DNA from: Alphaproteobacteria bacterium
Lineage (GTDB): Bacteria; Pseudomonadota; Alphaproteobacteria; Acetobacterales; Acetobacteraceae
DNA: 36,559 nt
Direction of reading: 5' to 3'
Assembly: GCA_026400815.1 (NCBI GenBank)
Contig: JAPLOI010000086.1
Location: 1-36,559, forward strand
Shown: positions 1-36,559 of the stretch, piece after piece
Position numbering within the stretch: position 1 is the first letter of the stretch
Layout: each line of letters opens with the position of its first letter
Notes under the pieces: model-generated
The model's database searches: none
Told to the model about the DNA's origin: nothing
The model's input: only the letters and a program-made list of their open reading frames with translations
Program-made: the position numbers and the translations under genes

Positions 1-321
1 GACGGACGCTATGCCCGCATGCTGAAAGGCTTGGCGCGGGTCCAGCTGCTGATCCTGGACGACTGGGCAATCACGCCACTGACCGCCGAACAGCGGCGCG
101 ATCTGATGGAGATCGTCGACGACCGCCACGACCGTGCGTCCACTATCGTGACCAGCCAAGTGCCGGTCGAACTCTGGCACGAGCACATCGGCAACCCCAC
201 CATCGCCGACGCCGTGCTGGACAGATTGGTGCACGGCGCACACCGCCTCCAACTGAAAGGGGAGAGCATGCGAAAGCTGAAAGCCGCCAAAGCCAAGCTT
301 GACGAAGCCGCCCCAAAGTAG
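1..321 (+). CDS. istB: IS21-family helper ATPase IstB, C-terminal part
   Basis: This is the C-terminal part of IstB, the AAA+ ATPase that assists the IstA transposase of IS21-family elements. The frame is open from the first base, so the gene begins upstream of the window. Visible family features are the Walker B-like stretch LLILDDWA, the run RRDLMEIVDDRHDRASTIVTSQ (sensor-like region), and the late DRLVHGAHRL segment followed by a basic tail. About 106 residues are present of a protein usually near 250. It is followed by the IS end repeats, as expected for the last gene of the element. Identification is secure; nothing shows whether the element is intact upstream. Confidence 0.9.
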   Translation, partial: DGRYARMLKGLARVQLLILDDWAITPLTAEQRRDLMEIVDDRHDRASTIVTSQVPVELWHEHIGNPTIADAVLDRLVHGAHRLQLKGESMRKLKAAKAKLDEAAPK

Positions 322-357
322 CCCAACTTCACCCGCTCGCGACACGCGCCTCTACCC

Positions 358-470
358 GGCTGGGATCATCGGAACACCCGGCTGGCTTCGATCGGAATCA
401 GTGGCTGGTTTCAATCGGAATCGATGGCTGGTTTCAATCGGAATCGATGGCTGCAATCGTCGGAATGCGC
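358..470 (+). repeat. IS21 terminal multiple repeats
   Basis: Five adjacent units of 22-23 bp begin with ggctg: 358-379 (degenerate), 380-402, 403-425, 426-448 and a divergent terminal unit at 449-470. Units 403-425 and 426-448 are identical (ggctggtttcaatcggaat plus cgat). IS21-family ends carry multiple repeats of this kind, generally taken as transposase binding sites. The head-to-tail arrangement without spacers rules out a CRISPR array. Confidence 0.8.
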
Positions 471-841
471 CCCCAAGGGCGATCGGGGGAGAGATACACG
501 TCGCGCAGCAGCGAGAAGGCCCCCCGGCACTTCATCGCGATGATGCGCGCGTAGATCTCGGACCCACCAAACCTGCGGATATCGGAGAGCTTGGCCGCGT
601 CATACTGACCGTTGAAGACGCGCATGGCGTTCAACAGGCGGTCCGACCAGCCAGACGCCGTGTTGTTCCTGTGGCGGCGGAACACCTCGTACTGGTGGCG
701 CACATAGGCCGCCAGCCCAGACAGCTCCTGGGACATCGACGAATCCTCGGCAGCCACGCGTGCCTCGTCCTGCGCCTTGAGCTGCGCAGCGAGCTGAGCA
801 GGCCCAACGACACGAAGGATCGCGCCGCTCCGAAGCTCCAT
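470..841 (-). pseudogene. Probable phage portal (head-tail connector) protein, N-terminal fragment cut by IS21
   Basis: About 123 phage-derived residues are open from an ATG at 841, which has a GGGAG ribosome site at 850-854 with 8-nt spacing. An upstream in-frame TTG at 856 is less likely. The segment with RVFNGQYD, RRFGGSEIYAR, AMKCRGA and LLRDVYLSPDRPWG resembles the N-terminal region of podovirus-type portal proteins as I remember them, so the family call is by recognition, not by search. After PWG the frame runs into the IS21 end and stops at 434, so the rest of the protein (usually several hundred residues) is lost. It is divergent from the small-terminase-like gene at 935. It is a remnant, with no function expected. 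Confidence 0.6.
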
Positions 842-863
842 CCAAGTGTCTCCCAATACAGCC

Positions 864-895
864 TCGACGGACCCCTGTCCCGATCAGTATATAAT
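864..895 (+). promoter_or_regulatory. Possible promoter for the phage-derived gene at 935
   Basis: A perfect TATAAT lies at 890-895, unusual in this GC-rich DNA, about 40 bp before the ATG at 935. The -35 region (around 864-872, tcgacggac) matches the TTGACA consensus poorly. It lies in the 93-bp divergent gap between the portal fragment and the small-terminase-like gene. Confidence 0.35.
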
Positions 896-934
896 GGCGT
901 AAAGGCGCCTATTCATCGGTTCCAAGGGCACTCA

Positions 935-1411
935 ATGGCCGAACTCGCCACGACGTTTACCACAAATCCGGGGGGTGACTATATAAGTCTTGCGCGGGAA
1001 ATCGCGCGGGACATGAACCCCATTCAAACGATACTTGACGCAAGGCAAATCAACGCAAACGAATGGGAACGGATACAAGCTAACCCCCATTTCCAGCGCG
1101 TTCTCAGCGCTGAAGTCGAGGCATGGCAGTCCGCCAACAACGTGGGCGAGCGCGTGCGCCTCAAGGCGCTGCATTTCGTCGAGGAAGCCCTGCCGGAGTT
1201 CTTCCAGCGCGCCCACGACCCCCGCGAGACCCTCAACGCGAAGACGGAAGTGCTCAAAACCATCACGCGACTGGCCGGGATCGGTAATTCGATGGGTGAA
1301 ACCGGTGCAATGGGTGAGAAATTCTCGGTGACGATCAATCTAGGGGCCGATCAGACCCTCAAAATCGAGAAAACAGTTACCCATCAGGTAATCGATGGGG
1401 TGGTGGAGTAG
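935..1411 (+). CDS. Phage protein, terminase small-subunit-like
   Basis: A 158-residue acidic, helical protein. The frame stays open upstream into IS sequence, but the ATG at 935 is the first one after the possible promoter at 890-895, and MAELATTF is a plausible N-terminus. The middle part (VRLKALHFVEEALPEFFQ, then HDPRETLNAKTEVLKTIT) resembles small proteins encoded just before the large terminase in podovirus-like genomes. Its TAG stop is followed after 3 nt by the ATG of a large-terminase head at 1415, the usual small-to-large terminase order. A DNA-packaging role is therefore inferred from position and general resemblance; no helix-turn-helix was confirmed. The gene appears intact but its partners are broken. 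Confidence 0.55.
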   Translation: MAELATTFTTNPGGDYISLAREIARDMNPIQTILDARQINANEWERIQANPHFQRVLSAEVEAWQSANNVGERVRLKALHFVEEALPEFFQRAHDPRETLNAKTEVLKTITRLAGIGNSMGETGAMGEKFSVTINLGADQTLKIEKTVTHQVIDGVVE

Positions 1412-1414
1412 AAA

Positions 1415-1501
1415 ATGCCTCAGATTTTCTACACGGCACCCCCAACGTGCGCCCGTTTCATGCGCTCGAATGCTTTCGGTCGTATGATCGCGGGGCCTGT
1501 G
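1415..1501 (+). pseudogene. Terminase large subunit, first 29 codons only
   Basis: The ATG at 1415 follows GGAG at 1404-1407. The peptide begins MPQIFYTAPPT and continues with RFMRSNAF and GRMIAGPV. In terminase large subunits of this type the GPV is followed by the Walker A loop (GSGKT/S). Here the similarity ends exactly before that loop and the frame drifts into unrelated sequence (HQGADGD). The prophage is therefore truncated at about 1500 and the motor ATPase is lost. The call rests on remembered family sequence and on the preceding small-terminase-like gene. Confidence 0.5.
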
Positions 1502-1528
1502 CATCAGGGAGCCGATGGCGATGCGCAT
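1499..1528 (-). other. Possible ten-codon head of an M81 (MlrC-like) peptidase gene
   Basis: Reading leftward from an ATG at 1528, with GGAG about 10 nt upstream, the peptide is MRIAIGSLMH and then becomes unrelated. M81/MlrC proteins typically begin with this kind of strand followed by HETNTF. The match ends at the same place as the terminase fragment on the other strand, so 1498-1501 may be a junction between prophage and an old M81 locus. Thirty bases are little evidence and chance is not excluded. Confidence 0.25.
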
Positions 1529-1579
1529 GGGGGGCGGCTCCTTTCGGGCGGTGGGGTGGCGGCGAGAAAGCAAGAAAGA

Positions 1580-1625
1580 AAGTGGCCACAAAGACACAGA
1601 GACACAGAGGAGCAGGGCAAGGGAG
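1580..1625 (+). repeat. Inverted repeat, left arm of the GxxExxY cassette
   Basis: 46 bp from aagtggccaca to caagggag, rich in the period cacagagacacagagg. It matches the reverse complement of 2034-2079 at 43 of 46 positions by hand count; the three differences are all A/G. Weaker similarity (gaaagcaa and related purine runs) extends outward on both arms. It lies 27 bp beyond the stop codon of the enclosed gene. Confidence 0.9.
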
Positions 1626-1652
1626 GACGGGCGGGGTGGGGCGACGGTTCGG

Positions 1653-2030
1653 CTAAAGGGTCAGGCGCTTGATGCCGTCCTTCAGGACGGCGTGGTTGAA
1701 GTTCAGCAGCAGGCCGATATGCAGGCCGCTTAGGCGCAGATAGGTCAGCAGTTGGGCCTCGTGGACCAGGGTGGTTCGGTCGATGGCCTTGATCTCGAGG
1801 ATGAGACGCCATTCGACCAAGACGTCGAGGCGATAGGCTCCGGCAACGTTGATTCCCTTGTAGGTAACCGGCAAAGCCACCTGTCGCTCATGGGCAATGC
1901 CCCTGAGCGACATCTCGTGGCACAGGCAATCCTCGTAGGCACCTTCCAGCAAGCCGGGGCCGAGGTGGCGGTGCACTTCGATCGCGCAGCCGATGACGTG
2001 CCGTGAGATGTCGTTGTCCTCGTCGGTCAC
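1653..2030 (-). CDS. GxxExxY family protein (PD-(D/E)XK nuclease-like fold)
   Basis: A 125-residue protein with the name-giving motif G26-LL-E29-GA-Y32 and, later, RLDVLVE with D69 and LILEIKA with E79-I-K81, the D...ExK signature of PD-(D/E)XK proteins. The length fits the family. The biochemical role of GxxExxY proteins is not established to my knowledge. The GTG at 2030 is chosen because it gives the family N-terminus (SRHVIGCAIEVHRHLGPG) and because the caagggag end of the flanking repeat (2034-2041) supplies a Shine-Dalgarno-like sequence only a few bases away; the frame is open further upstream but runs through the repeat. The gene sits alone between the two repeat arms, directly after the aminotransferase stop, as a self-contained cassette. 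Confidence 0.85.
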   Translation of the reverse strand: MTDEDNDISRHVIGCAIEVHRHLGPGLLEGAYEDCLCHEMSLRGIAHERQVALPVTYKGINVAGAYRLDVLVEWRLILEIKAIDRTTLVHEAQLLTYLRLSGLHIGLLLNFNHAVLKDGIKRLTL

Positions 2031-2033
2031 CGT

Positions 2034-2079
2034 CTCCCTTGCCTTGCTCCTCTGTGTCTTTGTGTCTCTGTGGCCACTT
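2034..2079 (-). repeat. Inverted repeat, right arm of the GxxExxY cassette
   Basis: Reverse complement of the 1580-1625 arm with three mismatches. Read with the gene, its inner end is caagggag immediately before the GTG start at 2030, so the repeat appears to contribute the ribosome-binding sequence. Its outer flank (2080-2095) is a purine-rich run (gaggaagaaagc on the minus strand) ending just short of the aminotransferase stop at 2101. Confidence 0.9.
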
Positions 2080-2100
2080 GCTTTCTTCCTCTTCGCGCAC

Positions 2101-3417
2101 TTACGCCGTGATGTCTTTGAGGGCGCGGCCGACGGCTTCGATGGTTTGGTCGACGATGGCCTCATCGTGTTCGGTGCTGAGGAACCAGGCGCCGCGTTCC
2201 AGGGCGCGGACGCCGTGCTTCACCAGGGCGGTGGTGAATTCGACGTAGCGCTTGCGGTCGAAGGATTGCAGGTCGGTCCAGTTTTTCGCCGGTTCCGTCA
2301 TGCCGATGGCGAGGTGGAAGGCGGTGGGGAAGCCGGTGACGACGGCGGGAACGCCGGATGTTTCGAACTGGGCGCGGATGCCGTCCATCAGGCGAGTGCC
2401 GTTCTTGTACAGGCTGTCCCAGGTCTCCGGCTTGCGCAGGCGGTTCAGGGTGGCGACGGTGGCGGCCATGGTGATGGCCTGGCCGTTATAGGTGCCGCCG
2501 TGCATGACGCCGCGGGCGAGTTCATCGAGCAGGCTGGCCTTGCCGGCGATGGCGGCGACGGGGAAGCCGTTGGCGATGGCCTTGGCGAAGGTGGCGAGAT
2601 CCGGCGTGACGCCGAAATGCTGCTGGGCGCCGCCCGGGCCGACGCGGAAGCCGGTGATCACCTCATCGAACACCAGCACGGTGCCGTATTTGGTGCAGGC
2701 TTCGCGCGCGGCTTCCAGGTAGCCGGCCTTGGGGAAGATGCTGCCCTGGTTGCACATGGCGGCTTCCATGATGACCATGGCGACGTCCCCTTGGGCGAGG
2801 CGGGCTTCCAGCGCGGCGGCGTCGTTCCAGGACAGGACGGCGATGTCCACCGCCGCATCCATGATCTGGCCGCGGCTGCCGGCGACCGGGCCGGTGGCGC
2901 CGGGGGGCGGGGTGGTGGACCAGAGTACGTTGTCGAACCAGCCGTGGTAGTGGCCCTCGAACTTCACCACCACGCGGCGGCCGGTGGCGGCGCGGGCGAT
3001 GCGCAGGGCGGCCTGCACGGCTTCGGAACCTGATGAGCAGAAGCGCATCCGCTCGGCGCAGGGGACCATTTCGCACACCAGGCGCGCGGCTTCGGCTTCG
3101 AGGCCGGACTGGCCGCCGTAGAGGATGCCGCGGTCGAGCTGGGCCTTCACGGCGGCGATCACGTCGGCCGGGTTGTGGCCCAGGATCATGGGGCCCATGG
3201 AGAGGTAGTAGTCGATCAGGCGGTTGCCGTCGGCGTCGATCAGGCAGGCGCCTTCGCCGCGTTCCAGCACCAGCGGGGTGGGGGAAATGCCCAGGCGGAA
3301 GTTCGAGGAGACGCCGCCGGCGAGGTATTTGGAGGCCTCGGCGATGCGGCGGCGGGATTCGTCGAAGGTCAGCTCGTGATCGGGCAGGGCGTTGCGACGA
3401 TCGGTGGTGGCGGACAT
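2101..3417 (-). CDS. Class III aminotransferase, glutamate-1-semialdehyde aminomutase-like
   Basis: 438 residues, a fold-type I PLP enzyme. The PLP-binding Lys is K279 in TFAKAIANGFPVA. Other family marks are FCSSGSEAVQAALRIAR, the EGHYHGWFD segment and the cofactor Asp in VLVFDEVITGFR. The overall pattern is closest to glutamate-1-semialdehyde 2,1-aminomutase and its many paralogues. No other haem-biosynthesis gene is nearby, so a role in amine or amino-acid catabolism is as likely as 5-aminolevulinate synthesis. It is transcribed alone, divergently from the molybdenum hydroxylase operon. The GxxExxY cassette abuts its 3' end without disturbing the coding sequence. Confidence 0.9.
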   Translation of the reverse strand: MSATTDRRNALPDHELTFDESRRRIAEASKYLAGGVSSNFRLGISPTPLVLERGEGACLIDADGNRLIDYYLSMGPMILGHNPADVIAAVKAQLDRGILYGGQSGLEAEAARLVCEMVPCAERMRFCSSGSEAVQAALRIARAATGRRVVVKFEGHYHGWFDNVLWSTTPPPGATGPVAGSRGQIMDAAVDIAVLSWNDAAALEARLAQGDVAMVIMEAAMCNQGSIFPKAGYLEAAREACTKYGTVLVFDEVITGFRVGPGGAQQHFGVTPDLATFAKAIANGFPVAAIAGKASLLDELARGVMHGGTYNGQAITMAATVATLNRLRKPETWDSLYKNGTRLMDGIRAQFETSGVPAVVTGFPTAFHLAIGMTEPAKNWTDLQSFDRKRYVEFTTALVKHGVRALERGAWFLSTEHDEAIVDQTIEAVGRALKDITA

Positions 3418-3584
3418 TCGGTGTTTCTCCCGGCGGGTGGTGGCGCGGGAGGCTCCTGCCGGGGGGCGGCGGTGTCAAGGCATTGGGGGGTTGAAAGACG
3501 TGCCGGCGTGGCCACACTAGGGCATAATGAGACCCAAGTGGAACGATGTATCCGCTCGGGAATAGCGCCGCAAAGGGGGCCGGG
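3418..3584. promoter_or_regulatory. Divergent intergenic region, aminotransferase / Mo hydroxylase
   Basis: 167 bp between two divergent starts, which must hold both promoters. A cataat at about 3523-3528 is a possible -10 for the rightward operon, but a convincing -35 at normal spacing was not found. An AAAGGGGG-type ribosome site precedes the ATG at 3585. No operator palindrome stood out. Confidence 0.4.
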
Positions 3585-4043
<459 letters not shown>

Positions 4044-4054
4044 GGGGCACGGAC

Positions 4055-6250
4055 ATGAACCAGATCAATGGGTTGGGTCGCCGGGGCTTCCTGGGCACGG
4101 TGGCGGCGGTGGCGGGCGGCATGTCGCTCGGCTGGAACGTTCCTGCCGCGCAGGCGCAAGGGGCGGCAAGTGCGGCGGCGAATTCCGCGGCAACGGCGGC
4201 GGGCGGCGTGGAAGTGGGCATCTGGGCGGTGGTGATGCCGGATGACCGCGTGATCGTGCGCATCGCGCGCTCCGAGATGGGGCAGGGCACGCTGACCGGG
4301 TTGGCGCAGCTGGTGGCCGATGAGATGGATGCCGATTGGGCGAAGGTTCAGGCCGAGTACATCGCGCCCGAGGTGAACCAGGCGAACAAGCGCGCCTGGG
4401 GCGACATGTCCACCGGCGGCAGCCGCGGCATTCGCGCTTCGGTGGAATATGTGCGCAAGGGCGGCGCGGCGGCGAAGGCCATGCTGATCCAGGCCGCGGC
4501 GGCGCAGTGGGGCGTGCCCGCGGGCGAGTGCTCGGCCAGCGAGAGCGTGATCACGCACAAGCCCTCCGGGCGGACGCTGCGCTATGGCCAGGTGGCGGCG
4601 GCGGCGGCCAAGCTGCCGGTGCCCGACAACGTGGCGGTGAAGCAGCCCAGCGAGTGGAAGATCGTCGGCAAGGGCGTGAAGCGGCTGGATACCGTCGAGA
4701 AGCTCTCGGGCAAGCTGATCTACGCGGTGGACCTGCAGCTGCCGGAGATGCTGAACGCCTCCATCGCGCAGTGCCCGGTGTTCGGCGGCAAGATCGGCAG
4801 CTTCGATGCGGCGAAGGTGATGGGCATGCCCGGCGTGCGGCATGTGCTGCGGGTGGGCGACGACACCATCGCGGTGGTGGCGGACAAGTGGTGGCAGGCG
4901 CAGACGGCGCTGAAGGCGCTGCCGATCGTGTGGGACGAGGGTCCGAACGCGAATGTCAACTCGGCCAGCATCGCCAAGCACCTGGAGAGCGGGCTTGATG
5001 CCAAGGAGGCGTTCGTCGGCCTGAAGCAGGGCGATGCGGAGGCCGGGCTGAAGGGGGCTGCGAAGGTGGTGGAGGCGGTGTACGGCACGCCGTTCCTGAA
5101 CCATGCCACGCTGGAGCCGATGACCTGCACGGCGAAGTGGGACGGGACCACCATCGAGGTGTGGGTTTCCTCGCAGAACGGCGATGCCTCCCTGGCCGCG
5201 GCGGCGGAGGCGGCGGGCGTTCAGCTGGCCAATGTGAAGGTGAACAAGCATCACCTGGGTGGCGGCTTCGGCCGGCGCGGGCAGCAGGATTACGTGCGCC
5301 AGGCGGTGCTGATCGCCAAGCAGGTGCCCGGCCGGCCGGTGAAGATGATCTGGTCGCGCGAGGAGGACATGCAGCACGGCTTCTATCGCCCGATCACGAT
5401 GGCGAAGATGAAGGCGGGGCTGGATGCGCAGGGCAACCTGGTGGCGCTGCATGCGCGGCTTTCGGGCCAGTCCATCCTGGCGCACCTGTTCCCGGCGCGG
5501 CTGGCGGGCGGGGCAGACCCGGTGCAGTTCCAGGGCTGGAACAAGGAGGAGTTCGGGTATCAGGCGATCCCGAACATCCTGATCGACCATGCGATGCGCA
5601 ACACGCATGTGCCGGTGGGGTTCTGGCGCGGGGTGAACCACAACCAGAACGCCGTGTACCTGGAATGCTTCCTGGACGAGGTGGCGCTGGCGGCGGGCAA
5701 GGACCCGTTGGATTTCCGGCTGGGGCTGATGGGCCAGATGCCGAAGCTGCGCGCGGTGCTGCAGGCGGCCGCCGACAAGGCGGAGTATCGCAAGAAGCTG
5801 CCGGCCGGTGTGTTCCGCGGCATCTGCGCCAATTACGGCTTCGGCAGCTACACCGCCGCCGTGGCCGAGGTGAGCGTGAGCAAGCAGGGCGAGGTGAAGG
5901 TGCACCGCATCGTGGCCGCGACCGATTGCGGCTATGCCGTGAACCCGGACCAGATCGCGGCCCAGGTGGAAGGCAGCTTCGTCTATGGGCTGTCCGCCCT
6001 GTTCACCAGCGAGAACACGGTGGAGAAGGGCCGGATCGTGGAAGGCAACTTCGACACCTATGAGGTGATGAAGCTGGACCAGATGCCGAAGGTGGAAACC
6101 GTGGTGGTGCCCTCCGGCGGGTTCTGGGGTGGGGTGGGCGAGCCGACCATCGCGGTGGCCGCACCCGCGGTGCTCAACGCCATCCATGCGGCGACGGGCA
6201 AGCGCATTCGCACGCTGCCCTTGAAGCATCACGATCTCTCGCACGCTTGA
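4055..6250 (+). CDS. Molybdopterin-binding large subunit of a Mo hydroxylase (IorB-type), Tat-exported
   Basis: 731 residues, xanthine-dehydrogenase family catalytic subunit of the isoquinoline 1-oxidoreductase beta type. The N-terminus has a twin-arginine leader (GRRGFLGTVAAVAGG, ending near AQAQG), so the enzyme should be periplasmic or membrane-attached, with the small subunit carried along. Cofactor-contact stretches are visible (GQGTLTGLAQL, GGGFGRRG, and the terminal GVGEP whose Glu is the usual catalytic base). Such two-subunit enzymes lack an FAD subunit and commonly donate electrons to a c-type cytochrome. Here the next gene is a c-type cytochrome of SoxX type, overlapping or nearly overlapping the stop codon, which suggests functional coupling. 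The substrate is unknown; an aldehyde or N-heteroaromatic compound is the family expectation. Confidence 0.9.
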   Translation: MNQINGLGRRGFLGTVAAVAGGMSLGWNVPAAQAQGAASAAANSAATAAGGVEVGIWAVVMPDDRVIVRIARSEMGQGTLTGLAQLVADEMDADWAKVQAEYIAPEVNQANKRAWGDMSTGGSRGIRASVEYVRKGGAAAKAMLIQAAAAQWGVPAGECSASESVITHKPSGRTLRYGQVAAAAAKLPVPDNVAVKQPSEWKIVGKGVKRLDTVEKLSGKLIYAVDLQLPEMLNASIAQCPVFGGKIGSFDAAKVMGMPGVRHVLRVGDDTIAVVADKWWQAQTALKALPIVWDEGPNANVNSASIAKHLESGLDAKEAFVGLKQGDAEAGLKGAAKVVEAVYGTPFLNHATLEPMTCTAKWDGTTIEVWVSSQNGDASLAAAAEAAGVQLANVKVNKHHLGGGFGRRGQQDYVRQAVLIAKQVPGRPVKMIWSREEDMQHGFYRPITMAKMKAGLDAQGNLVALHARLSGQSILAHLFPARLAGGADPVQFQGWNKEEFGYQAIPNILIDHAMRNTHVPVGFWRGVNHNQNAVYLECFLDEVALAAGKDPLDFRLGLMGQMPKLRAVLQAAADKAEYRKKLPAGVFRGICANYGFGSYTAAVAEVSVSKQGEVKVHRIVAATDCGYAVNPDQIAAQVEGSFVYGLSALFTSENTVEKGRIVEGNFDTYEVMKLDQMPKVETVVVPSGGFWGGVGEPTIAVAAPAVLNAIHAATGKRIRTLPLKHHDLSHA

Positions 6251-6258
6251 GGCTGGCG

Positions 6259-6672
6259 GTGATCGCGGCGGTGGTGGCCCTCCCGGCTGCCGCTGCCGCA
6301 TTCCAGGTGGTGGGCGACGCCATTCCGGCGCCGCTCACCGATGTGGCCGGGGACCCCGTGCGCGGGCGGGCGGTGGTGGCGGGGCGGCAGGTGGGCACCT
6401 GCGTGCTGTGCCATGCCGGGCCGTTCCCGGAGGAGCGGCTGCCGGCCACCATCGCGCCCGATTTGCGCGGGGTGGCCGACCGGCTTTCGGCGGGGCAGAT
6501 CCGGCTGCGGCTGGCCGATCCCCGGGTGGTGAACCCCGATACGGTGATGCCGGCCTATTTCAGCCAGGAGGGCCTGGTGCGGGTGGGGCGGGCCTGGCAG
6601 GGCCGGACGGCGCTGACGGCGCAGCAGATCGAGGATGCGGTGGCGTTCCTGATGACGCTCAAGGAGGAATGA
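6259..6672 (+). CDS. soxX: SoxX-like c-type cytochrome
   Basis: A 137-residue secreted monohaem cytochrome. The haem site is CVLCH (C48, C51, H52 from this start) and a candidate Met ligand is in DTVMPAYF. The run GDAIPAPLTD at the mature N-terminus and the ending EDAVAFLMTLK are typical of SoxX, partner of SoxA in the cytochrome that loads sulfur compounds onto SoxYZ. Start choice: GTG at 6259 has GAGG at 6249-6252 with 6-nt spacing; a TTG at 6247 overlapping the iorB-type stop (TTGA) would add four residues including an Arg and give a better leader n-region. The gene sits between the Mo hydroxylase and soxY, so it could also serve the hydroxylase as electron acceptor. Confidence 0.85.
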   Translation: MIAAVVALPAAAAAFQVVGDAIPAPLTDVAGDPVRGRAVVAGRQVGTCVLCHAGPFPEERLPATIAPDLRGVADRLSAGQIRLRLADPRVVNPDTVMPAYFSQEGLVRVGRAWQGRTALTAQQIEDAVAFLMTLKEE

Positions 6673-7103
6673 TGCGGCGGCGCAGCTTCGTGGTGATGGC
6701 CGGCGCGGCGGCGATGCTGCCGCTGGGCGCGCGCGCCAAGCCGGAGGAGGTGGAGGCGCTGGTGCGCGCCATCACCGGCGGTGTGCCGGCGCGGCCCGGG
6801 CGGGTGAAGCTCGACGTGCCGGAGCTGGTGGAGAACGGCAATACCGTGGGGCTGACGGTCTCGTTGGGCGAGGACGTGCCGAAGGACGCGGTGCTGACCG
6901 ATATCCATGTGTTCGCCGATGGCAATCCGCGGCCCGGGGTAGTGCATTTCCGCTTCGGCAAGCTGGCGGGGGTGCCGAAGGTGGCGACGCGGGTGCGGCT
7001 GGCGACGAGCCAGACCGTAACAGCGGTTGCCGTGTTCGCGGATGGCTCGTGCTGGACCGACCAGGTGGGCGTGCTGGTGACGTGGTCGGCTTGCTTGGAC
7101 TAG
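6672..7103 (+). CDS. soxY: SoxY-like sulfur carrier with altered C-terminal arm
   Basis: 143 residues with a Tat-like leader (MRRRSFVVMAGAAAM) and the SoxY immunoglobulin-like core. In the Sox pathway SoxY carries sulfur intermediates on a Cys in a flexible C-terminal GGCGG. Here the chain ends VTWSACLD: the Cys is at the expected place, third from the end, but all four flanking glycines are replaced. AAGGAGGA at 6661-6668 precedes two adjacent ATGs (6669, 6672); the second has the better spacing. The TAG stop directly abuts an AT-rich repeat element that separates it from soxZ. It is either a diverged carrier or one adapted to another partner; I am sure of the family but not of its activity. 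Confidence 0.85.
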   Translation: MRRRSFVVMAGAAAMLPLGARAKPEEVEALVRAITGGVPARPGRVKLDVPELVENGNTVGLTVSLGEDVPKDAVLTDIHVFADGNPRPGVVHFRFGKLAGVPKVATRVRLATSQTVTAVAVFADGSCWTDQVGVLVTWSACLD

Positions 7104-7231
7104 GAAAGAATCTTCTTTTTCTGAAGAAAAAGAAGCAAAAAGACTTTTATTCGTTTGCGGCGTGACCAGCCGGGACCCAAATGAATGAAAGTTTTTTGGT
7201 TCTTTTTTTCAAAAAAGAACATGCTTGCTTT
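7104..7231 (+). repeat. AT-rich twin-hairpin element, copy A
   Basis: Two AT-rich palindromes, cttctttttct/agaaaaagaag at 7112-7135 and gttctttttt/aaaaaagaac at 7199-7220, enclose a variable middle. The same outer halves recur inverted at 9858-9991 (copy B), and the second half recurs at 30901-30938 (copy C). Copy A lies between soxY and soxZ, starting at the soxY stop and ending at gcttgcttta, about 14 bp before the soxZ ATG. The hairpins could act as terminators or mRNA processing sites; that is inference. Confidence 0.85.
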
Positions 7232-7245
7232 AGGGAGTTTGCTCC

Positions 7246-7569
7246 ATGGCCGTGAAGCCCCTGTTGAGCGTGCCGCGCGAGGTGAAGGCCGGCGTGCCGT
7301 TCGAGGTTCGCATCCTGATCCAGCACCCCATGGAAACCGGGTTCCGGCGCGATGCCGTGGGCGGGGTGATCGCGCGCGACATCATCCATACCTTCGAGTG
7401 TTCCGTGGATGGGGAGGAGGTGTTCGCCGCACGGCTGGAGCCGGCGATTGCGGCCAAGCCCTACCTGGCGTTCTCGGCGCGGCTGGAGCGCAGCGGGACG
7501 ATGCTGTTGCGCTGGGTGGATGACCACGGCGTGGAGGCGCAGGAGCGTGTCGACATCCGCGTGGTGTAG
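7246..7569 (+). CDS. soxZ: SoxZ-like sulfur carrier partner
   Basis: 107 residues, the usual SoxZ length. SoxZ pairs with SoxY in the periplasmic sulfur carrier; it has no leader of its own and is normally exported with SoxY. Family features are the beginning PREVKAGVPFEVRILIQHPMETG, the central AARLEPAIAAKPYLAF and the ending GVEAQERVDIRV (fragments of one continuous immunoglobulin-like domain). GGGAG at 7233-7237 with 8-nt spacing sets the ATG at 7246. It overlaps the probable soxA start. Unlike in compact sox operons, a 140-bp gap holding repeat copy A separates it from soxY, so the stoichiometry of the two subunits may be affected. Confidence 0.9.
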   Translation: MAVKPLLSVPREVKAGVPFEVRILIQHPMETGFRRDAVGGVIARDIIHTFECSVDGEEVFAARLEPAIAAKPYLAFSARLERSGTMLLRWVDDHGVEAQERVDIRVV

Positions 7570-8308
7570 GGCGCTGGTGCTGCTGCTGGCGGCGTTGCCG
7601 GCGGCGGCGCAAGAGAGGCGCTCGGGCTACGACGATGCCGGGCCGCAGGTACGGGCCATGCAGGATGACGACATGGCCAACCCGGCCTTCCTGTGGGTGC
7701 AGCAGGGCGAGGTGCTGTGGGAGCGGCGCGTCGGGGAGGCGGGCAAGAGCTGTGCCGATTGCCACGGCGCGGTTTCGGAGATGCGCGGCGTGGCGGCGCG
7801 GTTTCCGGAGTTCGATGCGGCGCGCGGGCGGGTGGTGACGCTGGAGCAGCGGGTGAATGTGTGCCGCACGGATTTCCAGGGCGCGCCGGCCCTGGCGCCG
7901 GAAAGCGATGCGCTGCTGGGGATCACCGCGTTGGTGGGGTTGCAGTCGCGCGGGATGCCGGTGGCGGTGGAGGTCTCCGGCGCGGCGGCGGAGGCGGTGG
8001 CGCGCGGGGAGGCGTTCTTCCGGTTGCGGCAGGGGCAGCTGAATCTCTCCTGTGCGCAGTGCCACGACCAGCTGGCGGGGCAATCCCTGGCGGGCAGCCG
8101 GATTCCGCAGGGGCATCCGAACGGGTATCCGATCTACCGGCTGGAATGGCAGGGGATGGGCTCCCTGCATCGCCGGCTGCGTGCCTGCCTGGTGGGGGTG
8201 CGGGCGGAGCCGCTGGGGCGGGATGATGCGCTGCTGGGGGATCTGGAGCTGTACCTGGCGGCGCGGGCGGCGGGGCTGAAGGTGGAGACGCCGGGCGTGC
8301 GGCCCTGA
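7547..8308 (+). CDS. soxA: SoxA-like c-type cytochrome, two CxxCH sites
   Basis: About 253 residues, partner of SoxX. It has two haem motifs, CADCH (C69-C72-H73) and CAQCH (starting C169), and the conserved RLRACLVGVRAEP, in which C214 corresponds to the Cys ligand of the active-site haem in SoxA. A leader (ALVLLLAALPAAAQ) predicts export. The start is uncertain: GTG at 7547 gives a better leader with an Arg but its AGGAG is almost touching; GTG at 7577 has a weak TAGGG site and would shorten the protein by ten residues. It follows soxZ in the order X-Y-Z-A found in sox clusters, but soxB, normally next, is replaced by livF. No soxCD is in view. Confidence 0.9.
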   Translation: MSTSAWCRALVLLLAALPAAAQERRSGYDDAGPQVRAMQDDDMANPAFLWVQQGEVLWERRVGEAGKSCADCHGAVSEMRGVAARFPEFDAARGRVVTLEQRVNVCRTDFQGAPALAPESDALLGITALVGLQSRGMPVAVEVSGAAAEAVARGEAFFRLRQGQLNLSCAQCHDQLAGQSLAGSRIPQGHPNGYPIYRLEWQGMGSLHRRLRACLVGVRAEPLGRDDALLGDLELYLAARAAGLKVETPGVRP

Positions 8309-8343
8309 CTTCCCAGGCGGGGGGCTTTCGGTATCATCGCGGC

Positions 8344-9063
8344 ATGACCCACCCCGACGCGCTGCTGGAGGTCTCGAACCTCGCCTATTCCTACAACGGC
8401 CTCGCGGCCGTGCGGGATGTTTCGTTCCATGTGGGCAGCGGCGAGGTGGTGGCGCTGTTGGGGGGGAACGGGGCGGGGAAATCCACCACGGTGAAGGTGG
8501 TGGCCGGTGCCTTTAAGGCGAAATCCGGCACCATCCGGTTCGATGGCGAGGCGATCGAGGGCCAGCCGAGCCACGTGGTGGTGAAGCGCGGCATCACGCT
8601 GGTGCCGGAAGGGCGGCTGGTGTTTCCGCTGATGACAGTGGAGGAGAACCTGCAGATGGGCGGGTTCACCCAGCCGGCGGCCAGCGTGGCGCGCGCCATC
8701 GAGCACAGCTTCACGTTGTTTCCCCGGCTTGCGGAACGCAGGGCGCAACGGGCGGGCTCGCTCAGCGGCGGGGAGCAGCAGATGCTGGCGATCGCGCGCG
8801 GGCTGATGAGCGCACCCAGGCTGATGATCCTGGACGAGCCCTCCCTGGGCCTGGCGCCGATCCGGGTGCAGGAGCTGTTCCGGCTGATCGCGGCGATCGC
8901 GGAGGAAGGGGTGGCGATCGTGCTGGTGGAGCAGAACGTGCACCAGAGCCTGAAGATCGCCCACCGTGGTTACGTGATTGAAAGGGGAACAACCGTATTG
9001 GGCGGTACCGGCGAGGAGTTGCTGGGCAACGACTATGTGCGGCGGGCCTTCCTGGGGCGTTAA
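8344..9063 (+). CDS. livF: Branched-chain amino-acid type ABC transporter ATPase LivF
   Basis: 239 residues, HAAT-family ATPase. Walker A is GGNGAGKST (K46); the signature LSGGEQQ, Walker B LMILDEPS and the GLAP segment typical of LivF are all present, as is the EGRLVFPLMTVEENL region. It powers import of amino acids, amides or urea together with LivG, LivH, LivM and a binding protein. Those partners lie at 13117-17112 on the other strand without a LivF of their own, so this gene probably completes that transporter. It is 35 bp after soxA and might be read with the sox operon. Its TAA overlaps the last bases of the convergent permease gene. Confidence 0.92.
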   Translation: MTHPDALLEVSNLAYSYNGLAAVRDVSFHVGSGEVVALLGGNGAGKSTTVKVVAGAFKAKSGTIRFDGEAIEGQPSHVVVKRGITLVPEGRLVFPLMTVEENLQMGGFTQPAASVARAIEHSFTLFPRLAERRAQRAGSLSGGEQQMLAIARGLMSAPRLMILDEPSLGLAPIRVQELFRLIAAIAEEGVAIVLVEQNVHQSLKIAHRGYVIERGTTVLGGTGEELLGNDYVRRAFLGR

Positions 9064-9854
9064 CCGCGCGTGCCGGCCTTGAGGAAGCTGTCGATCACCT
9101 GGCGCTGCAGGGCGATGTAGATCAGCAGCACCGGGGCGCAGGCCATGCTGGACATGGCCATGAGCGGGCCCCAGAGGTTGCCCTCCTCGGTGAGGAAGCT
9201 CTGGATGCCGATCTGGATCACGGCGCTGCGCGGGGTGCGAGTGAGCAGCAGCGGCCAGAAATATTCGTTCCAGGCGGAGATGAAGAGCAGGATCGCCAGG
9301 GCCGCGAGCGGGGCGCGCAGGTTGGGCACGATGATGCGCCAGAGCAGGCGCCAGTGGCTGGCGCCGTCGATCTGCGCGGCCTCGATCACGTCGCGCGGGA
9401 AGGAGCGCATGGCCTGCACCAGCATCAGCACGGCCAGCGCGCTGGCGAGGTGGGGCAGCAGCAGGGCGCCCAGCGTGTCGATCAGGCCGAGGCGGGCGAT
9501 GGCGACGTAGTTCGGGATCATCACCACCTGGAACGGCACCAGCCAGGAGAGCGCGAACAGGGCGTGCAGGGTGCGGTCGAAGGGGAAGCGCCAGCGGGTG
9601 AAGGCGAAGGCGGCCAAGGTGGCGGTGAGGAGCTGGATGGCGGTGGAGAGCGTGGCATAGGCGAGCGTGTTGCCGAGCAGGCGCCAGACCGGGGTGGTGG
9701 CGATGACGAAGCGGAAATTCTCCAGCGTCGGGTCGGCCGGCCAGGGCCAGGGGGAGTAGATCTCGGCCTCGCCGCGCAGGGCGGTGGTGAGCATCCACCA
9801 GATCGGGAAGACGGAGACGAGGGCGAGCGGGGCCAGGGCGAGGTGGTGTCTCAT
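9060..9854 (-). CDS. CUT1 ABC transporter permease (UgpE/MalG-like)
   Basis: 264 residues with about six membrane segments and the cytoplasmic EAA loop (EAAQIDGASHWRLLWRI...P) that docks the ATPase. It belongs to the second-permease type of sugar, polyol and glycerol-phosphate importers. The ATG at 9854 begins MRHHLALAPLALVSVFPIWW; longer frames upstream would run through repeat copy B. No convincing Shine-Dalgarno sequence is present because the repeat reaches to within a few bases of the ATG. It is the last gene of the binding protein-permease-permease set, separated from the first permease by that repeat. No MalK/UgpC-type ATPase is in the window. Confidence 0.9.
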   Translation of the reverse strand: MRHHLALAPLALVSVFPIWWMLTTALRGEAEIYSPWPWPADPTLENFRFVIATTPVWRLLGNTLAYATLSTAIQLLTATLAAFAFTRWRFPFDRTLHALFALSWLVPFQVVMIPNYVAIARLGLIDTLGALLLPHLASALAVLMLVQAMRSFPRDVIEAAQIDGASHWRLLWRIIVPNLRAPLAALAILLFISAWNEYFWPLLLTRTPRSAVIQIGIQSFLTEEGNLWGPLMAMSSMACAPVLLIYIALQRQVIDSFLKAGTRG

Positions 9855-9857
9855 GAA

Positions 9858-9991
9858 GCAAGCGCGTTCTTTTTTGAAAAAAAGAACCAAAAAACTTTTC
9901 CCCTCTGTGACGAGGAAAACCAGGCGCCACACAGCGCAAACGAATAAAACTCCTTTTGCTTCTTTTTCTTCAGAAAAAGAAGATTCTTTCT
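9858..9991 (-). repeat. AT-rich twin-hairpin element, copy B
   Basis: Inverted copy of the 7104-7231 element. Palindromes lie at 9959-9982 and 9866-9887; the outer halves are nearly identical to copy A and the roughly 40-bp middle differs. As in copy A, the element starts at the TAG of the upstream gene (here 9990-9992) and ends just before the start of the downstream gene (9854), in sense with transcription. Positions 9861-9898 are identical to 30901-30938. Confidence 0.85.
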
Positions 9992-10892
9992 AATCATCAT
10001 GAAAGCTCACCCGCCGCATGAGCCAGAGCAGGAACAGCGCCGCCGTTCCGAAGCCGGCAAACAGCAGCAGCCCGGCGGCCGAGGCCCAGCCGGCGGCGAG
10101 GCTGCCGAAGCCGAACTGCCAGAGCAGGTACCAGATGGTGTTGCTGCTGCCGAGCGGGCCGCCGCCGGTGAGCACGTGGATGTAGGCGAAGCTCCATTGC
10201 GCGCCGAGCAGGATGGTGAGCAGCACCAGCAGGCTAATGGTCGGCGAGAGCAGCGGCAGGCGGATGCGGCGGGTGACCTGCCATTCGCTGGCGCCGTCGA
10301 GCCGGGCGGCTTCGATCAGCGAGGGATTGAGCCCGGCGAGGCTGGCGGAGACCAGCAGGGTGGAGAAGCCGATCAGCTTCCAGCCGGTGATCCAGGTGAT
10401 GGTCCAGAGCGCCAGGTCGGGGTCTTGCAGGAAGGCGACGGGGCCGAGGCCGAGGGCCTTGAAGCCGGCATTGACCATGCCGAAGCGCGGGTCGAGCAGC
10501 CAGCGCCAGACCGCGGCGGCCACGATCGGGGCGATGATGAGCGGGACGAAGATCAGGCCGCGGTAGATGTTGCGCCAGGGGCCGCGCAGCTCCTGGGTGA
10601 GGATGGCGATGGCCACCGGGAGTACCACGGTGAGCGGCAGCAGGGCGGCCAGGTGCAGGGCGGTGTTGGCGAGCGCCTGTTCCAGCTCCGGCAGGGTGAG
10701 CAGGTTGGTGAAGTTGTCGAGCCCCACGAAGCGGGGCTCCACCATGGGCATCATGTTCCACTGGTGCAGGCTGAGCCAGCCGGCATAGCCCAGCGGGGCA
10801 TAGGTGAAGGCCACCACGGCGCCAAGAGCTGGTGCGAGGTAGAGCCATGGCGCCAGGGCTTCGCGGGTGCGATGCCCGAAGGTGCGGGCCAT
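9990..10892 (-). CDS. CUT1 ABC transporter permease (UgpA/MalF-like)
   Basis: 300 residues with six predicted membrane segments, beginning with the APWLYLAPALGAVVAFTYAP helix. The EAA loop is EAARLDGASEWQVTRRIRLP. It forms the channel with the permease at 9060-9854 and takes substrate from the binding protein encoded 2 bp upstream (10895-12169). The gene ends HDD-TAG exactly where repeat copy B begins, so the element may have set the present stop codon. The likely substrate class is sugars or glycerol-phosphate compounds; the adjacent metallophosphoesterase tilts the guess toward phosphodiesters. Confidence 0.9.
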   Translation of the reverse strand: MARTFGHRTREALAPWLYLAPALGAVVAFTYAPLGYAGWLSLHQWNMMPMVEPRFVGLDNFTNLLTLPELEQALANTALHLAALLPLTVVLPVAIAILTQELRGPWRNIYRGLIFVPLIIAPIVAAAVWRWLLDPRFGMVNAGFKALGLGPVAFLQDPDLALWTITWITGWKLIGFSTLLVSASLAGLNPSLIEAARLDGASEWQVTRRIRLPLLSPTISLLVLLTILLGAQWSFAYIHVLTGGGPLGSSNTIWYLLWQFGFGSLAAGWASAAGLLLFAGFGTAALFLLWLMRRVSFHDD

Positions 10893-10894
10893 GC

Positions 10895-12169
10895 TCAGCG
10901 CGGCATCAGCGCCTGGGCGCGGCGCTGGGCGGCGGCCAGCAACTCCTCCGGGTCGCGCTTGCCGAACACGCCTTCCTCGGCGGCGTTCATCATGGTGGTG
11001 AGGATCTGGCGGTAGGACGGCCCGGCATGCGGCACCCAGGGCGAGAGATTGGCCAGCTGGGCCAGGTTGGGGCGCACGATGGGGTTGGCGCGGATCCAGG
11101 GGGCGAGGTGCTGTTCGCTTTCGATCGCGCTGGGCCGCAGCGGCAGGTAGCCGATGCGCGAGGTGATGATGGTGTAGGCGTAGTCGGAGGTGAGGTGCTT
11201 CATCAGCGCCCAGGCGGCGCGCTGGCGGGCGGGGTCCTTGGTCATGATGACCAGGGCCGAGCCGGAATTGGTGGGGCGCACGGGCTTGCCGGTGAAGGCG
11301 GGCATGGCGGCGGCGCGCAGCTCGAACCGGTTGGCCGCACCGCGCAGCAGGGCGCTCTGCACCGCGGAGGTTTGCAGATACATGCCGGCATTGCCGGTGG
11401 ACATGGTTTCGATCTGCGCGTCTGACTTGAGGTTGGGCATCACGCCCGCCTCGGCGATGGAGCGCAGCATGCGCACGGCGGCAACGGCTTCCGGCTCCGC
11501 GAAGGTGAGGCGGCGGCGATCGGGCGAGAGCACGCGGCCGCCGGCCGACAGGATCACGCCCTGGAACAGCCAGTCATAGGCCGATGGGCCGAAGATGCCG
11601 GTGATCAGGCCGGCCTTGCCGGTGGCCTTGTGGATGGCGATGGCGGCTTCGCGCACCTCCTCCCACGTGGCGGGCGGTGCCTCCGGGTTCAGGCCAGCGG
11701 CGCGGAACAGGTCGGCGTTGTAGAACAGCACCGGGGTGGAGAAGACATAGGCCAGGCCATAGGTCTTGCCATCGAGCCGGCCGAGTTCGACGCCGTTGGG
11801 CAGCATGCCGGCGAGGTGGCTGCGCAGGTCCTCGGCCGGAACGATCTCCTCCAGCGGGCGGATGCCGAAGTTTTCCACCACGTAGGCGAGGTCGGCGAAG
11901 ATCACCTGGGCGAGGTCGGGGCCGTTGCCGGCGATGACATCGGCCTGGATGCGGGCCATCACCTCGCCGGAGGGCGGTGCCACGCCCTCCACCTTCACGC
12001 CGGGGTTGGCGGCGGTGAAGCTGGCGATCATCTCCAGCGTCGCATCCCGCCCGAGGCCGGCGGAGGCGAGGTTATAGTTGTAGAAACGGATGTTGACCGG
12101 CGCCTGGGCCTGGGCCGGCACGGCGAGGGCGGCGCCGGCGAGGCCGAGCGCATGGCGGCGGCGGAGCAT
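10895..12169 (-). CDS. CUT1 ABC transporter substrate-binding protein (UgpB-like)
   Basis: 424 residues, periplasmic solute-binding protein of the extracellular family 1 type. The leader MLRRRHALGLAGAALAVPAQAQA is followed by VNIRFYNYNLA; later stretches such as YNADLFRAAGLNPEAPPATWEEV and YDWLFQGVILSAGGRVL are characteristic of sugar and glycerol-3-phosphate binding proteins. The ATG at 12169 is set by this leader, although the frame is open far upstream across the neighbouring gene. It lies 5 bp after the metallophosphoesterase stop and 2 bp before the permease start, giving one operon. The ligand is not deducible with confidence. Confidence 0.9.
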   Translation of the reverse strand: MLRRRHALGLAGAALAVPAQAQAPVNIRFYNYNLASAGLGRDATLEMIASFTAANPGVKVEGVAPPSGEVMARIQADVIAGNGPDLAQVIFADLAYVVENFGIRPLEEIVPAEDLRSHLAGMLPNGVELGRLDGKTYGLAYVFSTPVLFYNADLFRAAGLNPEAPPATWEEVREAAIAIHKATGKAGLITGIFGPSAYDWLFQGVILSAGGRVLSPDRRRLTFAEPEAVAAVRMLRSIAEAGVMPNLKSDAQIETMSTGNAGMYLQTSAVQSALLRGAANRFELRAAAMPAFTGKPVRPTNSGSALVIMTKDPARQRAAWALMKHLTSDYAYTIITSRIGYLPLRPSAIESEQHLAPWIRANPIVRPNLAQLANLSPWVPHAGPSYRQILTTMMNAAEEGVFGKRDPEELLAAAQRRAQALMPR

Positions 12170-12174
12170 GTGCC

Positions 12175-13023
12175 TCAGCCCTTGGTGCGCAGATTGGCTT
12201 CGTAGGCGCGCAGCGTCTCCAGCGTGTGGCGGCCCACCTCCACGCGCTCCGAGGCATGCGGAGCGTAGGTGATGGTCAGCCCGCTGTCGCGCAGGGTGCC
12301 GAGCGAGATGGAGGTGCCGCTGACGGAGCGGATGCCCTCGCCGGCATGGAGCGGGTCGAGCGCGCAATGCTGGCCCATGCCAATGAAGAGCGGGATGCCG
12401 TGCCACAGCCCGGCGCGGTCCTGGTGGATGTGGCCGGAGAGGATGCCGACCACGCCGCGGTTCGGCAGCAATGCGGCCAGCCGCTCGGTGGCGGCGAAGG
12501 ACAGGCTTTCCCATTCCCAGTCCGGATCGAAGTCCAGCGCCGGGGCGTGGTGCATGATGATGAGCTTGGGCAGGCCGGGGTGGCGATCCAGCGCGTCGGC
12601 CAGGAACTCGAACTGGCCATCCTCCAGCGTGCCGCCGATGCGGTAGGGCTCGCTGGTGTCCAGAGTGATCACGTGCAGGCCGTCGATCGCCACGTCGTGG
12701 TCATAGGGGGCGGTGGGGTCGTTGGTGGCGATGCCCATGCCGGCATAGAAGCCTGGTCGGCTGTCGTGGTTGCCGAGCCCATAGAGCACCGGGATGGGCA
12801 GGCCTTCCAGGATCTCGCGCAGCAGCTGGAAGGATTCGATGTCGCCGTGGTTGGTCAGGTCGCCGCTGACGGCGACGAAGCTGGGGCGGGGGGCCATCGC
12901 CTCGATCTGGGCGCGCACGGTGCGCAGCGTGGCCACAGTGTCGGAGCGCACGCCGGGCTCCGGGTGGTCGCCGTGGACGATGTGCAGGTCGGTGATGTGA
13001 ACGAAGTGGATCGGCTTGGCCAT
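12175..13023 (-). CDS. Metallophosphoesterase (CpdA/GpdQ-like)
   Basis: 282 residues with the complete calcineurin-like metal site: D12-L-H14, G54-D55, G84-N85-H86-D87, IIMHHAP and LSGHIHQD. Proteins of this type hydrolyse cyclic nucleotides or glycerophosphodiesters with two metal ions. No signal peptide is seen, so it should be cytoplasmic. It is the first gene of the UgpB-UgpA-UgpE-like set; a plausible but unproven reading is that a phosphodiester is imported and cut inside. The ATG at 13023 follows GGGGAG in the preceding bases. It could instead be a cAMP phosphodiesterase with a regulatory role. Confidence 0.88.
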   Translation of the reverse strand: MAKPIHFVHITDLHIVHGDHPEPGVRSDTVATLRTVRAQIEAMAPRPSFVAVSGDLTNHGDIESFQLLREILEGLPIPVLYGLGNHDSRPGFYAGMGIATNDPTAPYDHDVAIDGLHVITLDTSEPYRIGGTLEDGQFEFLADALDRHPGLPKLIIMHHAPALDFDPDWEWESLSFAATERLAALLPNRGVVGILSGHIHQDRAGLWHGIPLFIGMGQHCALDPLHAGEGIRSVSGTSISLGTLRDSGLTITYAPHASERVEVGRHTLETLRAYEANLRTKG

Positions 13024-13116
13024 CGCTGCGGCTCCCCTGGGGTGGGGCGTGTTTAGCAATGGTTCGATGGCGCGCGTGCGACGCTTGGCCGATGTTTGTG
13101 TGACACCGGGGGCGGG

Positions 13117-13845
13117 TCAGGGCTCCTCGGGCGTGCCCAGATAGGCCGCGATCACCTTCGGGTCGGCGGAAATCTCGTCGGGGGTGCCCTCGGCAATCTT
13201 GGCGCCGGCATCCAGCACGATGATGCGGTCGGAGATGCGCATCACCGCTTCCATGTCGTGCTCCACCAGGAACACCGTGGTGCCACGGTCCCGCACCCGG
13301 CGCAGGATGTCGCAGATTTCGTCGGTTTCCGCCGGGTTGAGGCCGGCGCAGGGTTCGTCGGCCAGCAGCAGCACCGGGCGGGCGGCAATGGCGCGGGCGA
13401 GTTCCAGGCGGCGCAGATAGCCCACGGTGAGGTCGCCCGCCGGCCGGTCGGCGAAGTCGTCCAGGCCCGCGGTTTCGAGGGCGGCTTCCGTCACGGCGGC
13501 CACGTCGCGCGGGCCGTCCCGGCCGAACAGGGCGCCGATGCGAACGTTGTCGTGGACGGTGATTTCCGGGAAGGGCTTGGCGATCTGGAAAGCCCGGGCA
13601 ATGCCGCGCCGCGCGATGGCCACCGTGCTCTGGCCGTCGATCTGCTCGCCGTGGAACAGGATCTCACCGGCGCTGGGGGGCAGGTAGCCTGTGACGAGGT
13701 TGAAGATGGTGGACTTACCGGCACCGTTGGGGCCGATCAGCGAGGTGATCGTGCCGGGCTCCACGCGCAGCGAGACATCATCCGTGGCGACAAGCCCGCG
13801 GAAGCGCTTGGTGACGGATTTCAGCTCCAGGATGGCGGGCTTCAT
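13117..13845 (-). CDS. livG: Branched-chain amino-acid type ABC transporter ATPase LivG
   Basis: 242 residues. Walker A is GPNGAGKST (K44), Walker B is VLLLADEP, and CAGLNPAE is the LivG-type stretch after it. The signature motif reads LTVGYLRRLELARA, the loose form normal for LivG rather than LSGGQ. ITSLIGPNG and the ending AYLGTPEEP fit HAAT-family ATPases. Its ATG overlaps the livM stop by 4 bp. Together with livM, livH, the binding protein at 15871 and the distant livF it makes a full importer of amino acids, amides or similar solutes. Confidence 0.93.
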   Translation of the reverse strand: MKPAILELKSVTKRFRGLVATDDVSLRVEPGTITSLIGPNGAGKSTIFNLVTGYLPPSAGEILFHGEQIDGQSTVAIARRGIARAFQIAKPFPEITVHDNVRIGALFGRDGPRDVAAVTEAALETAGLDDFADRPAGDLTVGYLRRLELARAIAARPVLLLADEPCAGLNPAETDEICDILRRVRDRGTTVFLVEHDMEAVMRISDRIIVLDAGAKIAEGTPDEISADPKVIAAYLGTPEEP

Positions 13846-14831
13846 GCCGCGGCATCCCGGCGGCGGCGGCGGAAGGCCAACCAGGTGCCGACAATGCCGC
13901 GCGGCGCGGCCAGCACCAGGGCGACCAGCATGGCGCCGGTGAGGAACATGTGCAGGTTGAGGAAGCCGCCCAGGATCACCTGCGTCAGCACCACCATGAT
14001 GACCGAGCCGATCATCGGCCCGATCAGCGTCCCCATCCCGCCCAGCAAATTGTAGACGATCATGTTGAGCGAGAAATCGGTGCGGTACACCGATCCGGTG
14101 GTGATGTAGCCCAGCGAGTGGGCGTAGATCACGCCGAGCGCGCCGGTGAGCGTGGCCGAGAGCACGAACATGGTGATCTTGTAGCGCTCCGTCGGCACGC
14201 CGAGCATGCGGGCGGTGTCCTCATCCTCGCGCATCGCGGCCAGGCCGTGGCCGATGCGGGCGTTCTTCACCGCAAACGCGATGGCCAGGATCACCGCGGT
14301 GGCGATCAGCAGCAGGTAATAGAACACCGCCTCCTGCCGCAGGCCGAAGGCGGGGATGCGCGGGAACACCAGACCCATCGAGCCCTTGAAGGCGTCGATC
14401 GAATTGGTGAGTTCCGAGAGCACCTGGGCCACGCCGAGCATGGCGACCGCGAAGTAGATGCCGCGCAGGCGCAGGATCGGCCAGGCCACGGCGCCGGCCA
14501 CCACGGCGCAGGCGCCCATGCCCACCACCAGGCCGAGGCCGAGGCCGACCAGCGGCTGGGCGCGCATGAACGGGGTGCCGAGCATCTGTGTTTCGAACAA
14601 CCCGGCGGCGAAGGCGCCCAGGCCGATGAAGGCGGTGTGGCCGAAGCTCCAGTAGCCCGCGAAGCCGCCCAGCAGCGTCCAGGCCAGGCCGAGCGCGGTG
14701 GAAAGCAGGATCAGCTGGCCGACCCGCACGTGGAACGGCATCAGCACGAAGGGCACGCAGGCCAGCACGGCGAGGCCGAGCAGGGCGGCGAGGATCCACC
14801 AGCGTTGCCGGGCGATGGCTTCGCGCAGCAT
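13842..14831 (-). CDS. livM: Branched-chain amino-acid type ABC transporter permease LivM
   Basis: 329 residues, hydrophobic throughout, with LivM features such as GYWSFGHTAFIGLGAFAAG, FAVAMLGVAQVLSEL and NLLGGMGTLIGPMIG. It pairs with LivH in the membrane. GGGAGG at 14840-14845 (minus strand) precedes the ATG at 14831 with 7-nt spacing. That ribosome site is part of the inverted repeat bordering the livH-livM spacer. It overlaps livG by four bases, so both are translated from one message. Confidence 0.92.
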   Translation of the reverse strand: MLREAIARQRWWILAALLGLAVLACVPFVLMPFHVRVGQLILLSTALGLAWTLLGGFAGYWSFGHTAFIGLGAFAAGLFETQMLGTPFMRAQPLVGLGLGLVVGMGACAVVAGAVAWPILRLRGIYFAVAMLGVAQVLSELTNSIDAFKGSMGLVFPRIPAFGLRQEAVFYYLLLIATAVILAIAFAVKNARIGHGLAAMREDEDTARMLGVPTERYKITMFVLSATLTGALGVIYAHSLGYITTGSVYRTDFSLNMIVYNLLGGMGTLIGPMIGSVIMVVLTQVILGGFLNLHMFLTGAMLVALVLAAPRGIVGTWLAFRRRRRDAAA

Positions 14832-14963
14832 CTAGTGTCCTCCCCGCGAAGTCCGTCCCGCTTTGGACGGACGTAGCGGATCAGGAGGCCACGGAAAACC
14901 AAGGGCTGGTGTCCCGCGAACGGGTGCTTCCGGATTGGGCTGGGCGTGCGGCGGGGACACTAG
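14832..14963 (-). repeat. livH-livM spacer bounded by short inverted repeats
   Basis: The spacer starts and ends with imperfect inverted repeats: ctagtgtcctccccgc at 14832-14847 and gcggggacactag at 14951-14963, matching over 13 bp with a 3-nt gap. Inside is a hairpin at 14851-14872 (GTCCGTCC, loop cgcttt, GGACGGAC). The outer ends coincide with the livH stop and the livM ribosome site. It contains no reading frame of note and could be a miniature insertion or an attenuator-like structure. Confidence 0.6.
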
Positions 14964-15835
14964 CGCGTTCCCGCGAAGGCGTTACCGAGCAGGCCGGCGG
15001 GGCGAACCATCAGCATCAGCACCAGGATCAGGAACATCATCACGTTGGGGAAGGCCGGCCCGATCAGCTGTGAGGTGGCGGTGCTGATCAGCCCCAGCAG
15101 CAGCCCGCCCAGCAGCGCGCCGGAGGGCGAGCCGACGCCGCCGAGCACGACCACCACGAAGGCGTTCAATGTCCAGTTCGCCTCGTCCGGCGGGGAGAAG
15201 GGCAGCACGATGCCCAGGATGGCACCCGAGGCACCGGCAAAGGCGGCCGAAACGCCGAACGTCACGGCATAGACGTGGCGCGCATTCACCCCGCACAGCC
15301 GCGCCGCCAGTTCCTGCTGCGCCGTGGCGCGGATCACGCGGCCGATGCTGGTCCGGTTGAGCACATAGGCGAGCGCACCGAGCAGGGCCAGGCTGGCCGC
15401 CAGCGCTGAGATGCGCACGAGATCGATGGTGAGCGGCCCCAGCCGCAGGAAGCTGAAGGCCCAGCCGGGCGAGATGGATTTGAAATCCGGCGAGAAGGCC
15501 AGCACCAGCGCGTTGCGCAGCATCAGCGCCACGCCGAACGTGACCAGCATGGAGGCGAGCAGGGAGGAACGGTCCACCGCCAGCTGGATCAACCCGCGCT
15601 GGTAGATGTAGCCGAGGCCGAACAGCACCAGCATCACCGGCGGGATGCACAGCAACGGGTCCATGCCCGTTACGTGCCAGGCGAACCAGGTGAAATAGGC
15701 GCCGATCAGCACGATGGCGCCGTGGCTGAGGTTCACCACGCCCAGCACGCCGAAGATCAGCGAGAACCCCACCGCGGCGAGCGCGTAGAGCCCGCCGAGG
15801 ACAAGGCCATCGAGGATGGTTTGCAGGGCGAGCAT
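14960..15835 (-). CDS. livH: Branched-chain amino-acid type ABC transporter permease LivH
   Basis: 291 residues. The beginning TILDGLVLGGLYALAAVGFSLIFGVLGVVNLSHG is the LivH signature region, and GGVGSPSGALLGGLLLG near the C-terminus is equally typical. It has about eight membrane segments and acts as channel partner of LivM. It follows the binding-protein gene by 35 bp, and its TAG lies in the inverted repeat of the 14832-14963 spacer. Nothing suggests damage. Confidence 0.92.
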   Translation of the reverse strand: MLALQTILDGLVLGGLYALAAVGFSLIFGVLGVVNLSHGAIVLIGAYFTWFAWHVTGMDPLLCIPPVMLVLFGLGYIYQRGLIQLAVDRSSLLASMLVTFGVALMLRNALVLAFSPDFKSISPGWAFSFLRLGPLTIDLVRISALAASLALLGALAYVLNRTSIGRVIRATAQQELAARLCGVNARHVYAVTFGVSAAFAGASGAILGIVLPFSPPDEANWTLNAFVVVVLGGVGSPSGALLGGLLLGLISTATSQLIGPAFPNVMMFLILVLMLMVRPAGLLGNAFAGTR

Positions 15836-15870
15836 TCAGCCCGCCTTGCGCGCGGTGTTCGGCAAGGCGA

Positions 15871-17112
15871 TCAGCTCTTCTTGTCCCACGCCGGCACCGG
15901 CCACAGCAGTTCCGCTGTCTTGCCGCCGGCGGGGTACACCACCTCGCCCGCGCTCTTCAGCACCTGGCCGACGGAGGGGCCCATGGCCACCGCATCGCCA
16001 TCCCCCTCCTTGGTGAACTTCACCCGGCCGTAGAGGGTTTCGAGATCGGTCGCGGCCAGGGCATCGCGCACCTTCACGGGATCGATGCTGCGCGCGGCCT
16101 GCATGGCCTTCACGTAGGTGATGATGCAGGCCGCGCCGGCGGCGACGTGATAGGCGATCGGGCGGGTGAAATTCTTGCCGTAGTATTCGGCGAACTTGGC
16201 CGGGCTCTCGAAGAACGGGTCCTTCCAGGTGGTGCGCTGGTCCCAATACGTGGAATAGAAGATGCCGTTGGCGTGCTTGCCCAGCGCCTCCCGGTAGGAG
16301 GCCAGCTGCGGGCCGAGGCCCTGGAACAGCAGGCCCACATTGGTGCCGGTGGCGATCATCTGGCGCGCGATCAGCAGCGAGTTCTGGTCGTGCATGGCGC
16401 ATAGCAGCATGTCTGGCGTTTTGCTGCGGATGGAGGACAGCACGGAGGAGGCATCGGAAATCTGTTCGGGCAGCAGGTAGTTCTCGATCAGCTGGTATCC
16501 GGCCGCCTGGCAGTCCTTCACGATCCCCGCCGCGAAGGTTTTCGAGAACGCGTCGTTGGTGGCGATCACGCTGAAGGTCTTGGGCTGCGGGTTCAGCGTC
16601 TTGAAGAAGGCCACGGTGGACTGGAACTGGCGCGTGGCGCGCGGGAACATGCCGAAGACGAACTGGTAGCCCTGGTTGAAGATCTGGTCGCTGCCGCCGC
16701 CGGCCTGCACCATGGGCTTCTCCGCCCGCTCGGTGATCGCCGCCGTGGGCAGCACGATGTTGCTGCCGAAGGAGCCGAGGAAGAAATCCGCGTTGCCGTC
16801 CAGCAGGCGCTGGATCAGCGTGGTGGCGCGCGACGGGTCCGACGCATCGTCGAACAGGCGCAGTTCCAGCTGGTACTTGGTGCCGGCGATATCCACGCCG
16901 CCCTGCTCGTTGAGGTATTTCACCGCGGTGAGGTAGCCGTTGTTCACGTTCAGGCCGGTTTCCGCGGCACCGCCCGAGAGCGGAATGGAGCCGCCGAACA
17001 CCAGCTTCTTGGCCGACCCCTGGGCCTGGGCGCGCGCGCTGCGCAGCGCGGGCATGGCAAGCACGCTGGCGCCGGCCAGGGTCAGGGCGGTTCGCCGATC
17101 GATCCGGGGCAT
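15871..17112 (-). CDS. LivJ/LivK-type ABC transporter substrate-binding protein
   Basis: 413 residues, type I periplasmic binding protein of the HAAT family. The Tat-like leader MPRIDRRTALTLAGASV ends near ARAQAQG; the mature protein begins with LVFGGSIPLSGGAAETG and has the family stretch VNNGYLTAVKYLNEQGGV. The ATG at 17112 follows AAGGAGAGG. It is the first gene of the minus-strand liv operon (binding protein, livH, livM, livG). The ligand may be an amino acid, amide, urea or an aromatic acid. The upstream 100 bp shared with the divergent MFS gene should hold the promoter. Confidence 0.9.
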   Translation of the reverse strand: MPRIDRRTALTLAGASVLAMPALRSARAQAQGSAKKLVFGGSIPLSGGAAETGLNVNNGYLTAVKYLNEQGGVDIAGTKYQLELRLFDDASDPSRATTLIQRLLDGNADFFLGSFGSNIVLPTAAITERAEKPMVQAGGGSDQIFNQGYQFVFGMFPRATRQFQSTVAFFKTLNPQPKTFSVIATNDAFSKTFAAGIVKDCQAAGYQLIENYLLPEQISDASSVLSSIRSKTPDMLLCAMHDQNSLLIARQMIATGTNVGLLFQGLGPQLASYREALGKHANGIFYSTYWDQRTTWKDPFFESPAKFAEYYGKNFTRPIAYHVAAGAACIITYVKAMQAARSIDPVKVRDALAATDLETLYGRVKFTKEGDGDAVAMGPSVGQVLKSAGEVVYPAGGKTAELLWPVPAWDKKS

Positions 17113-17212
17113 GGCAGCCTCTCCTTCATCGTTCCCGGCAGGATGGCGCGGGCAGGGCGGGTGCGCAATGCGGGGTATTGTGCGCCAGGCGCGGGCGGGG
17201 GATGACGGCTGC

Positions 17213-18565
17213 ATGCAAGTGACCGACGGATTGCCGCCCGGACCGCGGGCGCGCGCAATGCTCACCCTCACGCTGGCCGTGGGCCTGTCGGTGCTGGGCG
17301 CATCGCTGCCCAACATCGCTTTGCCCAGCATCGCCCAGGCACTGCAGGTTTCGCCGTCCGCCTCCGTGTGGGTGGTGAACGGCTACCAGATCGTGGTGTG
17401 CGTTTTGCTGCTGCCGTTCTCCTCGCTGGGGGACATCTACGGCTACCGGCGGGTGTACGGGTTCGGGATCGTGCTGTTCACCATCGCCTCCGGATTGTGC
17501 GCGCTGGCGCCGGACCTGCAAACGCTGGTGGCCGCGCGAATCCTGCAGGGCATCGGCTCGGCGGGGATCATGAGCGTGAACACCGCCCTGGTGCGCACCA
17601 TCTTCCCGCGCGCGGAACTCGGCCGCGGCATGGGGCTGAACACCATGGTGGTGGCCACCTCTCTGGCCCTCGGCCCCACCACCTCGGCCGCCGTGCTGGC
17701 GGTGGCGGACTGGCACTGGCTGTTCCTGGTGAACGTGCCGCTGGGGCTGGTGGCGATGGCCACCTGGCGCTTCCTGCCCGAAACCCCACCGGGCGCGCAC
17801 AAGTTCGACATCCCCAGCGCCGTGCTGAACGCCGCCACGCTGGGGCTGTTCATCGCTGGGCTCGATTGGTTCGGGCACGGCACCGCGGTGGCGCCGGGGG
17901 TGCTGCTGCTGGCCGCCGCCGTGGTGGTGGGCTGGGTGTTCGTGAAACGCCAGCTCACCCTGGCGGCACCGATGCTGCCGGTGGATCTGTTCCGCCGCCC
18001 GGCCTTCGCGCTGGCGGTGGCAACCTCCATCTGCTCCTACATGGGGCAGACCAGCGCCTATGTGGCGCTGCCGTTCCTGTTCCATGCCGGTGGCGCCAGC
18101 GAGATCGGCACCGGCCTGTTGATGACACCGTGGCCGGTGGCGGTGATGATCATCTCCCCCTTCGCCGGCACACTGTCGGATCGTTTTCCCGCCGGGCTGC
18201 TGGGCGGTATCGGGCTGGGGCTGATGACGGTGGGGCTGGTGGCCATCGCCATGCTGGCACCCGGTGCTGCGTGGTGGGACGTGGCCTGGCGCATGGTGAT
18301 CACCGGCGCCGGCTTCGCGCTGTTCCAGACGCCGAATAACCGCGTGCTGATCTCCTCCGTACCGCGGGAACGCAGCGGGCAAGGCAGCGGCATGATCTCC
18401 ACCTCCCGCCTGCTCGGCCAGACGATGGGGGCCGCTGTGGTGGCGCTGGTGTTCGGCACGCTGCAAAGCCGCGGCGTGGGCACGGCGGCGGAAGTGGCAG
18501 TGCTGTGCGGCGCGGCGCTGACGGCGGTGGCGACGGTGCTGAGCCTGGCACGGCTGAAGGGGTAG
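17213..18565 (+). CDS. MFS transporter, DHA2 (EmrB/QacA) type
   Basis: 450 residues with many membrane segments, beginning ARAMLTLTLAVGLSVLGASLPNIALPSIA. Motif A is GDIYGYRRVYGFG, the ARILQGIGSAGIMS stretch follows, and GPTTSAAVLAVADWHWLFLVNVPLG is the DHA2-type segment after helix 5. It is a drug or metabolite proton antiporter, probably with 14 helices. The ATG at 17213 has GGGGGA about 10 nt upstream; another in-frame ATG at 17168 would add 15 residues. It is divergent from the liv operon and ends just before the hairpin array at 18567. The substrate is unknown. Confidence 0.88.
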   Translation: MQVTDGLPPGPRARAMLTLTLAVGLSVLGASLPNIALPSIAQALQVSPSASVWVVNGYQIVVCVLLLPFSSLGDIYGYRRVYGFGIVLFTIASGLCALAPDLQTLVAARILQGIGSAGIMSVNTALVRTIFPRAELGRGMGLNTMVVATSLALGPTTSAAVLAVADWHWLFLVNVPLGLVAMATWRFLPETPPGAHKFDIPSAVLNAATLGLFIAGLDWFGHGTAVAPGVLLLAAAVVVGWVFVKRQLTLAAPMLPVDLFRRPAFALAVATSICSYMGQTSAYVALPFLFHAGGASEIGTGLLMTPWPVAVMIISPFAGTLSDRFPAGLLGGIGLGLMTVGLVAIAMLAPGAAWWDVAWRMVITGAGFALFQTPNNRVLISSVPRERSGQGSGMISTSRLLGQTMGAAVVALVFGTLQSRGVGTAAEVAVLCGAALTAVATVLSLARLKG

Positions 18566-18566
18566 G

Positions 18567-18792
18567 CCAGGGCTCTGCCCTGGACCCGGCAGGGGCGCTG
18601 CCCCTGCACCCCGCCAGGGACCTGAGGTCCCTGGACCCACATTTGTTTGCGCGCGGATAGGGGGTGTCTCTCCGGATCGCCGATCCGGAGAGACACCCCC
18701 TATCCGCGCGCAAATGAAAGGGGTCTGGGGCCTAAGGCCCCAGCGGGATCCAAGGGCAGAGCCCTTGGTCTGGGTGCGGGGCGGAAGCCCCG
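18567..18792. repeat. Seven-hairpin array between convergent genes
   Basis: Hairpins lie at 18567-18583, 18589-18607, 18614-18634, 18646-18714, 18725-18743, 18750-18768 and 18777-18792. The first three are each followed by accc; two of the last three are preceded by ggg with one or a few bases between and the third by tgggtg, so the array is roughly mirror-symmetric around the long palindrome. It fills the 246-bp gap between the converging MFS and SDR genes and should terminate transcription from both sides. Confidence 0.9.
18646..18714. repeat. Perfect 69-nt palindrome (34-bp arms, 1-nt centre)
   Basis: The left arm runs from tttgcgcgcggataggggg to ccggatcg (18646-18679), the centre is c18680, and the right arm (18681-18714) is its exact reverse complement as checked base by base. 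It can form a cruciform in DNA or a very stable RNA hairpin. It has no U tract, so it is not a classical terminator by itself. Confidence 0.95.
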
Positions 18793-18811
18793 ACCTTCCC
18801 TTCAGCCGCGC

Positions 18812-19564
18812 CTAGTTCAACGTCATCCCGGCATCGACCAGGAAGTTCTGCCCGGTCAGCCCGCTGGCTTCGTCGGAGGCCAGGAACAGCCCCATGCGCG
18901 CCACGTGGCTGCCATCCAGCGCCACTTTCAGCGCCTGGTTTTCCATGATCTGCCGGTCGATCTCCGGCGTGCGCCACAGGCTGGCCTGGCGTTCCGTGTT
19001 GATGGCGCCGGGCACCACGGAATTCACCCGGATGCCGTGCTCGCCCAGTTCGCGCGCCAGGGTGCGTGTCATGCCGTTGATGGCGGCCTTGGCGGCGGTG
19101 TAGCCCACCATGCCGCCGCGCGCGCGCATCCAGGAGATGCTGCCCATCATGATGATGCAGCCGGCGCGGCGGGCGCGCATCTGCGGGACCACCGCCTGGG
19201 TGGCGAAGAACTGGTGATCCAGGTTCAGCGCCAGGGTGCGGCGCCAGTAGTCCGGCTCCACCTCGTCCAGCGTGTGCCGGTCGTCGCGGGCGGCGTTGTT
19301 GATCAGCACCTCCACCTCGCCGGCCTCGGCGATGGCGGCGCGCAGGGCGGCGATGTCGGTGACGTCGCAGGCGATGAAGCGGGCCTGGGGCACCTCGGCG
19401 GTAAGGGCGGCCGCGGCCTTGGCGTCGATGTCGAGGAAGGTCACGCGCGCACCCTGGGCGGCGAATTCGCGCACGTAGTGGGCGCCGATGCCGCTGGCGC
19501 CGCCGGTGATCAGCACGGCGCGGTTCTGCAGGCTGGCGTAGCGGGCGGTGGAGGTGCCTGTCAT
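18812..19564 (-). CDS. SDR-family NAD(P)-dependent oxidoreductase
   Basis: 250 residues, classical short-chain dehydrogenase. The cofactor loop is TGGASGIG (20-27), an Asp in FLDID suggests NAD preference, NNAA follows, and the catalytic pair is Y155-xxx-K159 with a Ser in GSISWM upstream. The C-terminal LTGQNFLVDAGMTLN is typical of sugar or 3-oxoacyl dehydrogenases of this class. It overlaps the epimerase-like gene by 4 bp (ATGA) and is the last gene of the minus-strand operon. With an aldose-1-epimerase-like protein beside it, oxidation of a sugar is a reasonable guess. Confidence 0.9.
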   Translation of the reverse strand: MTGTSTARYASLQNRAVLITGGASGIGAHYVREFAAQGARVTFLDIDAKAAAALTAEVPQARFIACDVTDIAALRAAIAEAGEVEVLINNAARDDRHTLDEVEPDYWRRTLALNLDHQFFATQAVVPQMRARRAGCIIMMGSISWMRARGGMVGYTAAKAAINGMTRTLARELGEHGIRVNSVVPGAINTERQASLWRTPEIDRQIMENQALKVALDGSHVARMGLFLASDEASGLTGQNFLVDAGMTLN

Positions 19565-20448
19565 TGCGTCCCCTTGGCTGGCTCCAGGATGTAGCGCACG
19601 GTGCCGGACAGAACCTCGCACGGGCGCAGGATGGCCATGCCGTGCTCGGTGGCGCCGTCGATCCGGTTGATGCCGTCGGTCATGTTCATCACCGGCTCGA
19701 AGGCGAAGAAATCGCGGCCTTCCGGCGTGTAGAGAACGGCGTGGTGGAACAGCTTGTCGGCGGCGATGGCCAGGGAAAGCCCGTGCTCCGGCCAGGTGAT
19801 GCGCGCCCGCCCGCCCCAGTCGGCAAACACGTGGTCCAGCACCAGCGGGCCGACCGGGCGGCCGGACGAATGGTCCCATTCCGCGGGGACCGGCATGCGC
19901 GTGGTGGGGATGCGCTGCGCGTCCTGTTCCCACACCTGCGCCGCGGCGAAGGTCAGCGTGGTGCCGGGTGTGCGCGGGAAAAACGGATGGGTGCCCAGCG
20001 CGAGCGGGGCAGGGTGCTCGGCGGTGTTGCGCACCGCCATGTCGTGCCGCATGGCGTTCTCCGCCAACACGAAGCGCTGCTCGGCGGCGAAGGCGAAAGG
20101 CCAGAGTTCGCCGCCAGGAAACTCCAGCCGCAGCGTGGCGTGGGCGGGGCCGGAATCCGTGACCGTCCAGGGCAGTTGCCAGCCGGCGCCGTGGATGTAC
20201 TGCCCATTCAGCATAGGCGGCAGGGGGTAGGTGAGGCCGGCGAAAGAGAAGCGGTTGCCCGCCACCCGGTTGGAAAGTGGCACCAGCGGATAGCTGGCCA
20301 GGCCCCGGGCATTGCCCTCCTCCAGCGCGCCTGGCTGCACCGGGCGCATCACCGGCACTGCACCCAGGTGCCAATCCGCGATCGAGCCGCCAATGGCGGG
20401 CGCCAGCCGAAGCCGCGCCCGCCCGGCGGAAAGAGTCAGCAATGGCAT
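19561..20448 (-). CDS. Aldose 1-epimerase (mutarotase)-like protein
   Basis: 295 residues of the galactose-mutarotase fold. Recognisable parts are GSIADWHLGAVPVMRP, SYPLVPLSNRVAGNRFSFAG, GTHPFFPRTPG with a candidate catalytic His, and FFAFEPVMNMTDGIN with a candidate Glu. Such enzymes interconvert sugar anomers and are often found next to sugar dehydrogenases, as here. The ATG at 20448 overlaps the acylase stop (ATGA), while its own stop overlaps the SDR start, so the three genes are translationally coupled. No leader is seen. Confidence 0.87.
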   Translation of the reverse strand: MPLLTLSAGRARLRLAPAIGGSIADWHLGAVPVMRPVQPGALEEGNARGLASYPLVPLSNRVAGNRFSFAGLTYPLPPMLNGQYIHGAGWQLPWTVTDSGPAHATLRLEFPGGELWPFAFAAEQRFVLAENAMRHDMAVRNTAEHPAPLALGTHPFFPRTPGTTLTFAAAQVWEQDAQRIPTTRMPVPAEWDHSSGRPVGPLVLDHVFADWGGRARITWPEHGLSLAIAADKLFHHAVLYTPEGRDFFAFEPVMNMTDGINRIDGATEHGMAILRPCEVLSGTVRYILEPAKGTQ

Positions 20449-22844
20449 CAACCGGGGGTGAGCTTGATCACCACGGCGGCGGCGGCGTCCACCGCCTCCT
20501 TCGAATAGAGCAGCGGCACGTATTCCTCGGCCGCCCACTTCTCCGCCAGCGCGCCGTAATGCGGGCTGCGGGGATCACCGGATTGGCCCGGCGCATTCAC
20601 CGCGACGGAGGCATCCCAGTTGCCGACATCCAGCACCATGCGGAAGGAAGCCCCGGAAGTGACGCGGAAATCTGAAGGCCGGTAGCCCGCATTCATCACC
20701 GCCGAGCCGGAACCGGCCTTGGGCAGCGGGCCCACATCAGGGAAGCCGTCGCGCACCGCGGAAAGCGGATGCACGAACTTGCCGTGATGCAGGCTGCCCC
20801 AGGCCCAGTTGGCCATGTTGTCGCCCATCCGCGCCCGCGCATCGGCAAACGCGGCCGTGAGTGTGCGGGTGAGCAGCGGATCCCGCTCGCCCAGGCGCGC
20901 GTCGGAGGTTTCCAGCATGCGCAGCAGGTATTCGTGATCGCCCGGCGCCATCAGCGGGCGCACGGCGGGATCGGTCACCAGCATATCCAGGATCGCGGGC
21001 TTCAGGTGCTTGGTCCACCACAGCTCGAACAGCGCGCCACCGGCGCTGTCGCGCGTCAGCATCCCGTCCCAGCCGCGCAGCAACTCCAGCGCACCGGCGA
21101 GGTCGCCTTCGCCGGAAAGCGATGCGATCACCTTCTGCATCCGCAGGCCGGGCATCGACATGCTGTCCGTCTGCAGCTTCATCGATTGTTCCAGCGTGTG
21201 CTTGTCCTGCGCGCCCAGCACCTGGTGGATACGGTCGGTGCGCGAATGCTCCGACCATTCGAAGCCCAGGCGCTTCTCGTTGAAATCGTAGCCCGAAGGC
21301 ACGTTCATCTCGTTGGCGGTGGCGAAGAAGCCCTTGGCCGGGTTGATCTCGCGCGGCAGGTCGGTGGGGGCGATGAAACCGTCCCACTCGTAGCGCCCAT
21401 CGCCGGGGATCGGCAGCAGCCCGTCGAAGTTGCGGCGGTAGGGCACCATGCCGGAGGACATCCAGGCGATGTTCCCGGCGGTGTCGGCATACACATGGTT
21501 GATGGTGGGGGCCTTCCAGTGCCCCACGGCGGCGGCGTACTCCTCCGGCGTCTTCGCCTGCATGCAGGCGAGGCTGGTGTAGTAGGCCGCCGTGCCCGGC
21601 TCGCTCCATACGGAACGAATGGCATAGGCGCGGTTGTTCTTCGGGTCCTGCTTCACCACCGGGCCGTGGCGGGTGAACTTCAGCTCCACCGGCTGGTCCG
21701 GTGCGCTGCGCACGCGGATCATCTCGTGCCGCGTGGTCATCTTCTCCCAGCCATCGCCGAACTTGTATTCATCGGGGTTGGCGGGGTTGGTTTCGTAAAC
21801 GTAGAGGTCGGCCTGGTCCATCGGGAAGATGGTCAGCGCCCAGCCCATCACCTCGTTATGCCCGAACGAAACACCGGGAATGGCCGGCTCGCCGCAGCCG
21901 ATCACATCCAGGCCCGGGCCGGTCAGCTGCACGATGTAGCGCAGCGAGGGCAGGGAATGGGCGCGATGCGGGTCGCTGCCCAGGATCGGCCGGCCGCTGG
22001 CGGTGCGGCTCGGCGCCACCACCCAGTTGTTGGACCCGTCGAGATAGACGTTGCCCTGCTCGTTCACCTTGGTCCACTTCCAGGCCTGGGCCATGGTGGC
22101 GGTAAGGCGCGCGGGCGGCAGGTCCAGCGATGCGGTGCCAAGCCGGAACACATCCAGCACGTCGGCGGGGATGGAGGCGAGGTCGAGCCCTTCCGGCTCC
22201 ACCGGCTTCCATTCCGGCTCCAGCAACATGCGCGCTTCGTCCGTGGCGATGCCGGCGCTGGCGGCCACGCGGGCGCGGGCCACTTCGCTGAGCACGTTGC
22301 GCACCAGGGCATGGCTGCGGATGCGCACCACGTCCTCGGCGGCCCACTTCTCCGGCCGCGTGCCCATGGCGGAGAATTCCGGCGGGCGCATGGAATGGTC
22401 GCGATCCGACATCTCGATATAGGCGTTGATCCCCGCCGCGAAGGCTTCCGTCATCGCGCGCGCCTCGGGCGTGCCGTAGCTGGCCCATTCCGCATCCATG
22501 TCGCCGCGATACAGGAACAGCCGCGCCGCGCGGTCCTGCGCCAGGAAGCCAGGCCCGAAATCGGCCGCCAGCCGGCCCAGGCCGCGCTTGCGCCAGATAT
22601 CCAGCTGCCACAGCCGGTCGCGCGCAGCGTTGAAGCCCTGCACGAAGAAGATGTCGCGCCGAGTGTTGGCGCGCACATGGGGAATGCCCCAGCTATCCAC
22701 CACAATCTCGGCCGGCGCCTCCAGCCCGGGCACGGCGTGTTCCACCGTCAGGGCCTCAGTGGGTACGGTCGGGGAGGTATCTGCCACGGCCTCGGCCGCC
22801 GCCTTCTTGGTCTTGGAGGTGGCTCGGGGTGCGCGAACGGCCAA
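20448..22844 (-). CDS. Penicillin acylase family Ntn-hydrolase
   Basis: 798 residues, family of penicillin, cephalosporin, quorum-signal and other amide acylases. The precursor is normally self-cleaved before the catalytic Ser, here S271 in DGSNNWVVAPS, giving a roughly 270-residue alpha and 528-residue beta chain. The alpha part shows GIPHVRANTRRDIFFVQGF and RDRLWQLDIWRKRGLGRL; the beta part has the Asn-rich stretches and the GSDPHRAHSLPS segment usual in the family. The N-terminus (RAPRATSKTKKAAAEA) is not a signal peptide, which is unusual because many relatives are periplasmic. The TTG at 22844 is chosen for AGGAG 9 nt upstream. Neighbouring M81 peptidase and dipeptide-type permeases suggest an imported peptide-like amide substrate. 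Confidence 0.9.
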   Translation of the reverse strand: MAVRAPRATSKTKKAAAEAVADTSPTVPTEALTVEHAVPGLEAPAEIVVDSWGIPHVRANTRRDIFFVQGFNAARDRLWQLDIWRKRGLGRLAADFGPGFLAQDRAARLFLYRGDMDAEWASYGTPEARAMTEAFAAGINAYIEMSDRDHSMRPPEFSAMGTRPEKWAAEDVVRIRSHALVRNVLSEVARARVAASAGIATDEARMLLEPEWKPVEPEGLDLASIPADVLDVFRLGTASLDLPPARLTATMAQAWKWTKVNEQGNVYLDGSNNWVVAPSRTASGRPILGSDPHRAHSLPSLRYIVQLTGPGLDVIGCGEPAIPGVSFGHNEVMGWALTIFPMDQADLYVYETNPANPDEYKFGDGWEKMTTRHEMIRVRSAPDQPVELKFTRHGPVVKQDPKNNRAYAIRSVWSEPGTAAYYTSLACMQAKTPEEYAAAVGHWKAPTINHVYADTAGNIAWMSSGMVPYRRNFDGLLPIPGDGRYEWDGFIAPTDLPREINPAKGFFATANEMNVPSGYDFNEKRLGFEWSEHSRTDRIHQVLGAQDKHTLEQSMKLQTDSMSMPGLRMQKVIASLSGEGDLAGALELLRGWDGMLTRDSAGGALFELWWTKHLKPAILDMLVTDPAVRPLMAPGDHEYLLRMLETSDARLGERDPLLTRTLTAAFADARARMGDNMANWAWGSLHHGKFVHPLSAVRDGFPDVGPLPKAGSGSAVMNAGYRPSDFRVTSGASFRMVLDVGNWDASVAVNAPGQSGDPRSPHYGALAEKWAAEEYVPLLYSKEAVDAAAAVVIKLTPG

Positions 22845-22856
22845 GATACGGTGCTC

Positions 22857-24335
22857 CTAAATCGCATCCAGCGGCCAGATCGGGCGCCGGACATTCTTGT
22901 AGCCTTCGGGGTTCGACAGGATGGCAGAGCCAAGCCCGCCGCCGTCGATGGTGATGATCTCCCGCGCGATGGGCGTGGTGCAGGCGCGGAAGTGGTGCTT
23001 GGACTTTACCGCGATCGTGTCCTTCGTCGTCGGATCGACACCGAGCGAGGTGAGCTGGGCCAGGTCGGTCAGCTGGCCGTTGTTGCTGATGATGCAGATG
23101 TCGATGCCACCCACGCGGAACATCGCACCCAGGCCCTTGTCGCGCCACACCCCGCCGCCCATCGGCCCGAAGGCGCGGAACTTGCCGGAACTCAGCGTCG
23201 CCACCTCACCGGTCAGCGTCAACGGCCCGCCACCAAAGCGCGCATCATGCTTGCCGCCCAGCGTGATGGTGCCGGTGTTGCCGATGCCGATGGCGGCACA
23301 TTGCTGCGCCGCCTCGGGGTCGTAGATCGCATAGAAGCAGGCATTCTGCAGGTCGGCGGAGATCATCGCGCGCAGCACGTCGGTCGTGTCGCCGTAATGC
23401 CCGCTGCCGGGATTATCCGTCACGTCCGACATCACCAGCGGCGCCTTGTGGGCACCTTCGCCCTTCTTGCCGTGCGCCACCGCATCGGCAATCGACCAGT
23501 CGGTGATGCCCACGTATTCGCGGGTTTCCCAGGCATAGTCCATGAAGCTCTCGGCAATCTTGCGCCCGGCTTCTGCATTCGCATCCGTGGTCACGGTCAC
23601 CGAAGGGCCGATGTCGCGGATATCCGCGGCGGTGAACCCGCTGCACACGCTCACCACCAGCGCGCCGCCCGCCTTTTCCACCGCCTCGCCACGGTCGATC
23701 AGCTCGCGCATCGGGCCTTCCTGGGTGCGCCCGCCATCCAGCCCGCGCAGCATCGGGCGCTTGGCGATCACCGTCACCGGCTTGATCTCGCCCAGCATCG
23801 CCCGCTGCAGCAACTCGCCGCCGCGAATCGCCATTTCGTAGTGGTCGATATGCGGATAGGTGCGCACCGCGATCAGCGCATTGGCGTTGCTCGCCATCGC
23901 CTCGGTGATGTTGCCGTGCAGGTCGAGCGTCACCACGATGGGCACATCCGGCCCCACCTTCGCCCGCAGCCGCCGCAGCAACTCGCCTTCCGCGTCCTCG
24001 TGGCTTTGGGCCACCATGGCGCCGTGCAAATGCAGCAGCACGCCGTCCACGCCCTCGGCCGCCGCCAGGAACATGTCGCACACCTGGTTGAACAACCCAT
24101 CATCCACGTAGCCAGAGGGGTTGGCGCTGGCGCAGATCGGGTGGGCGAGCACCCAGCCGAATTTGTCCGCCATGTCGAAGCTGCCGCCGAGCGCGGTGTG
24201 GGTGCCGCGCCGTGCGCCCGCGATCTCATTGCCGGTGATCCAGTTGCCCCGGCGGAAGTTGTCGATGGTGGTGGGCACCTTGCTGAAGGTGTTGGTCTCG
24301 TGGGCGAACTCGCCCGTCAGCACCTTGAAGGCCAT
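22857..24335 (-). CDS. M81 family metallopeptidase (MlrC/microcystinase-like)
   Basis: 492 residues. The N-terminal LTGEFAHETNTF (H12-E13-T14-N15), LLHLHGAM near 100-107, TLDLHGN and YPHIDHYE are the metal-site and signature stretches of M81/MlrC proteins; the C-terminal MlrC half contains VGGIDICIISNNG. MlrC itself cleaves linearised microcystin peptides in sphingomonads, but most homologues have unknown substrates and sit beside peptide transporters, as here. The ATG at 24335 matches the family start; a GTG at 24356 would add seven residues. It ends inside the ribosome site of the acylase gene, indicating coupled expression. Confidence 0.9.
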   Translation of the reverse strand: MAFKVLTGEFAHETNTFSKVPTTIDNFRRGNWITGNEIAGARRGTHTALGGSFDMADKFGWVLAHPICASANPSGYVDDGLFNQVCDMFLAAAEGVDGVLLHLHGAMVAQSHEDAEGELLRRLRAKVGPDVPIVVTLDLHGNITEAMASNANALIAVRTYPHIDHYEMAIRGGELLQRAMLGEIKPVTVIAKRPMLRGLDGGRTQEGPMRELIDRGEAVEKAGGALVVSVCSGFTAADIRDIGPSVTVTTDANAEAGRKIAESFMDYAWETREYVGITDWSIADAVAHGKKGEGAHKAPLVMSDVTDNPGSGHYGDTTDVLRAMISADLQNACFYAIYDPEAAQQCAAIGIGNTGTITLGGKHDARFGGGPLTLTGEVATLSSGKFRAFGPMGGGVWRDKGLGAMFRVGGIDICIISNNGQLTDLAQLTSLGVDPTTKDTIAVKSKHHFRACTTPIAREIITIDGGGLGSAILSNPEGYKNVRRPIWPLDAI

Positions 24336-24369
24336 CGCTCTGTCCCGCTCCACCACTCGCGCCGGGAAG

Positions 24370-25029
24370 CTAGCCCGTTAGCGCCGCTTCGGCCAGCCAT
24401 GCCGCCAGCGCCGCTTCGCCCTCGGGTGCCAGGGCATAAAGCCCGGTGGCCGGCCTGGCGAACCAGCCATATACGTTGCGATAAAGGATCTTTCCCGCAT
24501 CCGGCGCCACGGCCTTCAGGTCCCGCGGCCGCGCCGGCCCGTCGCGCAGCTTCCCGGCCAATGCCAGCGCCGCCTGGCGATACGCCGTCATGATCGCCCG
24601 GCCCCGCCCACCACCGGGCGTGGGGTCGCCCTGGCGCTTGGCGAACTCCGCCATCAGCCGCGAGCGCTTGCGCCCCGCCAGCCCCAGCCGGAAAGGCCCG
24701 GGATCGGCCAGCACCGCCACCCGCCCGGTGGAGAGCGTCACGGCCAACAACCCCACCCCCATCATCCGGCACAGCCGATGCGCCCGCCGGTCCTGATCGC
24801 GCCCCTTGCGCGTCGCCGGCACCGCCAGCCACACCTCATCCGCCATGGCCATCCGGTCCGTTGCCTGCAGCAGCAGCTCCATGGAAAGCCCGAGCTTCAG
24901 CTCCGCAATCACCAGCAGTTTCGCATCGGCCTTCACCGCCACCACGTCGCAGCCACGCACCTCGCCCTTCACCGCGAAGCCGCGTGCCTCCAGGAACGCC
25001 TTGACCGGGGCGTAGAGTGCCGTTTCCAA
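24370..25029 (-). CDS. DUF2161 family protein, putative PD-(D/E)XK-type nuclease fold
   Basis: 219 residues. The N-terminal domain has CDVVAVK (D28) followed by LLVIAELKLGLS with E43-L-K45, a PD-(D/E)XK core. The middle (RRAHRLCRMMGVGLLAV) and the C-terminal winged-helix-like part (GKILYRNVYGWFARPATGLYAL) match the DUF2161 family as I know it. Its role is not established. The TTG at 25029 has AAGG 6 nt upstream and overlaps the previous stop region by design; no in-frame ATG gives the same N-terminus. Its place inside a catabolic operon is odd for a nuclease-like protein. Confidence 0.75.
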   Translation of the reverse strand: METALYAPVKAFLEARGFAVKGEVRGCDVVAVKADAKLLVIAELKLGLSMELLLQATDRMAMADEVWLAVPATRKGRDQDRRAHRLCRMMGVGLLAVTLSTGRVAVLADPGPFRLGLAGRKRSRLMAEFAKRQGDPTPGGGRGRAIMTAYRQAALALAGKLRDGPARPRDLKAVAPDAGKILYRNVYGWFARPATGLYALAPEGEAALAAWLAEAALTG

Positions 25030-25030
25030 G

Positions 25031-25798
25031 TCAGGCCTTGGTGCAGAGCCACCCCAGCAGGTTGCGCCACAGCGGCACAAAGCCGGCCCAGTCGATCGCC
25101 TCCTGCGGCAGCCAGTGCGGCCCCATGTCGGTGGTCCAGGCCAGGGTGCGCCCGGCGCCATGGTGGCCCACCACCAGCAGCGGGTGCGCCCCGTCCTCGT
25201 CCGGCGCATGCGCCAGCACCGTCGCCTCCGGCTTGGCCACTACCTCGTTCAACCCCAGCATCACCGGCCACTCCGCCGGCACGCCAGCCAGCAACGGGTG
25301 CGAGGGCGCACCGACCGTGGCGCGGAACCCCTCCGGCACCTCGATCCGGTCATCCCACGGATGGATGCTCACCGGCAGCACCGCCTCCACCGCCGTGCCG
25401 CGATAGCGCGCGCCCCCGGCCCAGCCCTGGAAGCTGTAATACCCGCCGATCATCGCCAGCCCCCCGCCCGCCGCCACATACTGCTTCAGCAGCTTCAGCC
25501 GGTTGGGAAAAATGCGCGACAGATTGGCGACATCCGGGTGCAGCAGCAGCGTGTTGCTGCCGATATCGCTCAGCATCACCGCGTCGAATGCCTGCAGCCC
25601 TTCCAGCGTCGCCGGAAAATCCGTCGCCGCCACGTGGCTCGGCATATGCACGATGTCGAACGGCTCGCCCGCCATCGCCTTCAGGAACGGCCCGCACCCG
25701 GTGGCGTAGCCCGCCGCCGGGAACAGGTCGTAGCCCTTGATGTGCGTGGCGGTGGTCACCCAGCTTTCGCCCGCCAGCAGAATGCGCTTCCTCGCCAT
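25031..25798 (-). CDS. Glutamine amidotransferase-like protein (DUF1355/ThuA-like)
   Basis: 255 residues of the class I glutamine-amidotransferase-like fold. It starts RKRILLAGESWVTTATHIKGYD, has a run MPSHVAATDFPATLEGLQAFDAVMLSDIGSN (two stretches of one region), GGGLAMIGGYYSFQGWAG and VVGHHGAGRTLAWTTDMGPHW. This pattern is shared by a family often annotated putative glutamine amidotransferase, which lacks the usual GxCxG nucleophile elbow; none is seen here either. It is not a proven enzyme. It lies 3 bp after the binding-protein stop and just before the DUF2161 gene, all in one operon. Confidence 0.78.
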   Translation of the reverse strand: MARKRILLAGESWVTTATHIKGYDLFPAAGYATGCGPFLKAMAGEPFDIVHMPSHVAATDFPATLEGLQAFDAVMLSDIGSNTLLLHPDVANLSRIFPNRLKLLKQYVAAGGGLAMIGGYYSFQGWAGGARYRGTAVEAVLPVSIHPWDDRIEVPEGFRATVGAPSHPLLAGVPAEWPVMLGLNEVVAKPEATVLAHAPDEDGAHPLLVVGHHGAGRTLAWTTDMGPHWLPQEAIDWAGFVPLWRNLLGWLCTKA

Positions 25799-25801
25799 GG
25801 C

Positions 25802-27313
25802 TCAGCCCATCCGCGCGTCGTACAGGCGGAACACCGCATCGGGATACTGCGTCCAGCGCAAACCGGCCGCGCTGGCCTGCAGTATCGCATCGAAATGCAG
25901 GAACAGCATCGGCGCATCACGGCCCAGATTGTCCTGCGCCTGGTGATACAGCGCCACCCGCGCCTTCTGGTCCGTCTCCGACCGCGCGCGCTGCAGCAGC
26001 GCCGTGGTCTCGTCGCTGTCATAGCCCGGGAAGTTGTTCGGCCCGCCCTTGGTGAAATAGTTGAACATGTTGCCATCGGGGTCGTAACGGCCCGACCACG
26101 GGGACATGCACACGTCGAAATCGCGCTGCCGCAGCACGGTGATCAGGCTGCTGGGGTCGATCAGCTTCACCTCCACCTTGAACCCGGCCTCGCCCGCCTG
26201 GGCCTGCACCACCTGGGCGATGCGCGCCATCTGCGGCGAGTTGGTCACCGTGATCGTCACCGGCACCGGCGCCGTGGTACCCGCCTCCGCCAGCAGCTTC
26301 TTCGCCGCGGCGGGGTCAAAGGCATTGGCCTTGTAGGAAGGGTTGAACGCCCAGGCCACCGCCGGCGAAAGCGGGCCATAGCCCGGCTGCCCGGTGCCGA
26401 AGAACACGATGCGATGGATCGCATCCCGGTCCACCGCCGCCAGGAAGGCGCGGCGCACGCGCACATCGTTGAACGGCGCGCGGGTGCAGTTCAGGGACCA
26501 GCCGTTGAAGCCCATCGACGGTGTCTGCGCCACGCGCACATTCGCCTCGCGCCCCAGCGCGGCCACCGATTGCGGCGGGATGGCATCCACCAGCTGCATC
26601 GTGCCGCTGCGCAGATTGGCCAGGCGCACCGTCTCGTCCGGGATCGGGCGCACCACGATGCGGTCGAAGCCGTGGTCGGCGCCGCGCCAGTAGCCGGCGA
26701 ACTTCTCCAGCACCAGCTCGCTGTTCTTGGTCCAGGACACCAGGCGATACGCGCCGCAGCCCACCGCCTTGGTGGCGAAATCCGCCCCCAGCGCCTTCAC
26801 GGCAGCCGGCGAAACCATCATGCCCGCCCGGTTGGTCAGCACCAGCGGCAGCGGGGCATAGGGGGCGGAAAGCTTGATGGTGAAGGTCAGCGCGCCCGTC
26901 ACCTCCACCCCGGCCAGCGGCCCGAAATCGGCGCGGCGGATGGAACCCACGGCCGGGTCCATGTAGCGGTCTATATTCGCCTTCGCCGCCGCCGCATCCA
27001 CCGGCGTGCCGTCATGGAACGTCAGGTTCGGCTTCAGCGTGAAGTCGTAGGTCAGCGCGTCGCGCAGCACGAAGCTCGCCAACCCCGGAGAAACGTCACC
27101 GGTCGGCGATGCCACCAGCAGCGTCTCGTGCAGGTTGTACAGCACCTGGTTCTCGAAGAAGCTGCCGGAGAAGGCCGGGTCCAGCGTCACGGGGTCAGAG
27201 ACCACGCCCACGGTCAGCGTGCGCCCTTGGGCGAAGGCGCTGCCGCCGCCAAGAAGGGTGGGGGCAGCAAAAAGGGCAGGCGTGGCCAGCAGCGCGCGGC
27301 GGGAGAGCGTCAT
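25802..27313 (-). CDS. Peptide-type ABC transporter substrate-binding protein (DppA-like, family 5)
   Basis: 503 residues, with a Tat-like leader (MTLSRRALLATPALFAAP, ending near AFAQG). The mature protein begins TLTVGVVSDPVTLDPAFSG, and FTLKPNLTFHDGTPVDAAA is the hallmark of extracellular family 5 proteins. These bind di- and oligopeptides, nickel, opines or other solutes. The ATG at 27313 follows AAAGGA with about 9-nt spacing. Together with the two permease genes just upstream it forms the import part of the 18.8-29.1 kb operon. The ligand is unknown; downstream M81 and acylase genes point to an amide or peptide. Confidence 0.92.
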   Translation of the reverse strand: MTLSRRALLATPALFAAPTLLGGGSAFAQGRTLTVGVVSDPVTLDPAFSGSFFENQVLYNLHETLLVASPTGDVSPGLASFVLRDALTYDFTLKPNLTFHDGTPVDAAAAKANIDRYMDPAVGSIRRADFGPLAGVEVTGALTFTIKLSAPYAPLPLVLTNRAGMMVSPAAVKALGADFATKAVGCGAYRLVSWTKNSELVLEKFAGYWRGADHGFDRIVVRPIPDETVRLANLRSGTMQLVDAIPPQSVAALGREANVRVAQTPSMGFNGWSLNCTRAPFNDVRVRRAFLAAVDRDAIHRIVFFGTGQPGYGPLSPAVAWAFNPSYKANAFDPAAAKKLLAEAGTTAPVPVTITVTNSPQMARIAQVVQAQAGEAGFKVEVKLIDPSSLITVLRQRDFDVCMSPWSGRYDPDGNMFNYFTKGGPNNFPGYDSDETTALLQRARSETDQKARVALYHQAQDNLGRDAPMLFLHFDAILQASAAGLRWTQYPDAVFRLYDARMG

Positions 27314-27343
27314 GCGGAAGAATCCTTTTCGTCGTTGGCCCAA

Positions 27344-28159
27344 CTATGCCCCGCGCGCCGCCCGCGGGTCGAGCCGGTCGCGCAGCCCATCCCCCAGCAG
27401 GTTGAAGCCCAGCACGGTGGCGAAGATCGCCATGCCGGGGAACCAGGCCATCCAGGGCGAATGGTCCAGGAACCCCACGGCATCGCGCAGCATGTTCCCC
27501 CAAGTCGGCGTCGGCGGCTGCACGCCCAGGCCGAGGAACGACAGGTAGGATTCCGTGATGATGGACGAAGCCAGCAACAGCGATGCCTGCACCAGAATCG
27601 GCGAGAGCGCGTTCGGCAGGATATGCACGCGCAGGATTGCCGCCGGTGAGCGGCCGATCGCCCGGCCCGCCTCCACATAATCCATCGCCGCCACCAGCAT
27701 CGCCTGCGCCCGGGCGATGCGCGCGAACACCGGCAGGTTCACCAGCCCGATGGCAATGGCCGCATTGGTGGCGGAGGCGCCCAGCGCGGCCGTCACGCCC
27801 AGCGCCAGCAGAATGCCGGGGAAGGCCAGCAGCACGTCCATCGTGCGCATCAGCACCCGGTCGGTCCAGCCGCGCAGGAAGCCGCACACCAGCCCGATCG
27901 CGCCCCCCAGCAGGCAGGCCCCGGCCACGCTGCCCATCCCCACCAGCAGGGAAACCCGCGCCCCGGCCAGCATGCGCGCCAGCGTGTCCCGCCCCAGATC
28001 ATCCGTCCCCAGCGGATGCTTGGCGGAAGGCGCGGCCAGCGGCGCCATGAAATCCGCCACCTCCGGCCCCACCCGCCACAGCAGCGGGCCCAGCCCGGCG
28101 GCGGCCAGCACCAGGGCCACCAGCCCCAGCCCCAGCAGGGCGCGCGGATCGCGCCTCAT
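27344..28159 (-). CDS. Dipeptide-type ABC transporter permease (DppC-like)
   Basis: 271 residues. It has the DppC N-terminal helix (LVALVLAAAGLGPLL), the KHPLGTDDLGRDTLARMLAGARVSL region that defines this permease class, and the coupling loop EAGRAIGRSPAAILRVHILPN. Its start overlaps the DppB-like stop by 4 bp. It supplies one half of the channel for the binding protein at 25802. No DppD/DppF-type ATPase follows, so energy coupling must come from elsewhere in the genome. Confidence 0.92.
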   Translation of the reverse strand: MRRDPRALLGLGLVALVLAAAGLGPLLWRVGPEVADFMAPLAAPSAKHPLGTDDLGRDTLARMLAGARVSLLVGMGSVAGACLLGGAIGLVCGFLRGWTDRVLMRTMDVLLAFPGILLALGVTAALGASATNAAIAIGLVNLPVFARIARAQAMLVAAMDYVEAGRAIGRSPAAILRVHILPNALSPILVQASLLLASSIITESYLSFLGLGVQPPTPTWGNMLRDAVGFLDHSPWMAWFPGMAIFATVLGFNLLGDGLRDRLDPRAARGA

Positions 28160-29100
28160 GCGCCGCCCCGCTGGCGCGGATCAAGCGCCACGCAGATCAG
28201 GTCCGTCGCCAAGTTCAGCAGCACGAACAGCGTCGCCGTCACCAGGATCGCGCCCTGCACCACCGGGTAGTCGCGCGCGAAGATCGCATCCACCACCAGC
28301 TTGCCGATCCCCGGCCAGGCGAACACCGTCTCCGTCACCACCACGCCGCCCAGCAACTGGCCGAGCTGAATGCCCACCAGCGTCACGATCGGGATCAGCG
28401 CGTTGCGCAGCGCGTGGCGCCACACCACGCGGCGCGGGCCGAGCCCCTTGGCATGGGCGGTGCGAATGAAATCCGCCGGCAGCACCTCCAGCATCGCCGA
28501 TCGCGTCATGCGCATGCTGGCGCCGGCCAGCGCCACCCCCAGCGTCGCTGCCGGCAGCACCAGGTGGCGCAGCGCCGCCCAGGGATCGGCCAGCAACGGC
28601 GCGTAGCCGCTGGCGGGAAACACCGGCCAGGCGATCGAAAGCCCCAGGATCAGCAGGATCCCCAGCCAGAAACTGGGCAGGGACAAGCCGCACAGCGCCA
28701 CCAGCGAAACCGCGAAATCCGCCGGCCGGTTGCGCCGCGTCGCCGCCACAATCCCCGCCGGCAGCGCGATCGCCAAGGAGACCAGCAGCGCCGCCCCGGC
28801 CAGCAGCAGCGTCGGCCCCAGCGCCGTCACCACCATCTCCAGCACCGGCCGCCCGGTCTGGATGGAGCGGCCGAGATCGCCCTGCAGCAGGTTGCCGAAC
28901 CAGGCCAGGAACCGCACCGGCAACGGCTGATCGAGCGCGAATTTCGCCCGCAGCGTGGCGATGGCTTCCGGCGAGGCCTCCAGCCCCAGCATCGCCGTCA
29001 CCGGGTCGCCCGGCACCATGGCCAGCAGGGTGAAGGACAGCACGGAAAGCCCGAACAGGATCGGCACCAGCGCAATCACGCGCCCGGCGATGGCGCGCAT
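28156..29100 (-). CDS. Dipeptide-type ABC transporter permease (DppB-like)
   Basis: 314 residues from the ATG at 29100, which begins MRAIAGRVIALVPILFGLSV and is the usual DppB start. An in-frame codon at 29160 would add a 20-residue polar tail without family support. LLAMVPGDPV, LEASPEAIATLRAKFALDQPLPVR and the loop RTAHAKGLGPRRVVWRHALRNALIP are diagnostic. It is the first gene of a nine-gene minus-strand operon that reaches 18812. The divergent BtpA-family gene starts 82 bp away. Confidence 0.92.
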   Translation of the reverse strand: MRAIAGRVIALVPILFGLSVLSFTLLAMVPGDPVTAMLGLEASPEAIATLRAKFALDQPLPVRFLAWFGNLLQGDLGRSIQTGRPVLEMVVTALGPTLLLAGAALLVSLAIALPAGIVAATRRNRPADFAVSLVALCGLSLPSFWLGILLILGLSIAWPVFPASGYAPLLADPWAALRHLVLPAATLGVALAGASMRMTRSAMLEVLPADFIRTAHAKGLGPRRVVWRHALRNALIPIVTLVGIQLGQLLGGVVVTETVFAWPGIGKLVVDAIFARDYPVVQGAILVTATLFVLLNLATDLICVALDPRQRGGA

Positions 29101-29182
29101 CAGGGGTGGTTCCAGTAAAGCATGGGCTGGAGCATCGCGGTCCCGCAGGGTAAGCGTCAACCAAGCGGATGAGGATCAGGCT
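29101..29182. promoter_or_regulatory. Divergent promoter region, peptide-transport operon / btpA-like gene
   Basis: 82 bp between the two divergent starts. It must contain promoters for both the nine-gene leftward operon and the rightward pair. GAGGA at 29171-29175 serves the rightward ATG at 29183. No clear sigma70 boxes or operator palindrome were seen. Confidence 0.4.
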
Positions 29183-30016
29183 ATGGCGGTGTTCCGGGGC
29201 AAGCCCCATGCGATCGAGGCGATCTTCGGCCGCCGCAAGGCCGTGATCGGCGTGATCCACCTGCGCGCCCTGCCGGGATCGCCAGACTACGACGGCGCCA
29301 GCATGGACAGCCTGCTCGCCCACGCCCTGTCGGAAGCCGAACGCTACCGCGCCGGCGGGCTGGATGGCCTGATCGTGGAGAACCACGGCGACATCCCCTT
29401 CGCCAAGCCTGCCGATCTCGGCCCGGAAACCGCCGCCTGCATGGCCGTCATCACCCAGGCCGTGCGCACCGCCACCGCGCTGCCGGTGGGCGTGAACGTG
29501 CTCGCCAACGGCGCCGTCCAGGCCCTGGCCGTCGCCAAAGCCGCAGGGGCCGCCTTCATCCGCGTCAACCAATGGGCCAACGCCTATGTCGCCAACGAGG
29601 GCTTCATGGAAGGCCGCGCCGCCGAAGCCGCCCGCTACCGCGCCTGGCTCCACGCCCGCAACGTCAAGATCTTCGCCGATGTCCACGTCAAGCACGGCGC
29701 CCACGCCATCACCGCCGACCGCTCCATCCAGGAACTGGCGCGGGACGTGGAGTTCTTCGATGCCGACGTCGCCATCGCCACCGGCCAGCGCACCGGCGAT
29801 TCCGCCACCACGGAGGAACTCCGCACCATCGCCGCCGGCACCTCGCTCCCCGTCGCCGTCGGCAGCGGCGTGAACCCCGCCAATGTCGGGGACATCCTCT
29901 CCATCGCCGACGCCGTCATCGTCGCCAGCTACCTCAAGCAGGACGGCGTCTGGTGGAACGAGGTCGACCCAGCCCGAGTCGCCACCTTCATGCAGGCCGT
30001 CGCGAAAGCCCGATGA
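29183..30016 (+). CDS. BtpA/SgcQ family TIM-barrel protein
   Basis: 277 residues. The start GRRKAVIGVIHLRALPGSP, the motif GLDGLIVENHGDIPF, VGVNVLANGAVQALAVAKAAGAAFIRVN and KIFADVHVKHGAHA are characteristic of the BtpA family. BtpA was named for photosystem I stability in cyanobacteria; SgcQ-type relatives in other bacteria accompany sugar or nucleoside metabolism genes. Here it is coupled by a 4-bp overlap to a PfkB-family kinase, which fits the second setting. No leader is seen, so it is cytoplasmic. The reaction is not established. Confidence 0.88.
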   Translation: MAVFRGKPHAIEAIFGRRKAVIGVIHLRALPGSPDYDGASMDSLLAHALSEAERYRAGGLDGLIVENHGDIPFAKPADLGPETAACMAVITQAVRTATALPVGVNVLANGAVQALAVAKAAGAAFIRVNQWANAYVANEGFMEGRAAEAARYRAWLHARNVKIFADVHVKHGAHAITADRSIQELARDVEFFDADVAIATGQRTGDSATTEELRTIAAGTSLPVAVGSGVNPANVGDILSIADAVIVASYLKQDGVWWNEVDPARVATFMQAVAKAR

Positions 30017-30897
30017 GCCGCATCCTCGTCCCCCGTATCTTCGTATTGGGCAACGCCTCGCTCGACACCACCCTGCGCGTGCCCCGCCTGCCCGCGCCGG
30101 GCGAAACCCTCATGGCCACCGGTATCCTCCGCTCACCGGGCGGCAAGGGCCTCAACCAGGCCGTGATGGCCGCGCGCGCCGGCGCCGAGGTGCGCTTCAT
30201 GGCCGCGCTGGGCACGGAGCCGGAAACCGCGCTGATCCGCACCACATTGTCCGCGGAGTTGCTGCATGCCACCTGGGTGAACACCGGCGCGCCGACCGAT
30301 CTTTCCAGCCTCATGGTCGCGCCCGACGGCGAGAACTGCATCATCAGCACCGGCGCCTGCTGCGACTCCCTGCGCCACGACGACGCGCAGCGTTTCGTCG
30401 GCGACATGGAACCCGGCGACCTGCTGCTCATGCAAGGCAACCTGCGCCTGGACATCACCATCGGCGCCGCCCGTGCCGCCCGTACCCGCGGCGCCCGCGT
30501 GATGCTGAACACCGCGCCCCTGCGCTGGCGCTACGCCGACCTGCTGCCGCTCTGCGACCTCGTCGTCGCCAACCGCTTCGAGGCCTGCACCCTGACCGGC
30601 CGCGACACACCTCGCGAGGCAATCCGCGCCCTCGCCCCGCGCGGTGCCGCCATCGTCACGCTGGGCGCCGAAGGCTGCCTGCTTGCCGATGCGGATCTGC
30701 GCACCTTCCCCGCCGAACGCACGCACGTCGTGGATACCGCCGGCGCCGGAGGCGTTTTCTGCGGCGTGCTGGCGGCCGGCGTCGCACGCGGCGAAGCGCT
30801 GGCGGAGGCGATCCCTCGCGCCCAGCGCGCGGCCGCCTTCAGCGTGGGGCGGGAAGGGTGCTTCGCATCCTTTCCTGTGGCGCAGGAAATCAAGTAA
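30013..30897 (+). CDS. PfkB-family carbohydrate kinase lacking the catalytic Asp
   Basis: 294 residues, ribokinase-like. The first PfkB signature region is intact (LRSPGGKGLNQAVMAAR), as are MLNTAPL and the NRFE segment. The second signature, normally DTxGAGD with the final Asp as catalytic base, reads D241-TAGAG-G247: codon 30751-30753 is GGC where GAC would be expected, a one-base difference. The rest of the C-terminal region is undisturbed. Either the protein is a non-catalytic relative or the base is a recent mutation or read error. It is coupled to the BtpA-like gene and followed within 4 bp by repeat copy C. Confidence 0.88.
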   Translation: MSRILVPRIFVLGNASLDTTLRVPRLPAPGETLMATGILRSPGGKGLNQAVMAARAGAEVRFMAALGTEPETALIRTTLSAELLHATWVNTGAPTDLSSLMVAPDGENCIISTGACCDSLRHDDAQRFVGDMEPGDLLLMQGNLRLDITIGAARAARTRGARVMLNTAPLRWRYADLLPLCDLVVANRFEACTLTGRDTPREAIRALAPRGAAIVTLGAEGCLLADADLRTFPAERTHVVDTAGAGGVFCGVLAAGVARGEALAEAIPRAQRAAAFSVGREGCFASFPVAQEIK

Positions 30898-30900
30898 GTC

Positions 30901-30938
30901 AGCGCGTTCTTTTTTGAAAAAAAGAACCAAAAAACTTT
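30901..30938 (+). repeat. AT-rich hairpin element, copy C (half)
   Basis: 38 bp identical to 9861-9898 in copy B. It contains the palindrome at 30906-30927 (gttctttttt/aaaaaaagaac) and then ccaaaaaacttt. Only this half of the element is present; the second hairpin and variable middle are missing. It begins 3 bp after the PfkB stop codon and may serve as its transcription terminator. Confidence 0.85.
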
Positions 30939-31628
30939 CATTATTTTACAACGGTCTTCCACGCGTCATTGCGAACGAAGTGAAGCAATCCAGCCCTCCA
31001 CACCACGCCACGCGATCATCCAGCCTGACCCCAAACGAGAAAATTTTTCCGCCCTTTGTTCCATCCCACGTAAGGCGGGCGTCGGGCTGCCAGTCCGCCT
31101 AACTCCGGCCCACCGCGTCAACCCAAAAATCTGACCAAATATAAGAAATTTTTCTGGTTCACCGGTCTATCCTGTGCTGAAATTCCCGGTGATGACCCAT
31201 CAACCCGCCGCACCGAGCGAAGCCGACGCACCGCGCCCCTGGGCGCGGGCGATTCTGCACGCCCAAATTCCGGCCGCGTTGAAGCTCCTCCTGCTGGCCC
31301 TGTTCGCCGCCCTCTCGGCGGCAACCACCGCGCGCCTCCTGCGCCGCCCGCACAAGGACTGGCTCCTCTCCTTCACCACCGACCCGACCGAAGACTCCGA
31401 CTGGGACCCGTATGTCCTGCGCCGGTTTCTGCGCCGGCGCGCCCGCCTCGGCTGGCTGATGCGCTGCGACCGCGCCGAGGGCATGGCCCTCTCCGGCCAC
31501 CGCGCGCCCGCTCTCCGCCCGCCCCAGGCCGCCCGCGCGCCGCCAACGCCATCACCCGCCCGAAATCACCTCGAATCCGTCGCGAAAACCCCGCGTCCCG
31601 CGGCGATGAGTCGTGCCCGAAGTCGGCC
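30939..31628. other. Gene-poor stretch with one doubtful small reading frame
   Basis: Between the PfkB gene and the gamma-glutamyltransferase stop no family member is recognisable. After the REP-like sequence comes an AT-rich patch (31030-31160). An ATG at 31192 opens a plus-strand frame with one hydrophobic helix (ALKLLLLALFAALSAA) followed by WLLSFTTDPTEDSDWDPYVLRR and a basic run; it continues to 31893 and so overlaps the convergent gene by about 265 bp. The first 100 residues look protein-like, the rest is Arg/Pro/Ala-rich shadow. A small membrane protein or a decayed gene is possible, but I do not call it a gene. Confidence 0.4.
30964..30993 (+). repeat. REP-like sequence with imperfect dyad
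   Basis: The stretch from cgtcattgcgaacgaag to tgaagcaatccag is one form of a short sequence (cattgcgaxcgaagxgaagcaatc) that I recognise from intergenic regions of many bacteria. Its core attgc...gcaat is an inverted repeat. A single copy is seen in this window. Confidence 0.5.
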
Positions 31629-33293
31629 CTACGCCAGCGCCATCCCCCACCCATCGCGCCTCTTGTCCCCCGCCGCATTCACCACGCCGTCCTCGATCAC
31701 CAGGCACTGCGTCCCGCCATCCAGCCGCCGCACATGTGGCCAGTGCCCCCGCGCCGCCAGCGGCTTCGCAAACGCTTCCAGCTCCGGCTCGATCTCGGTG
31801 ATTCCGTTCCAGTTCATCGCATGCGGCGCATCCAGGATCGCCTGCGCATCGCGCATCCCGCCCGCCAGGCGCAGCAGCGCGTTGGCCACATAGCCGATGA
31901 TCCGGTAGCCACCGCCCGCGCCGAGTGCGGCCAGCGGCCGCCCCTCCGGCCCCAGCACGATCACCGGCGCGATGGTGGTACGCGCCCGCTTGTGCGGCGC
32001 CAGCGCGTTCGGGTCATTCCACTCCCGCCCACTGCGCCCGCGCAGCACCGGCTCGTTGGCGAAGTTGGTCATCACGTTGTTCAGCCAGAACCCGCCCACC
32101 TCGATCCGGCTGCCGAAATTCTGGTTGATCGTGGTGGTCATCGAAACCACCTGCCCACGCCCATCGGCGGCACACAGATGGCTGGTCATGCTGGCACCAA
32201 GCTCCCGCCCGCGCCCGACAGGATACCGATCCGCCCGCCGCGCCGGATCGATCAACGCCGCCCGCGCCGCGATGTAGTCCGGCTCCAGCAACAACGACAC
32301 ATCGGCCGGCGAGAAATCCGGATCGGCAAACGGCCACCGGTCCATCACCGAAAGCCGGCCGGCCTCCACCAGCAGATGCACCGCATCCTCGGAGGGCATC
32401 GCCCCCAGCGACTCCAGCCCATGATGCCGCACGAACCCGATGATCTGCGCCGCCGACAGCGCGCCATAAGCCGGCAACGGCCCGCCCAGCACGGCCAACT
32501 CGCCCACCCCGAACCGCAACGGCGCCCGCTCCACCGGCAGGTAGCCACCCATGTCGGCCATGGTGATCGTGCCCGCGAACGGATCATCCGCCACCGCCGC
32601 CACGATCGCCTCGGCCAGCGGGCCTTCATGCAGCGCCGCCGCCCCGCCCTCGGCAATCGCCCGCAGGCTCGTCGCCAGCGCCGGATTGCGCCGCACGGTG
32701 CCCGGCGGCAGCGCCAACCCGCCCGCGCAATACTGCGCCCGCCCGAATCGCGTGTCCCGCACCGCGGGATTCTCGGCCAGCGCCCGCATCAGATAGGGCG
32801 ACAACGGCGCGCCTTCCTCGGCCAGCTCGATCGCCGGCCCGAACAGCTCCGCCCAGGGAAGCCGCCCGAATCGGCGATGCGCATGTTCCAGCGCCATCAC
32901 CGCGCCAGGCACGCCCACCGTCCGCCCACCATACATCGCGCGTTCCGAGGGCACGCTGCGCCCATCGAAATCCGTCATCAGCCGCGCCGTCACCCGCCCC
33001 GGCGCCCGCGCCAGCCCATCCAGGCACAGCACCTCATCGCCATCGTGAACGAGAATCACGGCTCCGCCCCCGATCCCGGAGGCATTCGGCTCCACCACGC
33101 ACAGCGCCATCTGCACCGCCACCGCGGCATCCACCGCCGAACCGCCAGCCTTCAGCATCAGCAGCCCGGCCCGTGCCGCCAGCGGGTTCGCCGCTGCCAC
33201 CGCCGCCCGCCCGCGCGCCGGCCCATGCCGGGCGGGATCGGCGGTGATCCAGGGCTCAAGTTCGCGTCCATGGGCGGTGGCAAAGGGGTCCAT
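31629..33293 (-). CDS. Gamma-glutamyltransferase family protein 1
   Basis: 554 residues, Ntn-hydrolase of the gamma-glutamyltransferase (GGT) family. Family marks are AARAGLLMLKAGGSAVDAAVAVQ, VEPNASGIGGGAVIL and the small-subunit start: MTSHLCAADG, in which T370 is the candidate self-cleavage and catalytic Thr (usually TTH, here TSH). The C-terminal APVIVLGPEGRPLAALGAGGG is also typical. No signal peptide follows the ATG at 33293, so unlike the classical periplasmic enzyme it may be cytoplasmic. It is divergent from a second, distinct GGT. Substrates could be glutathione-type or other gamma-glutamyl or acyl amides. Confidence 0.9.
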   Translation of the reverse strand: MDPFATAHGRELEPWITADPARHGPARGRAAVAAANPLAARAGLLMLKAGGSAVDAAVAVQMALCVVEPNASGIGGGAVILVHDGDEVLCLDGLARAPGRVTARLMTDFDGRSVPSERAMYGGRTVGVPGAVMALEHAHRRFGRLPWAELFGPAIELAEEGAPLSPYLMRALAENPAVRDTRFGRAQYCAGGLALPPGTVRRNPALATSLRAIAEGGAAALHEGPLAEAIVAAVADDPFAGTITMADMGGYLPVERAPLRFGVGELAVLGGPLPAYGALSAAQIIGFVRHHGLESLGAMPSEDAVHLLVEAGRLSVMDRWPFADPDFSPADVSLLLEPDYIAARAALIDPARRADRYPVGRGRELGASMTSHLCAADGRGQVVSMTTTINQNFGSRIEVGGFWLNNVMTNFANEPVLRGRSGREWNDPNALAPHKRARTTIAPVIVLGPEGRPLAALGAGGGYRIIGYVANALLRLAGGMRDAQAILDAPHAMNWNGITEIEPELEAFAKPLAARGHWPHVRRLDGGTQCLVIEDGVVNAAGDKRRDGWGMALA

Positions 33294-33408
33294 GGCACAT
33301 CTGTGGGGCAGGGGGCACGATGCCGCAACTCCCACCCGCGCCCGCCGCCGCTGGCGCCCCCCGCCGGCCCATGGCACGCTCCCCCCATCGAATTCAGGGA
33401 GGCACCCC
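33294..33408. promoter_or_regulatory. Divergent region between the two GGT genes
   Basis: 115 bp separating the starts of the two gamma-glutamyltransferase genes. AGGGAGG at 33396-33402 is the ribosome site of the rightward gene. A shared control region is likely from the geometry, but no promoter boxes or operator repeats were recognised. Confidence 0.35.
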
Positions 33409-35100
33409 ATGGCCCAAAGCTGGCGCGAGCGCGCGACCACCGTGTTCCATTGCGAAAAGCAGCCGGGCGTCGGCAGCCGCGGTATGGTGGTCAGCAACCA
33501 CCCGCTTGCCTCCGCGGCCGGGGCGGAAATGATCGCCGCCGGCGGCAACGCGGTGGATGCCGCCGTGGCCACGCTGTTCGCGCTGACGGTGGTGGAGCCG
33601 ATGATGGTCGGCATCGTCGGCGGCGCCACCATGCACATCCGCACCGCCGACGGCACCAACCGCATCCTCGATGCGATGAGCGCCGTGCCGCTCGCCGGCC
33701 GGGCAGACATGTTCAACCCCGTGCCCGGCGGTGCGCTGGAGAACTACGAAACCACCGACCGCGCCAACGTGGTGGGCGTCAACTCCATCTGCGCCCCCGG
33801 CTCGCTCCTGGGCTGGACCGAGGCCCTGAAGCGCTGGGGCACGATGTCGCTCGATGAGGTGCTGCAACCCGCCATCAAGCACGCCAGCCGCGGCTTCCGC
33901 GCCACGCCCTACCTGCACGAATGCATCACCGGCGCCGCGCCTGACTTGGCCCTCCAGAAGGAGATCGCTGCGATGCTCCTGCCCGGCGGCAGCCCGCTCA
34001 AGGCCGGCGAGCTTCTGGTCCAGGGCGACTATGCCGAGACCCTGCGCTTCATCGCCAAGGAAGGCGTCGGCGCCCTGCACGGCGGCGCCATCGGCGATGC
34101 GGTGGCCGCCTATGTGCAGAAGATGGGCGGCGCCCTCTCGAAGGAGGATCTCACCGCCTACCGCACCAAGGAGCGTGAGCCCATCCGCACCACCTATCGC
34201 GGCTGGGAACTCATCATGCCCCCGCCGCCGGCGGCCTCCGGCGTTCACATCACCCAGATGCTGAACATCATGGAAGCCTACGACGTGCGCGGCATGGGCT
34301 TCGGCTCGCCGGACCTGGTGCACCTGATGGCGGAAGCCCTCAGGATCGCCTTCGCCGACCGCGCCGAGGCCTCCGGCGATCCCGATTTCGTGCAGGTCCC
34401 CGTCGCCCTGCTCACCAGCAAGGACTACGCCGCCCAGCGCCGCGCGCTGATCAACATGCAGCGCACCCAGGCCTGGTCTTCCGGCATCAAGCAAGGCGAA
34501 GGCAACAACACCACGCACATGACCGCCGCCGACCGCGACGGCAACGTGTGTGCCATCACGTCGACCATCAACAACACCTTCGGCGCCCGCATCGTTATCC
34601 CCGGCACCGGCATCATCCCCAACAACTACATGCACACCTTCGACCCGCGGCCGGGCAGCGCGCTGTCCATCGCCCCGGGCAAGCGCGTCACCACCTCCAT
34701 GGCCCCGTCCATGGCGTTGCTGGAAGGCCGCCTGAAGTTCGCCCTCGGGCTGCCCGGCGGCAAGCGCATCTTCCCCAGCGTGTGGCAGGCGATGATGAAC
34801 ATCATCGACCACGGCATGTCCCTGCAGGAAGCCGTGGAAGCCCCGCGCCAGTGGAGCGAAGGGCCCACCTTGGAGATGGAGAACACCTATCCGGAATCGA
34901 TCTACGGCCAGATGCGCGCCCGCGGCCACCGCGTGGAGGTGCTGCCCCACGTCGCCGGCGGCATGAACGGCATCGCCTTCAATGACGACGGCACGATGAC
35001 GGGCGCTGCCTGCTGGCGGGCAGACGGCCACCCCGTCGGCGTCTCCGGCGGCCTGTCGCGCCGCGGCGCCCGCTTCTGGCCGGACAAGCCGCGCGACTGA
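33409..35100 (+). CDS. Gamma-glutamyltransferase family protein 2
   Basis: 563 residues, again GGT family. Visible are GAEMIAAGGNAVDAAVATLFAL, VVEPMMVGIVGGATM and NNTTHMTAADRDGN with T368-T369-H370, in which T368 should be the nucleophile of the small subunit; PPPPAASGVHITQMLNI is the large-subunit stretch before it. No leader precedes HCEKQPGVGSRGMVVSNHP. The ATG at 33409 is set by AGGGAGG with 6-nt spacing. It shows only family-level likeness to its divergent neighbour, so the two are not a recent duplication. A strong hairpin terminator follows at 35127. Confidence 0.92.
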   Translation: MAQSWRERATTVFHCEKQPGVGSRGMVVSNHPLASAAGAEMIAAGGNAVDAAVATLFALTVVEPMMVGIVGGATMHIRTADGTNRILDAMSAVPLAGRADMFNPVPGGALENYETTDRANVVGVNSICAPGSLLGWTEALKRWGTMSLDEVLQPAIKHASRGFRATPYLHECITGAAPDLALQKEIAAMLLPGGSPLKAGELLVQGDYAETLRFIAKEGVGALHGGAIGDAVAAYVQKMGGALSKEDLTAYRTKEREPIRTTYRGWELIMPPPPAASGVHITQMLNIMEAYDVRGMGFGSPDLVHLMAEALRIAFADRAEASGDPDFVQVPVALLTSKDYAAQRRALINMQRTQAWSSGIKQGEGNNTTHMTAADRDGNVCAITSTINNTFGARIVIPGTGIIPNNYMHTFDPRPGSALSIAPGKRVTTSMAPSMALLEGRLKFALGLPGGKRIFPSVWQAMMNIIDHGMSLQEAVEAPRQWSEGPTLEMENTYPESIYGQMRARGHRVEVLPHVAGGMNGIAFNDDGTMTGAACWRADGHPVGVSGGLSRRGARFWPDKPRD

Positions 35101-35126
35101 TCGTCCCGTCGGGGCGGCATGAAAAA

Positions 35127-35156
35127 GGGGGCGCCGGCACTGATGCCGGCGCCCCC
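35127..35156. terminator. Bidirectional intrinsic terminator
   Basis: A 13-bp stem GGGGGCGCCGGCA / TGCCGGCGCCCCC with loop ctga is preceded by gaaaaa and followed by gtttcgtt. It stands between the converging GGT 2 gene (ends 35100) and lipoprotein gene (ends 35179) and can serve both; the T/A tracts are short. Confidence 0.8.
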
Positions 35157-35178
35157 GTTTCGTTGAACCCCGGCCCCC

Positions 35179-36018
35179 TCAGGGTGCCCGCGGCACCCCG
35201 GGCAGCCGCGGCGTGGAGCCCGGAACCATCGCCGGCACCGGCGCGGCCACGGAGGGCATCGGGGAGGATTGCGGCATCTCCGCTTCCTCCAGCGGCGCCA
35301 GCACCGGCAGGCGCTTCAGCTTGAAGCCCTCTTCCACCGGCCCGGTCCACAGGATATATTTCTCGTCGTAGCTCGCCTCGTAGCTCACGCGGCGCACCAC
35401 GCGCTCCTGCCCGGGCTCGTTCGGCGTCACCACGAATTCCATCGAGACGATCGTGCGGGTCCGCTCGCGGTTGGCCAGCAGCCAGTCCTGGCGCTCGCGC
35501 ACGATGCCCAGCACGTCCACGATCACTTCCAGCGTATGCGTGGCCGGCGGCCCGCCCGCGCCCATGCCATCCGGCCGGACCGATACGTTGTTGCGGTTCA
35601 GCGCGCTGGCCAGAAGTGCTGCCAGGAACGGCCGGTCGGAGACGGAAAGATAGGTGTTCATCTGGTAGTTGGGCCCCGTCGGCAGCACGCCGGCACTGGC
35701 GCCGCCATTGAGCAGCCCGGCGGCGTTGCGCACCGCGGAGTTCACGGTGGCTGAAAGCCCGCCCGTCATGGTGGGCCGGCCGCCGCTCATGTAGCCGCTG
35801 CCCTCGTCCTGGATGATCGCCACTTCCAGGCTCACGGTGCGGCCGCGCAGCACCTCGAACGGCATCTGGCCGAGGGCAGCGCGGATCGCCGAGGAAACGG
35901 CCACCTGCTCCAGCGCCAGGCGCTTGCCCCCGCCATGGCTCGGTAAATCACGGTAGTTGCCGCAAGCGGACAGCAGCAGGCAGGCGGCGAGGGCGGGAAG
36001 AAGAAAAAGCCGGGGCAT
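35179..36018 (-). CDS. Putative outer-membrane or periplasmic lipoprotein
   Basis: 279 residues. The leader MPRLFLLPALAACLLLSAC contains a lipobox (LSAC) with the Cys at residue 19, so a lipid-anchored protein is predicted. I do not recognise the family with certainty. The body has a beta-rich look (LEVAIIQDEGSGYMSGG, THTLEVIVDVLGIVRERQDW, IVSMEFVVTPNEPGQE) and a Pro/Ala-rich tail. The paired features of ALGQMPFEVLRGRTVSLEV and multiple subunit-like statements recall lipoproteins of secretion or curli-like systems, but this is only an impression. It precedes no gene in its direction except the terminator region. Confidence 0.7.
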   Translation of the reverse strand: MPRLFLLPALAACLLLSACGNYRDLPSHGGGKRLALEQVAVSSAIRAALGQMPFEVLRGRTVSLEVAIIQDEGSGYMSGGRPTMTGGLSATVNSAVRNAAGLLNGGASAGVLPTGPNYQMNTYLSVSDRPFLAALLASALNRNNVSVRPDGMGAGGPPATHTLEVIVDVLGIVRERQDWLLANRERTRTIVSMEFVVTPNEPGQERVVRRVSYEASYDEKYILWTGPVEEGFKLKRLPVLAPLEEAEMPQSSPMPSVAAPVPAMVPGSTPRLPGVPRAP

Positions 36019-36107
36019 TCGATACCTGTCGGGGGGCCCTGCGACCCCGCCCCGCGTCGCGCGCGGTCCGGGGTCGCCAGCATGGAAGAAAAGGCGACGG
36101 CGGGCAG

Positions 36108-36229
36108 GGCGCTCAGCGCACCTTGCGGGCCTGGGCGAGGCGGGCCTGGCTATCGGCGAGGCGCTGCTGCAGCTCGGCCTTGGACTGGTTGAGGCGGGCG
36201 ATGGTCGCGGCCTGCCTGGCCATGACGGC
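36108..36229. repeat. Tandem duplication, copy 1 (matches 36438-36559)
   Basis: 122 bp identical to 36438-36559, an offset of 330 bp. The match begins about 5 bp beyond the stop codon of the small coiled-coil gene and runs into its coding region; the second copy is cut by the window edge, so the full repeat length is unknown. Confidence 0.9.
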
Positions 36230-36397
36230 ATCGCGCTGCTTCAGGGCGGCGGCGAGGTCGGTCGGCTTGGCGCGGCGGGCCTGCATCTCGGCGATGGAAG
36301 GGGAGGCGGGCGCCACGGTCTGGGCGGCGGCCGGCAGGGCGGCGAACAGCCCGGCGGCCAGGGTGGCGGCGGCGGCGAAGCGGAAGCTGGTGTGCAT
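36113..36397 (-). CDS. Small secreted coiled-coil protein
   Basis: 94 residues. A signal peptide (SFRFAAAATLAAGLFAALPAAAQ) is followed by about 65 residues rich in Ala, Arg, Gln and Lys with heptad-like spacing (LKQRDAVMARQAATIARLNQ then LQQRLADSQARLAQARK), which predicts a coiled coil. No family is recognised. The ATG at 36397 is preferred because AGGA lies 8 nt upstream; an ATG at 36406 would add three residues. An identical or nearly identical gene copy begins upstream on the same strand (36443-36559). Confidence 0.7.
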   Translation of the reverse strand: MHTSFRFAAAATLAAGLFAALPAAAQTVAPASPSIAEMQARRAKPTDLAAALKQRDAVMARQAATIARLNQSKAELQQRLADSQARLAQARKVR

Positions 36398-36442
36398 GGA
36401 AGGCATCCTGTCGTTTTGAGAAGGAAAGGGTTGGGAAGGCGC

Positions 36443-36559
36443 TCAGCGCACCTTGCGGGCCTGGGCGAGGCGGGCCTGGCTATCGGCGAGGCGCTGCTGC
36501 AGCTCGGCCTTGGACTGGTTGAGGCGGGCGATGGTCGCGGCCTGCCTGGCCATGACGGC
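36443..36559 (-). CDS. Small coiled-coil protein, second tandem copy (partial)
   Basis: The last 38 codons plus stop of a gene whose DNA is identical to the end of the gene at 36113-36397. The 5' part lies beyond the window. The spacing of 330 bp between equivalent points fits two complete genes in tandem. What is visible encodes the same Ala/Arg/Gln-rich coiled-coil tail. Confidence 0.75.
   Translation of the reverse strand, partial: AVMARQAATIARLNQSKAELQQRLADSQARLAQARKVR

Follow-up and report, generated by a model that had tools for sequence, protein, structure and literature searches.

The closest described relatives of the element reported here are the REPIN/RAYT systems (TnpA-REP, 'REPtron'). 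As characterized in the relevant sections of two papers, a REPIN is a short dispersed unit formed by two inverted repeats, the repeats far outnumber the enzyme genes, and a genome holds several families, each with one enzyme variant (PMC3116915, PMC8266576). The present locus resembles these systems, as far as those sections describe them, in its short dispersed inverted doublets, its several families and its large excess of repeats over enzyme genes. Unlike in REPIN/RAYT, the gene between the arms here encodes a PD-(D/E)XK nuclease rather than an HUH (Y1) transposase; this gene, of the GxxExxY family, lies inside the arms; each arm is a tandem run of modules and pairs with the opposite arm, with no palindrome within a single repeat (four elements folded); as many as 14 gene matches, fragments included, occur in one genome (G022); and the element is also found in archaea.

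Two other comparisons are instructive. As with insertion sequences and their MITEs, terminal inverted repeats of one kind are carried by both gene-bearing and gene-less copies, and the sites are polymorphic among relatives, but here a recognised transposase is lacking from the cassette, target duplications were not seen, and the arm family changes at fixed sites. The protein, for its part, recalls the Cas4, RecB and lambda-exonuclease nucleases and the PD-(D/E)XK homing nuclease I-Bth0305I in its active-site residues and in weak Foldseek matches; unlike them it is free-standing, with 125 residues, has no partner gene in the cassette, and resides within its own repeats. Enzymes of the PD-(D/E)XK class are not known to move DNA on their own, and GxxExxY is a curated family without an assigned function. 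No description of an arm-flanked GxxExxY element, no mention of the arm repeat strings and none of PDDEXK_3 was found in the open-access PMC literature; the passages of open-access PMC papers that mention GxxExxY are not about repeats.

Our main finding is that GxxExxY genes are paired with such arms, and that gene-less copies of the arms exist, in distant bacteria and archaea. This suggests that they belong to a type of small, spreading DNA element that has yet to be described. We consider it somewhat probable that the cassette described below is the gene-bearing form of a two-part, REPIN- or MITE-like element whose dedicated PD-(D/E)XK nuclease acts on its own arms.

The cassette was analyzed in a stretch of 36,559 nucleotides (the window), in which it has the following anatomy:

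1569 to 1625, forward strand: left inverted arm, 57 nt, 91% to 2034-2090; in order, an outer purine-rich tail, GTGGCCAC, three CACRRAG modules (1587-1609) and an inner GAGCAGGGCAAGGGAG
1653 to 2030, reverse strand: GxxExxY / PDDEXK_3 nuclease gene, 125 codons, GTG start, stop codon at 1653-1655
2034 to 2041, reverse strand: CAAGGGAG, innermost letters of the right arm and probable ribosome-binding site, ending 3 nt short of the GTG
2034 to 2090, reverse strand: right inverted arm, with modules at 2050-2072
2101 to 3417, reverse strand: class-III aminotransferase gene (PF00202), a neighbour outside the element, which lies just behind its stop codon

The original prediction, that of a single GxxExxY gene packaged between inverted arms, is supported: it is the only gene in the cassette, and no known transposase lies between the arms. 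The segments then aligned (1580-1625 and 2034-2079) are indeed identical at 43 of 46 positions when compared by eye, the three differences all being A/G, and the inverted repeat extends beyond these 46 bp to 57 nt per arm (1569-1625 and 2034-2090; 91% complementary). Upstream of the GTG at 2028-2030 stand ACG and then CAAGGGAG (2041-2034), the letters that had been read there; they close the right arm on its inner side and are the probable ribosome-binding site of the gene, and a similar inner stretch can be read in many gene-less arm copies. The cassette had also been said to stop cleanly 6 bp from the aminotransferase stop, a distance that was approximate: the aminotransferase ends at 2101, 10 bp past the 57-nt arm. 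Orthologous junctions between aminotransferase and element are seen in congeners. In the congeners compared, conservation at this site does not reach left of about position 1500; that part of the window includes an IstB (IS21) fragment (19-321) and, at 932-1411, a protein matching the phage family phrog_36773.

The window protein scores 140 bits against PF13366 (cut-off 22) and 142 bits against TIGR04256 (cut-off 35). Among 61 sequences, the catalytic residues E29, D69, E79, K81 (ExK) and Q93 are invariant and Y97 is nearly so; they fit a PD-(D/E)XK active site of the RecB/Cas4 type. An AlphaFold (AF2) model of the protein has a pLDDT of 95.8. Foldseek comparison with solved nucleases gave weak matches only, first to SSO0001, a Cas4 protein (E 0.01), and then to lambda exonuclease, MGME1 and I-Bth0305I; a sequence search with the window protein yielded no solved relative at E up to 1. 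Since dN/dS is 0.08-0.27 over 26 GxxExxY pairs, with dS saturated in some, the protein is under purifying selection; for the window gene, the values against the same-site genes of G001 and G007 are 0.10 and 0.14. Two other roles were considered and rejected, namely an anti-phage defence protein (the window protein matched none of the families in PADLOC-DB) and plasmid or phage cargo, since a relative at E 1e-5 is present in just 7 plasmid records among 72,556 and in none of the 50,697 from phages.

Throughout the host genome (G000; 5.1 Mb, 89 contigs), the arms form a dispersed repeat. The cassette had 83 matches in this genome, 80 of them to arms alone, and the genome has three GxxExxY genes. 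A three-module pattern gave 97 matches, against 7 for its reversed control, or 90 arms after merging. Adjacent arms less than 600 bp apart make up 32 pairs, and 28 of these are convergent: two enclose a GxxExxY gene (inner distances of 434 and 439 bp), while the other 26, accounting for 52 arms, are gene-less and separated by 27-214 bp. Under the strict three-module pattern, 34 of the 90 arms have no partner. The view that gene-less copies descend from decayed genes was rejected: when 98 loci, many of which overlap, were searched in six frames with the HMM, no remnant was recovered, and GxxExxY was matched at the window cassette (L314 and L315) and the G004 cassette (L324) alone.

Several arm families co-exist in this genome: F1, CACAGAGGCACAGAG, is that of the window cassette; F2, CACAAAGACACTAAG, surrounds the host C51 gene; F3, CACGGAGGCACGGAGGGCACGGAG, and F4, CGCCAAGGCGCCAAGGACGCCAAG, are found at none of the three host genes, and gene-bearing loci in congeners carry them (L068/L069 and L062/L071); the arms of the C24 gene are of a further type. 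At L035 (G000:C8:161716-161762) the left arm has grown to six CACAGAG modules and the right arm comes from another family. A second dispersed palindrome, of approximate sequence GGCGGAACCGCTTCGCGTTCCGCC, often lies inside or beside gene-less elements (interiors of L012 and L014, flanks of several sites), and a terminator-like repeat, GTTCTTTTTTGGAAAAAAGAACCAAAAAACTTT ... AAGTCTTTTTCTTCAGAAAAAAGAAG, at L225:8050-8195 (G000:C51) has dozens of matches in the genus.

When folded as DNA, each of four gene-less pairs formed one long hairpin (z -6.1 to -13.9) in which the two arms pair together, single arms not being REP-type palindromes. Moreover, at 15 of 20 host sites the stop codon of an open frame of at least 240 nt lies within 60 nt outside the modules, as opposed to 28% (879 of 3138) of random windows of the same loci. 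Strong folding and a position behind stop codons are what would be expected if the arms were regulatory RNA hairpins at operon ends, acting in processing, stability or attenuation, with GxxExxY as a processing enzyme and spread as a secondary matter. We regard this as very improbable: seven loci had no Rfam match, which also led us to reject a known structured RNA, and the elements are polymorphic in presence and, at one site (L304, below), flipped in orientation.

The same pairing of gene and arms recurs far beyond this genus. In a protein-only scan, the query was an alignment of 15 proteins, taken from the window genome and from relatives of it, and each species was represented by a single genome; the named loci are the best 80 of 581. 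For each, 300 bp flanks were examined for an inverted repeat scoring at least 30, and 2 of 81 loci were set aside for having too little flank. Inverted arms flank GxxExxY in 62 of the 79 loci (drawn from the best 80 of 581, plus one on a viral contig), and at least two 7-nt modules (CRCNRAG or CRCNRAT) separated by short spacers are present in both arms of 57 of these 62, the other five having inverted repeats of other kinds or of weaker syntax. A phylum could be named for 60 of the 62: they span 15 phyla and include two archaeal loci (Methanobacteriota), all among the best 80 of 581. In the pooled set, 103 of 134 unique GxxExxY genes have flanking arms, and in a Pseudomonadota sample such arms stand at 21 of 29 genes, some with CRCNRAT modules. 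The impression recorded in the original prediction, that a cacagag-type period accompanies GxxExxY genes in other bacteria, is thus confirmed by both the named loci and the pooled set. Among the 25 genomes reached through named loci, the two-module pattern is present in 21 and occurs at least five times in 19. The pattern is also encountered in coding sequence: at L210 (409-434 and 1501-1515; G281), runs of arm-like modules lie within one 605-codon frame.

The module is short and purine-rich, and a resemblance due to chance or low complexity had to be considered. It was rejected and deserves next to no credence, given that 1 of 275 shifted windows of those loci reached an inverted-repeat score of 30, that the reversed pattern gave 0-3 matches per genome, and that the host has 7 control matches against 97.

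Does arm type follow the host or the protein? On a tree of 78 GxxExxY proteins (phylum assigned for 75; 17 phyla), spacer length changes 12 times, compared to a mean of 18.5 and a minimum of 13 in 300 shuffles, and core type 14 times, compared to a mean of 17.8 and a minimum of 14, reached once. Phylum changes 41 times (shuffles: mean 51.4, minimum 47), so the GxxExxY family crosses phyla freely. Core and spacer are both shared in 63% of 89 pairs of near proteins from different phyla, and the spacer in 92% (52 rows), versus 15% and 47%, respectively, in 89 pairs of far proteins from the same phylum (52 rows); none of 2000 permutations reached 63%. Arm type goes with the protein rather than with the phylum of the host. 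This signal speaks for gene and arms being a unit and not for recognition, because their linked transfer suffices to explain it.

Counts of arms and genes per genome were compared at two scales; at both, the arm patterns miss some families, and a genome that has the gene but arms of another kind is scored as arm-free. Of the 60 nearest genomes (own included), 13 carry a GxxExxY gene: eight of them have at least 8 arm sites, and five (G005, G035, G039, G043, G049) have no site of the pattern used. Sites are present in 4 of the 47 gene-negative genomes, that is, G006 (68% complete, 9 sites), G028 (3), G042 (2) and G044 (1). Among 398 Pseudomonadota genomes (own included), 55 have at least 5 arm sites, and the gene is present in 37 of these 55 versus 28 of the other 343 (Fisher 3e-21). 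Much of this association is driven by one family of 74 genomes (f60), inside which 33 genomes have both, 15 arms only, 12 the gene only and 14 neither (p 0.08, not significant); outside it, the corresponding numbers are 4, 3, 16 and 301 (p 3e-4). Within the family of the host, G022 is peculiar in that several of its 14 GxxExxY matches are partial or have internal stops.

No GxxExxY gene was detected in the remaining 18 of the 55 arm-rich genomes, some of which are nearly complete (G213, G064, G095). Either the gene is not always needed for arms to persist, or genes were missed. Decay of the arms where the gene is missing was considered and does not hold for identity, which is not lower (0.90-0.91 in 12 pairs and 0.84 in six pairs of G213, against 0.89 where the gene is present); the arms do, however, match over a shorter length, 18-27 nt against 40-44 nt. 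According to the original prediction, a functional pairing would be argued against by repeats scattered equally far from any GxxExxY gene, and here the outcome is mixed: arms do lie far from any gene, these 18 genomes are gene-negative and the association inside f60 falls short of significance, while that over all 398 genomes is strong.

Arm-rich genomes with no detected gene (109 sites in G213, 28 in G193, 20 in G281, 19 in G095) also speak for a passenger role, in which GxxExxY would be an unrelated gene captured by chance between two arms, and the arms would owe their movement to a different host enzyme, such as a RAYT, or to slippage during replication. We judge this unlikely, as it sits poorly with a single gene family lying between arms of the same kind across 15 phyla, with the agreement between arm type and the protein tree, and with arms that pair together in the four folded elements instead of each being a REP palindrome. 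In addition, among 40 loci inspected, the only ones with a convergent pair at cassette-like spacing were L193 and L194, which both carry the gene, and L210, whose two arms fall within one long frame. G213 itself has several arm families in a genome of 1.8 Mb (L185, L195-L223 in part).

Comparisons of the same sites among congeners reveal what happens to individual copies. Nineteen sites were examined in nine congeners, not every site in every congener and with occupancy read partly by eye; at 9 of the 19, the arm-type element is missing in an aligned congener, and G003 has no element at any of the 8 sites where it could be aligned. Presence is thus polymorphic, and the empty sites that the prediction proposed to look for in relatives do exist. 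A given site may hold a gene-bearing cassette, a gene-less pair, another arm type or nothing. The window site has the cassette in G000, G001 and G007 (between G000 and G001, the cassette gene is 96% identical and the neighbour 94%); in G002, G004 and G008 the same gap is taken up by a gene-less pair whose outer arm differs. At L034 it is G004 that has a GxxExxY cassette, and G000, G001 and G007 have gene-less pairs. At site 3 (C51), cassettes stand behind one stop codon in G000, G004, G007, G008 and G002, and G003 has no cassette, only 23 nt separating that stop from the next start; the cassettes differ, the gene of G000 being 74% (G007) and 69% (G004) identical to its counterparts between flanks that are 95-97% identical. 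Elsewhere on the same contig, at L225:3779-4729 (G000:C51), G000 has a 0.9-kb insert; in congeners this position is occupied by a gene-less element or a different insert, or is empty.

Arm families also change at fixed sites. At five of them (L037, L029, L024, L034 and site 1), arms are F2 in G000 and F1 in the aligned G001, G004 or G007, which is the same difference as at the C51 cassette of G000. Both arms of L029 appear to have been changed in place, because its interior is homologous; the other four sites may instead reflect independent insertion. The F1/F2 difference is not seen at every site, as F2 arms are common to G000, G001 and G007 at L028, and L035 is mixed in G000, G001 and G004, its two arms coming from different families. 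One gene-less element (L304, G000:C19:41914-41998; L331, G007:C407) is inverted at the same site, the G007 copy being 98.9% identical to the reverse complement and 91.2% in direct orientation. This inversion can be recognised by the two different spacers of the element (GA and TT).

Finally, L310 is absent in G001 and G004, and L306 is absent in G007. No target duplication was seen by eye when these two were compared with their empty sites (flanking anchors 90-95% identical), nor when site 3 was compared with G003, the element ends not being sharply defined. No excision product was seen in the site comparisons.

The change of family around a homologous interior (L029), elements with one arm per family (L035) and the different cassettes of site 3 between conserved flanks are all expected of a homing-type process limited to conversion, whereby the nuclease cuts arms of other families, repair templated by another copy replaces the whole cassette or single arms, and new sites are rare repair accidents. 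Such a process, taken as the whole explanation, is distinctly unlikely in our view, in that it leaves unexplained both the empty and filled sites of close relatives (L310, L306) and the tens of copies per genome in several phyla. The interpretation given in the first reading of this DNA is partly supported. It had foreseen the cassette and the accompanying repeat and had proposed to compare empty with filled sites; it had not foreseen that the arms are mainly a gene-less dispersed repeat (about 90 arms for 3 genes), that several families co-exist, or that the family changes at a fixed site.

These observations can be accommodated by an element in which the nuclease acts on its own arms. Its DNA part is a pair of long inverted arms, each with two and usually at least three 7-nt modules (CRCNRAG/CRCNRAT) and short spacers, able to fold into one hairpin. 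Its protein part is the 125-residue GxxExxY nuclease, with its putative RecB/Cas4-type PD-(D/E)XK site, and most host copies lack the gene. The nuclease would recognise its own arm family, either as a hairpin during replication or as a duplex, and cut there; repair or replication would then copy the arms to new sites, often behind stop codons and with no visible target duplication, and existing arms would be converted to the currently active family. Gene-less copies would rely on the nuclease in trans, the relationship that has been proposed for REPINs and RAYTs. We infer, then, that the nuclease causes both the spread and the rewriting of the arms. It is also possible, if somewhat less likely than not, that this is a separate class of mobile elements of bacteria and archaea that spreads with one small Cas4/RecB-like PD-(D/E)XK nuclease and no transposase: the nuclease would read modular hairpin arms, drift in its specificity would lead to the rewriting of a genome's arms, and arm families and nuclease subfamilies would co-evolve and replace each other at fixed sites.

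Our results provide the GxxExxY family with a concrete candidate substrate to test, and offer an explanation for a repeat that has tens of copies in many environmental genomes. The natural same-site comparisons make it possible to study joint change in a population of repeats and in its enzyme. If the proposed relationship between nuclease and arms is true, the element would represent the REPIN/RAYT arrangement arrived at a second time and independently, across bacteria and archaea.
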